This document shows, piece after piece, positions 1 through 64,000 of a stretch of DNA of 64,000 nt (positions are counted from its first letter, which is position 1; every line of letters starts with the position of its first letter). A program made the translations under genes and the position numbers. The stretch comes from Weeksellaceae bacterium (GTDB lineage: Bacteria > Bacteroidota > Bacteroidia > Flavobacteriales > Weeksellaceae). Where the stretch lies: positions 496,001 through 560,000 of the forward strand of contig JAIBEX010000009.1 of NCBI GenBank assembly GCA_019459455.1. Reading direction: 5' to 3'. Below the pieces are notes generated by a model, which worked only from the letters and a program-made list of their open reading frames with translations, made no database searches and had not been told where the DNA came from.

Positions 1-1
1 G

Positions 2-868
2 CAACTTCCGGACATCCCTGCAGAAAATATTGTGGGTGAACCGATGATGAAAAATACCGCTGCCTGCAACATTTATATGGCCAGCAAAATCGCCGGAAAA
101 TCGCCCGATGCGAACCTGATCATCCTTCCTGCAGATCATTTGATTTTAAAGGAGCAGACCTTTCTGGAAAAGGTAAATTATGCTTTTGAACTCGCTTCGA
201 AAAACGACTATCTGATTACCCTGGGAATTACACCAACGCGTCCCGATACGGGTTATGGCTATATTCAGTTCATTGAAAAGCAAGGTTCAGAGGTTGCTAA
301 GGTGAAAACTTTTACAGAAAAACCGAGTCTGGAAATCGCAAAGGCATTTTTGGATAGTGGCGATTTTCTGTGGAACGCCGGAATTTTTGTCTGGAATGTA
401 AAAAGTATTACGAAAGCCTTCGAAAGTTATCTTCCCGAGATGGCCGAGCAGTTTATCTCCTGTGAATACAATACAAGCAAGGAGGTGGACTGCATTGAAC
501 TTATTTATCCAAAAGTGAACAAGATTTCCATTGATAACGGAATCCTGGAAAAGGCCAAAAACGTTTATGTAATTCCTGCAGACCTCGGTTGGAGCGATCT
601 GGGCACCTGGACTTCCGTCTATGAAAATGCAGAGAAGGAAGAAAATAAGAACGCCGTGAATTCCCCTTATGTAATAACGTACAACGCTAAAGGAAATATC
701 GTTCGCCTGAAAAACAACAATAAAGCGGCCATCATTGACGGGCTGAAGAATTATATCATCGTAGATACGGACAAAGCGCTGTTGATCTGTCCGCGGGACA
801 ACGACCAGCTCATCAAACAGTATGTGCAGGATTTGAAGAATTTCAAAAAAGGAGATAAATTTTTATAA
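2..868 (+). CDS. manC: Mannose-1-phosphate guanylyltransferase, 5' end cut by the window edge
   Basis: This enzyme makes GDP-mannose from mannose-1-phosphate and GTP in the cytoplasm, for exopolysaccharide or lipopolysaccharide sugars. The reading frame is open to the first base. It enters in the family's LPDIPAENIVGEP segment, so the N-terminal nucleotide-binding GGxGxRxxP loop lies outside the window. Visible family features include ILPADH (the metal-binding Asp region), GITPTRPDTGYGYI, the FTEKP sugar-binding motif, the WNAGIFVW segment and the SDLGTW motif near the C-terminus. There is no fused phosphomannose isomerase domain, so this is the short monofunctional type. A GTG codon at position 32 could be mistaken for a start, but the homology continues upstream of it. 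ManC versus another hexose-1-phosphate nucleotidyltransferase rests on these motifs. Confidence 0.9.
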   Translation, partial: QLPDIPAENIVGEPMMKNTAACNIYMASKIAGKSPDANLIILPADHLILKEQTFLEKVNYAFELASKNDYLITLGITPTRPDTGYGYIQFIEKQGSEVAKVKTFTEKPSLEIAKAFLDSGDFLWNAGIFVWNVKSITKAFESYLPEMAEQFISCEYNTSKEVDCIELIYPKVNKISIDNGILEKAKNVYVIPADLGWSDLGTWTSVYENAEKEENKNAVNSPYVITYNAKGNIVRLKNNNKAAIIDGLKNYIIVDTDKALLICPRDNDQLIKQYVQDLKNFKKGDKFL

Positions 869-948
869 ACCTCATGTACTAAGTTGGTGGGATTTTTGTT
901 TAATAAAGAACAAGATGCTGTTTGATTGCACGGTTATCTACTATTAAA

Positions 949-1656
949 ATGAAAAAATTTATATTCTTCAGTCTTCTTATTACTGCAAATCTCGTTCTTT
1001 CGCAGGAAAAGAAGGTGACGCTGATTACTTCAGATAGCATACTTAAAAACCTTCTTCCCAACCAAAATCTGGATTTTTGGACCGTAGTGTATTATGTTGA
1101 TAAGAAGGATCATCTGGTAAAATCGTACGGAAAAGGGAGCTATGTTCCTATGTCCGAGGGTTTCAGAATTAACCCTCATGAGCAGGGATTTTATTATATC
1201 GCGTATGGAAAGGGAGGAAAAACATCTTATGCTGCCGACCTGGAGTCGCTCCGTACCTTTATCGGAGAAATAGATAATGGAGAAGAGGCTGCGCTGGCCG
1301 CTCTGACAAACGGTTATCTGATTGATTTTGAATTCAAGGATTATGCGGCAAACTATGAAGATAAAGGCAGTTATTTTTTAGTAGACGCCGGGAAAGTGAG
1401 TTCCCTGAATTGTCCGTTGGCAAAAACTCACTATTCTATGATGGTTGATAAGAAAAGCGGAGCAATTACAGAAGAGAAAGATCTGGGCCAGTATTTCGAG
1501 TTATACGGCAAGGACTGCAAGAATAACCCGCATTACAGTGCGCTCGACAAGCAGATTGAGGAGGCAAAACTGCGTGCTGAAGAACAGAAAAAAATACAGA
1601 AGGAGATCACAATGAAAATGGAGAAAAGACTCCGTAAACTTCAAAGGAAAGACTAG
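949..1656 (+). CDS. Secreted protein of unknown function
   Basis: The product is 235 residues. It starts with a clear signal peptide (MKKFIFFSLLITANLVLSQ), probably cleaved after the Ser-Gln common in flavobacteria, so a periplasmic or surface location is likely. A frame extension reaches position 922, but the Lys-rich start at 949 fits a signal peptide better. I recognise no domain. The mature part has Gly/Tyr-rich segments, two cysteines (SLNCPLAKTHYSMM and YGKDCKNNPHY) that could pair, and a highly charged helical tail (about residues 200-235) rich in Lys, Glu and Arg. Its stop overlaps the stop of the convergent peroxiredoxin gene within CTAG. Function unknown. Confidence 0.75.
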   Translation: MKKFIFFSLLITANLVLSQEKKVTLITSDSILKNLLPNQNLDFWTVVYYVDKKDHLVKSYGKGSYVPMSEGFRINPHEQGFYYIAYGKGGKTSYAADLESLRTFIGEIDNGEEAALAALTNGYLIDFEFKDYAANYEDKGSYFLVDAGKVSSLNCPLAKTHYSMMVDKKSGAITEEKDLGQYFELYGKDCKNNPHYSALDKQIEEAKLRAEEQKKIQKEITMKMEKRLRKLQRKD

Positions 1657-2105
1657 TTTTTTTTCAGAATTTGCTGGGCAGCTTCTTTGGATTTTACCTT
1701 ATCTATGACCCTTACGCAGATTCCTTCTTCATTGAAAATAAAAGTGGTACGTACAATTCCCATATAGGTTTTGCCAAAAGTTTTCTTTTGCTGCCACACC
1801 CCAAACTTTTCAATGATTTCCCTGTTTTCATCAGCCAGCAAATCGTATTGAAAACCGAATTTCGTGTGAAAAGTTTTCTGTTTTTTAACCGAATCCGCTG
1901 ATATTCCAATAAGTTCGAATCCTTCTTCTCTTAGGTTTTGCAGATGATCATTTAGATTACAGGCTTCCACCGTGCAGGTTGGAGTATTGGCTTGAGGATA
2001 AAAAAAGATGACCAGCTTTTTACCGGCAAAGTCCGAATCTACAACTGTTTTTCCATCCTGGTTCTTAACTTCAAAGACGGGTAAACGGTCTCCCACTTTC
2101 AGCAT
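1653..2105 (-). CDS. bcp: Thioredoxin-dependent thiol peroxidase (Bcp/PrxQ peroxiredoxin)
   Basis: A 150-residue cytoplasmic peroxiredoxin that reduces hydrogen peroxide and organic peroxides using thioredoxin. The AhpC/TSA fold is clear: FFYPQANTPTCTVEACNLND holds the peroxidatic Cys (in TPTC) and a second Cys five residues later, the PrxQ/Bcp arrangement. It continues with GISADSVKKQKTFHTKFGFQYDLLAD and a family-typical C-terminus. The motif reads TPTC where TPGC is more usual. Length is normal for Bcp. The gene is divergent from nth across a 32-base gap holding both predicted promoters, so these two stress and repair functions share a control region. Confidence 0.92.
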   Translation of the reverse strand: MLKVGDRLPVFEVKNQDGKTVVDSDFAGKKLVIFFYPQANTPTCTVEACNLNDHLQNLREEGFELIGISADSVKKQKTFHTKFGFQYDLLADENREIIEKFGVWQQKKTFGKTYMGIVRTTFIFNEEGICVRVIDKVKSKEAAQQILKKN

Positions 2106-2111
2106 AATGTT

Positions 2112-2119
2112 TAATTTTG
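2112..2119 (+). promoter_or_regulatory. Predicted -7 element of nth
   Basis: TAATTTTG matches TAnnTTTG and ends 18 bases before the nth ATG at 2138. No clear -33 TTTG is visible upstream. The box lies 2 bases from the oppositely directed -7 box of bcp. Confidence 0.5.
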
Positions 2120-2121
2120 CT

Positions 2122-2153
2122 CAAATTTAAATTTAAAATGACAAAAAAGCAAA
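2122..2153 (-). promoter_or_regulatory. Predicted promoter of bcp
   Basis: Read leftward, TAAATTTG (2129-2122) matches the Bacteroidota -7 element TAnnTTTG. TTTG (2153-2150) lies 20 bases further upstream as a -33 element, inside the first codons of nth. The start codon of bcp is 16 bases downstream of the -7 box. Confidence 0.6.
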
Positions 2154-2761
2154 GGGCAGCAACCGTATTGGCGGAACTGGAAAAACTGTATCCCACCGTA
2201 CCCGTTCCCCTACACCATACTGATGCATTCACGCTTTTAGTCGCAGTCGCACTTTCGGCTCAATCGACGGACCGCAAGGTGAACCAGATTACTCCACGGC
2301 TCTTTGAAGCCGCAGGTTCCCCGTTTAAAATGAAGGAACTTGATGTTTCTGAAATTAAAGAATTTATAAAAGAAATCGGGCTGGCTAACCAAAAAGCAAA
2401 AAACCTGCAAAGAATGGCCGAACTGTTGGTTGAAAGGCATAATGGTAATGTACCCCAAACCTTTGAAGAACTTGAAGCCCTGCCCGGAGTCGGCCACAAA
2501 ACGGCCAGCGTTGTAATGAGCCAAGCCTTCGGTGTTCCGGCATTTCCTGTGGACACCCACATTCACCGGCTTATGAAACAGTGGAAACTGACCTCGGGCA
2601 GGAATGTTGTCGAAACTGAAAGGGATGCAAAGAAAATTTTCCCAGAAAGCAGCTGGAATAAATTGCATTTACAGATCATCTATTACGGCCGGGAATTTTC
2701 GCCGGCCCGCGGCAGTCAGGACAGGGATTTTTTAACTAAAATGCTTTTTAAAAAAGAGTAA
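2138..2761 (+). CDS. nth: Endonuclease III family DNA glycosylase/AP lyase lacking the Fe-S cluster cysteines
   Basis: Base-excision repair enzyme for oxidised pyrimidines, 207 residues from the ATG at 2138 (the frame extends to a TTG at 2117, inside the promoter region). The helix-hairpin-helix with the catalytic lysine is ELEALPGVGHKTA (Lys121). The catalytic aspartate is in FPVDTHIHRL (Asp139). QSTDRKVN is the usual minor-groove loop region. E. coli Nth ends with a C-x6-C-x2-C-x5-C [4Fe-4S] loop. Here the matching segment (about residues 182-207, YYGREFSPARG onward) has no cysteine, and the whole protein is cysteine-free. Both catalytic residues are intact, so activity is expected. Confidence 0.92.
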   Translation: MTKKQRAATVLAELEKLYPTVPVPLHHTDAFTLLVAVALSAQSTDRKVNQITPRLFEAAGSPFKMKELDVSEIKEFIKEIGLANQKAKNLQRMAELLVERHNGNVPQTFEELEALPGVGHKTASVVMSQAFGVPAFPVDTHIHRLMKQWKLTSGRNVVETERDAKKIFPESSWNKLHLQIIYYGREFSPARGSQDRDFLTKMLFKKE

Positions 2762-2773
2762 TTGTGAATATTT

Positions 2774-4567
2774 TTACTGTTTCCTTGCCCATACCGCCAT
2801 TTTGCGGTCCAGCACATCCAGCGGAAGGCATCCCTGATTCAGTACCTCATCATGAAATTTTGCAAGACTGAACCGGCTGCCCAACTCATTCTCATATTTA
2901 TTCCTGAGCTCACGGATCTTAAGACTGCCGATCTTGTACCCCAACGCCTGTCCGGGCATGGCCATGTAGCGTTCGACTTCGGCTGTGGCACCTGCTTCGT
3001 CATAGGCAATATTCTTCAGAAAATACTGGATGGCTTCTTCTCTGTTAATTCTTCCCGTATGCAGACCGGTGTCCACCACTAATCGCACGGCTCTCAGCAT
3101 CTGGTCGCTCAGATACCCCATTTTTTGATAGGGATCCGTATAAAGACCAAATTCAGGACCCAGGGTTTCGCAGTAATGAGCCCAACCTTCCCCGTACGCC
3201 CCCAGCCATCCGAAGCGCATGAACTTAGGAAGATCCGTATTTTCCTGCTGAAGGGAAACCTGGTAATGGTGTCCCGGAATCGCTTCGTGCAGAAATAAAG
3301 ACTCCATTCCGGAGGTTACGTTGAATTTTGTAGGATCAGGAAGTGGGATGTAGAAGATCCCGGGCCGTTTGCCGTCTGGGGTGCCCTGCATATATTCAGC
3401 GCTGGCACTGGCTTCACGAAATTTCTCGGTTTGTCTGATTTCAAAGCTTGTTTTTGGGGTTGCGCTGAACATGCTCTTTAATTTCGGGGTAATTTTCTTC
3501 AGAATTCCGTTGAACGCATCCAGAACTTCCTTTTCGGTTTTGTAGGGCATCGCCTTCTGATCGCTTTTCACATGGGTAATGAATTCTTCCAAGGTACCGC
3601 TGAACCCAACCTGCTGCTTGACCTTTTCCATTTCGGCGCGCAGCATGGCTACTTCAGCAAGACCGGTTTTATTGATTTCTTCCGGGGTTTTATCGGTCGT
3701 TGTCCAGCTTTTGGCGTAATAAGCATAGATTTCTTTTCCTTTAGGCAAGGCATTTATGCCGTCGGAATTTCTGCTCTTAGGCAAATATTCGGTTTCCAGG
3801 AAATCGCCCATCTGTGTATAGGTTGGGATTATTTTTTTAATGATCATTTCCTTATATAGAGCGGTAAATTTCTCTTTCTGTGCAGTGCTGAAATTCTTAG
3901 GGAAATTTTTTATGGGTCCGTAAAATATATTTTTGTCAAAATCAGGAGTTATGAGTTCTTCGGCCTTCATTTGCGGGATCATTTTAACTACAAGTTTTTT
4001 AGGCAGTACATGATTGCTGGCGATCCCGGCCCTGAAATTTTCGGTAGCCGTATCCATCCACTGTGGAAATTTGTCCGCCCTTTTCAGCCAGTCATCGTAG
4101 TCTTTTTCTGTTTTGAAAGGTTGGCTTCCCTGTCCGCTTCCCAAAAGGGGGAAGTCCAGCGGTAGCCCCCCAAACTGGGTAAAAGGGATGTACTCGGGAT
4201 GATATGCGTAGCGCTCAATTTTGTCCTTCAGCGTAAAATCGAGGACGTCATAAATGGTCTTTTCTTCATCGCTCAACTTTTTATAATCCACTTTATCCAA
4301 CTGTTTCTGGACCGAATGATAGAAGGAAATCTCGCCGGAAATATAATCTTTGTCTATGTTAATGGGCAGCTGGTCGTTATATCGGGTGTCGCCCTGCACA
4401 GTCGCTTCAAGCGGGTAGAGTTTCAGGTACTGCTCGTAGTAATTGGATGCGATGGAATCAATCTCAATGGGTGTTACTTTGGTAAGCGGTGAATCGGTCT
4501 TTTTGCAGGAAAACAAAAGGAGACTGACCGCAAGGGTCAGGAACGTTTTATAAAGGAGACGGCTCAT
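2774..4567 (-). CDS. DUF885 family lipoprotein, putative metallopeptidase
   Basis: A 597-residue protein with a lipoprotein signal (LLLFSCKK, predicted lipid-modified Cys at about residue 21), so probably anchored in the outer or inner membrane facing the periplasm. The DUF885 family shows a zinc-peptidase-like signature, here FLHEAIPGHHYQ, with a downstream acidic helix AYGEGWAHYCE that could supply the third ligand. The C-terminal AMPGQALGYKIG and SLAKFHDEVLNQG segments are also typical. The substrate is unknown. The stop is close to that of convergent nth. Length matches other Bacteroidota members. Confidence 0.88.
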   Translation of the reverse strand: MSRLLYKTFLTLAVSLLLFSCKKTDSPLTKVTPIEIDSIASNYYEQYLKLYPLEATVQGDTRYNDQLPINIDKDYISGEISFYHSVQKQLDKVDYKKLSDEEKTIYDVLDFTLKDKIERYAYHPEYIPFTQFGGLPLDFPLLGSGQGSQPFKTEKDYDDWLKRADKFPQWMDTATENFRAGIASNHVLPKKLVVKMIPQMKAEELITPDFDKNIFYGPIKNFPKNFSTAQKEKFTALYKEMIIKKIIPTYTQMGDFLETEYLPKSRNSDGINALPKGKEIYAYYAKSWTTTDKTPEEINKTGLAEVAMLRAEMEKVKQQVGFSGTLEEFITHVKSDQKAMPYKTEKEVLDAFNGILKKITPKLKSMFSATPKTSFEIRQTEKFREASASAEYMQGTPDGKRPGIFYIPLPDPTKFNVTSGMESLFLHEAIPGHHYQVSLQQENTDLPKFMRFGWLGAYGEGWAHYCETLGPEFGLYTDPYQKMGYLSDQMLRAVRLVVDTGLHTGRINREEAIQYFLKNIAYDEAGATAEVERYMAMPGQALGYKIGSLKIRELRNKYENELGSRFSLAKFHDEVLNQGCLPLDVLDRKMAVWARKQ

Positions 4568-4661
4568 ATTCGTTATTTGGAAAGGCTAAATTAATTATAA
4601 TTTCCAAAATCAAACTTTTTAAAATAATCTAAAAAAAAAATCAGCGATTCGGTCAATTTTT

Positions 4662-4669
4662 TATCTTTG
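4662..4669 (+). promoter_or_regulatory. Predicted -7 element upstream of the acidic hypothetical gene
   Basis: TATCTTTG matches the Bacteroidota TAnnTTTG box, 49 bases before the start codon at 4719. No obvious -33 TTTG is present. Confidence 0.4.
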
Positions 4670-4718
4670 CTAAACGGTTTAATACTCAATTGACTAACAT
4701 TAATTTTTTTCTTCTAAA

Positions 4719-5180
4719 ATGAAAGGGATTTTAAAAATCTACCATCCGGACGAAACCCTTAAATATCATATCAAAAGCACCTACTGCAAGGCCGTGTACA
4801 GCAACAGCCAACATTTGCTGGAGGTTGAGGTTATAACGGACGAGTCGCTGGACCATGTTGATGATGATTCTCTGCAGTATAATTTCCCGCAACTTTCATT
4901 TGAGGTCGTTGATTTTCCCGTGGAAGATTCCGAAATTGAGGGGAAAACCTTTTCCATAAACGATTCCGACGAAGAGACCTACACCGAAGTCGACCTTTTT
5001 GATGATGAAGAAGCTTATCTTTATGATAATGAACTTTCTTTTGAGAAGAATGGTGACGGGATCCTGCAACTGTGCTGGATGGGTCAGATCGATGATTTCT
5101 ATACCGGTTCCGATGAACCCATCCTGTTTAAACTTAAATGTCACTTCAAGCAGGATGATATTATAGTAGAGGAAGAATAA
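4719..5180 (+). CDS. Acidic cytoplasmic protein of unknown function
   Basis: 153 residues with no signal peptide or membrane segment, and strongly acidic (clusters such as DDEEAYLYDNE and DESLDHVDDDS). I recognise no family. Alternating hydrophobic and charged residues suggest a beta-rich fold. It is a single gene between a predicted promoter and a predicted terminator, divergent from the DUF885 gene. The codon pattern resembles its neighbours, so it looks like a real native gene. Confidence 0.7.
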   Translation: MKGILKIYHPDETLKYHIKSTYCKAVYSNSQHLLEVEVITDESLDHVDDDSLQYNFPQLSFEVVDFPVEDSEIEGKTFSINDSDEETYTEVDLFDDEEAYLYDNELSFEKNGDGILQLCWMGQIDDFYTGSDEPILFKLKCHFKQDDIIVEEE

Positions 5181-5235
5181 GGCGTGATTTTTAAGTTACT
5201 CAACTATTCCCAAAATTCAAAAATCACATTATCTT

Positions 5236-5258
5236 AAGACTTTAAAAAAGCGTCTTTT
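5236..5258 (+). terminator. Probable rho-independent terminator
   Basis: AAGAC and GTCTT flank an A-rich loop, followed by a run of eight T. The short stem is a weak point, but the position, about 55 bases after the 4719-5180 gene, fits. Confidence 0.5.
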
Positions 5259-5324
5259 TTTTGTAATTATCTTTACTTTAACCAAATAAATCGGCTGAAG
5301 ACGGGCTTTTTAACAATATTACCC

Positions 5325-5332
5325 TATTTTTG
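5325..5332 (+). promoter_or_regulatory. Predicted -7 element of the exbB-exbD-tonB operon
   Basis: TATTTTTG matches TAnnTTTG and lies 31 bases before the exbB ATG, downstream of the preceding terminator. Confidence 0.5.
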
Positions 5333-5363
5333 TCGTTGAAGTTCAATAATCAAAAAATATAGA

Positions 5364-6044
5364 ATGTTTTTACAGACCCCTACTCAAATTGTAAACACAA
5401 CCACCGAAACACACGTATTTTCTCTCTGGGAAATCCTTTTCAGCGGCGGAATCATAGGAAATTCAATTATGATCGCCATTTTTCTCCTTGGAATCCTGGC
5501 TCTTTACATCTTTCTTGAAAGATATTTTTTCATCAAAAGGTCCTCAAAGGAAACGCCTAACTTTCTTGAGAACATTAAGGATTTTGTGCAGGAAGGCAAA
5601 ATACAGACCGCAGTAGATTACTGTAAAACAATCGATTCCCCTGAAGCACGGATGATTGAGAAAGGACTGGCAAGAGTAGGGCGGCCCATTTCCGATATTT
5701 CCAATGCGATGCAGAACCAGGGACAACTGGAGGTTTCCAAGCTGGAAAAAAACCTGAATATCCTGGCTTCGGCTTCCGGAGCTGCGCCAATGCTGGGCTT
5801 TTTAGGAACTGTGGTGGGGATGATCATGGCCTTCTTTGAGATTTCTAATGTTACTGGAGCCGTAAGTCCAAAACTGCTCGCTTCCGGCATTTATACTGCC
5901 ATGGCCACAACCGCTGTTGGCTTGTTTGTTGGGATTCCCGCTTATTTTTTCTACAATATACTGGTGACCAATGTGGACAGGCTCGTTTTAAAGGTCCAGA
6001 CACATGTTAATGAATTTCTGGATGCGCTGAACAAGCCACTTTGA
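5364..6044 (+). CDS. exbB: MotA/TolQ/ExbB family proton channel protein
   Basis: 226-residue inner-membrane protein of the ExbB/TolQ family, which with ExbD makes the proton channel that powers TonB. Three membrane segments are visible: about residues 30-52, 135-160 (LGFLGTVVGMIMAFF) and 172-195 (AMATTAVGLFVGIPAYFFY). The small-residue-rich ASGAAPMLGFLGTVVGM stretch is the family core. It is first in a tight operon with exbD and a TonB-type gene, so the complex probably energises TonB-dependent outer-membrane receptors. TolQ is the alternative, but the TonB neighbour favours ExbB. Confidence 0.9.
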   Translation: MFLQTPTQIVNTTTETHVFSLWEILFSGGIIGNSIMIAIFLLGILALYIFLERYFFIKRSSKETPNFLENIKDFVQEGKIQTAVDYCKTIDSPEARMIEKGLARVGRPISDISNAMQNQGQLEVSKLEKNLNILASASGAAPMLGFLGTVVGMIMAFFEISNVTGAVSPKLLASGIYTAMATTAVGLFVGIPAYFFYNILVTNVDRLVLKVQTHVNEFLDALNKPL

Positions 6045-6110
6045 TATCGCAAACAACCATAAAATCTTAGAAACCACACCAAATTAAGACAGCATCAAAC
6101 CTTATCATTG

Positions 6111-6512
6111 ATGGAATTAAAAAGAAAGAACAGAGTAAATGCGGAATTCAGCATGGCTTCAATGACAGACATCATCTTTCTGCTGTTGATATTTTTTATG
6201 ATTACAAGTTCTGCAATAAGCCAAAGTGCCATTGATGTAAAGTTGCCTAAGGCAGATGCCACGAATCCGAGCGTTCAGGATCCTTCTACGGTGACCATTA
6301 AACCCGATGGCAAATATTTTGTAAACGATAAGGAAATTCCAAAGGAACAGCTTGAAAACTATCTGGTCAATGAACTTAAAGGAGAGAACAATCCTGCTTT
6401 TACCATCAGAGCCGACGAGAATACCAAACATAAGGACGTAGTCTTTGTAATGGCCATCGCAGAAACCTATAAGTTTAATTTAGCAATCGCAACCACACAG
6501 GAAGAAGAATGA
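6111..6512 (+). CDS. exbD: ExbD/TolR family biopolymer transport protein
   Basis: 133 residues. It has a short cytoplasmic N-terminus, one membrane helix (SMTDIIFLLLIFFMIT) with the conserved membrane aspartate that carries protons, and a periplasmic domain. The ATG at 6111 is chosen because the upstream extension uses only a TTG at 6108 and adds one residue. The last bases overlap the next start in ATGA, indicating translational coupling with the TonB-like gene. With ExbB it forms the stator of the Ton motor. Confidence 0.92.
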   Translation: MELKRKNRVNAEFSMASMTDIIFLLLIFFMITSSAISQSAIDVKLPKADATNPSVQDPSTVTIKPDGKYFVNDKEIPKEQLENYLVNELKGENNPAFTIRADENTKHKDVVFVMAIAETYKFNLAIATTQEEE

Positions 6513-7390
6513 GTTTAGCCATAAAACATAAGGATTTTGAAGAGAGAGACCGCCGCAAAAGCGCGGCCATAACCTTTATAGTCTCTTTACTGGTTTTTTT
6601 GGGCATTTTCTTCTATAAGTTTACTAAAATCACAGAAAAGCCGGAGGAAATCACCACCATGCTCATCAACTTTGGTGACAACCGGAATGGGAATGGTGCT
6701 GAGGAACCCGCCGAAGAGGAAGGGAGCCTGGCCGCTGTTCAGGATATTTCAGTTCCGGAGCCTGCGGAGCAAAATGTTACCAAATCGCAGCAGGAAATGA
6801 GCGCACAGCCCATTCAACCTGTCGTGAAAGAAAGAGTTTTAACAGGCAGTAATACCAGAGTTACGACTCCTAAAACTGAAAAAACAGTCAAAACAGTCAG
6901 CAAAACCTCTGCTAAAACCGCCGTTACGAAACCGGCCAGCGTAAAGACTTCATCTAGTAAAGCGACCACTGCCAATTCCAGGACCGGGAGTGGCGATGGC
7001 AAAGGAACAGCCGCCATTGGTAATCTAATAAAAGGAAGAGGCACAAAGACCGGTACTCAGGGAACGAGTGGTACTATTGGAAATGCCGGAGATCCTTTGG
7101 GAGGCGATGGCAATGGCGATAGCAGGATTGGTGTAGACAGAAACCTTGTCGGATTCATTCCCGGAACAGAGGGCAGGGGTGGTTCGCAACCTCAGAATAA
7201 TTGTACAGCAACCGGTACCATTTCTATAGCCTACACGGTAGATAAAGCCGGAAACGTAGTTTCTGCCAGACGTTCCGGCGGCATTTCAGATGCCTGTGTT
7301 GTTTCAACCTCCATTTCGTGGGTAAAGAATTATGTTAAAGCGGAAAGAGCGGCTACCTCCTCCACAGGAACCTACAGGATTACGTTTTAG
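6509..7390 (+). CDS. TonB-like energy transducer
   Basis: 293 residues: a basic cytoplasmic N-terminus, one membrane helix (about residues 21-37), a long disordered periplasmic spacer rich in Ser, Thr, Lys, Ala and Gly (about residues 60-210), and a small C-terminal TonB-like domain (about residues 225-293) with GTISIAYTVDKAGNVVSARRSGG. The C-terminal domain contains two cysteines (NNCTATG and SDACVV), a possible disulphide. The spacer is Thr/Lys and Gly rich instead of the Pro-Lys repeat of E. coli TonB. It is the third gene of the exbB-exbD operon and is translationally coupled to exbD. Confidence 0.82.
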   Translation: MSLAIKHKDFEERDRRKSAAITFIVSLLVFLGIFFYKFTKITEKPEEITTMLINFGDNRNGNGAEEPAEEEGSLAAVQDISVPEPAEQNVTKSQQEMSAQPIQPVVKERVLTGSNTRVTTPKTEKTVKTVSKTSAKTAVTKPASVKTSSSKATTANSRTGSGDGKGTAAIGNLIKGRGTKTGTQGTSGTIGNAGDPLGGDGNGDSRIGVDRNLVGFIPGTEGRGGSQPQNNCTATGTISIAYTVDKAGNVVSARRSGGISDACVVSTSISWVKNYVKAERAATSSTGTYRITF

Positions 7391-7426
7391 GGATATAAGT
7401 ACTTCATACCAAACCCCCTCGCATAA

Positions 7427-7822
7427 CTAGCTTCCAAGAAACTTATTCAGTTCACCGATTCGTGCCATAACGGGCAGAGAAAAGATCTGGCTTTTCTGAA
7501 GCCACATTTCATAATAGAGCTTTGCTTTTTTCGCAAAGTCAGTATTTGCAACTTCTTTATATTTGTAAAAGAAGAGGTTTCCTAAGAGGTCGTAGTAGGC
7601 GATGTGGTGGGCTGTATCTTTCGATTCTACCCATTCTGTAATAGCTTCAGAATTTTTAGCAGCCAGGTCCTCAAACGTCATTTTAAAGACATCCTTCATC
7701 TGGGTCTCAAAAATCACCTGTTCATCTGCCAACTTCCCTTCATTCTTACCCAGCAACCTGTTGGCAAGCATCTCTGAAAACTGCTTTACAATGCGGATAA
7801 TGTAGTCTTTGTCATGTATCAT
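7427..7822 (-). CDS. Conserved hypothetical helical protein
   Basis: 131 residues, no signal peptide or membrane helix, predicted all-alpha. The N-terminus (DKDYIIRIVKQFSEMLANRLLGK) resembles small DUF6483-type proteins, but I am not certain of the family. It lies 47 bases downstream of the SpmAB-like gene on the same strand and may be transcribed with it. Function unknown. Confidence 0.65.
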   Translation of the reverse strand: MIHDKDYIIRIVKQFSEMLANRLLGKNEGKLADEQVIFETQMKDVFKMTFEDLAAKNSEAITEWVESKDTAHHIAYYDLLGNLFFYKYKEVANTDFAKKAKLYYEMWLQKSQIFSLPVMARIGELNKFLGS

Positions 7823-7869
7823 ATTCGGTTCGCTTTAATAGTTTTAAGCCACTGGTGATTTTTTTCAGT

Positions 7870-9273
7870 TTAACCGAAGAACAGGTAAGCCAAAATAATG
7901 GAGGTAATGATTCCCACCAGGTCGGCAAGCAGCATCGCGCCAACCGTATACCGGGTGTTCCGGATGCTTACAGCCCCATAATACACCGCAATAACATAGA
8001 ACGTAGTATCCGAACTTCCCTGTAAAATACCTGCCAGTCTGGATGGGAAGGAATCCGCGCCGAAAGTCGCCATCGTATCCACCATCATACCACGCGCGCC
8101 GGAGCCGGAAAGGGGTTTGATAAGTGCAGTGGGGAGGCCGTCCACAAAACGGGTGTCGGCACCGGCTGCATTCGCGATCCATTTCATTCCGTCAATGACC
8201 ACTTCAAATACGCCTGAAGTTCTCAGCAGTGAGATGGCGATTAACATTCCTACCAGATAAGGTATGATCTTCACACAGGTCCAGAATCCCTCCTTTGCAC
8301 CCTCGATAAAAGCGTCAAAGACATTGATTTTCTTGTAGATGCCACCCAGAATAATGGCAAAGAAGATGAGCAGGATGATGCCGTTGCTCAAAACTTTTGA
8401 GAAATTAGCCAGTTCTGCCTGATTCAGCCGTACCAGGAAGACAACCAATGCTGCTATCACGGCGGAAATTGCGCCAACATAAGCAAGGACCACCGGCTGG
8501 AAGAGGTTTATCTTCTGTTTGATGGAAACAATGATCATGGCTGCCATGGTTGCGGCAAATGTTGCAATAAGGCAGGGCAGGAAGATATCTGTGGGGTTCT
8601 GCGCATTCATTGATGCCCGGATCGCGATAATGGAAACGGGGATGAGCGTCAGGCCACTGGCGTGCAGGCAGAGGAACATGATCTGGGCGTTGCTTGCTCT
8701 TTCAGCAGAAGGATTCAGGGTTTGCAGACTTTCCATCGCTTTGAGGCCGAAAGGCGTCGCGGCATTGTCCAGACCCAGAAGATTTGCACTGAAATTCAGC
8801 ATCATATGTCCAAAGGAGGGGTGGTTTTTTGGAACTTCAGGAAACAGTTTTGAAAAGAATGGCTGGATCATCCGGGAAAGGAGGTTAATGCCGCCCGCCT
8901 TTTCCGCAATGCCCATGAAACCCATGAAAAGGGTCATGATGCCTATGAGACCAATGCAGATTTTAACAGCGGTTTCGGAAGTCCCGATTACGCCGTCGGT
9001 CGTCTGCACACGGTAAACCTGCACATTCTGTTTGAGGCTGTCGGTTTTGTAGGATATATGCCGGTCTTCGAACGCTCCGGATTTCAGCAGCGATTCTTTC
9101 GCTAGAGGAGACATGGAAGCTATGGGCTGCTCAGCAATCTGTACCGTATCGCCGCCTTTCCCCACTACCATGTCATTGTAGATGTCCTTGTAGTTCGGAA
9201 AGAACAAATATTTTATGCTGGCAACCACTATAGCAATGATGATGAATGCCGACCATATTCTGCTTAGAACCAT
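7870..9273 (-). CDS. Fused SpmA/SpmB-like nucleoside-recognition (Gate) domain membrane protein
   Basis: 467-residue polytopic membrane protein. It joins two Gate-type domains equivalent to SpmA (N-terminal, with GFMGIAEKAGGINLLSRMI and LGLDNAATPFGLKAME) and SpmB (C-terminal, with RTSGVFEVVIDGMKWIANAAG and LQGSSDTTFYVIAVYYGAV). In Bacillus the separate proteins affect spore core dehydration. This organism group does not sporulate, so the 'spore maturation' label should not be taken as function. An export or exchange role for a small solute is a guess. A loop of about 80 residues between the first and second helix is probably extracytoplasmic. Confidence 0.85.
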   Translation of the reverse strand: MVLSRIWSAFIIIAIVVASIKYLFFPNYKDIYNDMVVGKGGDTVQIAEQPIASMSPLAKESLLKSGAFEDRHISYKTDSLKQNVQVYRVQTTDGVIGTSETAVKICIGLIGIMTLFMGFMGIAEKAGGINLLSRMIQPFFSKLFPEVPKNHPSFGHMMLNFSANLLGLDNAATPFGLKAMESLQTLNPSAERASNAQIMFLCLHASGLTLIPVSIIAIRASMNAQNPTDIFLPCLIATFAATMAAMIIVSIKQKINLFQPVVLAYVGAISAVIAALVVFLVRLNQAELANFSKVLSNGIILLIFFAIILGGIYKKINVFDAFIEGAKEGFWTCVKIIPYLVGMLIAISLLRTSGVFEVVIDGMKWIANAAGADTRFVDGLPTALIKPLSGSGARGMMVDTMATFGADSFPSRLAGILQGSSDTTFYVIAVYYGAVSIRNTRYTVGAMLLADLVGIITSIILAYLFFG

Positions 9274-9452
9274 TATTGAAAATTTTGATAAAAATAAGTC
9301 TTTTCAGAAAACAATGTCAAAAATCATGGCCATTCTCTTCAAAATTTTTTATGATTCATTTTAAAGTTTTGTAACTTTAGTTTTCCAAAAATTCAAATGC
9401 ACCCCATTTCCTTTTTTGAAAGTTCTTTTTGAAAAATTAAAATTATCATATT

Positions 9453-11579
9453 ATGAGTGCACACACAAAAGATTTACGTAATGTGGTGATGCTTGGCCAT
9501 TCCGGTTCCGGCAAAACCACGCTGATAGAAACCATGCTGTACGAGGGAGGGGCGATCAAGCGCCGTGGCAGCGTAGAAGGACACAACACGGTGAGTGATA
9601 ATACCGATTTGGAACACGAAAGGGAGAACACGATTTTCTCGCACCAGATGTTCGTAAACTGGAAGAATAACAAAATTAATGTTTTAGATACGCCGGGATT
9701 CGACGATTTTATAGGTGAAGTGGTTGCTTCCCTGAAAGTTGCGGACACGGCGTTAATCGTTTTGAATGCAGCCAGTGGCGTGGAAGTGGGTACGGAACTC
9801 GTGTGGGAATATGTGGAGAAGTACAGGACGCCGGCAATATTCGTCATCAACCAGATGGACCATCCAAAAGCGGATTTCGATACCACCCTGCAGCAGGCAA
9901 AGGAAAGATTCGGACCGAGACTGGTTCCTATACAGTACCCGCTGAATTCCGGTGGCAATTTCAATCAGATTGTTGATGCGCTGCGCATGGCGATGTATGA
10001 GTTTCCAAAAGATGGCGGGAAACCTGACAAGAAGCCGATTCCGGAAAGCGAGATGGCCCGCGCAAACGCGATGCATAATGCCCTTGTCGAAATCGCTGCC
10101 GAAAATGAAGAAGGCCTTATGGAAAAATATTTTGAGGAAGGTAACCTTTCTGAAGAGGAACTTGCCAAAGGCATTACCATCGCTTTGGCTCACCAGCAGT
10201 TTTTCCCTGTTTTTGTGGCTTCCGGACTGAAAGATATGGGCAGCGGAAGGATCATGGGCTTTATTGATGACATCGCACCGTCACCATCCGACAGACCAAA
10301 CCGGGTCATGGAAGACGGCAGCGAGGTCGCATACGATCCGGCCGATAAAACGACAATTTTTATTTATAAAACAACCTCCGAACCGCAAGTCGGCCTGCTG
10401 TCGTACTTTAAGGTGCTGTCCGGAACGGTGAAACCGGGTGACGAACTCGTGAATGCCAACAATGGAGAAGTGGAAAGAATAGCACAACTGTTTGTATCCG
10501 AGGGAAAGGACCGTACGCCGGTGAACCAACTGGAGGCCGGTGATTTGGGTGTTACGGTTAAACTGAAATCAGGACATACCAATAACACTTTGAACAGCCG
10601 GGGGGTAAACCGTAAAGTACGCCCCATGGAATTTCCGGAGAGCCGTGTCCGGAAGGCAGTGAGTGCAGAAAGCACCGCTGATACCGAAAAGCTTTTCGCA
10701 GGTCTTAATAAAATAAAGGAAGAAGATCCTACTTTAAGGCTGGAAATCGACAGCGATACACACGAGGCCATTTTAGGGGGTCAGGGACAGCTCCACATTG
10801 ACCTGGTAAAGCACCGCCTGGAGAAGGAATTTGGGGTGAGGATGCAGATGAAAAATCCTAAAGTGTCCTACCGCGAAACCATAACAGGAAAAGCCGACGC
10901 CGACTACCGCCATAAAAAGCAGTCGGGTGGCGCAGGACAGTTCGGGGAGATCCACATGCGTGTTGAAAATTTCTACGAGGGAATGGATGACCCTACAGGT
11001 GTGAATATCAGGCAGAAAGATATTGAAGATTTACCGTGGGGTGGAAAACTCGCTTTTTACTGGTGTATCGTCGGTGGTACAATCGATAACCGCTATATTG
11101 GAGCCATCAAGAAGGGAATCATGCAGCAAATGAAAAACGGACCGCTTACCGGTTCTCCGTGTCAGAATATCCGGGTGTCGGTGTACGACGGAAAGATGCA
11201 CAGCGTGGATAGCAATGATATTTCGTTTCAGCTGGCTGCTTCCGGCGCTTTCCGTGATGCCTTTAACAGGTCGCAGCCGCAGTTGCTGGAACCGATGTAT
11301 CAGGTGGAAATCCTCTGTCCGGATGATGCCACAGGAGATGTGATGGGAGATCTGCAAACCAGACGGGCGATGATTTCCGGCATGGATACAGAAGGGCACT
11401 ACCAGAAAATTATGGCTGAGGTTCCGCTGGCAGAAATGAATGATTACGGATCAACGCTCCGCTCCATAACCGGCGGTAAAGCAAAATTCACGATGAGGTT
11501 CTCGGATTATCAGCTTGTGCCCTCAAATGTCCAGCAGGATTTGGTGAAGAGACACAGTACCGAAAGCGTGGAAGTCTAG
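9453..11579 (+). CDS. Elongation factor G-like GTPase (EF-G paralogue)
   Basis: 708-residue translational GTPase with the EF-G domain order. The GTPase motifs differ from canonical EF-G: G1 is GHSGSGKTT (residues 15-23) instead of AHxDAGKTT, G3 is DTPGF (79-83) and G4 is NQMD (133-136) instead of NKxD. The switch-I segment is shortened around DLEHERENTI. These are features of the EF-G2/EF-G-like clade, so this is probably not the essential fusA elongation factor, which normally sits with rpsL-rpsG-tuf. Domain IV (RETITGKADADYRHKKQSGGAGQFGE) is intact, so ribosome binding is likely. Its exact role is unknown. It is a single gene with its own terminator. Confidence 0.9.
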   Translation: MSAHTKDLRNVVMLGHSGSGKTTLIETMLYEGGAIKRRGSVEGHNTVSDNTDLEHERENTIFSHQMFVNWKNNKINVLDTPGFDDFIGEVVASLKVADTALIVLNAASGVEVGTELVWEYVEKYRTPAIFVINQMDHPKADFDTTLQQAKERFGPRLVPIQYPLNSGGNFNQIVDALRMAMYEFPKDGGKPDKKPIPESEMARANAMHNALVEIAAENEEGLMEKYFEEGNLSEEELAKGITIALAHQQFFPVFVASGLKDMGSGRIMGFIDDIAPSPSDRPNRVMEDGSEVAYDPADKTTIFIYKTTSEPQVGLLSYFKVLSGTVKPGDELVNANNGEVERIAQLFVSEGKDRTPVNQLEAGDLGVTVKLKSGHTNNTLNSRGVNRKVRPMEFPESRVRKAVSAESTADTEKLFAGLNKIKEEDPTLRLEIDSDTHEAILGGQGQLHIDLVKHRLEKEFGVRMQMKNPKVSYRETITGKADADYRHKKQSGGAGQFGEIHMRVENFYEGMDDPTGVNIRQKDIEDLPWGGKLAFYWCIVGGTIDNRYIGAIKKGIMQQMKNGPLTGSPCQNIRVSVYDGKMHSVDSNDISFQLAASGAFRDAFNRSQPQLLEPMYQVEILCPDDATGDVMGDLQTRRAMISGMDTEGHYQKIMAEVPLAEMNDYGSTLRSITGGKAKFTMRFSDYQLVPSNVQQDLVKRHSTESVEV

Positions 11580-11600
11580 TAAATAATTGATTAATTAATT

Positions 11601-11633
11601 AACAGCCGGTCTTACGATTGGCTGTTTTTTTTT
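11601..11633 (+). terminator. Rho-independent terminator of the EF-G-like gene
   Basis: Stem AACAGCC/GGCTGTT (11601-11607 with 11620-11626) followed by a run of T, 21 bases after the stop codon. Confidence 0.85.
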
Positions 11634-11639
11634 ACCTTG

Positions 11640-12191
11640 TTACAGGAGTTGCCTTTCGGCGTTGGACATCTCTTCATTTTCATCCAAAAGATAGACAAGT
11701 TCATTGCCGGCATCCTGGTGCAGGTCTTTCAGTATGACCGCGTGTCTGGTCTTTTCAAAAAGTTTATCCACAAAAAAACCGGTTTCAAAGAACTGACGGT
11801 GGATTCCAGCCAGCATTTCCATGAAAAGATTCATTCCCACCCGGTTGTTGTGCAGGTCCATTGTCTTTTCCAAAGGTGCATTTGGAAAGATTTCCTCATG
11901 CATATCCGTTATTTTTCTGCAAAACCGCAGTGCCTTTTCTGGCGATGAAACCTTGGAGCAGTACATCATGATCAGACAGGTCCAGAGGGCATGTCGGTAG
12001 GCATTGCCAATCCCGTTAGCAGCGTTGGTTTCCGGGAAATACTTCCTGGCCAGTGTGAACGACTGTATGGTCGCGTAAAGACTTAGAAGGGAAAAAACAG
12101 GATGGGGAACACTTGTCCGCAGGAGCTTTAAAATTTTTTTAAAACTCAAAGTGGAAATGGTCCTTATGAATATGGTAGGAATGTTCCGCAT
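11640..12191 (-). CDS. DUF6973-like domain protein, putative hydrolase
   Basis: 183 residues. The core resembles the DUF6973 family: NGIGNAYRHALWTCLM near residue 65, then HEEIFPNAP and MDLHNNRVGMNLF, a set of conserved His, Glu, Asp and Asn residues that suggests an enzyme active site. That domain is also found at the C-terminus of polymorphic toxins. Here it stands alone, with a hydrophobic N-terminal stretch that may bind membrane. The start at 12191 (MRNIPTIF) is chosen because the upstream Met at 12209 lies inside the accD terminator hairpin. No immunity-type partner is adjacent. Function unknown. Confidence 0.7.
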   Translation of the reverse strand: MRNIPTIFIRTISTLSFKKILKLLRTSVPHPVFSLLSLYATIQSFTLARKYFPETNAANGIGNAYRHALWTCLIMMYCSKVSSPEKALRFCRKITDMHEEIFPNAPLEKTMDLHNNRVGMNLFMEMLAGIHRQFFETGFFVDKLFEKTRHAVILKDLHQDAGNELVYLLDENEEMSNAERQLL

Positions 12192-12220
12192 AAAAGAAAT
12201 CTCACCCAATTAGGTGAGAT
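12192..12220 (-). terminator. Rho-independent terminator of accD
   Basis: Stem ATCTCACC/GGTGAGAT (12199-12206 with 12213-12220), loop of six, followed on the minus strand by a T-rich stretch. It lies 22 bases past the accD stop and reaches into the 5' end of the next gene. Confidence 0.75.
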
Positions 12221-12241
12221 TTAAGTGGTTTTGTTACAAAA

Positions 12242-13093
12242 TCAGGCGTTGCTCAAAAGCCTTACGGTCTTGGAAACGGTCTCTTTTATTTCTGTCCTGC
12301 GTACAATAAAATCAACAAATCCTTTTTCCTGGATGAATTCAGCCGTTTGGAAACCTTCCGGCAAATCCCTTCCTATCGTTTCTTTTATTACCCGTGGTCC
12401 GGCGAACCCGATGAGGGCTCCCGGTTCGGCCATTATGATATCGGCTGTCATCGCAAAAGAAGCGGTGATTCCTCCAAAAGTAGGGTCGCACAGATACGCG
12501 ATATACGGAAGTCCGGCCTCGGAAAGCTGTGCAAGTTTACTCTGCACTTTTGCCAACTGCATCAAAGAATACGTAGCTTCCTGCATTCTGGCGCCCCCGG
12601 ACTGGCATATGATCATATACGGCAGCCGGTTTGCGATGCAGTAATCCACTGCCCGGCGTATTTTTTCTCCCATTACGGAGCCTAAGGAACCACCGATGAA
12701 GGCGAAATCCATGCAGGAAATTACCATTTCGGTACCATTCACCATCCCTACTGCATTCCGGATCGAATCCGTAAGCTTCGTTTTGGCTCTAACCTCTTTC
12801 AGACGGTCGCTATAAGCTTTGGTATCCTTAAAATTAAGGATGTCTATACTTTCCACATCTTTGTCCAGCTCCGTGTATTTGTTCTGATCAAAAAGCATTT
12901 CGTAGAACTCGTTGCTCCCGATCCGCACATGGAACCCGTCTTCCGGAGACACATAATTGTTCTTTCTGAGTTCTTCATGTTCCACAACCTTCCCGGAAGG
13001 GGTCTGATGCCACAGGCCTTTGGGAACATCCTTTTTATCTTCCGTGGAAGTGGTGATGTTTTTCGCTTTTCTTTTAAACCAGTCGAATGCCAT
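12242..13093 (-). CDS. accD: Acetyl-CoA carboxylase carboxyltransferase subunit beta, zinc-ribbon cysteines absent
   Basis: 283 residues. AccD works with AccA to transfer the carboxyl group from carboxybiotin to acetyl-CoA, giving malonyl-CoA for fatty-acid synthesis in the cytoplasm. The crotonase-type core is well conserved ([61 protein letters not shown]). The N-terminal C4 zinc ribbon of E. coli AccD aligns with residues 28-55, but the four cysteines are Thr31, Gly34, Ser49 and Asp52. The surrounding residues stay alignable, so the fold may be kept without zinc. The gene lies downstream of fbaA with its own predicted promoter. Confidence 0.94.
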
Positions 13094-13120
13094 TGTTTTC
13101 TAATTTTAAACTGAATATTT

Positions 13121-13128
13121 CAAATGTA
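13121..13128 (-). promoter_or_regulatory. Predicted -7 element of accD
   Basis: On the minus strand TACATTTG matches TAnnTTTG, 27 bases before the accD start codon. Confidence 0.45.
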
Positions 13129-13195
13129 CCCTCAAAGGTCATCAACCCAACTGCGCTGTTTCTTTAACGGAGTTTATATTCTGAAATGCAGTATT

Positions 13196-14266
13196 TTACT
13201 TAAGTGTGTTTACGTTGTTCAGATCTTCAAATGCCTGAACAAGTCTTGTGCTGAAGGTTTCTTCCCCTTTTCTTACCCAAACCCTTGGATCGTAGAATTT
13301 TTTATTTGGTTTGTCATCACCCTCAGGGTTTCCGATCTGGGCTTTCAGATATTCTATCTTTTGGGTCATGTAATCCCTGATTCCTTCGGTATAGGCAAAC
13401 TGAAGATCGGTATCGATGTTCATCTTGATTACGCCGTAATCGATTGCTTCCCGGATTTCCTCCAGCGTGGATCCTGAACCGCCGTGGAACACAAAATTGA
13501 TTGGTTTGGCCACTGTTCCGAATTTTTCCTGAACAAATTTCTGAGAATTGTCAAGAATTTTCGGCGTAAGTTTCACATTTCCCGGTTTGTATACTCCGTG
13601 AACGTTACCAAATGCCGCAGCAATGGTAAAGTTTGGAGATATGGCTTTCAGTCTTTCGTACGCATAGGCCACTTCATCCGGCTGCGTGTAGAGTTTTGAA
13701 GAATCAACACCACTGTTATCCACCCCATCCTCTTCACCTCCGGTCACACCCAATTCAATTTCCAGGGTCATGCCCATTTTGGCCATCCTTTCGAAGTATT
13801 TGCATGAGATATCCATGTTCTCTTCAATCGGCTCTTCGGAAAGATCGAGCATGTGTGAGGAATAAAGGGATTTTCCGGTTCTTTTGAAAAAATCTTCATT
13901 TGCATCCATAAGTCCGTCAATCCATGGCAGCAGTTTTTTTGCACAGTGGTCGGTATGCAGGATTACGGTAGCGCCGTAAGCCTCGGCCAGGGTGTGGATG
14001 TGCTGCGCACCGGCAATTCCACCCAGGATCGCGGATTTTTGACCGTCGCCACTTAATCCTTTACCACCATTGAAGGCCGCTCCACCGTTTGAGTACTGAA
14101 TAATTACAGGAGAATTAAGTTTAGCCGCTGTTTCCATGGTCGCGTTCACATTGCTGGAACCAATAACATTTACCGCCGGAAGCGCAAATCTATTTTCTTT
14201 AGCATACTGAAAAAGGTCGGTAACCATTTCACCTGTGGCAACACCTGCCGGAAACATTCTGCTCAT
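13196..14266 (-). CDS. fbaA: Class II fructose-bisphosphate aldolase
   Basis: 356 residues, the length of E. coli FbaA. Zinc-dependent cleavage of fructose-1,6-bisphosphate to glyceraldehyde-3-phosphate and dihydroxyacetone phosphate, in glycolysis and gluconeogenesis. Zinc ligand regions are visible: VILHTDHCAKK, LEIELGVTGGEEDGVDN, AAFGNVHGVYKPG and NFVFHGGSGS; the last also forms part of the phosphate site. The C-terminus RVWVRKGEETFSTRLVQAFEDL is typical of the long class IIA type. It sits between nadK (73 bases upstream) and accD on the same strand. Confidence 0.96.
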   Translation of the reverse strand: MSRMFPAGVATGEMVTDLFQYAKENRFALPAVNVIGSSNVNATMETAAKLNSPVIIQYSNGGAAFNGGKGLSGDGQKSAILGGIAGAQHIHTLAEAYGATVILHTDHCAKKLLPWIDGLMDANEDFFKRTGKSLYSSHMLDLSEEPIEENMDISCKYFERMAKMGMTLEIELGVTGGEEDGVDNSGVDSSKLYTQPDEVAYAYERLKAISPNFTIAAAFGNVHGVYKPGNVKLTPKILDNSQKFVQEKFGTVAKPINFVFHGGSGSTLEEIREAIDYGVIKMNIDTDLQFAYTEGIRDYMTQKIEYLKAQIGNPEGDDKPNKKFYDPRVWVRKGEETFSTRLVQAFEDLNNVNTLK

Positions 14267-14339
14267 AATTTTTACTTTTTAGGGATTGAATTTTGGGTTT
14301 GAAATATCGTGTAAAGTTAAGGATTATTTGCGAAAAACA

Positions 14340-15206
14340 TCAGTTCCGCTTGTCTTTTCCCCACAGGAGCCTCTCCCTCAGTTTGTCGAAGAAGTTGATG
14401 TCTTTGGGAAGCAGCAGGTTGAGTTCAAATGGCGCTTTGCGTACCCGAACCTCCTCCTCAATATCCATTTCATACAGCCGGGAGTCCAGTGATAGCGAAT
14501 ACTGCGGAACGCGGCTTATCACCTTCAGGCGGATTTCCACATCATCTTTCAGTACGATAGGCCTTACATTCAGATTATGGGGAGCGATAGGGGTGATTAC
14601 GAAATTGTCGTTTGTAGGGGAAATGATGGGACCGCCACAGCTCAGTGAATAAGCGGTGGAGCCTGTAGGTGTAGAAACGATAAGACCGTCCGCCCAGAAT
14701 ACGGTAAGGAAGTCATCGTTTATATAGGTGTCCACTGTAATCATGGAGGTGGTTTCTTTCCGTATGATGCTTAAGTCGTTCAATGCATAAGGAAATGATA
14801 TCGAATTCTTTTCTGTAAAGACTTCAATGACCGACCTTTTACTTAGCAGCAAATCGCCCTTGATTATGCTGTCAATGTTGTTGAAAATATCTTCCTTGCT
14901 GAAGCTTGCAAGGAAACCCAGACGGCCGGTGTTTACCCCAATTACAGGAATCTCCAGATCCTGAATAAAGATGAGTGCATTGAGAATGGTGCCGTCGCCC
15001 CCGAAACTGAAGAAAAAATCGACATTCTGGGTCTGCAGGTCTGCCTTGGAGCCGAAAGTTTCAAAATCTTTGGAAAACTGCAGGTCTCTGGCGGTATCTT
15101 CATGCAGTACGGATTCAATATCGCGTTTGGCCAGTTCCGAGATGAATTTGCTCAGATAGAGGAAAGTATCAAGGTCTTTTTTTTGTGAATAAACAGCAGC
15201 TTTCAT
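14340..15206 (-). CDS. nadK: NAD kinase
   Basis: 288 residues. Phosphorylates NAD to NADP in the cytoplasm. The family signature GGDGT is present in FFSFGGDGTILNAL, followed by PVIGVNTGRLGFLA and DGLIVSTPTGSTAYSLSCGGPI, the NAD-binding and catalytic segments. The ATG at 15206 is preferred over a TTG two codons upstream. The gene follows the CBS-domain gene by 11 bases on the same strand, so they probably share a transcript. Confidence 0.95.
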   Translation of the reverse strand: MKAAVYSQKKDLDTFLYLSKFISELAKRDIESVLHEDTARDLQFSKDFETFGSKADLQTQNVDFFFSFGGDGTILNALIFIQDLEIPVIGVNTGRLGFLASFSKEDIFNNIDSIIKGDLLLSKRSVIEVFTEKNSISFPYALNDLSIIRKETTSMITVDTYINDDFLTVFWADGLIVSTPTGSTAYSLSCGGPIISPTNDNFVITPIAPHNLNVRPIVLKDDVEIRLKVISRVPQYSLSLDSRLYEMDIEEEVRVRKAPFELNLLLPKDINFFDKLRERLLWGKDKRN

Positions 15207-15217
15207 CGTCAACCCTT

Positions 15218-15871
15218 TTAAAATTCCAGAAATTTTTGAAAGAATCCAAAACGGTCTTTCAGCAGATCCTCCTTCTCGTCATTGTAGTGCTTGTGAACCA
15301 CGTTGTAGCCATATCTTTCGAAGGTTTCATCGATGGATGTCAGGTTTTCACTGCTTATTTTCAGGGTAAGCCAGAAATTATCTTCGTTGATGGCACTTAC
15401 ATAGCACCCGTATATTTTCGCATTATTTGTTTCCACAATCTGCGAAATTTCGGTGAAGGAGTAATGCTTGGAGGTCGTCTGTATGGTCAGAATCGCTCCT
15501 GGCTCCGAAAATAGAGGATACTTGGAAAACTCATTGAAAATATCGTCACAGGAAATATAGCCCAGATATTTTTCGGTAGTTCCTATTACCGGTACGACGT
15601 TGGAATTAAAGATATGAAACAACTTTACGGTATCCAGAATATTGCCGTCCGCAAGTATGGCAAAACGTTCAAAGTGAAGTTCCAGGCTGCCCAATGTGCC
15701 TTCCGGGCTTTCCTCCAGAAAACTCTGGCTCAGGGCTCCGACAAAGACTCCTTTTTTCTTTATGAAAACGTGAGAATAGCCAAATTCTTTCGCAAATTCT
15801 GAAGCTTCTTCAACAGAATCCGACCAGTTGAAGGCGGGATAATCTTTTGAAATATAATCTTTAATAAACAT
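15218..15871 (-). CDS. CBS-domain protein, co-transcribed with nadK
   Basis: 217 residues from the ATG at 15871; an upstream in-frame extension of 49 residues is low-complexity and AT-rich and is probably not translated. Two tandem CBS motifs (about residues 5-60 and 70-130) suggest binding of an adenosine nucleotide such as AMP, ATP or SAM. The C-terminal part (about 140-217) has a beta-alpha pattern, TIQTTSKHYSFTEISQIVE, resembling an ACT-like fold. Being 11 bases upstream of nadK makes an adenylate-linked regulatory role plausible, but this is inference. Confidence 0.8.
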   Translation of the reverse strand: MFIKDYISKDYPAFNWSDSVEEASEFAKEFGYSHVFIKKKGVFVGALSQSFLEESPEGTLGSLELHFERFAILADGNILDTVKLFHIFNSNVVPVIGTTEKYLGYISCDDIFNEFSKYPLFSEPGAILTIQTTSKHYSFTEISQIVETNNAKIYGCYVSAINEDNFWLTLKISSENLTSIDETFERYGYNVVHKHYNDEKEDLLKDRFGFFQKFLEF

Positions 15872-16043
15872 TACGCTAAAATAATAAAATTTAGAGACAA
15901 GAACGGGTGCAGGAAAATATAAATGAAAATCAAAAATAAATTTGGAGACTATTGGAAGAAAATAATATCTTTGTCGCCTTTCATTTTTACTTTTTATTAG
16001 ATTTATTTCAAACTGCACTGTCTTTTAAGGCTTTGCAGTTTTT

Positions 16044-16574
16044 TTATTTTAAATTCCCGAAGAACTCCCACATCACGATTCCAGCACATACCGAAACATT
16101 CAGGGAGTGTTTCGTTCCCAGCTGGGGAATCTCCAGGAAAGTATCGTACAGGGTAAGCCCTTCTTCGCTCAGTCCGTCCACCTCGTTGCCGAGAACCAAT
16201 GCATATTTACCGGATTTTTCAACAGTGAAATCTTCTATGTTTTTGCTGTGGGTGGTCTGTTCGATACCAATTACGGTAAAACCTTCATTTTTCAGATTCT
16301 GAAGAGCGTCGGATATGTTCTTTTCATAGATCCAGTCCACACTCTCCGTCGCGCCCAATGCGGCCTTGTGAATCTCGCGGTGGGGCGGCACCGGCGTAAT
16401 CCCGCACAAGATAATCTTTTCAACAATAAACGCATCGGCAGTCCGGAATACTGCACCCACATTATGCATGCTCCGCACATTGTCCAAAACCACAACCAAA
16501 GGGATCTTTTTGGTCTGCCTGAAAGTATCTACATCAATCCGTCCCAGTTCTTCGAGCTTGAGTTTCTTCGTCAT
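16044..16574 (-). CDS. TrmH/SpoU family RNA 2'-O-methyltransferase
   Basis: 176 residues with the SPOUT knot motifs: motif 1 DNVRSMHNVGAVFRTADAF, motif 2 YALVLGNEVDGLS, and motif 3 IPQLGTKHSLNVSVCAGIVMWEF. The enzyme uses S-adenosylmethionine to methylate a ribose 2'-OH in tRNA or rRNA. The short length, lacking the L30e-like N-terminal domain of RlmB, leaves the substrate undecided. It is divergent from mutS across a 232-base region. Confidence 0.9.
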   Translation of the reverse strand: MTKKLKLEELGRIDVDTFRQTKKIPLVVVLDNVRSMHNVGAVFRTADAFIVEKIILCGITPVPPHREIHKAALGATESVDWIYEKNISDALQNLKNEGFTVIGIEQTTHSKNIEDFTVEKSGKYALVLGNEVDGLSEEGLTLYDTFLEIPQLGTKHSLNVSVCAGIVMWEFFGNLK

Positions 16575-16590
16575 TCACCAGTTTATATTG

Positions 16591-16598
16591 CAAAGATA
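16591..16598 (-). promoter_or_regulatory. Predicted -7 element of the SpoU methyltransferase gene
   Basis: On the minus strand TATCTTTG matches TAnnTTTG, 16 bases before the start codon at 16574. Confidence 0.5.
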
Positions 16599-16690
16599 AT
16601 TGATACATAATAAAACAGATACCTGAATTTTTAATTTTAAAAGGCACACGTAAACTGTAACACATTCAAATCACAGTAAAATTAAGTTGG

Positions 16691-16745
16691 AAGTTACCGA
16701 ACATTTGTAACTTACATTCCGTTGGTTATAGGGTTCTGAACCTAT
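16691..16745. other. Two hairpins in the trmH-mutS intergenic region
   Basis: AAGTTAC (16691-16697) pairs with GTAACTT (16707-16713). A second inverted repeat spans 16728-16745 (ATAGGGTTC/GAACCTAT with one bulge). Neither is followed by a T run, so they are not terminators. The stretch 16575-16806 otherwise shows nothing gene-like. Confidence 0.4.
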
Positions 16746-16806
16746 TTATTATGAGGATGGTCCTTAAATTATTTGTATTTTTACCCTCCTAATTTTAACG
16801 AAAAAG

Positions 16807-19392
16807 ATGGCGAAGGCGAAGAGTGAAACTCCTTTAATGACTCAGTATAATACGATTAAGGCTAAGTATCCCGATGCACTGCTGTTGTTCAGGGTGGGAG
16901 ATTTCTATGAAACTTTTGGGAAGGACGCCATCCGGGCGTCTCAAATCCTGGGTATCGTGCTGACTAAAAGAGCCAACGGTGAGGGCCATATTGAACTTGC
17001 CGGTTTTCCACACCATTCCATTGATTCCTACCTTCCGAAGTTAGTACGGGCCGGCCTTCGGGTCGCCATTTGCGACCAACTGGAGGATCCGAAATCGGTG
17101 AAAGGAATCGTAAAAAGAGGAGTTACAGAACTGGTGACACCGGGAGTGACCTTTAACGACCAGGTCCTGAGTTCCAAACAAAATAATTTTCTGCTTTCCG
17201 TTCATAAGGATAAGGAAAACTATGGCCTCGCCCTCGTGGATATCTCCACAGGGGAGTTTTTACTCTCAGAAGGTAATCTGGAAAAGCTGCTGCATGTGGT
17301 GAACACCTTTGACCCGAGCGAAATTATTTTTCAAAGGACAAAGGAGCTGCCGGCGCGGCTTAAAAACCGCAGTAGCTTCCGGCTGGAGGATTGGGCTTAT
17401 CAGTACACCTACGCGGTGGATAAGCTCACAGCGCATTTTAAAACAAACTCACTAAGAGGGTTCGGCGTGGATCAGATGCAACTTGGGATTACTGCAGCCG
17501 GTGCCATTTTTGCTTATCTGGTTGAGGATACGCACCACGATTTACTTGCCCATATTACAAGGATCCAGAAAATACCGCAGGAAGATTACCTGATGGTGGA
17601 CCAGTTTACCCTGCGCAACCTGGAAATCGTATATCCCGTTAATAAGGAAGGTAAAAGTCTGCTTGATATTGTGGATAGGACCAGGACCCCGATGGGTGGG
17701 CGTCTCCTGAGACGGCGCATCATCCTGCCCCTGAAAAAGGTTGATGAAATTAACAGAAGGCTTTCGCTTATCGAATTCTTCCATGATGAAGACCAGCTGA
17801 AATTTGAAATTCAGAGCTTACTGAAATCCATTTCAGACCTGGACCGACTGATGGGCAAACTGGCCGCAGAAAAAGTTTCACCGAAAGAACTCGGTTATCT
17901 CCGACAAAGTCTCATCAACATCAACATAATAAAGGGAATGCTGGAGCCTTATGGAGATGTTCCGGCGTGGCTGGAGCCACTGAACGACCTGACTGCCCTT
18001 ACCGAATATTTAATCCTAAATCTGAATGAAGAACTGCCGGTGAGCCTTTCCAAAGGAAATGTCATCAGGGCGGGTGTTTCTGACGATCTGGACTACCTGC
18101 GGGGACTTCAACAAAGGGGAAAATCATTTCTTGATGAGATGTGTAACCGGGAAGTTGAGAAAACGGGGATCTCATCCCTTAAAATTGATTTCAACAATGT
18201 TTTCGGATATTATATCGAGGTCAGGAACACCCACAAGGACAAGGTTCCGGCAGAATGGATCCGAAAGCAGACCCTCGTGAACGCCGAGCGTTACATCACA
18301 GAAGAGCTAAAAGAATACGAAACACAGATTTTGGGTGCCGGGGAAAAGATCTCCGTACTCGAACATCAACTCTACCGTGACATCTGCGAACATGTAATGG
18401 ATTTTATAAACCTGATCCAGGAAAATTCCGGAATTATTGCCCAGATGGATGTTGCAATTGGATTTTCGGAGCTCGCGGTTTCGGAAAGCTATACCCGGCC
18501 CACCCTCAATGATGGTTTTGGAATAGATATCAGGGAAGCCAGGCACCCGATTATCGAGAACGCACTGCCGCTGGGCGAAAAATACATTCCGAATGACATA
18601 TTTCTGGACCGGGACACCCAGCAGATCATCATGGTAACCGGTCCGAACATGGCTGGAAAATCCGCTATCCTGCGCCAAACAGCTCTTATCTGTCTGTTGG
18701 CACAAATCGGAAGTTTTGTTCCCGCCAAGCATGCGGAGATAGGCATTCTGGATAAGATTTTTACGCGCGTAGGTGCCAGCGACAACATTTCGGCGGGCGA
18801 ATCTACCTTTATGGTGGAAATGAATGAAGCGGCCAGCATCCTGAACAATATTTCAGACCGCAGCCTGATTTTACTTGATGAACTGGGCCGCGGGACTTCT
18901 ACGTATGATGGGGTTTCTATTGCCTGGGCTATTGCCGAATATCTGCATCAGCATCCTGCACAGCCGAAAACCCTTTTTGCGACCCACTATCATGAGCTGA
19001 ATGAAATGACGCTTAATTTTGAGCGGATCCGGAATTTTCATGTGTCCATCCAGGAGAACAAAGGAAATATCATCTTCCTGCGGAAACTGCTGCCGGGCGG
19101 TAGCGAACACAGCTTCGGAATTCATGTGGCGAAACTCGCGGGCATGCCCAGCAAAGTGGTACACCGCGCAACCGAAATCCTGAAGACCCTCGAAGACAGC
19201 CGTACACCTAAGGCCGGAAAAGAAAAGGTTAAAAAACTGACGGAGGAAAACCTGCAGCTGTCCTTCTTTCAGCTTGATGATCCGGTCCTGGAGAACATAC
19301 GGGAGGAACTCACCAAAATAGACATCAACACCCTTACTCCAATAGAAGCGCTGATGAAACTCAATGCAATCAAAAAAATGATTGGGAAGTAA
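16807..19392 (+). CDS. mutS: DNA mismatch repair protein MutS
   Basis: 861 residues, standard MutS1 length. It recognises mismatches and starts post-replicative repair. The N-terminal F-x-E mismatch wedge is present (GDFYETF, Phe33 and Glu35). The ATPase domain carries the Walker A TGPNMAGKSAILRQTA near residue 616, then ISAGESTFMVEMNE, the Walker B/D-loop region LLDELGRGTSTYDG and the conserved FATHYHEL. The C-terminus ends with the short helical dimerisation region. No mutL is nearby. The 5' leader holds two hairpins. Confidence 0.97.
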   Translation: MAKAKSETPLMTQYNTIKAKYPDALLLFRVGDFYETFGKDAIRASQILGIVLTKRANGEGHIELAGFPHHSIDSYLPKLVRAGLRVAICDQLEDPKSVKGIVKRGVTELVTPGVTFNDQVLSSKQNNFLLSVHKDKENYGLALVDISTGEFLLSEGNLEKLLHVVNTFDPSEIIFQRTKELPARLKNRSSFRLEDWAYQYTYAVDKLTAHFKTNSLRGFGVDQMQLGITAAGAIFAYLVEDTHHDLLAHITRIQKIPQEDYLMVDQFTLRNLEIVYPVNKEGKSLLDIVDRTRTPMGGRLLRRRIILPLKKVDEINRRLSLIEFFHDEDQLKFEIQSLLKSISDLDRLMGKLAAEKVSPKELGYLRQSLININIIKGMLEPYGDVPAWLEPLNDLTALTEYLILNLNEELPVSLSKGNVIRAGVSDDLDYLRGLQQRGKSFLDEMCNREVEKTGISSLKIDFNNVFGYYIEVRNTHKDKVPAEWIRKQTLVNAERYITEELKEYETQILGAGEKISVLEHQLYRDICEHVMDFINLIQENSGIIAQMDVAIGFSELAVSESYTRPTLNDGFGIDIREARHPIIENALPLGEKYIPNDIFLDRDTQQIIMVTGPNMAGKSAILRQTALICLLAQIGSFVPAKHAEIGILDKIFTRVGASDNISAGESTFMVEMNEAASILNNISDRSLILLDELGRGTSTYDGVSIAWAIAEYLHQHPAQPKTLFATHYHELNEMTLNFERIRNFHVSIQENKGNIIFLRKLLPGGSEHSFGIHVAKLAGMPSKVVHRATEILKTLEDSRTPKAGKEKVKKLTEENLQLSFFQLDDPVLENIREELTKIDINTLTPIEALMKLNAIKKMIGK

Positions 19393-19471
19393 TACGTAAG
19401 AAAGGAAATATTTAATTTGGCCACTTTCTCGCAGAAAAAAAGATTAGGAAATTGGGAATTTCCGAAAAACA

Positions 19472-19479
19472 TAACTTTG
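19472..19479 (+). promoter_or_regulatory. Predicted -7 element of the acyltransferase gene
   Basis: TAACTTTG matches TAnnTTTG, 16 bases before the ATG at 19496. A TTG at 19452-19454 is 17 bases upstream and could be the -33 part. A small hairpin GGAAATT/AATTTCC (19447-19463) overlaps that position. Confidence 0.5.
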
Positions 19480-19495
19480 GACTGAAATCAAACAT

Positions 19496-20593
19496 ATGAA
19501 AAGAGACCTCTACATTGACTATGCAAAGGGATTTGCTACCCTGGCCATCATTTTGATCCATACGGTCTTTTGGTCCGGCCAGTTTTACATACCCACGGAA
19601 TTGCGGGTGCTTTCACTCCTGATAGATGTGCCTCTTTTCTATGCCCTGTCGGGACTGACGTCCGGCGGAAATGTGGAGAAGACCCTCTACAGGCTGCTTA
19701 AACTTCAGATTACCTTCATGATCTTTGTAACCTTCCTCTTTTTTCTGGATTATCTCTTCAAGGTGTTTGGTCTGAGTACCTTCGGTCTGTCCTGGATGCA
19801 GGAATTCTACTCCACATTTGGGGCAAAGTACGTACCTCAGAATATTTCAAATGTTCCGCAATGGCAGAATCTCGGTAATTGGTATTTACATCAGTACACC
19901 AACGCCGATACATTTCCTGTAGTGATGGGCAGTTTCTGGTACCTGAAAGTCTATTTCATACTTACAGTTTTCGGGGTGCTGATCCTTAGATTTTTCCCTA
20001 AGCACCTTAACTGGTTCATCTTACTGTGTTTCGGCCTTACGCTACTTTTCAATGCGTTCCCACACTATTATCCCACAGGGCAGGTGGGTTATGTCGCACT
20101 TTACCTCGGGATTTTCCTGGCGGCTCATCGGTTAAAGGGAAAAAAGATTCCAACCAAACTGATCCCCGTATTATATGGCATCCTGATCTGCATTTTGGCT
20201 ATCGTGTTCTGGAATTACGGGAAGGAATATTTCCTGCGGATGAATAAGGCCAAGTTCCCCCCTAAGATGCTCTATATCCTCTGGTCCGGCCTGTCGCTCA
20301 TCACCCTGTTCGTCCTTTATAACCGCCTGAAAATCACTAAGGAAAGTTTCATAACCTATATTGGTAAAAATGCGATATTCTTCTATTTCGCGCAGGGCAT
20401 CAGTTCTTCGCTGGTGTACTTTGCAGTGGCCGGACTGAAGGATAAGATGCAGTGGTGGGTTCTTATGATCTTAATCTATCTGCTTAACGTGATGCTGGCC
20501 GTTCTGATTGCTGAAGGTCTGAAGAAAGTGGATGTATTCGGCTGGAAAGTCCTTGAGTTTTTACGCAAAAAAACCGCCTCAGATAAAATCTGA
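19496..20593 (+). CDS. Acyltransferase 3 family membrane protein
   Basis: 365 residues, about ten predicted membrane helices. The N-terminus RDLYIDYAKGFATLAIILIHTVFW is typical of acyltransferase-3 proteins such as OafB/WecH-like O-acetyltransferases, with the conserved His in ILIHTVFW as the likely catalytic residue. Such enzymes move acetyl or other acyl groups onto sugars of polysaccharides or lipids at the inner membrane. The substrate is not evident and the neighbours give no hint. Its last codons form part of the terminator of the convergent small gene. Confidence 0.82.
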   Translation: MKRDLYIDYAKGFATLAIILIHTVFWSGQFYIPTELRVLSLLIDVPLFYALSGLTSGGNVEKTLYRLLKLQITFMIFVTFLFFLDYLFKVFGLSTFGLSWMQEFYSTFGAKYVPQNISNVPQWQNLGNWYLHQYTNADTFPVVMGSFWYLKVYFILTVFGVLILRFFPKHLNWFILLCFGLTLLFNAFPHYYPTGQVGYVALYLGIFLAAHRLKGKKIPTKLIPVLYGILICILAIVFWNYGKEYFLRMNKAKFPPKMLYILWSGLSLITLFVLYNRLKITKESFITYIGKNAIFFYFAQGISSSLVYFAVAGLKDKMQWWVLMILIYLLNVMLAVLIAEGLKKVDVFGWKVLEFLRKKTASDKI

Positions 20594-20600
20594 AGCGGTT
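20566..20600 (-). terminator. Strong terminator of the small membrane-protein gene, inside the acyltransferase 3' end
   Basis: AACCGCTTCAGA and TCTGAGGCGGTT (read leftward; arms 20600-20589 and 20583-20572) form a 12-base stem with one mismatch, followed on the minus strand by seven T. The hairpin covers the stop codon of the rightward acyltransferase gene. Confidence 0.8.
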
Positions 20601-20626
20601 CCAAGTGACAATATATATGAAGTGAT

Positions 20627-20878
20627 TTAGTCGGTTCTGTTGTTACCTCTTGCGATCAAGGCGATTACTACGATCAAAACAAGCGCTCCAATTACCCAAT
20701 ACAGTGGGTTTGTAAACCATTCTTCGGTAGTGGTAGTGGTTGTCGTTTCAGAAGTTGTGATGTCCACATCAGCAGACTTGGTTGCATCCTGTGCAAAAGC
20801 AATTACACTTGAGAAAAACATGATGGTCAGTAAAAATAGTTTTTCAAAACGTCTCTTAACAAAATTTGTAGTTTCCAT
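20627..20878 (-). CDS. Small Thr-rich membrane protein
   Basis: 83 residues. An N-terminal signal-type helix ends in SSVIAFAQ (about residues 12-30), followed by a short acidic Thr-rich stretch (ITTSETTTTTTTEEW) and one C-terminal membrane helix (about 57-77, PLYWVIGALVLIVVIALIA) with a basic tail. After cleavage it would be a small inner-membrane protein with a roughly 25-residue periplasmic head. It has its own strong terminator, which supports real expression. No family recognised. Confidence 0.7.
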   Translation of the reverse strand: METTNFVKRRFEKLFLLTIMFFSSVIAFAQDATKSADVDITTSETTTTTTTEEWFTNPLYWVIGALVLIVVIALIARGNNRTD

Positions 20879-21023
20879 AATTTAATTTATTTAATGTTAT
20901 TTCTTCAGTTTCAATTTGAATGCCATAAAATTTTGGATCTGCGCAATAATGTAAATGATATAAGTTAAAAACGTAATTATGAAAAATTCTCAGGCGGCTT
21001 CACACCATTTTTTAGAATAATAG

Positions 21024-21031
21024 TAACTTTA
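21024..21031 (+). promoter_or_regulatory. Possible -7 element of the miaE-like gene
   Basis: TAACTTTA differs from TAnnTTTG only in the last base and lies 17 bases before the ATG at 21049. The same octamer occurs upstream of the EF-G-like gene at 9372-9379, 73 bases before its ATG. Confidence 0.3.
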
Positions 21032-21048
21032 CCGCAAATTATCATTTC

Positions 21049-21627
21049 ATGTTTAAACTGAAACTCCCCACAGATCCACGCTGGGCAAATATTGCCGAAG
21101 GAAACCTCAGCGAAATACTTACTGATCATGCGTGGTGCGAGCAGAAAGCAGCTACAAATTCCATCACCCTCATCACCATGCTGCCGGAGTATCCTGAAAT
21201 GGTGACTGAACTCCTGAAAATAGCACAGGAAGAGCTCGATCACTTCAGCCGGGTGCATGAAATTATTTTAAAAAGGGGCTACGAACTCGGTCGGGCAAGA
21301 AAGGATGATTATGTGAACGATCTTTCAAAATTTATAATTCAGGGAAGCAGAACGGACCTGATCGTCGATAAGATGCTTTTTGCAGCCATGATAGAAGCAC
21401 GAAGCTGTGAACGGTTTAAAGTCCTGACGGAAAACATCAGGGATGAGGAGTTAAAGGTGTTTTACCGCGAACTTATGATTTCCGAAGCAGGCCACTACAC
21501 AACCTTCATAGGCTTTGCGAGACAGCTGGGTGATGAAGAAAAGGTGAACAGGCGTTGGGAGGAATGGCTGGAATATGAATCAAAGATTATCCAAAGCTAC
21601 GGTACTAAGGAAAGCATTCACGGATAG
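21049..21627 (+). CDS. miaE: MiaE-like tRNA-(ms2io6A)-hydroxylase
   Basis: 192 residues, a ferritin-like di-iron four-helix protein. MiaE hydroxylates the isopentenyl side chain of ms2i6A at tRNA position 37. Di-iron ligand patterns are visible: LTDHAWCEQKAA near residue 28, AQEELDHFSRVHEII near 63-70, AAMIEARSCERF near 114-118, and ISEAGHYTTF near 146-149. No oxygen-requiring partner is adjacent. The gene is single, with a possible TAACTTTA -7 box. Confidence 0.85.
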   Translation: MFKLKLPTDPRWANIAEGNLSEILTDHAWCEQKAATNSITLITMLPEYPEMVTELLKIAQEELDHFSRVHEIILKRGYELGRARKDDYVNDLSKFIIQGSRTDLIVDKMLFAAMIEARSCERFKVLTENIRDEELKVFYRELMISEAGHYTTFIGFARQLGDEEKVNRRWEEWLEYESKIIQSYGTKESIHG

Positions 21628-21665
21628 TTGAATTAATCATCATTTAGTAGCAGCTTTAATCCACA

Positions 21666-22283
21666 ATGAAAAAACTACAGACCGAAACCGTTGTCAATGT
21701 TCTTCTGAAATCTTTCTTTCAGGGGCTGATGATTGTGGGGCCTTTCGGGCTGACCGTTTTTTTTATCTGGTATATCATCTCTTCAGTCGACAACCTATAC
21801 CCCGCAATGGCAGCAAAATATCCCGGAGTCGTTTTCCTATCCATTATTTTTATCATCACGCTGCTTGGCTTTTTGGGAAACAAGTTTATTGTAGGGCGCT
21901 TCCTGCTGGACAGGATGGACCTCCTTCTGGAAAGAACCCCAGGAATCAAGCATATTTATACGCCCACAAAGGATGTAATGTCTTCTTTTGTAGGAGACAA
22001 AAAAAAGTTTACCCGTCCGGTTTGGGTCAAGACTGCCGAAAATCCGGTCATCTGGCGTATTGGGTTTCTAACCCAGGAGGACATGACCGATGTGGAAAAG
22101 CAGCATTACGTTGCGGTTTATCTGCCCCATTCCTACGCTATTTCCGGCTGGGTAATCATTACCGAAGAGAAAAACATCAAACCCGTCGTTGGAATGAGTG
22201 CAGCTGCCGCAATGAAGTTTGCTGTAAGTGGTGGCGTTGCGGGCTTCCATTCGGATAAGAATGTGTTCAAAGCTCCGGAGTAA
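21666..22283 (+). CDS. DUF502 family membrane protein
   Basis: 205 residues, two N-terminal membrane helices (about residues 18-45 and 60-80) followed by a soluble domain. Family signatures include GPFGLTVFFIWYI, a helix ending in LLGFLGNKFIVGRFLLDRMD, the IYTPTKDVMSSFVGDKKKF segment and a late VGMSAAAAMKFAVSGG motif. The family's function is unknown. It follows miaE by 38 bases and could share its transcript. Confidence 0.88.
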   Translation: MKKLQTETVVNVLLKSFFQGLMIVGPFGLTVFFIWYIISSVDNLYPAMAAKYPGVVFLSIIFIITLLGFLGNKFIVGRFLLDRMDLLLERTPGIKHIYTPTKDVMSSFVGDKKKFTRPVWVKTAENPVIWRIGFLTQEDMTDVEKQHYVAVYLPHSYAISGWVIITEEKNIKPVVGMSAAAAMKFAVSGGVAGFHSDKNVFKAPE

Positions 22284-22364
22284 GGGCTTCTTCCTTACTG
22301 TTTACCAATTCCCGCAGTGTCGCGGGCCACACCTTTCAATTCAATTTAAATTTAAAATTCAACA

Positions 22365-23771
22365 ATGAAATTACCATACGCAGAACCTTACAGAATAAAG
22401 ATGATTGAAGAAATCCGCCAATCCACTCCGGAAGAAAGATCTGAATGGCTTAAAAAAGCAGATTTCAACCTTTTTAATCTGAAGTCATCCCAGGTTTACA
22501 TCGATTTATTAACGGATTCCGGAACCGGAGCAATGAGTGACCGTCAGTGGGGCGCTCTGATGATGGGTGATGAGAGTTACGCAGGCTCCCGCTCTTTTCA
22601 GGAACTTTACGACACGGTGAACAAAATCACCGGATTCCAGTATCTGCTCCCAACCCACCAGGGAAGGGCTGCCGAGAATGTGCTTTTTTCTGTTTTGGTA
22701 AAAGACGGTGACATCGTTCCTGGAAATTCACACTTCGACACTACAAAAGGGCATATCGAAATCAGAAAAGCACATGCTGTAGACTGTACAATTGACGAAG
22801 CTTTTGACATTGAAAATCTTCATCCGTTCAAGGGAAATATTGACCTGGAAAAACTTGAGGCAGTGTACCAGGAATACCCAAAAGAACAGATTCCGTTCTG
22901 TCTGATCACCATTACCTGTAATACTTCGGGCGGACAGCCGGTCTCCCTGGAGAATATTAAAGCAGTGAAAGCCCTTTCGGACCGGTATGGTATTCCCATC
23001 TATTTTGACAGTGCCCGTTATGCTGAAAATGCCTATTTCATCAAGAAGAGAGAAGCCGGACAGGAGCACCGCACAATAAAGGAAATCTGTAAAGAGATCT
23101 TTTCCTACGGTGATGGGATGACCATGAGTTCAAAAAAGGACGGATTGGTAAACATCGGTGGTTTTATTGCCCTAAAGGATGAGGAAGTCTTTCAGAAAGC
23201 TTCCAACTTTACGATTATCTATGAAGGTTTCATCACGTATGGAGGTTTAGCCGGGCGCGATATGGCCGCGCTGGCCGTAGGACTGAATGAAGCCACAGAA
23301 TTTGACTATCTGGAAAGCAGGATTTCGCAGGTAGAGTATCTGGGGAACAAACTGATGGAGTATGGGATTCCGGTCCAGAAACCGATAGGTGGGCACGCCG
23401 TATTTGTAGACGCACTTAAATTCTTACCCAATGTTCCACGTGAGGAATATCCAGCGCAGACGCTGGGTCTGGAACTGTACAAGGAGGCCGGCATCCGGGG
23501 GGTAGAAATCGGAACCCTGCTTGCGGACCGCGATCCGGACACCAGGGAAAACCGCTATCCGAAACTGGAACTTCTGCGTCTTGCAATTCCGCGAAGGACG
23601 TATACGAACAATCATATGGATTATATTGCGGCAGGGTTAAAGAATGTTTTTGACCGCAGGAACGAAATTAAGAAAGGATATAAGATAACATGGGAACCAC
23701 CTATCCTGAGACACTTCACCGTAAAACTGGAGGAGGCAGACGGACTGGTTAAGATGGAATCTAAAGCCTAG
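22365..23771 (+). CDS. tnaA: Tryptophanase
   Basis: 468 residues, pyridoxal-phosphate enzyme that splits L-tryptophan to indole, pyruvate and ammonia. The PLP lysine is the second Lys in TMSSKKDGLVNIGG (about Lys258). It was separated from its close relative tyrosine phenol-lyase (TPL) by residues: TPL has an arginine in MERG (Arg381 in Citrobacter), here GVEIG as in tryptophanase. FDTTKGH and FDSARYAENAYF are also closer to TnaA. LLTDSGTGAMSD and PTHQGRAAEN are shared by both. I see no tnaC-like leader peptide and no tnaB permease next to it. Indole production is known for Chryseobacterium relatives, so the assignment fits. Confidence 0.92.
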   Translation: MKLPYAEPYRIKMIEEIRQSTPEERSEWLKKADFNLFNLKSSQVYIDLLTDSGTGAMSDRQWGALMMGDESYAGSRSFQELYDTVNKITGFQYLLPTHQGRAAENVLFSVLVKDGDIVPGNSHFDTTKGHIEIRKAHAVDCTIDEAFDIENLHPFKGNIDLEKLEAVYQEYPKEQIPFCLITITCNTSGGQPVSLENIKAVKALSDRYGIPIYFDSARYAENAYFIKKREAGQEHRTIKEICKEIFSYGDGMTMSSKKDGLVNIGGFIALKDEEVFQKASNFTIIYEGFITYGGLAGRDMAALAVGLNEATEFDYLESRISQVEYLGNKLMEYGIPVQKPIGGHAVFVDALKFLPNVPREEYPAQTLGLELYKEAGIRGVEIGTLLADRDPDTRENRYPKLELLRLAIPRRTYTNNHMDYIAAGLKNVFDRRNEIKKGYKITWEPPILRHFTVKLEEADGLVKMESKA

Positions 23772-23793
23772 ATTTAAATAAATGTAGAAATAT

Positions 23794-23828
23794 AAAGCCG
23801 GAAAAAATCTTTTCCGGCTTTTATTTTG
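23794..23828. terminator. Bidirectional terminator between tnaA and the convergent barrel gene
   Basis: Perfect 12-base stem AAAGCCGGAAAA/TTTTCCGGCTTT (23794-23805 with 23810-23821) with A-rich and T-rich flanks, so it can act on both strands. Confidence 0.85.
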
Positions 23829-23842
23829 TAATGAGCAATAAA

Positions 23843-24379
23843 CTATTCTGCTGCAGAACTTCCACCTCTGTTTAAATCGAAGGATGCGCCCACAAGGAAA
23901 GCAAACTGATTGTTCAGACGCCTGTACCCCGTGCCTTCCGTATTGTATTTCGCAATCGGGAACTGAGTTTCAGCAAAAACACCAAAACCTTTATCGAAGA
24001 AATACCGAACGCCTGCATGGCCTCCGAAATTCTTCAGACCCAGGTTCAGACCCGGATAGATGTCGAAGTTCTGTGGAAGACCCATCACATCTCCAAGATG
24101 CGCGTTCACTCTGGCTTTCACATCAAAACGGTGTTCTGCTTTTACATCGCCGTCTAAAATGTTCTCCTCCACGCCCAAAAGATATCCGGCTTGTGCTCCG
24201 ATTGAAAAACTTTCACCCAAACCATAATCCAGCGAAGTTACGATACCGGTTCCGCCAGCCTGAAAATTGGCGCCCAGATTTACCCTCATATCTCCGGGAC
24301 CACGAAAAGCATCGTTATCGCTCTGTGCACTTGTAAAACCAAATGCAGCGACTGCAACGGTCAATAATAACTTTTTCAT
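23843..24379 (-). CDS. Outer-membrane beta-barrel protein, possibly DUF6646
   Basis: 178 residues with a signal peptide (MKKLLLTVAVAAFGFTSAQ). The mature part alternates polar and aromatic/hydrophobic residues in a beta-barrel pattern: VNLGANFQAGGTGIVTSLDYG, FSIGAQAGYLLG, FDVKARVNAHLG and FGVFAETQFPIAKYN. It resembles small eight-stranded barrels of Bacteroidota, and the size fits DUF6646, a family name I cannot confirm. Function unknown, probably structural or porin-like. Confidence 0.75.
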   Translation of the reverse strand: MKKLLLTVAVAAFGFTSAQSDNDAFRGPGDMRVNLGANFQAGGTGIVTSLDYGLGESFSIGAQAGYLLGVEENILDGDVKAEHRFDVKARVNAHLGDVMGLPQNFDIYPGLNLGLKNFGGHAGVRYFFDKGFGVFAETQFPIAKYNTEGTGYRRLNNQFAFLVGASFDLNRGGSSAAE

Positions 24380-24399
24380 AATTTTAAATTTTACTACGG

Positions 24400-24407
24400 C
24401 AAAGATA
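24400..24407 (-). promoter_or_regulatory. Predicted -7 element of the barrel gene
   Basis: On the minus strand TATCTTTG matches TAnnTTTG, 20 bases before the start codon at 24379. Confidence 0.5.
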
Positions 24408-24414
24408 CCGATAT

Positions 24415-25647
24415 TTATTTTTTTGATACTTTATATAGTTTTCCGCTGTCTGTTACGGCATACAGGTTACCGTCTGCCCCGCTGAGGACATCACGGAAAC
24501 GTTCGTTCTGGTCTGCAAGGAGCCATTCTTCACCCGTCACTTTATTGTTTTCAATAACCAGCCGGATGATTTTTTTACCGCTCAGGCAGCCGACCATCAG
24601 GTTGTTTTTCCACTCAGCGATGGTTCCTGTGTAAAAATCAATTCCGCTGGGCGAAACAGATGGATCCCAGAAATAAACCGGCTGTTCAAGACCCGGCTTC
24701 TGTCCGATTCCTTCCCCAACTTTCATTCCGCTGTATTCTTCGCCGTAAGTAATTGTAGGCCATCCGTAATTTTTGCCCGGAGTGATCCTGTTCACCTCAT
24801 CCCCACCTTTAGGACCCATTTCGGCATCCCATAATTCGCCGGTTAACGGATGGATTGAAATTCCCTGTGGATTCCTGTGGCCCGTAGAGTAGATCTCAGG
24901 TTTCCAGCCATTTATCTGCGGATTGCCGGCAGCTGGTTTGCCGTCCTTCGTAATTTTTAAAATTTTACCCAGATAGGCCTGCTGGTCCTGTGCCAGTGGC
25001 CTGGTCTCCATATCTGACCGTTCACCGGTGCTCACAAAAAGATTTCCGTCCTTGTCAAAAACCAGACGGCTCCCAAAATGTTTATCACCGTCATAGGTGG
25101 GTGTCGCCCTGAAAATCACTACCGGATTCTGAACTGTTTTTTCATCTGCTGAAAGCGTTCCTTTTGCTACGGCAGTGTGATTTCCACCCGATACAGGTTC
25201 AGAATACGACCAGTAAAGTGTTCTGTTGCTGCTGAAACCAGGATCTAAAACGACATCCAAAAGCCCCCCCTGACCATCACTTTCTACTTTTGGAAAACCG
25301 GTTACTTTGGTCACTGTTTTCCCATCCGCAGACACAATGCTCATAAAGCCCGATTTATCGGTAACCAATAACCTACCGTTGGTAAAGCTAATGATGCCCC
25401 AAGGTTTGCCAAGGTCAGAGGTAAGGATGTCTACTTTATAGGGGGTTTTTGTTTGGACGCCATTGATTCTGGTTTGCCCATCGAAGGCAGCGGCGATATC
25501 GGTGTTCCTCTGGTCCCGCTCAGGATTTCTGGTGTCCTGTGCTACCTGCCCGCCATCACTGGCTGTGGGTTGGGTTTTCGTTCCGTTCTGGCAGGAAAGT
25601 GACAGCATTGAAATTACGATTGCTGATTGTAAAAAAGTGCTTCGCAT
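24415..25647 (-). CDS. PQQ-dependent sugar dehydrogenase-type lipoprotein
   Basis: 410 residues. A lipoprotein signal (ISMLSLSCQNG) places it in the periplasm or on a membrane surface. The rest is the six-bladed propeller of soluble aldose sugar dehydrogenases (GSDH family, related to YliI): GKPWGIISFTNGRLLVTDKSG, GSRLVFDKDGNLFVSTGER, STGHRNPQGISIHP, WDAEMGPKGGDEVNRITPGKNYGWP and PSVSPSGIDFYTG. These hold the usual PQQ and calcium site residues. Activity would need PQQ, and no pqq genes are in the window. The physiological sugar is unknown. Confidence 0.88.
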   Translation of the reverse strand: MRSTFLQSAIVISMLSLSCQNGTKTQPTASDGGQVAQDTRNPERDQRNTDIAAAFDGQTRINGVQTKTPYKVDILTSDLGKPWGIISFTNGRLLVTDKSGFMSIVSADGKTVTKVTGFPKVESDGQGGLLDVVLDPGFSSNRTLYWSYSEPVSGGNHTAVAKGTLSADEKTVQNPVVIFRATPTYDGDKHFGSRLVFDKDGNLFVSTGERSDMETRPLAQDQQAYLGKILKITKDGKPAAGNPQINGWKPEIYSTGHRNPQGISIHPLTGELWDAEMGPKGGDEVNRITPGKNYGWPTITYGEEYSGMKVGEGIGQKPGLEQPVYFWDPSVSPSGIDFYTGTIAEWKNNLMVGCLSGKKIIRLVIENNKVTGEEWLLADQNERFRDVLSGADGNLYAVTDSGKLYKVSKK

Positions 25648-25663
25648 ATTTTTTATATTTTAA

Positions 25664-25671
25664 CAAAAATA
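25664..25671 (-). promoter_or_regulatory. Predicted -7 element of the sugar dehydrogenase gene
   Basis: On the minus strand TATTTTTG matches TAnnTTTG, 16 bases before the start codon at 25647. Confidence 0.5.
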
Positions 25672-25755
25672 CAATTTAGAGTGCTGTTTTGCTTATAATA
25701 TTCTAAAGATTTATATCAAAATTAGTCAGCCATACTTCTGCTGGCGATGTTTTTG

Positions 25756-25763
25756 TATTTTTG
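25756..25763 (+). promoter_or_regulatory. Predicted -7 element of uvrB, almost touching the start codon
   Basis: TATTTTTG matches TAnnTTTG and ends 4 bases before the uvrB ATG at 25768. If used, the transcript would be leaderless or nearly so. Confidence 0.45.
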
Positions 25764-25767
25764 AAAG

Positions 25768-27759
25768 ATGAAATTTAACCTTCAATCCGAATTCCAGCCT
25801 GCGGGTGATCAGCCTACTGCAATAGAAAGACTTACAAATGGTTTGGAAATTGGGGAGAAATATCAAACGTTACTCGGGGTAACAGGATCAGGGAAAACTT
25901 TTACGGTAGCCAATGTGGTTCGTAATGTGCAAAAACCCACGATCGTGCTGGCACACAACAAGACGTTGGCCGCTCAGCTCTTCATGGAGTTTAAAGAATT
26001 TTTCCCCGACAATGCGGTCGAGTATTTTGTTTCCTATTACGACTACTATCAGCCGGAAGCCTTTATCGCCTCTTCCAACACCTATATTGAAAAAGATCTT
26101 TCCATTAATGAGGAAGTGGAAAAGCTGAGGCTCTCGGCAACGGCAAGTCTACTCTCAGGACGGAGGGATGTCCTTATAGTTGCCTCCGTTTCCTGTATTT
26201 ACGGTATAGGAAACCCGACAGAATTCCACAAATCCCTTATCTCCCTGCAACTGGGCGAAAAGATGACGAGAACAGGACTACTACATTCTCTGGTAAGCGC
26301 ACTGTACTCGAGGACACTGAACGAATTTCAGCGCGGGACATTCCGCGTAAAGGGAGATGTTGTAGATGTGTACCCGGCTTACGCCGACAATGCGGTCCGG
26401 ATTCAGTTCTTTGGTGATGAGATTGAAAAAATACAGTCCTTTGATCCTGTTTCGGGAAATACGATGTCTGTTTTTGATGAGATCAAGATCTATCCGGCCA
26501 ACCTGTTCGTAACCAGCAAGGAAACTATGGTTGGAGCAATCCGTTCCATTCAGGATGATTTGGTAAAGCAGGTCGATTTTTTCGAGAGCATTGAGAAGCC
26601 TTTGGAAGCTAAACGGTTACAGGAAAGAACCGAACTCGATCTGGAAATGATAAAGGAATTGGGATACTGTTCCGGAATTGAGAACTATTCAAGATACCTG
26701 GACGGAAGGCTTCCCGGATCACGGCCCTTCTGTCTTTTGGATTATTTCCCGAAGGACTTTCTGATGGTTATTGATGAAAGCCATGTGACCATTCCGCAGG
26801 TGCACGCCATGTACGGTGGCGACCGAAGCCGGAAGGAAGCTTTGGTGGAATATGGGTTCAGACTGCCCGCTGCCATGGATAACCGTCCGCTTAAATTTGA
26901 GGAATTTGAGGCGATGCAGAACCAGGTCATTTACGTGTCAGCGACTCCTGCAGATTATGAGCTGGAGAAAACCGGCGGTGAATACATTGAACAGATTATC
27001 CGCCCGACAGGACTGTTGGATCCCATAATTGAAGTCCGCCCCACCATCAACCAGATCGATGATTTGATTGAGGAAATCCATAAGCGGGAAGAAGTGGATG
27101 AGCGGGTTCTCGTAACTACACTCACCAAAAAGATGGCAGAGGAACTTACCAGGTATTTTACAAAATTCGGGATCCGGTGCCGTTATATCCATTCAGATGT
27201 GGAAACGCTGGAAAGGATACAGATCATGCAGGACTTAAGAACTGGACTTTTTGATGTGCTGATTGGCGTAAATCTCCTTCGGGAAGGCCTTGATTTGCCG
27301 GAAGTTTCCCTGGTCGCGATTCTGGATGCTGACAAGGAGGGTATGCTGCGTTCCCGCCGCTCCATGATTCAGACCGTCGGCAGGGCGGCGAGAAACATAA
27401 ACGGCAGGGCAATCATGTATGCAGACAAGATGACCAAAAGCATGCAGGCCGCCATTGATGAAACCAACTATCGCCGCGAAAAGCAAACATTATATAACAG
27501 CGAGAACAACATCACGCCAACTCAGATCAGCAAGAAGATTTCTGAAGCATTGGTAGGACGTGCCAAAGATTTCCCGGATGAAAAATACACCCAGAAAGAG
27601 ATTCTGAAGCAGGTGGCTGAAGAGCGTGCATCTTACGGTTCTGAGGATATCGAAAAAATCATCGGTGAAAAGCAATTGGCTATGGAAAAGGCTGCTAAAA
27701 ACCTTGATTTTATAAAGGCCGCTAAACTCCGTGATGAAATTTCAGCACTTAAGGGATAA
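25768..27759 (+). CDS. uvrB: Excinuclease ABC subunit B
   Basis: 663 residues, standard UvrB. It verifies DNA damage with UvrA and recruits UvrC in nucleotide excision repair. Walker A GVTGSGKTF lies near residue 37, the damage-binding beta-hairpin is YYDYYQPEAFIASSNTYIEKD, the DEAD-like box is VIDESHVTIPQV, helicase motifs include VYVSATPADYE, and motif VI is QTVGRAARN. The C-terminal UVR domain that binds UvrC is present (AMEKAAKNLDFIKAAKLRDEI). Neighbours are unrelated. Confidence 0.97.
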   Translation: MKFNLQSEFQPAGDQPTAIERLTNGLEIGEKYQTLLGVTGSGKTFTVANVVRNVQKPTIVLAHNKTLAAQLFMEFKEFFPDNAVEYFVSYYDYYQPEAFIASSNTYIEKDLSINEEVEKLRLSATASLLSGRRDVLIVASVSCIYGIGNPTEFHKSLISLQLGEKMTRTGLLHSLVSALYSRTLNEFQRGTFRVKGDVVDVYPAYADNAVRIQFFGDEIEKIQSFDPVSGNTMSVFDEIKIYPANLFVTSKETMVGAIRSIQDDLVKQVDFFESIEKPLEAKRLQERTELDLEMIKELGYCSGIENYSRYLDGRLPGSRPFCLLDYFPKDFLMVIDESHVTIPQVHAMYGGDRSRKEALVEYGFRLPAAMDNRPLKFEEFEAMQNQVIYVSATPADYELEKTGGEYIEQIIRPTGLLDPIIEVRPTINQIDDLIEEIHKREEVDERVLVTTLTKKMAEELTRYFTKFGIRCRYIHSDVETLERIQIMQDLRTGLFDVLIGVNLLREGLDLPEVSLVAILDADKEGMLRSRRSMIQTVGRAARNINGRAIMYADKMTKSMQAAIDETNYRREKQTLYNSENNITPTQISKKISEALVGRAKDFPDEKYTQKEILKQVAEERASYGSEDIEKIIGEKQLAMEKAAKNLDFIKAAKLRDEISALKG

Positions 27760-27804
27760 AAAAGAATCCTTAAAATTCTGTAACAGGTTTTATGGGATAA
27801 TTGG

Positions 27805-27812
27805 TAATTTTG
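27805..27812 (+). promoter_or_regulatory. Predicted -7 element of the small gene at 27837
   Basis: TAATTTTG matches TAnnTTTG, 24 bases before the ATG at 27837. Confidence 0.45.
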
Positions 27813-27836
27813 AATTAATCAAATAAATAAACTGTT

Positions 27837-28205
27837 ATGCAAACTCCAAGACCGATGCTCACCCTGAGCCAAGTAATGCAGAAACTAGCCCAGAAGGGCG
27901 TTACTCAGGAATTCCGGATGAATGAAAACTGTGAAATGAAACTCAACAGTTCCGATAAGGTGTACAACGCTCACGAACTGAAGATATTAAAAACATTTCG
28001 CTTTGAGGGGTTCAGTAATCCTGATGACAATGAGGTTCTGTATGTCGCTGAAGATACAGCGGGCAACCGCGGGATGATTATTGATTCGTATGGTGCGGAA
28101 AGTAATTATCCGGGAGAGAAATTCGATGATTTCATCCGTAATATTCCGGTAGAAGAGCGGGAGGAATATAATTTTGAAGCCAACAACGATACCGCTCAGA
28201 TTTAA
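27837..28205 (+). CDS. Small conserved Bacteroidota protein, often mislabelled as PRPP synthetase
   Basis: 122 residues with no signal peptide. The core (LKTFRFEGFSNPDDNEVLYVAEDTAGNRGMIIDSYG) matches a small conserved Bacteroidota family that automatic pipelines often name phosphoribosylpyrophosphate synthetase. It has neither the length (about 310) nor the PRPP-binding loop of that enzyme, so the name should not be used. A helical N-terminus with LSQVMQKLAQKGVTQEF precedes the core. Function unknown. Its stop overlaps that of the convergent AsmA-like gene in TTAA. Confidence 0.8.
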   Translation: MQTPRPMLTLSQVMQKLAQKGVTQEFRMNENCEMKLNSSDKVYNAHELKILKTFRFEGFSNPDDNEVLYVAEDTAGNRGMIIDSYGAESNYPGEKFDDFIRNIPVEEREEYNFEANNDTAQI

Positions 28206-30868
28206 TCCGTTTGTTTCTCTTTCTTTCTGAAAACGCGCTGCAGTAAATTGCCTTTTTTGGGCTGACCGTCTTCGGTCTGGATCGCTTTAATCTTATCCTT
28301 CGTATTCTGAACCTTGGTCTTTACCGAGGTTTTTGTGTCTTTTACCGTTGCTTTGGTGTCCGTAACGGTATTGCGGACCGTCTTTTCTGTGTTTTCTACA
28401 TTTGCACCGATAAGCGTTTTTTTAAGTCCCTCCTGGATTCCCTGCCAGAACAGGTTGAAAAATGATTTGGCGGGGTCTCTTTTTACATTGTCAACCACTA
28501 CAGATTCAGGATAGATTCCGGAATTGGTTTTAACAAAGACGTTTACGACTGCAGAAAGGAGCTTTTTCTTTTCACCGGTGTCCTTCAGCAGCGAAACCTG
28601 AAGGTCCTTATGCTTCAAGTTCAGCGTTCCGTTCAGCCCAGACACTGTTCCCCGGAAATTGAAGATGAGGTCCTGTATTGTCCCTGTAGCCCTCGCTTTA
28701 AGGTAAGGTTCAATGAAGGCATTAATCCTGGATGCGGGCAGATCGGCAATGTTTCCTGCGATGGTAAACGCATCGTTCTTACTTGCAGTATCCATAGTCC
28801 ACTGTACATTCATCGGAGAAGCATTCATAAAACTGCACCGCACGGAGATTGGAATCCTGGTGGGTTTTCCCGCGGCCTTCCCGGAGTTGAGGTTTTTAAT
28901 GTTCATGTTTAAATTTCCAAAGGTCAGTTTACCGGGCCCTTCACTTTGCTTGGTATCTTCTTCATAAACCAGTACGGAGTTTTTGACATCCAGATTATTC
29001 ACAATGACGGGAAATTTAATTTTCCTCAGGAGTTCCGTGTACATCGGTTTGATGCTGGGGTCATCCTTGGGTACCTTGCTGCGGAAAATGTTAGCATTTA
29101 CCCCACTAAGATTCACTGCGCTCGCATACAGATGCTTATCAGCAGAAATCAAATCCCAATTTCCGTTTGCGGTAATCTGATTTACTTTTATATCATACAG
29201 GTCCTTTTCGTACGATATCATCCGGATAAACTGCGCGCGGGAAACCATAGGGCGCATGGAAAAATTGTTCACCTGTAGGCTGCCCCTGTTCAGTTTTAAC
29301 AATCCCGCATTCAGAGTGTAGAACTGACTGATGCGCCGTGAGAAATTACTGGTGGTAAAACTGAAATTTCCTGTTTTAAAGGGGATTCCCTCCTTCGCAG
29401 TCTGTGCATTCATCTCCAGATTCTGTACCTTAAGGTTAAGATTGTTAAAGGTGGTGGATTCTGAACCTTTGCTGAAAGTAAAGTTGGGCCCGGTGATTTG
29501 TAAATTTTTTACGATAAGTGGAAACAAGATCCCCTCATAGGTCGGCTTTTTCTTCGCTGAGGTCTGCGGGGATGAAATCCGACCCCTTAAACCGCTTATG
29601 AGCGCACTTTGAGCATTGAGTTTGAGTTTATTGTTCTCAAATTTCCATTCATCCATCTTCAGGGCAACCTGAACCGCACTGAAATTGGCGAGTGTTTTTG
29701 CCGATGTTGCCACGGTTGGCTTCACAATGAGGTTGCGTAAATCTATAGCCTGCGGGCTTATCGCAAAAGAGGAGGTGACTACGGAATGGGTATCTGAATG
29801 GTAGTTGATGTTTTTTCCTTTAAGGTTAAACTTCTCATAGGAAAACGGGATGTTTCCTTTTGCTGTTTCCTCATCCATTACCAGTTTATGGATATCAAGA
29901 TTCAGGTTTTGTGCACTGAAAAACTTATTTCCATTTAATTTAACGATCTCAACTGTTGCGTTATTCAGGACAATATCCTCCAGGTTTAACTCGTACGTAA
30001 ATTTCTTCTGATTTTGGACCTGAGGCTTTGAACTGAATATTTTAATTTCGGGATTTTCAAACCTCATATTGGAAAGTGAGACTTTATTGTTTTTAAGCAC
30101 AATATCCTGAAAATCGAGTTCCTTCGCCTTGAAATCAAAAAGATTTCCCCTGTTTGGATAAGATTTGGCAAACTGCGCATGGTTTATGAGCGGCATCAGT
30201 TTGAAATCACGGATGTTCATTAAACCGTTCTTTGTAGTTATAGTAGCGGCCGAAATGGCATAAACATCATCAGGACGGTAGTAAAAATTTTTACCGTTAA
30301 TGTCATATTTATCAAAAACGACCGGTAGTTTTGTTTTAACGGACTCTTCAGTCATCTGAAGATTTTCAACAAAAAGATTAAGATCCTCCACACCTACAAA
30401 TTTTTGTTTGTTGTGTCTGAACATCCTGATGTTACCGTTCTCTATCCTGATATTCTTGAAAACGAATGGGTTCCTTTTCTTTCCGGTCTTGTCATCAATC
30501 GGTTTCGCCAGTACAACGTTAAGGTTTGGATTAACCATCAAGAGGTCGGAGGAGTTGATTCTTTTGTTGAAGACCGCATCATAAATTCCGAGACGGCTTA
30601 TTTCCAGCTTGTCCATTGTGCCGGCAAGGCCAATAACATTTTTATTTTGCGGATTTTTACTGTTAATCGATATCCCTGTAGCCCGAATGTTGCCGGTTCC
30701 CAGTGCGACATCCAGTGATGTGTAGGAGATTTTATAATCCGAATTGTTCTTTATATAGCCGGGCAGGTTGTTTTTGAGCCAGTAATTCAAGCCAAGATTG
30801 GCCAGAAGGAAAAGTCCCGCCAGTATTGCCAGTATGATTGCGCCTCTGCGAAGTAATTTTTTGTTCAA
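28202..30868 (-). CDS. Large AsmA-like/DUF748-type membrane-anchored protein
   Basis: 888 residues. One N-terminal membrane helix (about residues 10-30) is followed by a long periplasmic region of repeated beta-strand segments. The opening PGYIKNNSDYKISYTSLDVALGTGNIRATGISI is typical of AsmA/TamB-like proteins, which bridge the envelope and are implicated in lipid transport or outer-membrane assembly. A pattern of LxVxNLxM-type strands recurs through the middle. The last 70 residues differ: a Thr/Lys/Val repeat (TVTDTKATVKDTKTSVKTKV) ending in a basic stretch. Role inferred from architecture only. Confidence 0.78.
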   Translation of the reverse strand: MNKKLLRRGAIILAILAGLFLLANLGLNYWLKNNLPGYIKNNSDYKISYTSLDVALGTGNIRATGISINSKNPQNKNVIGLAGTMDKLEISRLGIYDAVFNKRINSSDLLMVNPNLNVVLAKPIDDKTGKKRNPFVFKNIRIENGNIRMFRHNKQKFVGVEDLNLFVENLQMTEESVKTKLPVVFDKYDINGKNFYYRPDDVYAISAATITTKNGLMNIRDFKLMPLINHAQFAKSYPNRGNLFDFKAKELDFQDIVLKNNKVSLSNMRFENPEIKIFSSKPQVQNQKKFTYELNLEDIVLNNATVEIVKLNGNKFFSAQNLNLDIHKLVMDEETAKGNIPFSYEKFNLKGKNINYHSDTHSVVTSSFAISPQAIDLRNLIVKPTVATSAKTLANFSAVQVALKMDEWKFENNKLKLNAQSALISGLRGRISSPQTSAKKKPTYEGILFPLIVKNLQITGPNFTFSKGSESTTFNNLNLKVQNLEMNAQTAKEGIPFKTGNFSFTTSNFSRRISQFYTLNAGLLKLNRGSLQVNNFSMRPMVSRAQFIRMISYEKDLYDIKVNQITANGNWDLISADKHLYASAVNLSGVNANIFRSKVPKDDPSIKPMYTELLRKIKFPVIVNNLDVKNSVLVYEEDTKQSEGPGKLTFGNLNMNIKNLNSGKAAGKPTRIPISVRCSFMNASPMNVQWTMDTASKNDAFTIAGNIADLPASRINAFIEPYLKARATGTIQDLIFNFRGTVSGLNGTLNLKHKDLQVSLLKDTGEKKKLLSAVVNVFVKTNSGIYPESVVVDNVKRDPAKSFFNLFWQGIQEGLKKTLIGANVENTEKTVRNTVTDTKATVKDTKTSVKTKVQNTKDKIKAIQTEDGQPKKGNLLQRVFRKKEKQTD

Positions 30869-30972
30869 GTTGGAGTGAATTTGGCGCTAAATTACACCAC
30901 ATCAGAACAATACCAATTATAAGATGTTTACGGATTATTACAAGATTTTAGGAGGCTCAAGACTTCCTATTT

Positions 30973-31764
30973 TCAAACCTCCAGTTCAATTACATATCCC
31001 TCATGTGCGCGCACATTAATGAAATTACCGCCTTCAAAGGAAAGGTACTGACCCTTGATGCCGTTTAAAACTGCTTCAAATTCAGGACTTTTATCCAGGG
31101 TAAAAGAATTTATTTTTTGCGGGGCTTCATAAGGATAATCCATGCGTACCATTTCATGTTCCATGGAATAAAAATTCTTGAAATCTTCAGGAAAATACTC
31201 TTTTATCTTTTCACGAAAATCTTTAAGGTCCAGGTCATCTTCGAAATCATCCTCCAGCATCTTGCGCCAGTTGGTTTTATCTGCAAGGTGCTCTTTAAGC
31301 GCGACCTCTATCATGCCCGCTTCATATCTGTTGTCGGTTTTGGCAATTGGAAGTGCAAATGTGGCACCCTGATCGATCCAACGTGTCGGGATCTGGCTTT
31401 CTCTGGTCACGCCCACCTTTACATCGCCGGTATAGGCAAGATAAACGATGTGCGGATGCAGCTGAATTGATTTTTCCACTTCCAGGTCCCTTTCTCCGAT
31501 TCCAAGGTGAGCGGTTGATAGTTCGGGACGGATAATCGTTTCGCTCGCATAAGGACTTTCAAAAAAACATTTTTTGCAGAAACCCATCCGGTACAGTTTT
31601 TCATCTTTCCCGCAGCTCAGGCATTCATACCCAATATGTTTCATCCTGATTTTCTTTCCTATAAGCTGGTTCATGATGATGAGGTCATTGGAAAGACAAA
31701 GATGGTATTGGATGGGCTTCCCGTTTTCGGTACTCATTTTCAGAATTTGTCCGGTGAATTTCAT
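30973..31764 (-). CDS. DUF2797 family protein with an N-terminal zinc finger
   Basis: 263 residues. The N-terminal part contains a C4 cluster, CLSCGKDEKLYRMGFCKKCFF (two CxxC pairs), so a zinc site is likely and its cysteines are intact. The middle segment HIVYLAYTGDVKVGVTRESQIPTRWIDQGA resembles the GIY-YIG/T5orf172 nuclease pattern, which would suggest nucleic-acid cleavage or binding, but not all catalytic residues can be confirmed by eye. The family has no known function. Neighbours are unrelated. Confidence 0.82.
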   Translation of the reverse strand: MKFTGQILKMSTENGKPIQYHLCLSNDLIIMNQLIGKKIRMKHIGYECLSCGKDEKLYRMGFCKKCFFESPYASETIIRPELSTAHLGIGERDLEVEKSIQLHPHIVYLAYTGDVKVGVTRESQIPTRWIDQGATFALPIAKTDNRYEAGMIEVALKEHLADKTNWRKMLEDDFEDDLDLKDFREKIKEYFPEDFKNFYSMEHEMVRMDYPYEAPQKINSFTLDKSPEFEAVLNGIKGQYLSFEGGNFINVRAHEGYVIELEV

Positions 31765-31821
31765 TTTTTGAAATAATTTTGAGTAAAAATAAGGATTTAA
31801 GATTTCACCGGCTAAATTTTA

Positions 31822-31829
31822 TAAATTTG
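31822..31829 (+). promoter_or_regulatory. Predicted -7 element of the epimerase gene
   Basis: TAAATTTG matches TAnnTTTG, 19 bases before the ATG at 31849. Confidence 0.5.
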
Positions 31830-31848
31830 TCATTGCAAATAAATACAG

Positions 31849-32871
31849 ATGATTTATCTCGTTACGGGTGGCAGCGGCTTTATAGGATCACACTTGGTGG
31901 AAAACCTTCTTAAAGACGGACATTATGTCATAAACGTTGACAATTTTGATGATTTTTACGATTACCGGATAAAAATCCGAAATACGCTGGAAAGCACCGG
32001 AACAACTACCCCTATTACATTCAGCAGCCGGGCTTCCGATATTGAAAACGTAATTTCCGCTACTGCGTCTCAAAACTACCGGCTTTACTATCAGGATATC
32101 CGCGACAAACTGGGGCTTGCGGAAATCTTCGACAAACACAGACCTGACTTTATCATACACCTTGCCGCACTGGCAGGAGTGAGGCCATCCATTGAACGTC
32201 CGCTGGACTATGAAGACGTAAATATCCGGGGCACAATGAATGTGTGGGAACTTTGTAAGGAATTCAGCATCAAGAAATTTATTTGCGCTTCTTCTTCCAG
32301 TGTTTACGGGAATAACGAAAAAATACCTTTTTCTGAAAATGATGCTGTAGACTGGCCCATTTCTCCTTATGCAGCCACCAAAAGATGTGGCGAAATCCTG
32401 GGTCATGTGTACCATCATCTTTATGGGATTGATATGATTCACCTCCGGTTTTTCACGGTTTACGGCCCACGGCAAAGGCCCGATCTCGCGATTCACAAAT
32501 TTACAGAGCTGATTTCTGCAAGCCAGGAAATCCCTTTTTATGGGGATGGAACCACCTCCAGGGACTATACTTTTATAGATGATATTGTAGATGGAATCGT
32601 CAGGGCTGTACACTACCTGCAGGAGCATGACCAGGTATATGAAATCATAAACCTTGGAGAGAATGAGATGGTGGAACTTGAGCAGATGGTTTCAACGATA
32701 GAAGAACAGCTGCATAAAAAATCCCTTAGAAGGATGCTGCCTGCACAACCAGGGGACGTTTCCCAAACCCATGCGGATATTGATAAGGCGAAATCCCTGC
32801 TGGGCTATCAGCCGGCCACAGATTTCCAAAATGGCATAAAAAAGTTTGTGGAATGGTTTTTGAGAAAATGA
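31849..32871 (+). CDS. NAD-dependent epimerase, probably UDP-glucuronate 4-epimerase
   Basis: 340 residues, extended short-chain dehydrogenase fold. The Rossmann motif is GGSGFIGSHLVE at residues 7-18. The catalytic set is the serine in CASSSSVYG and the Y-x3-K in SPYAATKRCGE. NFDDFYDYRIKIRN, RFFTVYGPRQRPDLAI and FYGDGTTSRDYTFIDDIV are characteristic of UDP-glucuronate 4-epimerases, which make UDP-galacturonate for surface polysaccharides. UDP-glucose 4-epimerase is the main alternative. It is a single gene; the other nucleotide-sugar gene in the window is manC, at the left edge. Confidence 0.85.
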   Translation: MIYLVTGGSGFIGSHLVENLLKDGHYVINVDNFDDFYDYRIKIRNTLESTGTTTPITFSSRASDIENVISATASQNYRLYYQDIRDKLGLAEIFDKHRPDFIIHLAALAGVRPSIERPLDYEDVNIRGTMNVWELCKEFSIKKFICASSSSVYGNNEKIPFSENDAVDWPISPYAATKRCGEILGHVYHHLYGIDMIHLRFFTVYGPRQRPDLAIHKFTELISASQEIPFYGDGTTSRDYTFIDDIVDGIVRAVHYLQEHDQVYEIINLGENEMVELEQMVSTIEEQLHKKSLRRMLPAQPGDVSQTHADIDKAKSLLGYQPATDFQNGIKKFVEWFLRK

Positions 32872-32992
32872 GGCAAATCAGGGGTGCCCGCGTGAGAGCA
32901 GTATTACTGTTAATAAAGTGGTTATCGCTGGATGTAAAAATCAAATTAATTGAAAATCAGGACGAAAAAGATTTTTTTTCCCATCTATTTTT

Positions 32993-33000
32993 TTACTTTT
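32993..33000 (+). promoter_or_regulatory. Predicted -7 element of the DUF2795 gene
   Basis: TACTTTTG matches TAnnTTTG, 27 bases before the ATG at 33028. The 156-base gap after the epimerase gene otherwise shows nothing. Confidence 0.5.
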
Positions 33001-33027
33001 GCAAAAATTTAAAATACACAGAAACAT

Positions 33028-33249
33028 ATGTACTGGACACTAGAATTAGCTTCATATTTAAGCGACGCCCCTTGGCCAATGACTAAGGCAGAACTTATTG
33101 ACTATGCCATCAGAACCGGGGCACCCATGGAAGTGGTAGAAAACCTTCAGGCTATTGAAGACGAAGGGGAAATTTATGAATCTATTGAAGAAGTATGGAG
33201 CGACTATCCAACGGATGACGACTTCCTGTGGAACGAAGACGAATACTAG
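33028..33249 (+). CDS. Small DUF2795 family protein
   Basis: 73 residues, acidic, helical. The pattern (YLSDAPWPMTKAELIDYAIRTGAPMEVVENLQAI) is a DUF2795 domain, common as a small cytoplasmic protein in Bacteroidota. The acidic C-terminus EVWSDYPTDDDFLWNEDEY is conserved in related proteins as I recall. Function unknown. It has its own promoter and terminator, so it is probably monocistronic and separate from secA. Confidence 0.85.
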   Translation: MYWTLELASYLSDAPWPMTKAELIDYAIRTGAPMEVVENLQAIEDEGEIYESIEEVWSDYPTDDDFLWNEDEY

Positions 33250-33255
33250 AAATAT

Positions 33256-33287
33256 AGTCGGATGCAAAGGTTTGCACCGGCTTTTAT
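33256..33287 (+). terminator. Rho-independent terminator of the DUF2795 gene
   Basis: AGTCGGATGCAAA pairs with TTTGCACCGGCT (one bulged A, one G-T pair) over a two-base loop, followed by TTTT. Confidence 0.75.
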
Positions 33288-33359
33288 TATTTTAGAAATA
33301 TTCTAAAGTTTAATTATTAAGTCGCTGATTCAATTTAAAGACAGCAGAAATCAATCAAT

Positions 33360-36300
33360 ATGAGTTTTTTAAACAAAGTTCTTAAAGGTTTTTTAGGAGA
33401 TAAAAACCTCTCCGACCTCAAGGAGGTAAAAAAAGTGGTGAGTAAAATAAAAGCGGTGGAAGGAAATGTCCAGCAGCTTAGTGATGACGCCTTACGGGGG
33501 AAGACTGCTGAGTTCAGGGAGAAAATTAAAGAGGCTACCGCCAACATTACTTCCCAGATCACACAGACCAGGGAACAGATTCAGAACAGTACCGATATTG
33601 ATGAAAAGGAAGCTCTTTTTACTAAAATTGATACACTTAATAAAGAAGCCTACCAGGTTGAAGAAAAAGTATTGGGGGAGATTCTTCCCGAAGCCTTCGC
33701 GCTTGTGAAGGAAACTGCAAAACGCTGGGCTGAGAACGGAGAAATCCGGGTAACAGCAACCGACTGGGACAGGGAACTTGCCGCAACCAAAGATTTTGTG
33801 GAAATCCAGGGAGACCAAGCCGTGTGGAAAAATCGTTGGAACGCCCACGGTACAGAGGTGATTTGGGACATGGTACACTACGACACCCAGTTTATTGGTG
33901 GTGTGGTACTGCACAGCGGAAAAATTGCTGAGATGGCCACAGGTGAAGGTAAGACGCTGGTAGGAACACTGCCTATTTACCTGAATGCGCTTCCGGGACG
34001 TGGGGTACACGTCGTAACCGTTAACGACTATCTTGCAAAAAGGGACTCCGCATGGATGGGGCCACTCTATCAGTTTCATGAACTGTCCATCGACTGTATT
34101 GATAACCACCAGCCGAACTCTGACGGAAGAAGAAAAGCATATAACTCCAACATCACCTACGGTACCAACAACGAATTTGGTTTTGATTACCTGAGGGATA
34201 ACATGGTGGCATCTCCAGACGAACTCGTACAGGGAGAACTCAATTTCGCAATTGTGGATGAGGTGGATTCTGTTTTGGTAGATGATGCCAGGACACCGCT
34301 GATCATATCCGGGCCGGTTCCACAGGGAGACCGTCAGGAATTCGACGTACTGAAACCATCTGTAGACCGCATCGTTGCCGTACAGAAACAGACCGTTACG
34401 CAGATCTTTAACGAAGCAAAAAAATTAATTGCAGCCGGAAATACCAAGGAAGGTGGTTTCAAACTGCTGCAGGCTTACCGTGGTCTTCCTAAAACCAGAC
34501 AACTGATCAAATTCCTTTCGGAAAGTGGAAACAAAGCGCTTTTGCAGAAAGTGGAAGGTCAGTATATGCAGGATAACAACCGGGACATGCCGATTGTGGA
34601 TAAAGACCTTTATTTCGTAATCGACGAGAAAAACAACCAGATAGACCTTACCGATAAAGGCGTGGAATACATGTCACAGGGTAATGATGATAAGGATTTC
34701 TTCGTTCTGCAGGATATTGCGACCGAAATTGCAGAACTTGAGGTTAAGAACCTTACAAAAGAGGAAGAATTTGCGGCCCGCGAAGAACTCTTCCGCGATT
34801 TTGCGGTGAAGTCTGAAAGGGTGCATACGATGAACCAGCTTCTGAAAGCCTATACTTTGTTCGAGAAGGATGATGAGTATGTGGTGATAGATGGCGAAGT
34901 GAAAATCGTGGATGAGCAGACCGGACGTATCATGGAGGGCAGACGTTACTCCGATGGCCTTCACCAGGCGATTGAAGCGAAAGAAAATGTAAAAATTGAA
35001 GCGGCAACCCAGACTTTTGCCACCGTTACCCTTCAGAATTATTTCCGGATGTACAACAAACTTGCGGGAATGACGGGTACGGCAGAAACCGAAGCTGGCG
35101 AATTGTGGCAGATCTACAAACTGGACGTGGTTGTTATCCCGACCAACAGGCCAATTGTGCGGGACGACCGCCAGGATCTGGTTTTCAAAACCAACCGCGA
35201 AAAATATAACGCCGTTATTGAAGAGATTGAAAGACTGACTGCTGCAGGACGTCCGATTCTGGTGGGTACCACCTCTGTGGAGATCTCGCAGCTACTTTCC
35301 AAGGCGCTTCAGCTGAGAAAGATTCAGCACCAGGTCCTGAATGCGAAACTTCACAAAAAAGAAGCAGAAATTGTTTCAGAAGCGGGGCGGCCGGGACAGG
35401 TTACCATCGCTACCAACATGGCGGGTCGTGGAACCGATATCAAGTTGAGAGAAGGAGTTAAAGAAGCCGGCGGTTTAGCGATTATCGGTACCGAAAGACA
35501 TGATTCCAGAAGGGTGGACAGGCAGTTACGTGGTCGTGCCGGACGCCAGGGAGATCCGGGAAGTTCCCAGTTCTATGTGTCTCTGGAAGATAACCTGATG
35601 AGACTTTTCGGTTCGGAAAGAATTGCAAAAATGATGGATAGGATGGGTCATAAGGAAGGGGAAGTGATTCAGCATTCCATGATTTCAAAATCCATTGAAA
35701 GAGCACAGAAAAAAGTGGAGGAGAACAACTTCGGCATCCGTAAAAGGCTCCTGGAATACGATGATGTGATGAACAAGCAGCGTGATGTAATATACAAAAG
35801 AAGGAAAAATGCACTTTTCGGTGATCACCTGAAGTACGACATCTCCAACATGATCTACGATGTATCGCACTCCGTTGTTTCAAAAACGAAGGCGGAAGGA
35901 GATTTCAAAGTCTTTGAGTTTGAAATCATCAAAAACTTCACAATGGAAGCGCCCGTTTCTGAAGCGGATTTCAAGAATAAATCTGTTGCTGACCTTACTG
36001 AAGTGGTTTACAGAGCCGCACAGGAAGATTACAGCAAACGTTTGGCGCTGATGAGGGAGAAATCATTCCCCATCATTGAAAACGTTTTCACAAATCAGGG
36101 TTCCATGTTCAAGATGATCCAGGTTCCTTTCACGGACGGCATCAAAACGATGACGATTGTGACCGACCTTCAGAAAGCCTATGATACCAAATGTCAGAGT
36201 CTGGTTGATGATTTCGAAAAAAACATCACCCTTTCCATTATAGACGAGAATTGGAAGCACCACTTGCGTGAGATGGATGACCTTCGCCGCTCTTCACAAG

Positions 36301-36431
36301 GCGCGGTCTATGAGCAGAAAGACCCTCTGGTGATTTACAAGCAGGAATCGTTCTATCTCTTCAGCGATATGGTTGATAAAGTGAATAAGGAAACGATATC
36401 CTTTCTCTATAAAGGGGAAATTCCTCAATAA
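33360..36431 (+). CDS. secA: Preprotein translocase ATPase SecA
   Basis: 1023 residues, longer than the 901 of E. coli SecA. It drives secretory proteins through SecYEG. The first nucleotide-binding domain has [14 protein letters not shown] and [20 protein letters not shown]. An insertion follows (about residues 325-430, [20 protein letters not shown] to [14 protein letters not shown]), of the kind known in Bacteroidota SecA. The second domain has [13 protein letters not shown] and [14 protein letters not shown]. The protein ends at [10 protein letters not shown] without the basic linker and C-terminal CPCGSGKKYKxC zinc finger of E. coli SecA. A strong terminator follows. Confidence 0.97.
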
Positions 36432-36450
36432 AAAGGTAGTAATATCTTTG

Positions 36451-36486
36451 AAAATACGGCGGAAATTTTCCGCCGTATTTTTTATG
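36451..36486 (+). terminator. Strong terminator of secA
   Basis: AAAATACGGCGGAAA (36451-36465) pairs with TTTCCGCCGTATTTT (36467-36481) and is followed by more T, about 20 bases after the secA stop. Confidence 0.85.
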
Positions 36487-36523
36487 GTCTTTTATTTGGG
36501 CTATTTCCAAAATTTGTTGTCTA

Positions 36524-36541
36524 AAACACCGCGGGGTGTTT
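36524..36541 (+). terminator. Second hairpin ahead of the ROK kinase gene
   Basis: AAACACC/GGTGTTT with loop GCGG, followed by ATTTTTC. It could back up the secA terminator or lie in the kinase gene's 5' leader. It ends 35 bases before the start codon. Confidence 0.45.
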
Positions 36542-36576
36542 ATTTTTCACTAATTTTAAGTCCCAATTTTTAAAAC

Positions 36577-37545
36577 ATGGCATTAATAGATTTGTCCAGG
36601 CAGGTTGCTTTAGGAATAGACATCGGCGGAACCAACACCAAATTCGGTTTGGTTAACCACCGTGGTGAAATCCTTGCGAAAGGCGCAATGAAAACAGATA
36701 TACACGAAACGGTAGAAGGTTTCATTGATGAACTTTATCAAAACGTCCAACCGTTGATTGAGGACCACTGTGCCGACAAACTTTTTGAGGGAATTGGGGT
36801 AGGAGCTCCTAATGCTAACTACTATACAGGAACAATAGAACAGGCTCCAAACCTGAACTGGAAAGGAATCGTTCCGTTCGCGGCACTCATGGAAGAGAAA
36901 TTCGGGAAGCCCTGCAAAATGACCAATGATGCCAATGCCGCTGCGCTTGGAGAGATGATGTACGGCGCCGCCCGCGGCATGAAGGATTTCATCATGATCA
37001 CATTGGGAACCGGTGTCGGAAGCGGCATCGTTTGCGGCGGAAGGCTGGTTTATGGACACGATGGCTTTGCGGGAGAATTGGGACACGCCATAGTGAAGCC
37101 CGGTGGCCGGAAACACTGGAGTACGGGTTCAGAGGGTAGCCTGGAAGCCTATGCTTCCGCAACGGGAATAGCCATCACTGCAAAAAAAATGCGGGCGGAA
37201 TTCCCGGAATCTATGCTCAATGAATATGCAGAAGAAGAAATAAATTCAAAAACAGTACACGAATGCGCATTGAAGGGTGATCCGACTGCAATCGAGGTCT
37301 TCCGTTACACCGGACAGAAACTGGGAGAAGCGCTGGCGAATTTCGTCATGTTTTCATCGCCTGAGGCCATTCTGCTCTTTGGTGGAGTAATACGGGCCGG
37401 AGACTTTATACTGAAACCTACCAAACTGCATATGGAACGTAACCTGCTGCCGATTTTCCGCAACAAGGTTAAACTCGTCTTCAGCGAACTGAACGAAGCC
37501 GATGCGGCAATCCTGGGCGCTAGTGCCCTGGTTTGGGAAAAATAA
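36577..37545 (+). CDS. ROK family sugar kinase (glucokinase-like), zinc cysteines absent
   Basis: 322 residues. The phosphate-binding N-terminus is ALGIDIGGTNTKFGLV, the catalytic region NDANAAALGEMMYGAA and TLGTGVGSGIV. ROK kinases phosphorylate glucose or other hexoses; repressor members have an N-terminal helix-turn-helix, absent here, so this is an enzyme. The usual ROK zinc site is a His (here His170 in GELGHAIV) plus CxCGxxGC. The equivalent run here is residues 181-188, WSTGSEGS, with all three cysteines replaced, while LEAYASATG after it is conserved. Substrate not certain. Confidence 0.88.
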   Translation: MALIDLSRQVALGIDIGGTNTKFGLVNHRGEILAKGAMKTDIHETVEGFIDELYQNVQPLIEDHCADKLFEGIGVGAPNANYYTGTIEQAPNLNWKGIVPFAALMEEKFGKPCKMTNDANAAALGEMMYGAARGMKDFIMITLGTGVGSGIVCGGRLVYGHDGFAGELGHAIVKPGGRKHWSTGSEGSLEAYASATGIAITAKKMRAEFPESMLNEYAEEEINSKTVHECALKGDPTAIEVFRYTGQKLGEALANFVMFSSPEAILLFGGVIRAGDFILKPTKLHMERNLLPIFRNKVKLVFSELNEADAAILGASALVWEK

Positions 37546-37582
37546 CGGACCACTGGGTATCGCGGGATAATCATCTTTAATC

Positions 37583-38236
37583 ATGAAAAAGTTTTTACTA
37601 CTTTTGGTCAGTTTTGCAATCATTTCCTGCAATGGGCAGGAGAGTAAAAGCGTTTCTAAACCTATTAAGAAAATGAACAACAATAAAAATTTAGAGCAAC
37701 TTGTATTTGGTGGCGGATGTTTCTGGTGTGTGGAAAGCTGTTTCAATATGCTTAAAGGCGTGGAATCTGCAGTTTCCGGCTACTCGGGAGGGCATAAAGC
37801 CAATCCCACCTACGAGGAGGTGTGCACAGGTGAGACCGGCCATGCTGAAGTGGTACAGATCAATTACGACCCAAATATCATATCGTACGAACAGCTGATG
37901 GAAGTTTTCTTCTTTTTGCACGATCCGACACAGCTTAACCGTCAGGGGAACGACATCGGGACCCAGTATCGTTCCGTCATTTTTTATAAGGATGAAGAAG
38001 AAAAAGGAAAAGCACATGCCGCGATCCAACTTTCAGAAAGTTCCGGCAAATGGAATGGAAAGTATGTTACAGAGCTTACCGAACTGAAAAAATTCTGGCC
38101 GGCCGAGAGCTATCATCAGGGATATTACAATCAGAATCCCAATCAGCCCTACTGTTCAGCGGTGGTTGGCCCGAAGATCCAGAAATTCAAGAAATATTTC
38201 GGTGAAAAGGGATGGCTGGAAACCGGAGCGGAATAA
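37583..38236 (+). CDS. msrA: Peptide-methionine (S)-S-oxide reductase, lipoprotein form
   Basis: 217 residues. An N-terminal lipoprotein signal (LVSFAIISCNGQ) suggests an envelope-anchored enzyme; most MsrA are cytoplasmic. The catalytic motif is GGGCFWCVE, with the nucleophilic Cys in GCFW, followed by VSGYSGGHKANPTYEEVCTGETGHAEVV, HDPTQLNRQGNDIGTQYRS and ESYHQGYYNQN. A Cys near the C-terminus (NQPYCSAVV) can serve as resolving cysteine. It reduces S-form methionine sulfoxide in damaged proteins. Thirty-seven bases after the ROK gene, so read-through is possible. Confidence 0.93.
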   Translation: MKKFLLLLVSFAIISCNGQESKSVSKPIKKMNNNKNLEQLVFGGGCFWCVESCFNMLKGVESAVSGYSGGHKANPTYEEVCTGETGHAEVVQINYDPNIISYEQLMEVFFFLHDPTQLNRQGNDIGTQYRSVIFYKDEEEKGKAHAAIQLSESSGKWNGKYVTELTELKKFWPAESYHQGYYNQNPNQPYCSAVVGPKIQKFKKYFGEKGWLETGAE

Positions 38237-38263
38237 TACAAGCGGAGATTAGTCTTCGCTTTT

Positions 38264-38713
38264 TTATCTCCTCACCATCTCCGTATGCGGAATATCGTCT
38301 TCCAGATATTTTTTGCCGGTATCTGCAAAGCCAAATTCATCATAAAATTTCAGGAGATAATCCTGTGCGGAAATACGGATTTCGGCTGTGCGGAAACGCG
38401 CCTCAACGGTATTGATGGCAAATCTCATCAGCACTTTTCCAAGTTTTAGATTCCGGAATTTTGGAGCAGTCAGTACCCTTCCGATTGAGGCCTCAGGATA
38501 TTTTATGCCTGGGTTGAAAATCCTGCAGTACGCGATCACTTCTCCGTTTTTCTCGGCCCAAAGATGAACGGCCTGTTGGTCATATCCGTCCAGGTCAGGA
38601 TAAGGGCATTGCTGTTCCACCACAAAGACCTCAATTCTTACGCTGGCAATAGCGTAGAGTTCATCAGTTGTAAGTTCACGGAAAGTCTTTACTTTCCAAA
38701 CCACTTCATTCAT
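38264..38713 (-). CDS. elaA: GNAT family acetyltransferase, ElaA type
   Basis: 149 residues. ElaA-family motifs include ELYAIASVRIEVFVVEQQCPYPDLDGYD, GRVLTAPKFRNLKLGKVLMRFA (the acetyl-CoA pyrophosphate loop region) and LLKFYDEFGFADTGKKYLEDDIPHTEMVR. The acceptor is unknown. The ATG at 38713 overlaps the last 8 bases of engB, which ends at 38706, so the two genes form a translationally coupled pair. Confidence 0.9.
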   Translation of the reverse strand: MNEVVWKVKTFRELTTDELYAIASVRIEVFVVEQQCPYPDLDGYDQQAVHLWAEKNGEVIAYCRIFNPGIKYPEASIGRVLTAPKFRNLKLGKVLMRFAINTVEARFRTAEIRISAQDYLLKFYDEFGFADTGKKYLEDDIPHTEMVRR

Positions 38714-39329
38714 CAAAACGGATTTTGTTTTTCTTTAGAAGATCGTTGGTCTTGGAAATGTTTTTCAGAATTTCGGCGCAGCCTTCTTTTTTCTCAGCCG
38801 AGGTGATGTACATAGGCGGCAGTTCTTCCCAGAACTCCAGCATTTTCGCCTTATAGTCCTCAACATTTTTTATTACGGTATTTGGCTTCAGTTTGTCTGC
38901 TTTCGTAAACACTACGGAGAAGGGAACCGCACTTTCGCCACACCATTCCATGAATTCAAGGTCGATTTGCTGGGGGGTATGCCGCGAATCGATCAGTACG
39001 AAAAGGTTCACCAGATTCTTACGGTTCAGGATATAGTTGGTGTTCAGTTTTTCGAAATCCTTCCGCATGACTTTAGAAACGCGCGCATAACCGTAACCCG
39101 GCAAATCGGTAAGGTACCATTCTTCGTTCACTACAAAATGATTGATGAGCTGTGTTTTACCAGGGGTTTGCGAAGTTTTTGCCAAGTCCTTGTGGTTCAT
39201 CATCGCATTGATCAGTGAAGATTTTCCAACATTGGAACGCCCGATGAAGGCGTACTCCGGCATAGTCGGCTCAGGGCAGTCCTGCCACCTCTGTGAACTT
39301 TTTAAGAATTCAACGGTTTTGATTATCAT
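38706..39329 (-). CDS. engB: Ribosome biogenesis GTPase EngB (YihA/YsxC)
   Basis: 207 residues. Essential GTPase for large ribosomal subunit assembly. G1 is FIGRSNVGKSSLINAM, G3 LTDLPGYGYA, G4 VFTKADKL, and the switch region TSQTPGKTQLINHF is typical. The start MIIKTVEFLKSS matches the family. It is followed by elaA with an 8-base overlap, and separated from the alpha/beta hydrolase gene by a terminator. Confidence 0.96.
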   Translation of the reverse strand: MIIKTVEFLKSSQRWQDCPEPTMPEYAFIGRSNVGKSSLINAMMNHKDLAKTSQTPGKTQLINHFVVNEEWYLTDLPGYGYARVSKVMRKDFEKLNTNYILNRKNLVNLFVLIDSRHTPQQIDLEFMEWCGESAVPFSVVFTKADKLKPNTVIKNVEDYKAKMLEFWEELPPMYITSAEKKEGCAEILKNISKTNDLLKKNKIRFDE

Positions 39330-39340
39330 ATCTTAAATTT

Positions 39341-39369
39341 AAAAAAAATTGGAAGTTCCTCACTTCCAA
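39341..39369 (-). terminator. Rho-independent terminator of the alpha/beta hydrolase gene
   Basis: On the minus strand TTGGAAGT/ACTTCCAA (arms 39369-39362 and 39356-39349, loop of five) followed by eight T. It lies 15 bases after the hydrolase stop and just before engB. Confidence 0.8.
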
Positions 39370-39384
39370 ATTCACTGCTTTACT

Positions 39385-40146
39385 TTAGTCCCTGCTTTTC
39401 AGCCAGTCATAAAGGATTTCGTTAAAGGTGTCTGGTTTTTCCATCATGGCTGCATGTCCACACCGGTCAATCCAGAAGAGGTCGGAATCGGGAATCAGTT
39501 TGTCCAGTTCAGTGGCCACTTCAGGCGGAGTTACATTGTCCTGTTTACCCCAGATGATGCAGGTAGGCGTTTTAATCTTATGAAGTTCAGGTTCCATATT
39601 GTGCTTAATGGCACTTCTGGCAAGCATTACGGTCTTAATGCCTTTGCTGCGGTCGTTCACCACAGAGAAGACTTCGTCCACCAGCGATTCTGTAGCTACC
39701 TTAGGGTCAAAAAACACCTCTTCAGCTTTTTTGCGGATGTAATCCCGGTCATTTTTTCTCGGGAAGCTGTCGCCGAATGTCCTTTCGTAGAGGCCTGAGC
39801 TGCCGGTCAATACCAGGTATTTTACCAAATCCGGACGGGAAAGGGTCAGTATCAGCCCTACATGTCCTCCCATTGAATTTCCCACGACAATCGCAGGTTC
39901 GCCCACTTCTTCCTCGATGAATTTTGCTACAAATTTGGCAAGACTGGACAGGTTCGTATTTAGAATCGGTAAATCGTATATCGGAAGATGGGGGAAGTAG
40001 ACTTTATATCCTCTCTCTGAAAAAAATTCTATCAGTTTTGTAAAATTGCTCAGACCACCCATAAGCCCCTGCAGGAGCACTATCGGTCGACCTTCTCCTT
40101 CCTGAATGAAAGTGAATTTTTTCTGTTTTTTAGTTTTAAAAATCAT
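39385..40146 (-). CDS. Alpha/beta-fold hydrolase
   Basis: 253 residues. The nucleophile elbow is VVGNSMGGHVG, the acid is probably in IWGKQDNVTPPEVA, and the histidine in IDRCGHAAMMEKPD. The oxyanion region is VLLQGLMGGLSNF, an HGxxG-like variant with Gln replacing His. No signal peptide. The family is broad (esterases, C-C hydrolases, lactonases), so the substrate cannot be named. It is divergent from mraZ, with a 262-base gap that holds promoters for both. Confidence 0.85.
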   Translation of the reverse strand: MIFKTKKQKKFTFIQEGEGRPIVLLQGLMGGLSNFTKLIEFFSERGYKVYFPHLPIYDLPILNTNLSSLAKFVAKFIEEEVGEPAIVVGNSMGGHVGLILTLSRPDLVKYLVLTGSSGLYERTFGDSFPRKNDRDYIRKKAEEVFFDPKVATESLVDEVFSVVNDRSKGIKTVMLARSAIKHNMEPELHKIKTPTCIIWGKQDNVTPPEVATELDKLIPDSDLFWIDRCGHAAMMEKPDTFNEILYDWLKSRD

Positions 40147-40165
40147 AGATTTTAATCAATCCCTG

Positions 40166-40173
40166 CAAAATTA
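40166..40173 (-). promoter_or_regulatory. Predicted -7 element of the alpha/beta hydrolase gene
   Basis: On the minus strand TAATTTTG matches TAnnTTTG, 19 bases before the start codon at 40146. Confidence 0.5.
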
Positions 40174-40358
40174 CAAATTCCGTCTCTTGAAAGTCGTAAT
40201 GACTTAATATTTTATAAAAATAATCTTTTATTCTGAAATTCAGAGGATCTGCTTTAAATTTTTCATCGGGAAAAATCGCTTGTTTCAACTTGTTTGGACT
40301 CAATAACTTACCGCTATTTTCTACTCACAGTCAAAAGTTATGCACATTGAGTTAAAAA

Positions 40359-40374
40359 GTGGGAAAAAGTGGGA
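40359..40374 (+). promoter_or_regulatory. Probable MraZ operator
   Basis: Two direct GTGGGA boxes (40359-40364 and 40369-40374) exactly 10 bases apart, each preceded by AAA. In E. coli, MraZ binds repeated TGGGN boxes with this spacing at its own promoter. The boxes lie upstream of the -7 element and next to where the -33 region should be, so binding could block the promoter of the whole cluster. Confidence 0.75.
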
Positions 40375-40393
40375 GGTTTTAGAAATAAATATA

Positions 40394-40401
40394 TAAATTT
40401 G
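40394..40401 (+). promoter_or_regulatory. Predicted -7 element of the dcw cluster
   Basis: TAAATTTG matches TAnnTTTG and ends 6 bases before the mraZ ATG at 40408, implying a very short leader. Confidence 0.55.
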
Positions 40402-40407
40402 TCCCAA

Positions 40408-40875
40408 ATGAGGAATTTCATTGGTACATACGAATGCAAAATAGACGACAAGGGTCGCCTGAAGCTGCCTGCATCTCTTGCGAAACAGATGGAGAACTTT
40501 GGTGGTGATTCCTTTGTGGTAAAGCGTTCCGTATTCCAGCCGTGCCTGGAGGTTTATCCTATGAAAGGCTGGGAAAAACTCATGGAAAAAATCAACAGAC
40601 TGAACCGATTCCAAAAGAAGAATGCAGACTTTATAAGGAGTTTTACCGCCGGATTGAAGACCGTAGAGCCGGATACCGCGGGAAGGCTGCAGATTTCCAA
40701 AGACTTGACGCTGTTTGCAGACCTGAGGAAAGACATTGTGATTACAAGTGCCGGTGAACTTTTTGAGATCTGGGACAAGGCTGCCTATGAAAAGGTCATT
40801 ATGACTTCCGAAATAGATTTCGCCAAACTTGCCGAAGAGGTGATGGGCGAAATCAGTTTTGATGATGAAATTTAA
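40408..40875 (+). CDS. mraZ: MraZ transcriptional regulator of the division/cell-wall cluster
   Basis: 155 residues from the ATG at 40408; an upstream in-frame GTG would begin inside the operator. Two AbrB-like swapped-hairpin modules are visible: IGTYECKIDDKGRLKLPASL and VEPDTAGRLQISKDL, matching the DxxGR signatures. MraZ forms a ring that binds repeats near its own promoter and controls the dcw cluster. It is the first gene of the cluster and is followed by rsmH after 28 bases. Confidence 0.95.
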   Translation: MRNFIGTYECKIDDKGRLKLPASLAKQMENFGGDSFVVKRSVFQPCLEVYPMKGWEKLMEKINRLNRFQKKNADFIRSFTAGLKTVEPDTAGRLQISKDLTLFADLRKDIVITSAGELFEIWDKAAYEKVIMTSEIDFAKLAEEVMGEISFDDEI

Positions 40876-40903
40876 CATCAGAATTTAATCTTTACACAAA
40901 AAC

Positions 40904-41797
40904 ATGTATCACAATCCCGTCCTTCTTAAACAGAGCGTAGATGATCTGGTCACCGATCCGGACGGTATTTATGTGGACTGTACTTTCGGTGGTGGGGGCC
41001 ACTCCCGCGAAATTCTTGAAAGGCTCTCCCCCAAAGGCAGGCTTTTCGGATTTGACCAGGATCTGGACGCGCTTAAGAACAATTTGACCGACGACCGGTT
41101 TACCCTCGTAAACCAAAATTTCAGGTTTCTGGAAAATTCACTCTTGATGTACGGAATTACGCAGGTTGACGGTGTACTGGCAGATTTGGGCGTGTCATCG
41201 CATCAGTTTGATGAGGCTGGACGCGGTTTTTCAACACGCAGCAATGCCCCTCTGGATATGAGGATGAATGTGATGCAGCATCTGGACGCAAAGGCCGTGA
41301 TCAATGATTATGAAGAAGAACAGCTGGCTGATATCTTTTACTACTACGGCGAACTCCGCGAGGCCCGTAAGCTGGCCCGTGAAATTGTTCATCATCGGAA
41401 AATAAAAAGAATTGAAACAACGGAAGACTTGAAGAAGCTCTTCAGTTATATACCGCAGTTCAAGCAGAATAAATTTTTTGCACAGGTGTTCCAGGCGGTA
41501 AGGATTGAAGTGAACCAGGAACTTGAAGTACTGAAAGACATGCTTCAGCAGGCTTATAAGATACTGAAACCGGGCGGAAGGCTGGTCGTGATTTCTTACC
41601 ACTCACTTGAAGACCGTCTGGTGAAAAGGTTTCTTAAAAACGGCATGTTTGAAGGAGAACCGCAAAGAGACATATACGGGAATTATCAGAAGACATTTGA
41701 ACTGATTAAAAGTAAGGCTACCGTTCCCGACGAAGCTGAAGTGGAAGGGAATTCCCGCGCCAGAAGTGCGAAAATGAGAACAGGAATAAAAATCTGA
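40904..41797 (+). CDS. rsmH: 16S rRNA (cytosine-N4)-methyltransferase RsmH
   Basis: 297 residues. Methylates N4 of C1402 in 16S rRNA (E. coli numbering). The SAM-binding motif is VDCTFGGGGHSREIL, then GVLADLGVSSHQFDEAGRGFSTRSNAPLDMRM and the late RLVVISYHSLEDRLVKRFL, all diagnostic. Second gene of the cluster, as in most bacteria. Confidence 0.97.
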   Translation: MYHNPVLLKQSVDDLVTDPDGIYVDCTFGGGGHSREILERLSPKGRLFGFDQDLDALKNNLTDDRFTLVNQNFRFLENSLLMYGITQVDGVLADLGVSSHQFDEAGRGFSTRSNAPLDMRMNVMQHLDAKAVINDYEEEQLADIFYYYGELREARKLAREIVHHRKIKRIETTEDLKKLFSYIPQFKQNKFFAQVFQAVRIEVNQELEVLKDMLQQAYKILKPGGRLVVISYHSLEDRLVKRFLKNGMFEGEPQRDIYGNYQKTFELIKSKATVPDEAEVEGNSRARSAKMRTGIKI

Positions 41798-41826
41798 GTT
41801 GGATAACTCAGTCAGGTGAAGATACA

Positions 41827-42192
41827 TTGGCAAAAAGAACGACATATAAACCACAGAAGAAACTGACTTTTATAGACATTATAAAGGGAAATTTTCTGAA
41901 CAGGGACGAAATAAAGACCCACTACCGGTATTTCCTGCTTCTTTTCGTGCTGATGATGGTCATGATTTACAGCAACCACCTTGTAAACCAGAAAATAGAG
42001 GTTGTAAACGAACTTAAAGAACAGACAGAAGAATACAAATCGAGGAATGCGTACGCGCAGAGCAGGCTCATCAAAGTAAAAATGGAGTCTGAACTGGGAA
42101 AGGAAATGATCCGGGATTCGCTGCTCCCTTTGGAAAGCCATCCTCATAAATTATTGATAAAACTGGACAGTACCGATGCAAAAGCAAAGTGA
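41827..42192 (+). CDS. ftsL: FtsL-like division protein
   Basis: 121 residues, a short bitopic protein. It has a basic cytoplasmic N-terminus, one membrane helix (about residues 34-52, YRYFLLLFVLMMVMIYSNH), and a periplasmic coiled-coil (VNELKEQTEEYKSRNAYAQSRL). Sequence similarity to FtsL is low, as usual, so the name rests on position between rsmH and ftsI plus topology. The start appears to be TTG at 41827, with AGGTGA upstream; no ATG gives a full helix. The 3' end overlaps ftsI by 17 bases. Confidence 0.8.
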   Translation: MAKRTTYKPQKKLTFIDIIKGNFLNRDEIKTHYRYFLLLFVLMMVMIYSNHLVNQKIEVVNELKEQTEEYKSRNAYAQSRLIKVKMESELGKEMIRDSLLPLESHPHKLLIKLDSTDAKAK

Positions 42193-44167
42193 TTTCGACA
42201 ACAAAAGACGTAAGACGTTAAGATGGGGCTACCTTTTTGCTTTGGTGGCGTTTCTTGTCTTTGTGCTTTTTCTTGCCCGGATTCTAATATTGCAGAACAC
42301 CAACGTTCAGGAAATCAAGCAGGATTACATCAGTAAGAATTACCGAGAGGCCAAACTGAAAGCTGCCCGAGGAAATCTGTACGCTTCAGACGGCTCGATC
42401 CTTGCCACCACGGTGATGAGGTACGACATCTACATCGATTTCAAGGTAATCAGAGATTCTGTTTACAGCAACAACATCGGGGCACTTACGGATTCACTCA
42501 ATGTGATGTTCGGGAAACCGAGGAGTATTTACCGCCAGAGGTTCGATGAGCAGCGGAGGAAGAAAAACCAGTATTATTCTCTCGCTAAAGGTCTTGATTT
42601 TGATGAATACGACCGCATACGCAAATTTCCCATTTTCAAAAGAGGCAAGAACAAAGGTGGTTTCATTGTAGACCGTAATTTCAAGCGGGAACTCGCCACT
42701 ACGGAAATAGGTGCCGGGACCATCGGTATGGACAACGGGCAGTATAAATCGGGGCTTGAAGCAGCATTTTCCAAATATCTTTCCGGAACTGATGGTACCC
42801 GACTGGAACAGCGGGTGAATTCAAGCCAATGGAAGCCTATAGATTTCTGGAGGGCCAAGGAACCCGTAGACGGACAGGATGTTTTCACCACACTGGACTT
42901 AAGGATTCAGGATATTGCCCATTCAGCGCTCGAAAAACAGTTGATTAAATTCAATGCACATCACGGAAGCGTCCTGGTTATGGAAGTGGCTACCGGTAAA
43001 GTTCGCGCGATGGTCAATTTGACCAGAACAGAACCCGAGGTTTATGTAGATACCTATAATTATATCCTGAAAGACGGAATTGAGCCCGGTTCCACCTTTA
43101 AAACCGTTTCACTTCTTGCCGCAATGGACGACGGCTTTATCGATGAAAAAACAACGGTCAATGTAGGCGGTGGCGTTTGGAATTACGCAGGACAGAGAAT
43201 TTCTGATGGGCACGGTGGCGGTACCTACGAGATAAGCGATGTGCTTGCAAAATCAAGTAATGTGGGCACAGCCAAGCTCATCACGCAACATTATGCGGAC
43301 AACCCACAGATATTCCTGAATCATTTGAAACGCTGGAAGATGTTTGATAAAATGGATATTGAACTTCCCGGAGTAACCAAACCTAAGATTGTAACCCCGG
43401 AAAACAAAAGATGGAATGCAGCCACCCTTGCTTCCATTTCTTACGGCTACTCTACCAACTTTAATCTGCTTCAGCTTACCACTTTCTATAATGGCGTAGC
43501 AAACAAAGGAAAGATGGTAAAACCACTGTTCATAGATAAGATCATGCAGGACGGAAAAGTCACCTATGAAGCGAAAGCGGAAGTGATGGTAAGTAAAATG
43601 GCGTCTAAAGAGGCCATTGAAATGATGACCTACGCACTTACAAAAGCAGTGGAAAAAGGAACAGCGCGAAGCATTTTTACCCCCAACCTGAAAATGGCGG
43701 GGAAAACAGGTACTGCCCGTTTCGAATACTGGCTTCCCGGACCTATGAAATACAGGGCCTCATTTGCAGGTTTTTATCCGGCAGATAAGCCGAAATACAC
43801 CTGCTATGTGATGGTAGACCAACCGGATGTGTCCAAAGGATTTTATGGTGGCCTCGTGTCGGCACCTGTTTTTAAAGAAATTGCCGGAAAGACCTTCCTG
43901 AAGACTCCACAGAACATAGAACAGTCCATGCTTGTAGACAGGAAAGTGGACCTGTCCAAAATGACTGCACCGAATGTAAAAGTAACAGTGACCAGGGGGC
44001 GCATGCCAAGCTTAGTAGGTTTGATAGGCAAAAATGTGATTCCGCAACTTGAAAATGCAGGTTACCGCGTGGATTATAAGGGAGTCGGCAAAATAAGGGA
44101 ACAGTTTCCGGAAGTGGGAACGGTCATCAGCAGGAACCAGCGGATTTATCTGAGTCTGCAGAATTAA
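42176..44167 (+). CDS. ftsI: Septal peptidoglycan transpeptidase FtsI (PBP3-like) with a C-terminal PASTA domain
   Basis: 663 residues. N-terminal membrane anchor (about residues 19-40), pedestal domain, then the class B transpeptidase: S-x-x-K at Ser306-Lys309 (PGSTFKT), S-x-N at residues 360-362 (KSSNVG) and KTG at 510-512 (AGKTGTARFEY). A PASTA-like domain follows (about 605-663, MPSLVGLIGKNVIPQLENAG), absent in E. coli FtsI but seen in Gram-positive SpoVD-type proteins and Bacteroidota. It cross-links septal peptidoglycan with FtsW. Confidence 0.94.
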   Translation: MQKQSDFDNKRRKTLRWGYLFALVAFLVFVLFLARILILQNTNVQEIKQDYISKNYREAKLKAARGNLYASDGSILATTVMRYDIYIDFKVIRDSVYSNNIGALTDSLNVMFGKPRSIYRQRFDEQRRKKNQYYSLAKGLDFDEYDRIRKFPIFKRGKNKGGFIVDRNFKRELATTEIGAGTIGMDNGQYKSGLEAAFSKYLSGTDGTRLEQRVNSSQWKPIDFWRAKEPVDGQDVFTTLDLRIQDIAHSALEKQLIKFNAHHGSVLVMEVATGKVRAMVNLTRTEPEVYVDTYNYILKDGIEPGSTFKTVSLLAAMDDGFIDEKTTVNVGGGVWNYAGQRISDGHGGGTYEISDVLAKSSNVGTAKLITQHYADNPQIFLNHLKRWKMFDKMDIELPGVTKPKIVTPENKRWNAATLASISYGYSTNFNLLQLTTFYNGVANKGKMVKPLFIDKIMQDGKVTYEAKAEVMVSKMASKEAIEMMTYALTKAVEKGTARSIFTPNLKMAGKTGTARFEYWLPGPMKYRASFAGFYPADKPKYTCYVMVDQPDVSKGFYGGLVSAPVFKEIAGKTFLKTPQNIEQSMLVDRKVDLSKMTAPNVKVTVTRGRMPSLVGLIGKNVIPQLENAGYRVDYKGVGKIREQFPEVGTVISRNQRIYLSLQN

Positions 44168-44220
44168 AAAAAGTAAAAAGTAGTATCTATATAAAGCCGC
44201 AAGCGGCAGACTTTGTTTAA

Positions 44221-45681
44221 ATGAATTTATTAGAATTGTTAAACAGGATCCCCACGTTGGAAACTCACGGTGAAATGACCCGTGAAGTTTCCGGTGTGGA
44301 TTTCGACAGCAGGGTGGTGGGTGAAGGTTCACTCTATGTAGCGGTGCGCGGAACGGTATCGGACGGACATTCTTTTATAGATTCAGCCATCGCAAAAGGC
44401 GCAAAAGTAATTGTGTGCCAGGATTTTCCGGGAGATTTAATTCAGGATGTGACTTATGTTAAAGTGAAGGATTCTTCCAAAACTTTAGGCTGGCTGGCTT
44501 CCAATTTTTACGGAAACCCATCAGAGAAACTGAAACTGATTGGAATTACCGGAACCAACGGCAAAACATCGGTATGTACCCTGCTCTTTGATATTTTTGA
44601 CAGTTTGGGGTTCAGTTGTGCGCTGATTTCCACAGTGGAATACAGAATCGGGGATCGCGTGATTCCTTCCACCCATACGACGCCCGACGTCATCCGCATC
44701 AACAGGATGCTCGCAGAGGCAGTGGAAGCAGGCTGTGAATATGCCTTTATGGAGGTGAGTTCCCACGGCCTCCACCAGAACAGGACTGAAGGCCTGAAGT
44801 TCAGCATCGCCGGCTTCACGAATCTTTCACATGATCATCTGGATTATCATAAAACCTTCGATGAGTACCTTAAAACAAAGAAAGGATTTTTTGATGCACT
44901 GGACGCTGATGGAGTTGCAATTACGAATCTGGATGATAAAAACGGCCCGGTAGTGATGCAGAATACTGCTGCAAGGAAGAAAACGTACGCACTCAGGACG
45001 ATGGCAGATTATCATGGGAGACTGCTGGAGGCGGATTTTAACGGAATGCTGCTCCATTTTAACGGAAAAGAAGTCTGGACCACTTTAACCGGTCGGTTCA
45101 ATGTATATAACCTTCTTTTGGCATTTGCAATATCCGTTGAACTGGGATTGGAGGAGGAAGAGGTCCTTCGGGCCATTTCGCAGCTGAAGCGCGTGAGTGG
45201 CCGGTTTGAAACTTTAAAATCTGAAGGGGGTATTTTCTTCGTAGTGGACTATGCTCACACCCCAGACGCACTGGAAAAACTGTTGGACAGCATCAATGAG
45301 ATACGGACCAAAAACGAAAGACTGATTACTGTCTTTGGCTGTGGCGGCGACAGGGACCGGGAGAAAAGACCTCAAATGGGAAAAATTGCGGCCAGAAAAT
45401 CTACGCTGGCAATCATTACCTCGGACAACCCCCGGTCAGAACGTCCGGAAGACATCATAAAAGAAATTGAAGCCGGTGTAGAACCACAGTACTTCAGCAA
45501 GTATACCACGATTCCCGACCGCAAGGAGGCCATTAAGATGGCGATTAAATTTGCTGAGCCAAAGGACATTGTACTGGTAGCGGGTAAAGGCCATGAAAAT
45601 TATCAGGAGATTAACGGAGTGCGGCATCACTTCGACGATAAGGAAACCATTGTTCAACTTTGGAAACAAATGTCAAAATAG
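44221..45681 (+). CDS. murE: UDP-MurNAc-tripeptide ligase MurE, meso-diaminopimelate type
   Basis: 486 residues. ATP-dependent addition of the third amino acid to UDP-MurNAc-L-Ala-D-Glu. The nucleotide loop is GITGTNGKTSVCTLL, with EVSSHGLHQNR, FTNLSHDHLDYHKTFDEY and VDYAHTPDALEKLL. The amino-acid selector is DNPR (residues 402-405), the diaminopimelate-specific form; lysine-type enzymes differ there. So the wall peptide should carry meso-diaminopimelate. Confidence 0.97.
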   Translation: MNLLELLNRIPTLETHGEMTREVSGVDFDSRVVGEGSLYVAVRGTVSDGHSFIDSAIAKGAKVIVCQDFPGDLIQDVTYVKVKDSSKTLGWLASNFYGNPSEKLKLIGITGTNGKTSVCTLLFDIFDSLGFSCALISTVEYRIGDRVIPSTHTTPDVIRINRMLAEAVEAGCEYAFMEVSSHGLHQNRTEGLKFSIAGFTNLSHDHLDYHKTFDEYLKTKKGFFDALDADGVAITNLDDKNGPVVMQNTAARKKTYALRTMADYHGRLLEADFNGMLLHFNGKEVWTTLTGRFNVYNLLLAFAISVELGLEEEEVLRAISQLKRVSGRFETLKSEGGIFFVVDYAHTPDALEKLLDSINEIRTKNERLITVFGCGGDRDREKRPQMGKIAARKSTLAIITSDNPRSERPEDIIKEIEAGVEPQYFSKYTTIPDRKEAIKMAIKFAEPKDIVLVAGKGHENYQEINGVRHHFDDKETIVQLWKQMSK

Positions 45682-45710
45682 GAACCTACCTTAAACCATA
45701 AACAAAGAAA

Positions 45711-46952
45711 ATGCTTTACTACCTGTACGAATATTTTACTGCAAACGGAATTCACATTCCGGGGTTGAACCTGCTTCGCTACATCTCGTTCCGGGCGGCT
45801 CTGTCAGTTTTGCTGTCGCTGATCATCGCTTTGGTATATGGTAAAAGAATCATCAATTACCTCAGGAACAGACAGATGGGCGAATTGGTTCGCGACCTTG
45901 GCCTGGAGGGTCAGAAGCAAAAGGAGGGCACGCCAACCATGGGAGGTTTGATCATCATTTTGGCCACTCTGATCCCAGTTTTACTGTTTACAAGGATATT
46001 TAATGTCTACATCGCACTGCTCATCGTATCAGTGGTATGGATGGGTGCCATTGGATTTATAGACGATTATCTGAAAAAAATAAAGAAAAATAAGGATGGC
46101 CTTTCCGGAAAATTTAAGGTGATAGGTCAGGTTGGCCTCGGTCTAATAGTGGGGGTTACGATGTATTTTCATTCAGATATCACAGTAAAGAGAAAGTATT
46201 CGGACGCACGCATCGTAAACCGGAACAATGTGGAAAAGAATTTTATGCCTACTGAAAAATCCACGGTGTCGACGGTTCCTTTTTTCAAGAATAATGAGTT
46301 TGATTACAGCAAACTGCTTTTTTGGATGGATGAGGAAGGCCAGCAGGAATGGGCCTGGGCCGTATTTATCCCGCTCGTGATCTTTATTGTGACCGCTGTT
46401 TCAAACGGAGCCAACATTACGGATGGTATTGACGGCCTTGCGGCGGGCACGAGTGTCGTAATCCTGCTCACCCTCGCATTCCTGGCGTATGTCTCAGGTA
46501 ATATCATATTTGCAGACTATCTGAACATCATGTTTCTCCCCAACATGGGAGAGACCACCATATTTGCCGTGGCTATGGTTGGTGCAGTCATCGGTTTTTT
46601 CTGGTACAATACCTATCCGGCGCAGGTTTTTATGGGCGATACAGGAAGTTTAATGTTGGGAGGGGTAATTGCCGTGTTAGCCATTATTTTAAGAAAAGAG
46701 TTGCTGATTCCTGTACTCTGCGGAATTTTTCTCGTCGAAAATATTTCCGTGATGCTTCAGGTGGCGGTTTTCAAATACAGGAAAAGAAAATTCGGGCTGG
46801 AATATGCCCAGAATAACAGGTTTTTCAAAATGTCGCCGCTGCACCACCATTATCAGAAAAGCGGGTACCACGAAAGCAAGATCGTGAACAGGATGATTAT
46901 TATCGGCGTAATGATGGCAATTATTTGCCTCATCACACTTAAAGTACGGTAA
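45711..46952 (+). CDS. mraY: Phospho-MurNAc-pentapeptide transferase MraY
   Basis: 413 residues, about 50 longer than E. coli MraY. The integral membrane enzyme makes lipid I from UDP-MurNAc-pentapeptide and undecaprenyl phosphate. Catalytic and binding motifs: GTPTMGG near residue 73, GFIDDYLK with two aspartates (118 and 119), [13 protein letters not shown] (about 232-244), and the late [20 protein letters not shown] histidine loop. An insertion of about 30 residues (about 158-188) lies between membrane helices and is highly charged. Confidence 0.97.
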
Positions 46953-47017
46953 TTGACTGAAGAGGAATTGGAGTGTAAAGCGACAGGAGGAAAAGGCTTG
47001 GTTTAAAAAATAGAAAA

Positions 47018-48346
47018 ATGAAAATAGTTGTTTTAGGTGGGGGAGAAAGCGGGTTTGGAGCAGCATATCTGGCAAAGAAAAAAGGGCTGGACGTTTTTCT
47101 GTCGGATAAAGGTTCCATCAAGGAAAATTACAAAACGCTCCTCATTGAGAACAGTATTGAGTTTGAGGAAGAAAATCATGATGAGGAAAGGATTCTCAGC
47201 GCAGACTGGATTATAAAATCCCCGGGAATTCCAAAAAAAGCCGACCTCATCAGTAAAATACACCAAAAGGGGATACGGCTGTCCTCGGAAATCGAGTTTG
47301 CCGCCGAATTTACAAATGCGAAGATTATCGCCGTAACAGGCAGTAACGGCAAGACCACGACCACATCACTCATTTATCATATCCTCAAAAATGATCACAT
47401 GAATGTAGGACTGGGCGGAAATATCGGGAAAAGCTTTGCGAAACAAGTGGCAGATGAGAATCATGAATATTTTGTGCTGGAGGTAAGCTCTTTTCAGTTG
47501 GATGATATTCAGAATTTCAGACCGTATATTTCCCTGTTACTGAACTTAAGCCAGGATCACCTGGATCAGTATAATTACAATTACGAAGAATATGCGCTGG
47601 CAAAATTCAGGATTGCCGAAAACCAGGAAAACGACAATTTCTTCATCTACAATAAAGATGACGAGATGAGCATTAACCTCCTGGAAAGACTTGAAATTAA
47701 AGCCAAAACACTTCCTTTTTCGCTGAAACAAAAGGTGCAGGAAGGGGGTTATGCGGATGAGGATAAGATTTTTATTAAGCTGCAGGATCATTTTTCCATG
47801 AAGATTGAAGACCTGTCGCTTGTTGGGAACCATAATGTTGCAAACAGTCTGGCGGCCTCCATTGCCGGTAAGATCCTGAACATTACCAACGAAAGCATCA
47901 GGAATTCCCTGATGACGTTTCACGCGGTGGAACACCGGCTGGAGCAGGTCACAGAGATTGAAGGGGTGAAATATATTAATGACAGTAAAGCTACTAATGT
48001 AAATGCGGCCTATTATGCCCTGGAAAGCATGAAGAACCCCACCGTCTGGATTGTGGGTGGCGTGGACAAAGGCAACGACTACACCGAGATCGAGGAGTTG
48101 GTAAAGAAGAAAGTAAAGGCCATCGTCTGCCTCGGCATTGATAACCAGAAAATTATCGATTTTTTTAAGGATAAGAAGGATTTCATTTATGATACTTCAA
48201 GTATGGAAGAAGCGGTTAAGATAAGCAAATCCGTAGCTGAAAAAGGCGATACAGTATTGCTCTCGCCGTGTTGCGCAAGTTTTGACCTGTTTAACAGTTA
48301 CGAGGACAGAGGTAAGAAATTCAAGCAGGAGGTTCTTAAAAAATAA
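47018..48346 (+). CDS. murD: UDP-MurNAc-L-alanine:D-glutamate ligase MurD
   Basis: 442 residues. Adds D-glutamate in the cytoplasm. The N-terminal domain has VVLGGGESGFGAAYLA and WIIKSPGIP. The ATP loop is AVTGSNGKTTTTSLI, with EVSSFQLDDIQNFRPYISLLLNLSQDHLDQY, HRLEQVTEIEGVKYINDSKATN, and the late VLLSPCCASFDLFNSYEDRG. Standard length and motifs. It lies 65 bases after mraY. Confidence 0.96.
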   Translation: MKIVVLGGGESGFGAAYLAKKKGLDVFLSDKGSIKENYKTLLIENSIEFEEENHDEERILSADWIIKSPGIPKKADLISKIHQKGIRLSSEIEFAAEFTNAKIIAVTGSNGKTTTTSLIYHILKNDHMNVGLGGNIGKSFAKQVADENHEYFVLEVSSFQLDDIQNFRPYISLLLNLSQDHLDQYNYNYEEYALAKFRIAENQENDNFFIYNKDDEMSINLLERLEIKAKTLPFSLKQKVQEGGYADEDKIFIKLQDHFSMKIEDLSLVGNHNVANSLAASIAGKILNITNESIRNSLMTFHAVEHRLEQVTEIEGVKYINDSKATNVNAAYYALESMKNPTVWIVGGVDKGNDYTEIEELVKKKVKAIVCLGIDNQKIIDFFKDKKDFIYDTSSMEEAVKISKSVAEKGDTVLLSPCCASFDLFNSYEDRGKKFKQEVLKK

Positions 48347-48375
48347 TTTTATTAAAAGCATATAGCATCAGCATC

Positions 48376-49611
48376 ATGAACGAACAGAACACAGAAAACA
48401 AGATTGAATTCCTGAAGGGCGATAAAGTCCTTTGGATGGCAATCATTGTGATTTCTGTCTTTTCCATTTTCCCGGTCTATTCCGCGAGCTCAAATCTGGA
48501 GTATATCGTGAACAACGGAACCACCACCGGTCACGTCATTAAGCACATGTTTTTCGTCGTGCTCGGTTTAATCATTATGCGTGTGGTAGGTACCGTAAAA
48601 TATGAGGTTATAGGAAAGTTAAGCAGCATTCTGCTTGGTTTTACGATCGTTTTGCTCTTTATTACGATGTTTACAGGGCAGACCATAGACGGTGCCAGTG
48701 CCTCGCGGTGGCTCAAGATCCCAGGAACGCCCATCTCCTTCCAGCCATCCTCATTCGCCTATCTCATGCTCATCATTTACCTCTGCAGATATCTCACAAA
48801 GAAGATTAAGCGGGAAAGGCTGCCAATTGAAAATATATTCTACATTTTCGGGTCTATTCTGCTGGTACTTTTGCTTGTTGGGAAGGATAATGGCTCCACT
48901 GCCCTCATGATCCTTATTGTTTCGGTTGCCGTGCTAATCGTTGGGCAGTTGAACTGGAAGTACATTGCCGGGTTTATCGTCACTGCTTTTGTTGGTATTG
49001 GATTGTTCGTCACCGTTGCGTTGACTACTGATCTGATCGCGGCCAACCGGGTGGATACCTGGAAGAGCAGGGTGGAAGTGTTTATGAACTCGAAGAAAAG
49101 TTCACAAATAGAGAATGAAAGCGATAAGGCCAAAAACTATCAGGTGATGCAGGCCAAAGCGGCTATTGTCCATGGTGGTATCACAGGGATGGGACCCGGC
49201 AAAAGCGCACTGAAGCAAATGCTTCCGCAATCCGCCTCCGATTTTATTTTTGCCATCATTGTAGAGGAATACGGATTCTTCGGCGCTGCATTTTTAATTG
49301 CGCTCTATTTCATTATTATCATCAGGATTGTGATGATTGCCAGTAAGATGCCGGCTTTTTTCGGTTCCCTGCTTGTGCTGGCAATGGGCATCATGATTTT
49401 TGTGCAGCTCGGGGTTAATATTGCCGTGGCTATAAACATCATACCGGTTACAGGGCAGCCACTGCCCCTCATCAGCTATGGAGGAACGTCCATGCTGGTA
49501 ACTTATATACAACTTGGCCTCGTTCTGAACGTAAGTTCAAGGATTCAGGTGTTCGATGAGGAAGGAATGGGCAAGAAACAGAATATGGAAGAAATAAATG
49601 ATATTGCGTAA
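48376..49611 (+). CDS. ftsW: Septal peptidoglycan glycosyltransferase FtsW (SEDS family)
   Basis: 411 residues, about ten membrane helices. SEDS polymerase that works with FtsI at the septum. Motifs seen: DGASASRWLKIPG, FQPSSFAYLMLIIYLCRYL, VGKDNGSTALMILIV, the long extracytoplasmic loop with QVMQAKAAIVHGGITGMGPGKS (catalytic-region glycine motif), SASDFIFAIIVEEYGFFG, and PLPLISYGGTSML. It lies between murD and murG, as in other bacteria. Confidence 0.96.
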   Translation: MNEQNTENKIEFLKGDKVLWMAIIVISVFSIFPVYSASSNLEYIVNNGTTTGHVIKHMFFVVLGLIIMRVVGTVKYEVIGKLSSILLGFTIVLLFITMFTGQTIDGASASRWLKIPGTPISFQPSSFAYLMLIIYLCRYLTKKIKRERLPIENIFYIFGSILLVLLLVGKDNGSTALMILIVSVAVLIVGQLNWKYIAGFIVTAFVGIGLFVTVALTTDLIAANRVDTWKSRVEVFMNSKKSSQIENESDKAKNYQVMQAKAAIVHGGITGMGPGKSALKQMLPQSASDFIFAIIVEEYGFFGAAFLIALYFIIIIRIVMIASKMPAFFGSLLVLAMGIMIFVQLGVNIAVAINIIPVTGQPLPLISYGGTSMLVTYIQLGLVLNVSSRIQVFDEEGMGKKQNMEEINDIA

Positions 49612-49629
49612 AGGCATCAAAAGGTATAA

Positions 49630-50739
49630 ATGAGCAGGAAACTTAAAATATTAATGAGCGGAGGCGGAACAGGTGGCCACATCTTCCCGGTCATCGCGAT
49701 TGCAGACGAGATCCGAAAAAGGTTTCCGGATGCTGAATTTCTGTTCATTGGTGCCAATGGTAAAATGGAAATGGAAAAGGTGCCGCAGGCAGGTTACAGG
49801 ATCGAAGGCATCGACATTGCCGGTATCGACCGTGGCAACCTGCTGTCCAACTTCGGTTTGCCTTTCAAGATTTTAAAAAGTCTCTGGAGGTCAAAACGGA
49901 TAATTAAGGATTTTAAACCGGATTTTGCCGTCGGAACCGGAGGTTTTGCGAGTGGACCTGCACTTTTTTCGGCCTCCCGGTTAGGGATTCCCATCTTTAT
50001 TCAGGAACAGAATTCCCATGCAGGCATCACCAATAAACTGCTCAGCAAAAAAGCAAAGAGGGTCTTTACCGCCTATCCGGAGGTCGAAGGCTTTCCAAAG
50101 GAAAAAACCTCATTTTTAGGGAACCCCGTTCGTAAGAATATTGTTGAGGGTATGGTTGATGAGCAACTTGCAAAGAAAAAACTGGGACTGGATGTGAATA
50201 AACTCACCATACTGTCTGTGGGTGGTTCTTTGGGTTCAAGAACTTTAAATAATGGATGGAAGAATCATATGGAGAAATTGATTCAGCAAGATTTTCAGCT
50301 GATCTGGCAGACTGGAAAGACCGATTATCAGAACCTGATAAATGATGACAAGCTGGAGACCGTGGATACCTCTAAAATTCAGATAAAGGAATTCATATCC
50401 GAAATGGCCCTGGCCTATTCTGCAGCCGATGTGATTGTTTCCAGAGCTGGAGCTATTGCGATTTCGGAACTGGCCGTGGCTCAAAAACCAGTCCTGTTGG
50501 TACCGTTTCCTTTCGCTGCTGAAGACCATCAGACAAAGAATGCAATGAATCTGGTGAATAAAAGTGCAGCAAGAATGGTAAAAGACGTCGAAATGAAACA
50601 TAAATTCTGGCCGGTCTTACTGGAAATGTGTGAAGAAGAAAGGTTAAGAAAAGAGATGTCTGAAAATCTTAAATTCTTTGCAAAACCGAAAGCAGCAGAA
50701 GATATTGTGGATGAAATTTTTAAAATAATAAAAGCATGA
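49630..50739 (+). CDS. murG: MurG lipid II synthase
   Basis: 369 residues. Adds GlcNAc from UDP-GlcNAc to lipid I on the cytoplasmic face of the inner membrane. The first glycine-rich loop is MSGGGTGGHIFPVIAIAD, then GTGGFASGPALFSA, the second glycine-rich segment VGGSLGSRTLNN, and the UDP-GlcNAc site VSRAGAIAISELAVAQKPVLLVPFPFAAEDHQTKNA. The 3' end overlaps murC in ATGA. Confidence 0.97.
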   Translation: MSRKLKILMSGGGTGGHIFPVIAIADEIRKRFPDAEFLFIGANGKMEMEKVPQAGYRIEGIDIAGIDRGNLLSNFGLPFKILKSLWRSKRIIKDFKPDFAVGTGGFASGPALFSASRLGIPIFIQEQNSHAGITNKLLSKKAKRVFTAYPEVEGFPKEKTSFLGNPVRKNIVEGMVDEQLAKKKLGLDVNKLTILSVGGSLGSRTLNNGWKNHMEKLIQQDFQLIWQTGKTDYQNLINDDKLETVDTSKIQIKEFISEMALAYSAADVIVSRAGAIAISELAVAQKPVLLVPFPFAAEDHQTKNAMNLVNKSAARMVKDVEMKHKFWPVLLEMCEEERLRKEMSENLKFFAKPKAAEDIVDEIFKIIKA

Positions 50740-52091
50740 ACGTAGAAAGATATCAAAACTTCTACTTCGTAGGAATTGGAGGAATCGGAATGAGTGCCTT
50801 GGCGCGCTACTTCCATGCGTCCGGAAAAAAGGTGCTGGGTTACGACAAAACCCCCACAAAACTGACCTCGGCACTGATTTCAGAAGGAATTGATATTGTA
50901 TTCGATGACGTTGTTGATGAAAAAATACAGCTTTTAAATAAAGAAAATACCCTTGTCATCTTTACGCCGGCCATCAAGAAGCTTGGTATATTGAGTCATT
51001 TCCACGACAACGGCTTCACGGTTCTGAAGAGGGCGAAAGTCCTCGGCATGATTACCGAAAACACCCAGTGTATCGCGATCGCCGGGACCCACGGAAAGAC
51101 AACAACCTCTTCCATGGTAGCGCACCTATGCAGGGAATCCAATCTGCCTTTCTCCTGCTTCCTTGGGGGAATCGCTGAAAATTTCAAGTCAAATTTCCTC
51201 TACAATGGAAATGAGATCTCCGTCGTTGAAGCCGACGAATATGACCGGAGTTTTCTCTCCCTCTCTCCGGACTGGGCAGTCGTTACCTCTACCGATGCAG
51301 ATCATCTCGACATCTATGGCGATAAGGAAACCATAGAGCGGGGGTTCAGAGATTTTGCAGACCTGGTGCCGGACAACGACCAGCTCTTTGTGCGAAAGGG
51401 AATTGAAATCGGCAGACCCTGCAAGACTTATGCAGTGAATGAGGAAGCCGATTACTATTCGGATAACCTCAGGATGGAGGGCGATAAGATTTATTTTGAC
51501 TTCCATACCCCCACAGCCGAAGTTGATGATTTTGTATGGGAAATTCCCGGAATCCACAATGTGGAGAATGCGACCGCAGCCCTTGCAGTCCTGCACAATC
51601 TGGGAGTGGATTTTGAGACCCTGAAACGCGCAATTGCTTCATTTAAAGGCATTAAAAGAAGATACACCAAACATTTTTTCGACAGCGGAAAGATTTATAT
51701 AGACGATTATGCGCATCACCCCACAGAACTGAATGCGGTAATTGGCTCCATCAGGACATTTTACCCAACAAAAAAGCTCCTTGTGGTTTTCCAGCCCCAT
51801 CTGTTCAGCAGGACAAGGGATTTTGCTGATGGATTTGCAAAAAGCCTTGAAAATTCGGATGACCTACTGCTGCTTGCTATCTATCCGGCCAGGGAACTGC
51901 AGGAAAACTTTCCGGGCGTCACCTCGGAATGGTTGTTGGAGAAAGTGGAACATGAAAAAAAGGAATCGTGTACACTGGATGCGACCTTGAATAAGATAAA
52001 GGAAAGGGATTTTGATATCTTGCTTACCGTGGGCGCCGGGGACATTGATACCCTGTACGACCCAATAGTCGAATGGCTTTCAAAATCATAA
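50736..52091 (+). CDS. murC: UDP-MurNAc:L-alanine ligase MurC
   Basis: 451 residues. First amino-acid ligase of the wall precursor pathway. YFVGIGGIGMSALARYF is the N-terminal nucleotide-sugar motif, the ATP loop is AIAGTHGKTTTSSMVA, then EADEYDRSFLSLSPDWAVVTSTDADHLDIYG and YIDDYAHHPTELNAVI. It starts within the murG stop codon, so the two are translationally coupled. Confidence 0.97.
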   Translation: MNVERYQNFYFVGIGGIGMSALARYFHASGKKVLGYDKTPTKLTSALISEGIDIVFDDVVDEKIQLLNKENTLVIFTPAIKKLGILSHFHDNGFTVLKRAKVLGMITENTQCIAIAGTHGKTTTSSMVAHLCRESNLPFSCFLGGIAENFKSNFLYNGNEISVVEADEYDRSFLSLSPDWAVVTSTDADHLDIYGDKETIERGFRDFADLVPDNDQLFVRKGIEIGRPCKTYAVNEEADYYSDNLRMEGDKIYFDFHTPTAEVDDFVWEIPGIHNVENATAALAVLHNLGVDFETLKRAIASFKGIKRRYTKHFFDSGKIYIDDYAHHPTELNAVIGSIRTFYPTKKLLVVFQPHLFSRTRDFADGFAKSLENSDDLLLLAIYPARELQENFPGVTSEWLLEKVEHEKKESCTLDATLNKIKERDFDILLTVGAGDIDTLYDPIVEWLSKS

Positions 52092-52149
52092 GGATACATT
52101 AAATATAAAGCATAAATAAAGAAAAAGTTCCCGAGTGAACAGATGATAT

Positions 52150-53202
52150 ATGAAAAACAAGTGGAGAATATTGAAGATACTTGCAACGGTGATCATTTTT
52201 GGTCTGCTGCTGAGTTTTTCATTGAAGCGTTTCAATAACGCCTCCATGGAAAAGGTGTCGGTCAATATGGTCTACCCCGCCAATAAGGAGAAGGTGTACT
52301 TTATAGACGAGAAAAACGTAAGGAATTTCATCAGCAAATCAAACCCTACTGGAAGGATAGGCGACATTGATATACCTGCCATGGAAAAGGAAATGAACCA
52401 TTTTCCTTCGGTGGACAGTGCCAACGTTTACCTGAACCTGAACGGCCACCTGAATGTTGATATCGTACAGCGGGTGCCGGCGTTCAGACTTAACAGGGAC
52501 GGCCTGGACTTTTATGTAGATGATAAAGGAAATGAATTCCCAATCTCCAAAACGTACTCGCATCCTTCCATGCTCGTGCAGGGTGATGTAAAACGGGGTG
52601 AATATGTGAAACTCGCAGAGTTGGTAGGTAAGATTGACAAGGATGACTTCAGCCGGAAATATTTCATTGGTGTTTCAAGGGAAAAAGGTGGCTATAACCT
52701 ACTAACCAGCGACGGACACTATAAAGTGGAAATTGGCACGCTGGACAATATTGAACTAAAGGTCAAAGGATTCAAGACTTTTGTTGAGAAATTCTTGGTG
52801 TACCAGCAACCGGACAAATACAGCAGGGTATCGGTAAAATATGACAATCAGATTGTAACGACCCTCAATCCTTATTTTGAGGAAAATGACAGCATCATTA
52901 CCGCGGCTGGCAGGGAACTGGAAAAAATTCCGGCCCTTGCCGAGAAAAAGGCTGCAGCGGTGCTGAAAGCGGCCACAAAAAAGCCGGAAACGAAACCCAG
53001 GGAAAAGCCTAAGATCAAGCGTAAGGTCACAGCCGATGCCAAATCCAATGTCACGCCCACCCGCAAAAAAGCGGAAGCTAAGACGCCGGAGAAACCAAAA
53101 ACTGCAGCAACAACCAAACCTAAAACGGCCGCAAAGCCTGCGATTGCGAAACCAAAGACGGAAACTACTCCAAAAAAGAAGGCAACGGTAAAGATTGAGT
53201 AA
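52150..53202 (+). CDS. ftsQ: FtsQ-like division protein with a histone-H1-like C-terminal tail
   Basis: 350 residues. A short cytoplasmic N-terminus and one membrane helix (about residues 8-24) are followed by a periplasmic part. Residues 44-112 form a POTRA/FtsQ-type fold (EKVYFIDEKNVRNFI; NGHLNVDIVQRVPAFRLNRDGLDFYVDDKGNEFPIS). It recruits later division proteins. The last 85 residues (266-350) are almost only Lys, Ala, Pro and Thr, ending PKKKATVKIE, very unlike E. coli FtsQ. Such a tail would be strongly basic and unfolded. Position between murC and ftsA supports the name. Confidence 0.88.
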   Translation: MKNKWRILKILATVIIFGLLLSFSLKRFNNASMEKVSVNMVYPANKEKVYFIDEKNVRNFISKSNPTGRIGDIDIPAMEKEMNHFPSVDSANVYLNLNGHLNVDIVQRVPAFRLNRDGLDFYVDDKGNEFPISKTYSHPSMLVQGDVKRGEYVKLAELVGKIDKDDFSRKYFIGVSREKGGYNLLTSDGHYKVEIGTLDNIELKVKGFKTFVEKFLVYQQPDKYSRVSVKYDNQIVTTLNPYFEENDSIITAAGRELEKIPALAEKKAAAVLKAATKKPETKPREKPKIKRKVTADAKSNVTPTRKKAEAKTPEKPKTAATTKPKTAAKPAIAKPKTETTPKKKATVKIE

Positions 53203-53250
53203 GTAACGCAGTAAAATAATTAATTCAGAAAAAATCAAATCGACATACAA

Positions 53251-54624
53251 ATGGAAAATCAAGAGTATTCAGTAGGACTCGATATCGGAACAACGAAAAT
53301 TGTTGCGATTGTTGGCCGGCGCAACACTCACGGAAAAATAGAAGTTCTGGGAGTGGGCAAAGCGAAAAGTCTGGGGGTTCACAAAGGCATCGTGAACAAC
53401 ATTTCCCAAACCATTAACTCTATAAAAGCCGCCGTAGCGGAAGCACAGGCAAGTTCCGGAGTGGCAATCCACAAAGTTACCGTAGGAATAGCAGGCAAAC
53501 ACATCCGTTCACTGCAGCATTCCGATTATATAATGAGGGAAAACCCCGACCAGTTCATCAGCGAAGATGATATTGATGCCCTGAAAGAGCAGGTCAAGAA
53601 GTTGGTTATGCTGCCGGGCGAAGAGATCATCCATGTCCTTCCACAGGAATATAAGGTTGACAGCGAAGGTGAAATCCACGAGCCGGTGGGTATGCACGGA
53701 AAGCGTCTGGAAGCTAATTTCCATGTGGTGGTTGGACAGATGGGCAGCATCCGTAACATCGCACGGTGTGTAAAGGAAGCAGGTCTTGAAATGGAAGCTC
53801 TGACGCTCGAACCTTTGGCCTCATCGGAAGCGGTGTTAACCAAGGAAGAAAAGGAAGCGGGAGTTGCCATCATCGATATCGGTGGGGGAACCACAGATAT
53901 CGCTATTTTTAAAGACAATATCATTCGCCATACCTGTGTGATTCCGTACGGAGGAGGCATCATAACCGATGATATTAAGGAAGGTTGTTCCATCATTGAA
54001 AAACATGCAGAACAGCTGAAGGTGAAGTTCGGCTCTTCACTGCCCGATATGGAAAAGGAAAGTACCTATGTCACCATTCCCGGCCTTCACGGTAGGGCAG
54101 ACAAGGAAATTTCCTTACGCACACTGGCCGAAATCATTGGGGCACGCGTTGAGGAAATTCTGGAAATGGTGAACATAGAACTGAAGGCATATGGTGCATT
54201 CGAGCAGAAGAAAAAACTGATTGCAGGAATCGTACTTACCGGCGGTGGGTCCAACCTTAAGAATTTAAGACAGTTGGCTAATTTCAGTACAGGTTTTGAC
54301 AGTCGGATCGGTTTTGCGAACGAATATGTTGCCAATGACAAAAACCATTACCTGAAAGGACCTGAATATGCAACCTCAATCGGGTTGCTGATGGAAAGTC
54401 TCAAGATCCGCGACAAAAGAACAGTTTCCCCTGCGGAAGAGGAGATTATCAAGGAAAAACAGCCATTAGCTGAAATTCAGACCGAAAGGTCGGGTCCTCA
54501 GGAATTTATGCCTCAAAGCCAAAACCAGGTAATGGAAGAAGCAGTGGAGAAGCGCAGAAAAGGACTTACTTTCGGACAGTCTTTAATGGAAAAAGTAAAA
54601 AAATTCTTTGAAGAGGTAGAATAA
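53251..54624 (+). CDS. ftsA: Cell division protein FtsA
   Basis: 457 residues, actin-fold protein that tethers FtsZ to the inner membrane. Phosphate motifs: VGLDIGTTKIVAIVGR at the N-terminus and IIDIGGGTTDIAIF near residue 209. The 1C domain is present (VHKGIVNNISQTINSIKAAV, RSLQHSDYIMRENPDQFISEDD). The C-terminal amphipathic membrane-targeting helix is visible: FGQSLMEKVKKFFEEVE. It precedes ftsZ by 48 bases. Confidence 0.97.
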   Translation: MENQEYSVGLDIGTTKIVAIVGRRNTHGKIEVLGVGKAKSLGVHKGIVNNISQTINSIKAAVAEAQASSGVAIHKVTVGIAGKHIRSLQHSDYIMRENPDQFISEDDIDALKEQVKKLVMLPGEEIIHVLPQEYKVDSEGEIHEPVGMHGKRLEANFHVVVGQMGSIRNIARCVKEAGLEMEALTLEPLASSEAVLTKEEKEAGVAIIDIGGGTTDIAIFKDNIIRHTCVIPYGGGIITDDIKEGCSIIEKHAEQLKVKFGSSLPDMEKESTYVTIPGLHGRADKEISLRTLAEIIGARVEEILEMVNIELKAYGAFEQKKKLIAGIVLTGGGSNLKNLRQLANFSTGFDSRIGFANEYVANDKNHYLKGPEYATSIGLLMESLKIRDKRTVSPAEEEIIKEKQPLAEIQTERSGPQEFMPQSQNQVMEEAVEKRRKGLTFGQSLMEKVKKFFEEVE

Positions 54625-54672
54625 AAACGCCGAACATCTTCAAACAGTATCAAAATATAAAAATCAATAGAT

Positions 54673-56580
54673 ATGGAAAATTATAGCACGCAAGGGTTTT
54701 CATTTGATTTGCCGAAAGGTAACTCCTCTATAATAAAGGTCATCGGTGTAGGTGGTGGCGGTAATAATGCGCTGATGCACATGTATGAAAAAGGGATTCA
54801 CGGAGTGGATTTCATCATCTGCAATACAGATGCACAGACGTTGGACAACAATCCTGTTTCCAATAAGGTTCAGCTTGGGGTAACCATTACCGAAGGTCTT
54901 GGTGCCGGGGCAGATCCGGAAGTTGGAGAAAAAGCGGCAATCGAAAGCATTGACGATATTAAAGCAGCGTTGGGCCAGAATACAAAGATGGTCTTCATCA
55001 CTGCAGGAATGGGTGGCGGTACAGGAACCGGTGCGGCGCCTGTCATTGCCAAAATTGCCAAGGAAATGGGAATTCTGACGGTGGGTATCGTTACCGTTCC
55101 CTTCAGTTTTGAAGGAAGAAGGCGCCTGGATCAGGCCGACATCGGACTGGAAAAACTACGGAACAACGTGGATTCCCTGATAGTCATCAACAATGATAAG
55201 CTGAGACAGCAGTTCGGAAACCTGGGCTTTAAGCAAGGCTTTTCCAAAGCGGATGAGGTTCTTACGAACGCTGCAAAAGGAATGGCAGAAGTGATTACGG
55301 CGCCATTCACGATCAATATTGACTTCCGCGACGCGAAGTCAGTACTTCAGAATTCCGGAACGGCTTTGATGTCCACAGGGATTGCAAGCGGTGAAAAAAG
55401 AGCGGAAGAGGCGGTGCGCAAGGCCCTTGATTCCCCGCTGCTGAATGACAATAAGATTACAGGCGCAAAGGATGTATTGCTTTTAATTCAGAGTGGAAGC
55501 GAAGAAGCCACCGAGGCTACAATGGACGAAATTGGTCTGATAAACGACTACATCCAGAGCGAAGCAGGAAATACGGCCAACATTATTTTTGGAGTCGGCA
55601 CAGATGAAGAGCTGGGCGCTGCCATAAAAGTATTGGTTATTGCAACCGGTTTTGCCAACGATAACAAGAAAAATACCGGTCCGGTTGAGAAAATTAAAAT
55701 CAACCTGGAAGATTTTAGCGAAAATTCCGCTTCAAAACCATCGCCTTTCCGGTCACGGAATGAAAGGGAAGAGCTGGAACCCACGGGAACCTTCGGTTCG
55801 CATGGCCTGTTCCGGTTAGATCAGGAAGATGAACCGGTGACTACCGGTTTCCAAGCAAAGTCTGCTCCCGAAACCTTTGTAGAGCAGCCTAAAAATGAAT
55901 TCAGGATTGTGGAAAAAGAGGAAATAAGAGACGAGAAGTCTTCATCTGACTTCCGGACATTCGAAGAGCCCGCACAGGATTATGATCTGTTCTCATTTGA
56001 AGATGACAGCAGTGATGCCACTGACCTTCAGGCACAGTCCTTCACTTTTGAAACCGAAGACAAACCGGAGCCGGCAGTTCAGGAGGCTGCAACCGAAGCA
56101 GATACTCCCGAAATCTCATCTTTCTCCGAAGAAAAGGCAATGGAATTCAGTTTTTTCGTAAACGAACCGATTAATGAAACTTTGGCATACTTCAGCACGC
56201 CCGAGGAAGAAATTAAACCGGAACCGGTTCAGAAAACCGAAGAACTGAAAGCTGAAAACCCCATATCCGAAACTTTTGAGGTGAAGAATGAAACACCCAG
56301 CCCAACACCTGCGGCTGAGGAAGAATTTACGTTTATCAACAAAACTGTCGATCAGGAAAAAGTTTTTGAGAGAAGGAATAAACTGAAGGAATTCAATTCC
56401 CGGTACCAGGTTACCGAAAATGAAAATGATTTCGAAACCATACCTGCCTTTAAGAGGAAGAACATTTCGATAGAGAACCAAAATGCTTCCCAGCAGAAAA
56501 TCAATACCTACCTCTCCGAAAACAGCAACGGGCAAATGCAGGTACGCGAAAACAGATTTTTGAATAAGGACGTAGACTAG
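54673..56580 (+). CDS. ftsZ: Cell division GTPase FtsZ with a long acidic linker and an extended tail
   Basis: 635 residues, far longer than E. coli FtsZ (383). The tubulin-like core (about residues 1-320) has the signature [13 protein letters not shown] (GGGTGTG at 114-120), NTDAQTL, and the T7-loop region [16 protein letters not shown] with both aspartates kept. A disordered, Glu/Pro-rich linker of about 260 residues follows. The FtsA-binding peptide is recognisable as TIPAFKRK (about 589-596). It is not the end of the protein: about 39 residues follow, ending in FLNKDVD. Last gene of the cluster. Confidence 0.97.
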
Positions 56581-56603
56581 AAGGCATCTAAAAATTAAAG
56601 GGA

Positions 56604-57050
56604 ATGAGTTTAGAACATACCATCAGCGAAGCCATTAAAACCGCAATGCGCGAGAAGGACAGAATTGCACTGGACTCTTTACGGGCCGTTAAATCACAGA
56701 TCTTACTTTTGAAAACAGAGGCCCGGGGTGCAGAAGTTTCACCTGAACAGGAAATTGCAATCCTGCAGCGCATGATAAAGCAGCGAAGGGATTCATTTGA
56801 ACAGTTTGCCGCTCAGGGAAGGAACGATTTGGCCGATGTGGAAACTGCACAGATAAAGGTCATTGAGCAGTTCCTGCCAAAACAGCTTACCGCTGAAGAA
56901 CTGGAATCAGAAGTCGGTAAAATCATCACCGGGACAGGAGCAGAATCCCTGAAAGATTTAGGTAAGGTCATGGGGATAGCCTCAAAGGCCCTGTCCGGAA
57001 GATCGGATGGGAAAAGCATATCAGAAATGGTAAAAAAACTTCTATCCTGA
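56604..57050 (+). CDS. GatB/YqeY domain protein
   Basis: 148 residues, helical. It matches the YqeY family, related to the tail domain of GatB (tRNA amidotransferase): ISEAIKTAMREKDRIALDSLRAVKSQILL, EIAILQRMIKQRRDSFEQF and LGKVMGIASKALSGRSDGKSISEMVKKLL. Stand-alone YqeY proteins have no settled function and may bind tRNA. It lies 23 bases after ftsZ and probably reads through from the cluster, ending at a terminator. Confidence 0.9.
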   Translation: MSLEHTISEAIKTAMREKDRIALDSLRAVKSQILLLKTEARGAEVSPEQEIAILQRMIKQRRDSFEQFAAQGRNDLADVETAQIKVIEQFLPKQLTAEELESEVGKIITGTGAESLKDLGKVMGIASKALSGRSDGKSISEMVKKLLS

Positions 57051-57082
57051 CCATACACGGATTTCCATTGCGTATTTCATCC

Positions 57083-57105
57083 TTCGCACTTCGTAATTCG
57101 CACTT
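57083..57105 (+). repeat. Short direct repeat TTCGCACTT
   Basis: TTCGCACTT occurs at 57083-57091 and 57097-57105, separated by CGTAA. It resembles short TTCGTAATTCG-type intergenic repeats seen in some Bacteroidota genomes, from memory. Confidence 0.35.
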
Positions 57106-57151
57106 TTTAATACCACGGATATTCAACCTTTGCATATCGATTTGATTTGGG

Positions 57152-57180
57152 ACCCGGAGCATTTTGTTCCGGGTTTTTTT
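57152..57180 (+). terminator. Rho-independent terminator at the end of the cluster
   Basis: ACCCGGA (57152-57158) pairs with TCCGGGT (57168-57174), then TTTTTT. It lies about 100 bases after the yqeY gene and before the LpxH-like gene, so it probably ends the ftsZ-yqeY transcript. The rest of the 57051-57278 gap holds only the small repeat. Confidence 0.8.
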
Positions 57181-57278
57181 ATATTCCATCACCTTATTAT
57201 TTATCTTTACTTCCGGAAATTTAATTTTAAATTAACAACGTTGTCGTTTTACACTCCTAACTTCGTTAAAAATTGATA

Positions 57279-58127
57279 ATGTCCGAAAAGCGGAATTTAG
57301 AAATTGTAGTCCTTTCAGACATCCATCTGGCTACTTATGGTTGCCATGCCAGGGAATTGGTGGCATATCTGAAAAGCGTCAGTCCAAAACTGCTGATCCT
57401 GAACGGCGATATCATAGACGGGTGGGCTTTTTCCAGGAAATACTTCCCGAATTCCCACATGGCGGTACTGAGCGAATTTTTCAGGATGATGAAAAACGGG
57501 ACCGATATCATCTACATCACCGGCAATCATGACGAATTCCTGCGGAAATATTCGGACCTGAGGATGGGAAACCTATTCCTGACCGATAAATATTTACTTG
57601 AAATCAACGGCGTAAAGCACTGGTTTTTTCACGGAGATATCTTCGACCATACCACGAAAGGAGGTGCGAAGTTTATTGCGAAGATTGGTGGAATAGGTTA
57701 CGACTGGCTTATTTTGGTAAACCGCGCTATCAATTTCTTTCTGGAAAGTTTAGGTCAGAAAAAAGTTTCTCTTTCCAAAAAGATTAAGAACTCAGTTAAA
57801 AATGCTATAAAATTCATCGGTGACTTCGAAGAAAAAGCGATTGAACTTGCCATTGAAAATCACTATGAATATGTCATCTGCGGGCACATTCACCAGCCAG
57901 CCGATCGTGTAGTTACCACCGAGAAAGGTTCTGTGCGCTACCTCAATTCCGGAGACTGGATTGAAAATCTTTCCTTCCTGGAATATAATGAAGGGGTGTG
58001 GAAACTGGAGTTTTTTGATGCTGCCAAATATGAGGTTCCGGAAATTGAAGCCAACGACACGTCGGTAAACATGGAGGAACTCATTCACCCCAATGTTTTT
58101 GCAGCGTTCGTAGGCCAGAAGATATAG
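57279..58127 (+). CDS. LpxH-like calcineurin metallophosphoesterase
   Basis: 282 residues from the ATG at 57279 (a TTG two codons upstream is less likely). Metal ligands of the calcineurin-type fold are visible: LSDIHLATYG, LNGDIIDGW, ITGNHDEFLRK, FHGDIFDH and ICGHIHQPADRV. The pattern and length resemble Bacteroidota UDP-2,3-diacylglucosamine diphosphatase (LpxH group), a lipid A pathway enzyme, though this subfamily label is a best guess. The gene ends exactly where the convergent thiL begins its stop codon (TAGCTA). Confidence 0.82.
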   Translation: MSEKRNLEIVVLSDIHLATYGCHARELVAYLKSVSPKLLILNGDIIDGWAFSRKYFPNSHMAVLSEFFRMMKNGTDIIYITGNHDEFLRKYSDLRMGNLFLTDKYLLEINGVKHWFFHGDIFDHTTKGGAKFIAKIGGIGYDWLILVNRAINFFLESLGQKKVSLSKKIKNSVKNAIKFIGDFEEKAIELAIENHYEYVICGHIHQPADRVVTTEKGSVRYLNSGDWIENLSFLEYNEGVWKLEFFDAAKYEVPEIEANDTSVNMEELIHPNVFAAFVGQKI

Positions 58128-59180
58128 CTATCTTTTCAGAAAAGCATCCCAACCCTGAGCATTCAGCGCAATGAGTTCATTGCTTCCGGTAGCGACCAGG
58201 TAATTACCCTGCTCCTGTTCTACCGCGTGCCCGATGACCGTGAAATCAGGATGGTTCTTTATTTTGTCAAAGTCATTTGCAGAAATGGTAAACAGCAGCT
58301 CAAAATCCTCACCTCCGTTCAGGGCGCACATTACAGGATTCAGGTTGAGTTCATCTGCCGTGGTCATGGTAAGCGGGTCCATCGGTATTTTTCCCTCATA
58401 GAGCCTGAAGCCAACCTTGCTTTGGTCCGACAGATGGAGGATTTCGGAAGACAAGCCGTCCGATACATCAATCATCGATGTTGGCTTAATGTCCAGTTCC
58501 TTCAGCGTATTTTTGATGTCAGTGCGCGCTTCAGGCTTCAGTTGCCTCTCAAGGATGTAGTCGTACCCTTCCATTTCAGGCTGCATATTGGGATTGGCGA
58601 GGAATACGGAATGTTCCCTCTCCAGAATCTGCAAACCTAAATAGGCACCTCCCAAATCACCGGTGACTACGAGTAAATCCCCCGGCTTTGCCCCGTTTCG
58701 CTGCACAAGATTTTCCGACTGCTCCAGGCCGACTGCCGTAACGCTCATCACCAGTCCGGAGGTGGAACTTGTAGTATCCCCGCCTACAAGATCCACTTTG
58801 TAACGTTCGCAGGCAAGTTTAATCCCGTCATAAATTTCATCCAGAGCCTCCACCGGAAAACGGTTCGAGATCGCCAGTGAAACGAGAATCTGAGTGGGCA
58901 CTGAATTCATGGCCGCCAGGTCGCTGATGTTAACCACCACCGCTTTGTAACCCAAGTGCTTCAACGGGACATATCCCAGGTTGAAATGAACGCCTTCTGC
59001 CAATACATCGGTCGTAACCACCACTTTTTGATTTCCGGGATCGATTACCGCGGCATCATCACCAATAGAAACCTCCGTGGAGGGATTGCTAAAACTAAAA
59101 TTTTCGGTAAGGTGTTTTATAAGCCCGAATTCTCCGTAAGCTGATATGGGGGTAAGTTCGGGGTTTTTATCTTCAAGCAT
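58128..59180 (-). CDS. thiL: Thiamine-monophosphate kinase ThiL
   Basis: 350 residues. Phosphorylates thiamine monophosphate to the active cofactor thiamine diphosphate. AIR-synthase/PurM fold motifs: SIGDDAAVIDPGNQKVVVTTDVLAEGVHFN, HLGYKAVVVNISDLAAMNSVP, VDLVGGDTTSS, VTGDLGGAYLGLQIL, SMIDVSDGLSSEILHL and ALNGGEDFELLFTI. Metal-binding aspartates are kept. No other thiamine genes are near. Convergent with the phosphoesterase gene, with no base between their stop codons. Confidence 0.95.
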   Translation of the reverse strand: MLEDKNPELTPISAYGEFGLIKHLTENFSFSNPSTEVSIGDDAAVIDPGNQKVVVTTDVLAEGVHFNLGYVPLKHLGYKAVVVNISDLAAMNSVPTQILVSLAISNRFPVEALDEIYDGIKLACERYKVDLVGGDTTSSTSGLVMSVTAVGLEQSENLVQRNGAKPGDLLVVTGDLGGAYLGLQILEREHSVFLANPNMQPEMEGYDYILERQLKPEARTDIKNTLKELDIKPTSMIDVSDGLSSEILHLSDQSKVGFRLYEGKIPMDPLTMTTADELNLNPVMCALNGGEDFELLFTISANDFDKIKNHPDFTVIGHAVEQEQGNYLVATGSNELIALNAQGWDAFLKR

Positions 59181-59226
59181 AATTGGTCAGTTTTCGGGTT
59201 GGGGAGGCTTTAGCAATGCTTAATCC

Positions 59227-59721
59227 TTACTTATCAAAGAAAGGTTCAATGTTTTCAGGTCGGAAAGGCAGTGCTTTAATGTCCTCTCTGGTAAAAACCT
59301 TATGGTTTTCGGATTTATAGTTAAGCAGGACTTCCAGGATGTCGTCCGGTGGGGTGGTGGATTTGCGCAGCATCATGTCGATCCAGACGCCAAAAGCTTC
59401 CGCGGTGGCACAGTGCGTACCGTCCGGCAGGTAGAATTTGTGAAGGAATTGGTAAATACTGCCGTCTTCAGAAAAACCGTCAATTTCCAAGCTAACATAG
59501 ACTTCCTGATCCAACAGGATCTCCTTGAAAAAAGAATAGCGCTCGTGCAGGATTACAGGACCTATTCCCCAGCGGTTCAGTTCCTTTAACCCCATTTTGT
59601 TTTTGGACATGAAAGACATTCTCGTTTGGGCGCAATACTCTACATAAGTGGAATTCGCTAAGTGACGGTTGGCGTCAATATCGCTCCAGCGCACTTCAAA
59701 TTTATGGTGATATACAGACAT
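59227..59721 (-). CDS. Acyl-CoA thioesterase, hotdog fold (4HBT-like)
   Basis: 164 residues. The N-terminal motif RWSDIDANRHLANSTYVEYCAQTR is the 4-hydroxybenzoyl-CoA thioesterase-like signature, with the probable catalytic aspartate in SDID. YQFLHKFYLPDGTHCATAEAFGVWIDM follows. The substrate is unknown; most cleave acyl-CoA or acyl-ACP. It follows thiL by 46 bases in transcription-upstream order and has its own promoter. Confidence 0.86.
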   Translation of the reverse strand: MSVYHHKFEVRWSDIDANRHLANSTYVEYCAQTRMSFMSKNKMGLKELNRWGIGPVILHERYSFFKEILLDQEVYVSLEIDGFSEDGSIYQFLHKFYLPDGTHCATAEAFGVWIDMMLRKSTTPPDDILEVLLNYKSENHKVFTREDIKALPFRPENIEPFFDK

Positions 59722-59746
59722 TTCTTTAGTGTTGTTTTAAAGGCCT

Positions 59747-59754
59747 CAAATTTA
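59747..59754 (-). promoter_or_regulatory. Predicted -7 element of the thioesterase gene
   Basis: On the minus strand TAAATTTG matches TAnnTTTG, 25 bases before the start codon at 59721. Confidence 0.5.
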
Positions 59755-59781
59755 CGATTAAAAGGTGGGTTGGAAAAATCG

Positions 59782-59789
59782 TATTTTTG
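59782..59789 (+). promoter_or_regulatory. Predicted -7 element of the flavoprotein gene
   Basis: TATTTTTG matches TAnnTTTG and ends 9 bases before the ATG at 59799, so a very short leader is expected. Confidence 0.5.
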
Positions 59790-59798
59790 CCGAACGAT

Positions 59799-61010
59799 AT
59801 GGATAAGAAATCAGTCATTATAATTGGAGGCGGCGCCGCGGGATTTTTCTGTGCAGCCAATCTGGATAAAACAAAATTTCAGGTGAAAATTCTGGAACAG
59901 AATTCCGATGTGCTGCAGAAGGTGAAGATTTCCGGCGGCGGCCGGTGCAATGTGACGCATGCCTGTTTTGACCCTAAAGAACTGGTGAACTTTTATCCGC
60001 GCGGAAATAAGGAGCTGTTAAGTGTGTTCCACCGATTTCAGCCCGGGGACACCATGGATTGGTTTGAGCAGAAAGGTGTCGATCTCAAAATTGAGGACGA
60101 TAACCGCATTTTTCCGGAAAGCAATTCTTCCCAGACGATTATTGACACCCTCGTAAATGTGGTGCATGATAAGGGTTTTGAGGTACTGACGAAATCGGTT
60201 GTCCTGGCGATTGAAAGAACTGGCAACCAGTACACCGTAACCACTACATCAGACCGCTATTCTGCTGACTATATCGTGTTCGCTACCGGAAGTTCTCCCA
60301 AATCCCTGAAACTTGTTCAGAATTTGGGACACCGGATTGTGGAATCGGTTCCCTCCCTGTTTACCTTTAACATTAAGAACGAATTCCTGACCGATTTACC
60401 CGGTACCAGTTTTCCGAATGCGGAAATCTCCATACCGAAACTGAAGGTTGAGGAATCGGGGCCAATGCTCATCACGCATTGGGGGCTTTCCGGTCCTGCG
60501 GTTCTTAAGATTTCCGCCTGGAAGGCCCGGGAACTGGCTGAGCTCAAGTATCAAACGGAAGCGGTAGTCAATTTTCTGGGACTGGATTTGGATGATGCAT
60601 CGGAGACTTTCTATCAATTCAAAAAAGATAATCCAAAGAAATCCATTGGGAATTCAAAGATCTTTGAAATTACTACCCGGTTCTGGCACAGAATATTATG
60701 GCTTTCGAAAGTTGATCTGGAAAAAAGTGTTTCCAATATATCGGCAAAGGAACTGGAGGCAGTGGTGAAAAATTTGTGTGCAAATGTGATGAAGGTTTCC
60801 GGGAAATCGACCTACAAAGATGAATTTGTTACCGCGGGTGGGGTGGAACTTAAGGAAATCAACTTCAGGAACATGTCCTCCAGGATATTGCCGGATTTTT
60901 ACATTGCGGGCGAAGTGCTTAATATTGATGCGGTAACCGGCGGCTTCAATTTTCAGGCCTGCTGGAGTGAGGCGTGGCTTATCGCGGAGGACCTTAACGG
61001 AAAACTGTAG
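59799..61010 (+). CDS. BaiN/YhiN (HI0933-like) FAD-dependent oxidoreductase
   Basis: 403 residues from the ATG at 59799; a TTG at 59787 lies inside the predicted promoter. FAD-binding motif VIIIGGGAAGFFCAANL at the N-terminus, then KVKISGGGRCNVTHACFDP, ALVLAIER-type strand region, FATGSSPKSLKLVQNLGH, and the C-terminal FAD contact PDFYIAGEVLNIDAVTGGFNFQACWSEAWLIAEDL. Length is normal for the family. The physiological substrate of most members is unknown; BaiN acts on bile-acid-derived steroids in gut species but need not do so here. Confidence 0.9.
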   Translation: MDKKSVIIIGGGAAGFFCAANLDKTKFQVKILEQNSDVLQKVKISGGGRCNVTHACFDPKELVNFYPRGNKELLSVFHRFQPGDTMDWFEQKGVDLKIEDDNRIFPESNSSQTIIDTLVNVVHDKGFEVLTKSVVLAIERTGNQYTVTTTSDRYSADYIVFATGSSPKSLKLVQNLGHRIVESVPSLFTFNIKNEFLTDLPGTSFPNAEISIPKLKVEESGPMLITHWGLSGPAVLKISAWKARELAELKYQTEAVVNFLGLDLDDASETFYQFKKDNPKKSIGNSKIFEITTRFWHRILWLSKVDLEKSVSNISAKELEAVVKNLCANVMKVSGKSTYKDEFVTAGGVELKEINFRNMSSRILPDFYIAGEVLNIDAVTGGFNFQACWSEAWLIAEDLNGKL

Positions 61011-61080
61011 GATATGGGTCTTTCCTTATATAGCAAGTGGTCTTGTTGATGAATTTTGGGCTAAAATTTGACAGTAACGC

Positions 61081-61110
61081 TTTGTTATTCAGAAATTTTT
61101 ATTACTTTTG
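61081..61110 (+). promoter_or_regulatory. Predicted promoter of rplU-rpmA
   Basis: TTTG (61081-61084) and TACTTTTG (61103-61110) are 18 bases apart, a near-consensus Bacteroidota -33/-7 pair. The rplU start is 42 bases downstream, the clearest promoter in the window. Confidence 0.7.
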
Positions 61111-61152
61111 CACACTCAAATATGTAATTATCAACCAATAAATTTATAAACA

Positions 61153-61584
61153 ATGTTTGCAATTGTAGAAATAGCAGGGCTTCAATACAAAGTTGAGCAA
61201 GACCAGAAGTTGTTTGTAAACCGTTTGAAAGGTGAAAAAGGAGACAAGGTATCTTTTGATAAGGTTCTTCTTACCGTAAACGGTTCAACAACAGTAGGCG
61301 CCCCGGCTGTAAGCGGTATCACCGTGGATATCGAAATTTTAGACCACGTTCAGGCGGACAAGGTAATCATCTTCAAGAAGAAAAGAAGAAAAGGTTATGC
61401 TAAAAAGAACGGTCACAGACAACAGCTTACTCAAATCATCGTAACCGGTATCACCGGCTTTGATGGCGAGAAGAAAGCCAAAAAGGCGGAACCGAAACCG
61501 AAAAAAGAAGCAGCAGTTACAGAAGAAGCAACACCTGCAGCTAAAAAAACCACAAAGAAATCTGACAGCGAAACCGCTGAATAA
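61153..61584 (+). CDS. rplU: Ribosomal protein bL21 with an extended basic tail
   Basis: 143 residues versus 103 in E. coli. The core MFAIVEIAGLQYKVEQDQKLFVN, VLLTVNGSTTVGAPAV and FKKKRRKGYAKKNGHRQQLTQIIVTGI is standard bL21. A C-terminal extension of about 40 residues is rich in Lys, Ala, Glu and Thr (from KKAKKAEPKPKKEAA). First gene of the usual L21-L27 pair; rpmA starts 26 bases later. Confidence 0.97.
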   Translation: MFAIVEIAGLQYKVEQDQKLFVNRLKGEKGDKVSFDKVLLTVNGSTTVGAPAVSGITVDIEILDHVQADKVIIFKKKRRKGYAKKNGHRQQLTQIIVTGITGFDGEKKAKKAEPKPKKEAAVTEEATPAAKKTTKKSDSETAE

Positions 61585-61610
61585 TTTAAACCAAAAAACC
61601 TTAGAATAAA

Positions 61611-61868
61611 ATGGCACACAAAAAAGGAGTTGGTAGTTCCAAAAACGGTAGAGAATCACATTCCAAGAGATTGGGCGTAAAGATTTTCGGAGGTCAGGAA
61701 GCTATTGCAGGAAACATCATTGTAAGACAGAGAGGAACAACCCACCACCCTGGTGATAACGTAGGGATGGGTAAGGACCATACTTTGCACGCACTTGTAG
61801 ACGGAAAAGTAGTTTTCAGAAAGAAACAGAACAACAGATCATTTGTATCTATTGAACCTAACGCGTAA
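61611..61868 (+). CDS. rpmA: Ribosomal protein bL27
   Basis: 85 residues. The start [28 protein letters not shown] is the unprocessed form, without the N-terminal extension cleaved by Prp in some Firmicutes. It is followed by [29 protein letters not shown]. It helps place the tRNA end in the peptidyl transferase centre. Followed by a strong terminator. Confidence 0.98.
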
Positions 61869-61907
61869 TTAAAATGCGTTCCGGGTTTTTCCGGAGATAA
61901 AAATTAA

Positions 61908-61940
61908 AATCCCTGATTCTATAGGAATCGGGGATTTTTT
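61908..61940 (+). terminator. Rho-independent terminator of rplU-rpmA
   Basis: AATCCCTGATTC (61908-61919) pairs with GAATCGGGGATT (61925-61936, one G-T pair), then more T, 39 bases after the rpmA stop. Confidence 0.85.
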
Positions 61941-62015
61941 TATGCAAATATGACTGTAGTCAGCAGTAATTAACCAAAAAAGGCGTAAACTTGTATTTAA
62001 TTAAAAACACAAATT

Positions 62016-63437
62016 ATGTTAAAGAAAATCTACCTTTTCGGCTTTCTCTTTGTAGCCTTATGCGCTGTAAACGCCCAAAACAACCCCCTAATCCTTAAAT
62101 TCTTTGTAAGCGATGCCGCGGACGCAAAGATACGGCTTAATACGCAAGGCACTTATGCTTACACCTATGTGAAAACTAATAATGCTTCCATAACGGGAAG
62201 CGGTTCAGGCGTTTCAGGTTTAACGGAGATTACGGTGCCGTCTATTGGGACTTACAATGTATCTATTACACCAACTGGTATCTTTAGATTTAATGGCGGA
62301 CCAGATATTGATAAAATTGTTGAACTAACGCAGTGGGGACAAATTAATTGGAATACAAATCTGGCAGGAATGTTCGCAGGATATGCCAATATTCAAATTA
62401 CAGCCACCGATATTCCTGACTTTTCGGGAGTAACAAATCTGAACTCTTTTTTTTCAGGTTGTACCAATCTCTCAATTGTAAACAATATAAACAATTGGAA
62501 TGTCAGCAGTGTTACTGATATGAGTAGCTTATTTTATAACGCAAAAGCATTTAACAAGCCAATTGGTAATTGGAATACTACAAATGTAACTAATATGAAT
62601 AGAATGTTTTTTTATGCTGACGCATTCAATCAAGATATAAGTAGTTGGAATGTTGCAAATGTAACTGATATGAGCTACATGTTTAATCGAGCCAAGGCAT
62701 TCAACCAAAATATTAATAGTTGGAATGTTTCAAATGTTCAGAATATGTCGATGATGTTCGAGGCATCGCAGGCATTTAATCAACCTTTAAATAACTGGAA
62801 TACCTCCAATGTTACAAATATGTCTCAAATGTTTATGTATCCCAGTTTTAATCAAGATATTTCCTCATGGGATGTTTCAAATGTAACTAATATGTCCATG
62901 ATGTTTTGGTCCAATTCAAGTTTCAATAAAAGTTTAGGAAGTTGGACACTCTCCCCATTAGTAAATTTAACCGAAATTTTTGGTTATAGCGGTTTAGATT
63001 GTGGAAATTATGGTGCGACTTTAAAGGGGTGGGCTGACAATCCAAATTCTCCACTTGGGAGATTAGTGGGAGCAGTGGGAAGGTCTTTTGGTAACGGAGG
63101 CCAAATTTACCGCAATCAATTAATTAACAGTAAGGGATGGACGTTTGTTGGAGACAGCTACTCTCCAGGTTGTCTGGAGCCTTTTTTAGCTGTTGAGGAT
63201 CTAACTTCAGGAAAAACCAAACTGACGCTATACCCCAACCCCGCTGCAGAAACGGTTTTCATAAAATCGGAACAGAGAACGAAATCGGTCCAGCTAATCG
63301 ATGCTTCAGGGAAAATTGTGCTTAATGCTGCGCAGACCAACCAAATAAGTGTACATCACCTGCCTGCGGGCGTTTATTTTGTAAAGGTTACCCTTGCCGA
63401 CGGATCGGAGAGTACCCATAAACTTATCAAGAAGTAA
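62016..63437 (+). CDS. BspA-type repeat surface protein with a type IX secretion sorting domain
   Basis: 473 residues. Signal peptide MLKKIYLFGFLFVALCAVNAQ. Residues about 20-130 are a beta-rich domain. From about 130 to 320 there are about seven repeats of 23-25 residues of the DUF285/BspA type, with the pattern FNQDISSWNVSNVTNMSxMF. Residues about 395-473 form a Por-type sorting domain (LTLYPNPAAETVFIKS, LPAGVYFVKVTLADGSESTHKLIKK), which directs export by the type IX system and surface attachment. Such proteins may mediate adhesion; the target is unknown. The repeat region is visibly more AT-rich than neighbours, with Asn codons mostly AAT. Confidence 0.9.
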   Translation: MLKKIYLFGFLFVALCAVNAQNNPLILKFFVSDAADAKIRLNTQGTYAYTYVKTNNASITGSGSGVSGLTEITVPSIGTYNVSITPTGIFRFNGGPDIDKIVELTQWGQINWNTNLAGMFAGYANIQITATDIPDFSGVTNLNSFFSGCTNLSIVNNINNWNVSSVTDMSSLFYNAKAFNKPIGNWNTTNVTNMNRMFFYADAFNQDISSWNVANVTDMSYMFNRAKAFNQNINSWNVSNVQNMSMMFEASQAFNQPLNNWNTSNVTNMSQMFMYPSFNQDISSWDVSNVTNMSMMFWSNSSFNKSLGSWTLSPLVNLTEIFGYSGLDCGNYGATLKGWADNPNSPLGRLVGAVGRSFGNGGQIYRNQLINSKGWTFVGDSYSPGCLEPFLAVEDLTSGKTKLTLYPNPAAETVFIKSEQRTKSVQLIDASGKIVLNAAQTNQISVHHLPAGVYFVKVTLADGSESTHKLIKK

Positions 63438-63460
63438 AAGAAGTAATTCAAATTAAGAAA

Positions 63461-63496
63461 TAAAGTAAGCCCTGTCAACTGACAGGGCTTACTTTA
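63461..63496. terminator. Perfect 16-base inverted repeat between convergent genes, probable bidirectional terminator
   Basis: TAAAGTAAGCCCTGTC (63461-63476) is the exact reverse complement of 63481-63496, with a 4-base spacer AACT whose ends can pair too. T-rich flanks exist on both strands but are short. Confidence 0.7.
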
Positions 63497-63524
63497 TGTG
63501 CAAGATGTTAAGTTTAAATTCCTT

Positions 63525-63701
63525 TTACGCCTTACGCTTGGCGGTGGCCAGCAAATAAAATGCGTAGACCTCAATCAGCATTCCAACTACCATTATGGTA
63601 TTGTACATGTAACCGTTTTCCTCAGTCTCCCGTATCTTGATGGCAGCACCGGTAAGAACGGTAACTGCTCCAAGGATAAGGATCATAACTATCTGTTTCA
63701 T
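63525..63701 (-). CDS. Small membrane protein, two helices
   Basis: 58 residues from the ATG at 63701 (an in-frame start at 63719 adds six residues). Two predicted membrane helices (about residues 3-22 and 33-52) joined by a polar loop KIRETEENGYMYN, with a basic C-terminus. It resembles small uncharacterised Bacteroidota membrane proteins, with no family name I can assign. It ends at the inverted repeat at 63461-63496. Confidence 0.65.
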   Translation of the reverse strand: MKQIVMILILGAVTVLTGAAIKIRETEENGYMYNTIMVVGMLIEVYAFYLLATAKRKA

Positions 63702-63873
63702 AAATAAAATTGTCGTCATTGGGCGTATAGTAAAGGTATATATTTAATCTGAATATCAGTCAGTTAATATTTAACATGCAAAATTGTGCCAATTTGAGGA
63801 AACACCGGCAAAAAAAGGACCTGCTTCAGCTAAGTGCTGCAACGACAGTAGTTTAAGTTTTAAAAAAAATAAC

Positions 63874-64000
63874 TTAATAGAAGAACTGAATGCCTGCTTT
63901 GATGCCGAATTTGGAAGCATTTGGATCCTGCAGGTAGTTCCCGCGCCAGTTGAAATCTACGCGGAAGAGCCTCAGGTTCCCGAACCCAATATTTTCAATA
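63874..64000 (-). CDS. C-terminus of a DUF5686-type outer-membrane protein, 5' part beyond the window edge
   Basis: Translating the minus strand from 64000 gives 41 complete codons ending in TAA at 63874-63876. The peptide contains IENIGFGNLRLFRVDFNWRG and NASKFGIKAGIQFFY, ending in an aromatic residue as outer-membrane barrels do. This pattern resembles the C-terminal strands of DUF5686 / carboxypeptidase-regulatory-like barrel proteins of Bacteroidota. Only the end is visible, so the name is tentative. The gap between it and the small membrane gene (63702-63873) shows nothing. Confidence 0.55.
   Translation of the reverse strand, partial: IENIGFGNLRLFRVDFNWRGNYLQDPNASKFGIKAGIQFFY

Follow-up and report, generated by a model that had tools for sequence, protein, structure and literature searches.

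FtsQ of a Chryseobacterium-like bacterium is extended by a basic linker ending in a conserved C-terminal peptide

The analyzed stretch of DNA, 64 kb in length (the window), comes from a Chryseobacterium-like bacterium and contains an ORF of 350 amino acids at positions 52150-53202 of the plus strand, located between murC and ftsA-ftsZ, with Pfam profiles identifying a Mur ligase upstream and FtsA and FtsZ downstream. The ORF itself yielded no match to Pfam at E 0.01 or to NCBIfam at E 0.1, including any to a curated FtsQ or POTRA profile, a silence that we ascribe to the sensitivity limit of the profiles and consider outweighed by gene order and predicted fold (POTRA-like plus beta domain), by which the product is FtsQ: all eight matches of its AlphaFold model to PDB entries at E ≤ 0.001, as retrieved with Foldseek, are FtsQ structures, the best being 8hhf_Q (E 1.6e-9), and the matches to 8hhf_Q, 5z2w_A, 2vh2, 6h9o and 2vh1 range from E 1.6e-9 to 1.7e-8. 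The N-terminus is basic, and the model has a helix at residues 2-29; its pLDDT lies for the most part between 80 and 90 as far as about residue 190, and is lower thereafter. In known FtsQ proteins, an N-terminal membrane helix leaves the C-terminus on the periplasmic side, and by this topology the tail described below is probably periplasmic.

The last 85 residues of this FtsQ (residues 266-350, corresponding exactly to codons 52945-53199) include 25 Lys, 16 Ala, 14 Thr, 10 Pro and 6 Glu; Lys, Ala, Pro and Thr together make up 65 of 85 residues (76%), and the net charge is +21. Both the extent of this segment and its dominance by these four residues had been put forward in a preliminary description of the locus and proved exact; its view of the tail as a long basic periplasmic extension agrees, as to the side, with known FtsQ topology, and the positive charge is usually kept in relatives. 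When the 56 longest non-overlapping ORFs of the window were scanned, the maxima in the other 55 (14,382 segments of 85 residues) were 49% for the four residues and +13 for charge, the runner-up in both respects being an ORF at 6509-7387, a probable TonB adjoining the ExbB/ExbD genes. ExbB, ExbD and this TonB-like ORF, which has no Pfam match, lie in a row at 5364-7387. Ribosomal protein L21, encoded at 61153-61581, is extended at its C-terminus by about 40 residues, in which Ala, Thr, Lys and Glu abound towards the end. The “PK-rich repeats” noted earlier in the FtsQ tail hold loosely, as a compositional bias, but not as a repeat array: Tandem Repeats Finder detected in the tail DNA a single weak 12-nt array of 2.4 copies with a score of 37, and a tandem repeat array at the DNA level was rejected on that score. 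Residues 276-350 have a pLDDT under 50 in the AlphaFold model (single chain, 21-row alignment), and the tail is probably disordered. Behind the core, three parts can be distinguished (Table 1).

Table 1. Parts of the FtsQ ORF, with positions in the window
Feature	Residues	Position	Strand	Basis
FtsQ core: predicted N-terminal membrane helix followed by periplasmic FtsQ-type domains	1-238	52150..52863	+	ORF, AlphaFold, Foldseek
Juxta-core segment	239-265	52864..52944	+	Column counts in relatives
Basic Lys/Ala/Thr/Pro linker	266-341	52945..53172	+	Composition, pLDDT, pN, length variation
Conserved extreme C-terminal peptide (tip), KKKATVKIE	342-350	53173..53199	+	Family counts, codon analysis, genome pattern search

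FtsQ was detected in 318 of the 320 genomes of the family, and 138 FtsQs from these 318 were tabulated, the choice being non-random in that it took sequences that were best-scoring, divergent, or from genera g1, g6, g12 or g23. Excluded from the 138 were L127 (G280), which ends in KAKIKIE, so that one motif-bearer remains uncounted, L114, which is outside the family, and L171 and L172, which are ten-base placeholders. G251, with a masked stretch (X) in its tail, is within the 138 and absent from the tree and the column scans; three damaged g6 tails are also absent from the latter. Thirty named loci overlap the 138 set and were kept separate. The C-terminal motif [VI]x[IV]E ends 96 of the 138 tabulated FtsQs. 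The juxta-core segment, counted by columns in these 96 and in up to 19 motif-less FtsQs, has the consensus LNPYFKENDSI....KELAK.P, which is kept in tail-bearing and tail-less FtsQs alike. The linker of the 96 motif-bearers ranges from 16 to 92 residues (median 53), and its sequence also varies between species; over the 96 it consists of 32% Lys, 13% Thr, 11% Pro, 11% Ala and 10% Glu, with aromatic residues nearly absent.

The family consensus of the FtsQ end is K-x-K-A-K-[VI]-K-[IV]-E-COOH. For the 96 motif-bearers, the selection rule dictates V or I at position -4, I or V at -2 and E at -1, which accordingly occur in all 96, while the remaining tip positions were free to vary and have K in 92 of 96 at -9, K in 95 at -7, A in 78 at -6, K in 83 at -5, and K in 82 at -3. 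In g12, the end reads VVVE in eight of ten members and VIVE in two. For the last nine codons, compared over motif-bearing rows without gaps, pS and pN were 0.625 and 0.075 in g6 (1485 pairs), 0.666 and 0.129 in g23, 0.170 and 0.026 in g12, and 0.672 and 0.160 between genera (2705 pairs); the nine codons before them gave pN of 0.48, 0.54, 0.35 and 0.60, respectively, values that are inflated because indels were compared without gaps. All four Val codons (GTA, GTT, GTG and GTC) are in use in the tip. Judged from these substitution patterns, the constraint on the tip is strong and acts on the protein, not on the DNA.

In genera g1, g6, g12, g15, g20 and g23, the motif is present in 93 of 96 tails of at least 60 residues, and in only one of 12 short tails, that of G287, which retains a KALVKIE end behind a linker of only 16 residues with a charge of +5, so that the tip can be kept despite shrinkage of the linker. 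The three long motif-less tails of the six genera comprise a frameshift with KAKVKIE readable in another frame, a stop lost after KATVKIE, and an end reading KAKVTKE. In L049 (Chryseobacterium sp. CH25) and L166 (G137), the tail is frameshifted in lysine-codon-rich DNA, with normal end codons found downstream or in another frame, due either to recent mutation or to sequencing error. In L156 (G172), loss of the stop behind KATVKIE extends FtsQ by six residues.

The tip pattern has exactly one exact occurrence in this genome; its three one-mismatch occurrences equal those of the control. The possibility of a general C-terminal tag shared with other envelope proteins was rejected: a stricter pattern, with Lys fixed at -5, yielded 12 matches in 12 of 80 family genomes, seven of which are FtsQ ends by their coordinates (G033, G035, G039, G243, G249, G256 and G286), while those in G204, G209 and G250 are hardly genes, as their open frames have only 21, 22 and 10 codons, and those in G288 and G315 are located away from ftsQ.

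By genus, motif-ending FtsQs number 55/58 in g6, 10/10 in g12, 26/33 in g23, 1/2 in g15 and 1/4 in g1, the last being that of the present genome; the sole tabulated members of g19, g20 and g32 also end in the motif, as do 25 of the 30 named loci, many of them in Chryseobacterium species. The three congeners of the host (G288, G289 and G290) lack the tail, having 37-44 residues after the core as opposed to 112 here, and seven of the 33 g23 species end 34-50 residues after the core. Outside the six genera named above, tails of at least 60 residues are found with the motif in two cases and without it in seven, and long motif-less tails occur in g2, g9, g10, g17, g18 and g27. Directly behind the stop codon of the G283 and G260 FtsQs, an in-frame T-K-M-K-I-E-stop can be read by eye, which by its sequence is a remnant of the tip; an automated pattern search for such vestiges downstream of truncated tails flagged only G137. 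In a rapidly built tree of FtsQ cores (88 of the 138 rows, with g6 and g12 thinned), motif presence requires 15 changes, a count that includes the three damaged g6 tails, with at least six changes on well-supported branches; the g32 and g19 motif-bearers branch off close to the base of the tail-holding part, at a fork that the tree does not resolve. The tail was lost repeatedly, and the simplest reading of these sequences, of which the tree is no proof, would be a single origin in the family preceding the losses. The absence or random variation in close relatives that the preliminary description had named as the contrary outcome holds for the congeners, which are tail-less, and for the linker, which varies freely, but not for the last nine residues, which are conserved.

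Beyond the family, the surveys of the order and the class were based mainly on open-frame lengths among the matches listed. Among these matches, FtsQ frames from the remainder of the order have 239-273 codons, which is too short for a tail, so that the comparison across Flavobacteriia recommended earlier is too broad; 13 listed frames of the order read past a stop and are hence uninformative. At the class level, 17 long-frame FtsQs were taken from among the matches listed: two had no tail on reading, and those of G564, G560, G593 and G502 (L239-L242), which belong to other families, have long Lys/Pro-rich tails without the KVKIE end. The motif was seen in none of the FtsQ ends read in the order and class outside the family. 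Basic FtsQ tails therefore seem to have multiple origins, as these four do not carry the motif.

A variable linker followed by a constant tip is the usual form of a tethered docking peptide, as exemplified by FtsZ, in which a variable disordered C-terminal linker precedes a short conserved docking peptide; FtsZ differs from the FtsQ tail in being a different, cytoplasmic protein with another peptide and known partners. TonB offers a parallel in the envelope, since it too is membrane-anchored and spans the periplasm with a disordered linker, of about 70 proline-rich residues with Lys-Pro repeats according to PMC10771500; its end, however, is a folded domain for binding transporters of the outer membrane, while the tail described here ends in a nine-residue peptide, there being no Pfam match to a C-terminal TonB domain in FtsQ (nor is there one in the probable TonB of the window) and no fold predicted after residue 276. 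Given the variable linker with its constant tip, these two parallels, and the strand-like alternation of Lys with A/V/I, we favor on balance the view that the FtsQ C-terminus is a flexible basic tether ending in a docking peptide for a specific protein partner. That the last nine residues are nearly unchanged while the middle is free also suggests a docking tether rather than a histone-like polymer binder.

In such an arrangement, the N-terminal helix would anchor FtsQ in the inner membrane, with the folded part in the periplasm, and the flexible Lys/Pro-rich linker leaving the end of the fold could cross much of the periplasm, its extended reach being at most about 25 nm by simple arithmetic (85 residues of about 0.3 nm each). 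The linker may be loosely drawn to anionic envelope surfaces, acting as a tether and a weak surface binder at once. In the tip, lysines would alternate on one face with A/V/I on the other, ending in the carboxylate of the invariant terminal glutamate. This tip would bind a specific envelope protein, the most plausible mode being the addition of a beta-strand to the sheet of its partner, much as FtsB contributes its own final strand to the FtsQ sheet (PMC6134095). Counter to docking, the tail is dispensable, since the three congeners, seven of the 33 g23 species and some further FtsQs do without it; a general need for it is excluded by the congeners. The long motif-less tails outside the six genera, and the AlphaFold model, in which the tip has no defined place, also speak against docking.

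A less likely reading, which we regard as improbable without dismissing it, is that the tail acts as a general polycation whose charge attaches it to an anionic polymer, be it peptidoglycan, lipid A phosphates or some other, its exact sequence being irrelevant. The linker is indeed positively charged in all 96 motif-bearing FtsQs (median +11, with three of 96 below +8), Lys/Pro-rich tails exist without the motif in the four other Bacteroidia listed above, and PMC9652317 reports binding of peptidoglycan by S. aureus DivIB and of teichoic acid by DivIC. Charge alone, however, cannot explain the tip, since a general polycation would not need conserved last nine residues: the tip is far more conserved than the linker, its V/I positions and final Glu are unnecessary for binding by charge, and it is kept next to the 16-residue linker of G287 or where linker charge is low (+4 in G248 and +5 in G287).

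We give still less credence to a fold-back of the tip onto the sheet of its own or a neighboring FtsQ, where it would compete with DivIC in an autoinhibitory manner. In its favor, FtsB binds FtsQ by strand addition to the last FtsQ strand (PMC6134095), and an intramolecular tail-core autoinhibition is reported for B. subtilis FtsZ (PMC12747378). Among 179 scored core columns, N115 and D163 take the first and second rank in tracking the motif and could be taken in the same sense, but the scan over independent pairs (73 of 110 rows) rests on four supported pairs, of which the best columns agree in about 2.5, which is non-significant after 179 columns, and N115 is missing from motif-bearing G315 (g32) and G248 (g19), so that we treat this co-variation as a lead only. 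AlphaFold, run on the single chain with the 21-row alignment, placed the tip nowhere on FtsQ, leaving it free in the model. Moreover, the C-terminus of DivIC has the same pattern, EEIFI[LMI]V.DS, in all 22 genomes examined, motif keepers and losers alike, and the notion that DivIC has lost its FtsQ-binding strand where the tip is present was rejected on these grounds.

It is also quite improbable that the tip merely caps the chain against periplasmic carboxypeptidases or tail-specific proteases, with no docking partner: its location at the extreme end, the final Glu in every motif-bearer (which is part of the selection rule) and the shortness of most motif-less tails in the six genera, as if evolution had trimmed capless tails, would fit such a cap, but conservation over nine residues in an alternating pattern and the long motif-less tails in g2, g9, g10, g17, g18 and g27 speak against it. 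Finally, a role in the nascent chain or mRNA, by which the basic tail and last codons would slow down translation or couple ftsQ with ftsA, is very improbable, for although the motif immediately precedes the stop codon and lysine runs can slow ribosomes, the distance from the ftsQ stop to ftsA varies from 16 to 124 nt across 93 motif-bearing loci, the same ftsA leader DNA is found in most tail-less g1 and g23 loci, synonymous sites of the tip vary freely, and G172 has no stop codon behind the motif.

Returning to the docking tether, we looked for partners whose presence follows that of the motif. DivIC does not track it, being present in each of the 11 motif-bearing and 11 motif-less genomes inspected, and SPOR proteins gave matches, near threshold, in 6/11 motif-bearing versus 13/15 motif-less genomes, i.e. 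in the opposite direction. A known receptor cannot be read across, because the motif was seen in no protein other than FtsQ. As a possible, more speculative extension, FtsQ of the Chryseobacterium branch may use its TonB-like linker to present a dedicated peptide to an undiscovered envelope protein, forming a lineage-specific link of the divisome, perhaps to the wall or the outer membrane, that was discarded several times where there was no need for it.

Comparison with E. coli FtsQ and S. aureus DivIB shows a common fold, the same murC-ftsQ-ftsA-ftsZ order and, by prediction, a single N-terminal membrane helix, to which the FtsQ described here adds a basic linker of about 85 residues plus the conserved C-terminal peptide. 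Linker histone H1 and bacterial histone-like tails rich in Lys, Ala and Pro resemble the FtsQ tail in composition, and the likeness to H1 drawn in the preliminary description does not go further than that: FtsQ has no Pfam domain, the linker-histone globular domain included, the periplasm is without DNA, and histone tails lack a counterpart of the conserved end peptide. A histone-like function was rejected, composition being its sole support. As the FtsQ end is strand-like, a type IX secretion sorting signal was also considered and rejected: neither Pfam nor NCBIfam gave a match to Por_Secre_tail (about 75 residues) in FtsQ, while the same profile library does detect it in the ORF at 62016-63434.

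A search of the open-licence literature found no paper on FtsQ tails in Bacteroidota, and this lineage-specific extension, in which a basic linker leads to a conserved C-terminal peptide, is apparently undescribed; coupling of the divisome to the wall and outer membrane seems little studied in Bacteroidota. The nine-residue peptide is a ready bait, which can be synthesized, fished with, deleted or transplanted, and species that have lost it beside sister species that keep it provide matched controls for a partner search by gene presence or co-variation.

Several other features of the window deserve mention. Upstream of ftsA, which starts at 53251, lies the sequence AAAATCAAATCGACATA at 53231-53247. 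Among the 133 of 138 loci that could be parsed for ftsQ-ftsA spacing and leader, 106 have an element AAATCAAAT[CT]G that begins 18-22 nt upstream of the ftsA start, independently of the FtsQ tail and of spacer length, and that may be regarded as a candidate leader or regulator site. Its near copy, with three mismatches, occurs at 57133-57149 on the minus strand, and the count of the element across the window is within chance (11 of 100 shuffles gave at least two matches). Positions 42176-44164 encode an FtsI-like penicillin-binding protein that carries a PASTA domain at its C-terminus.
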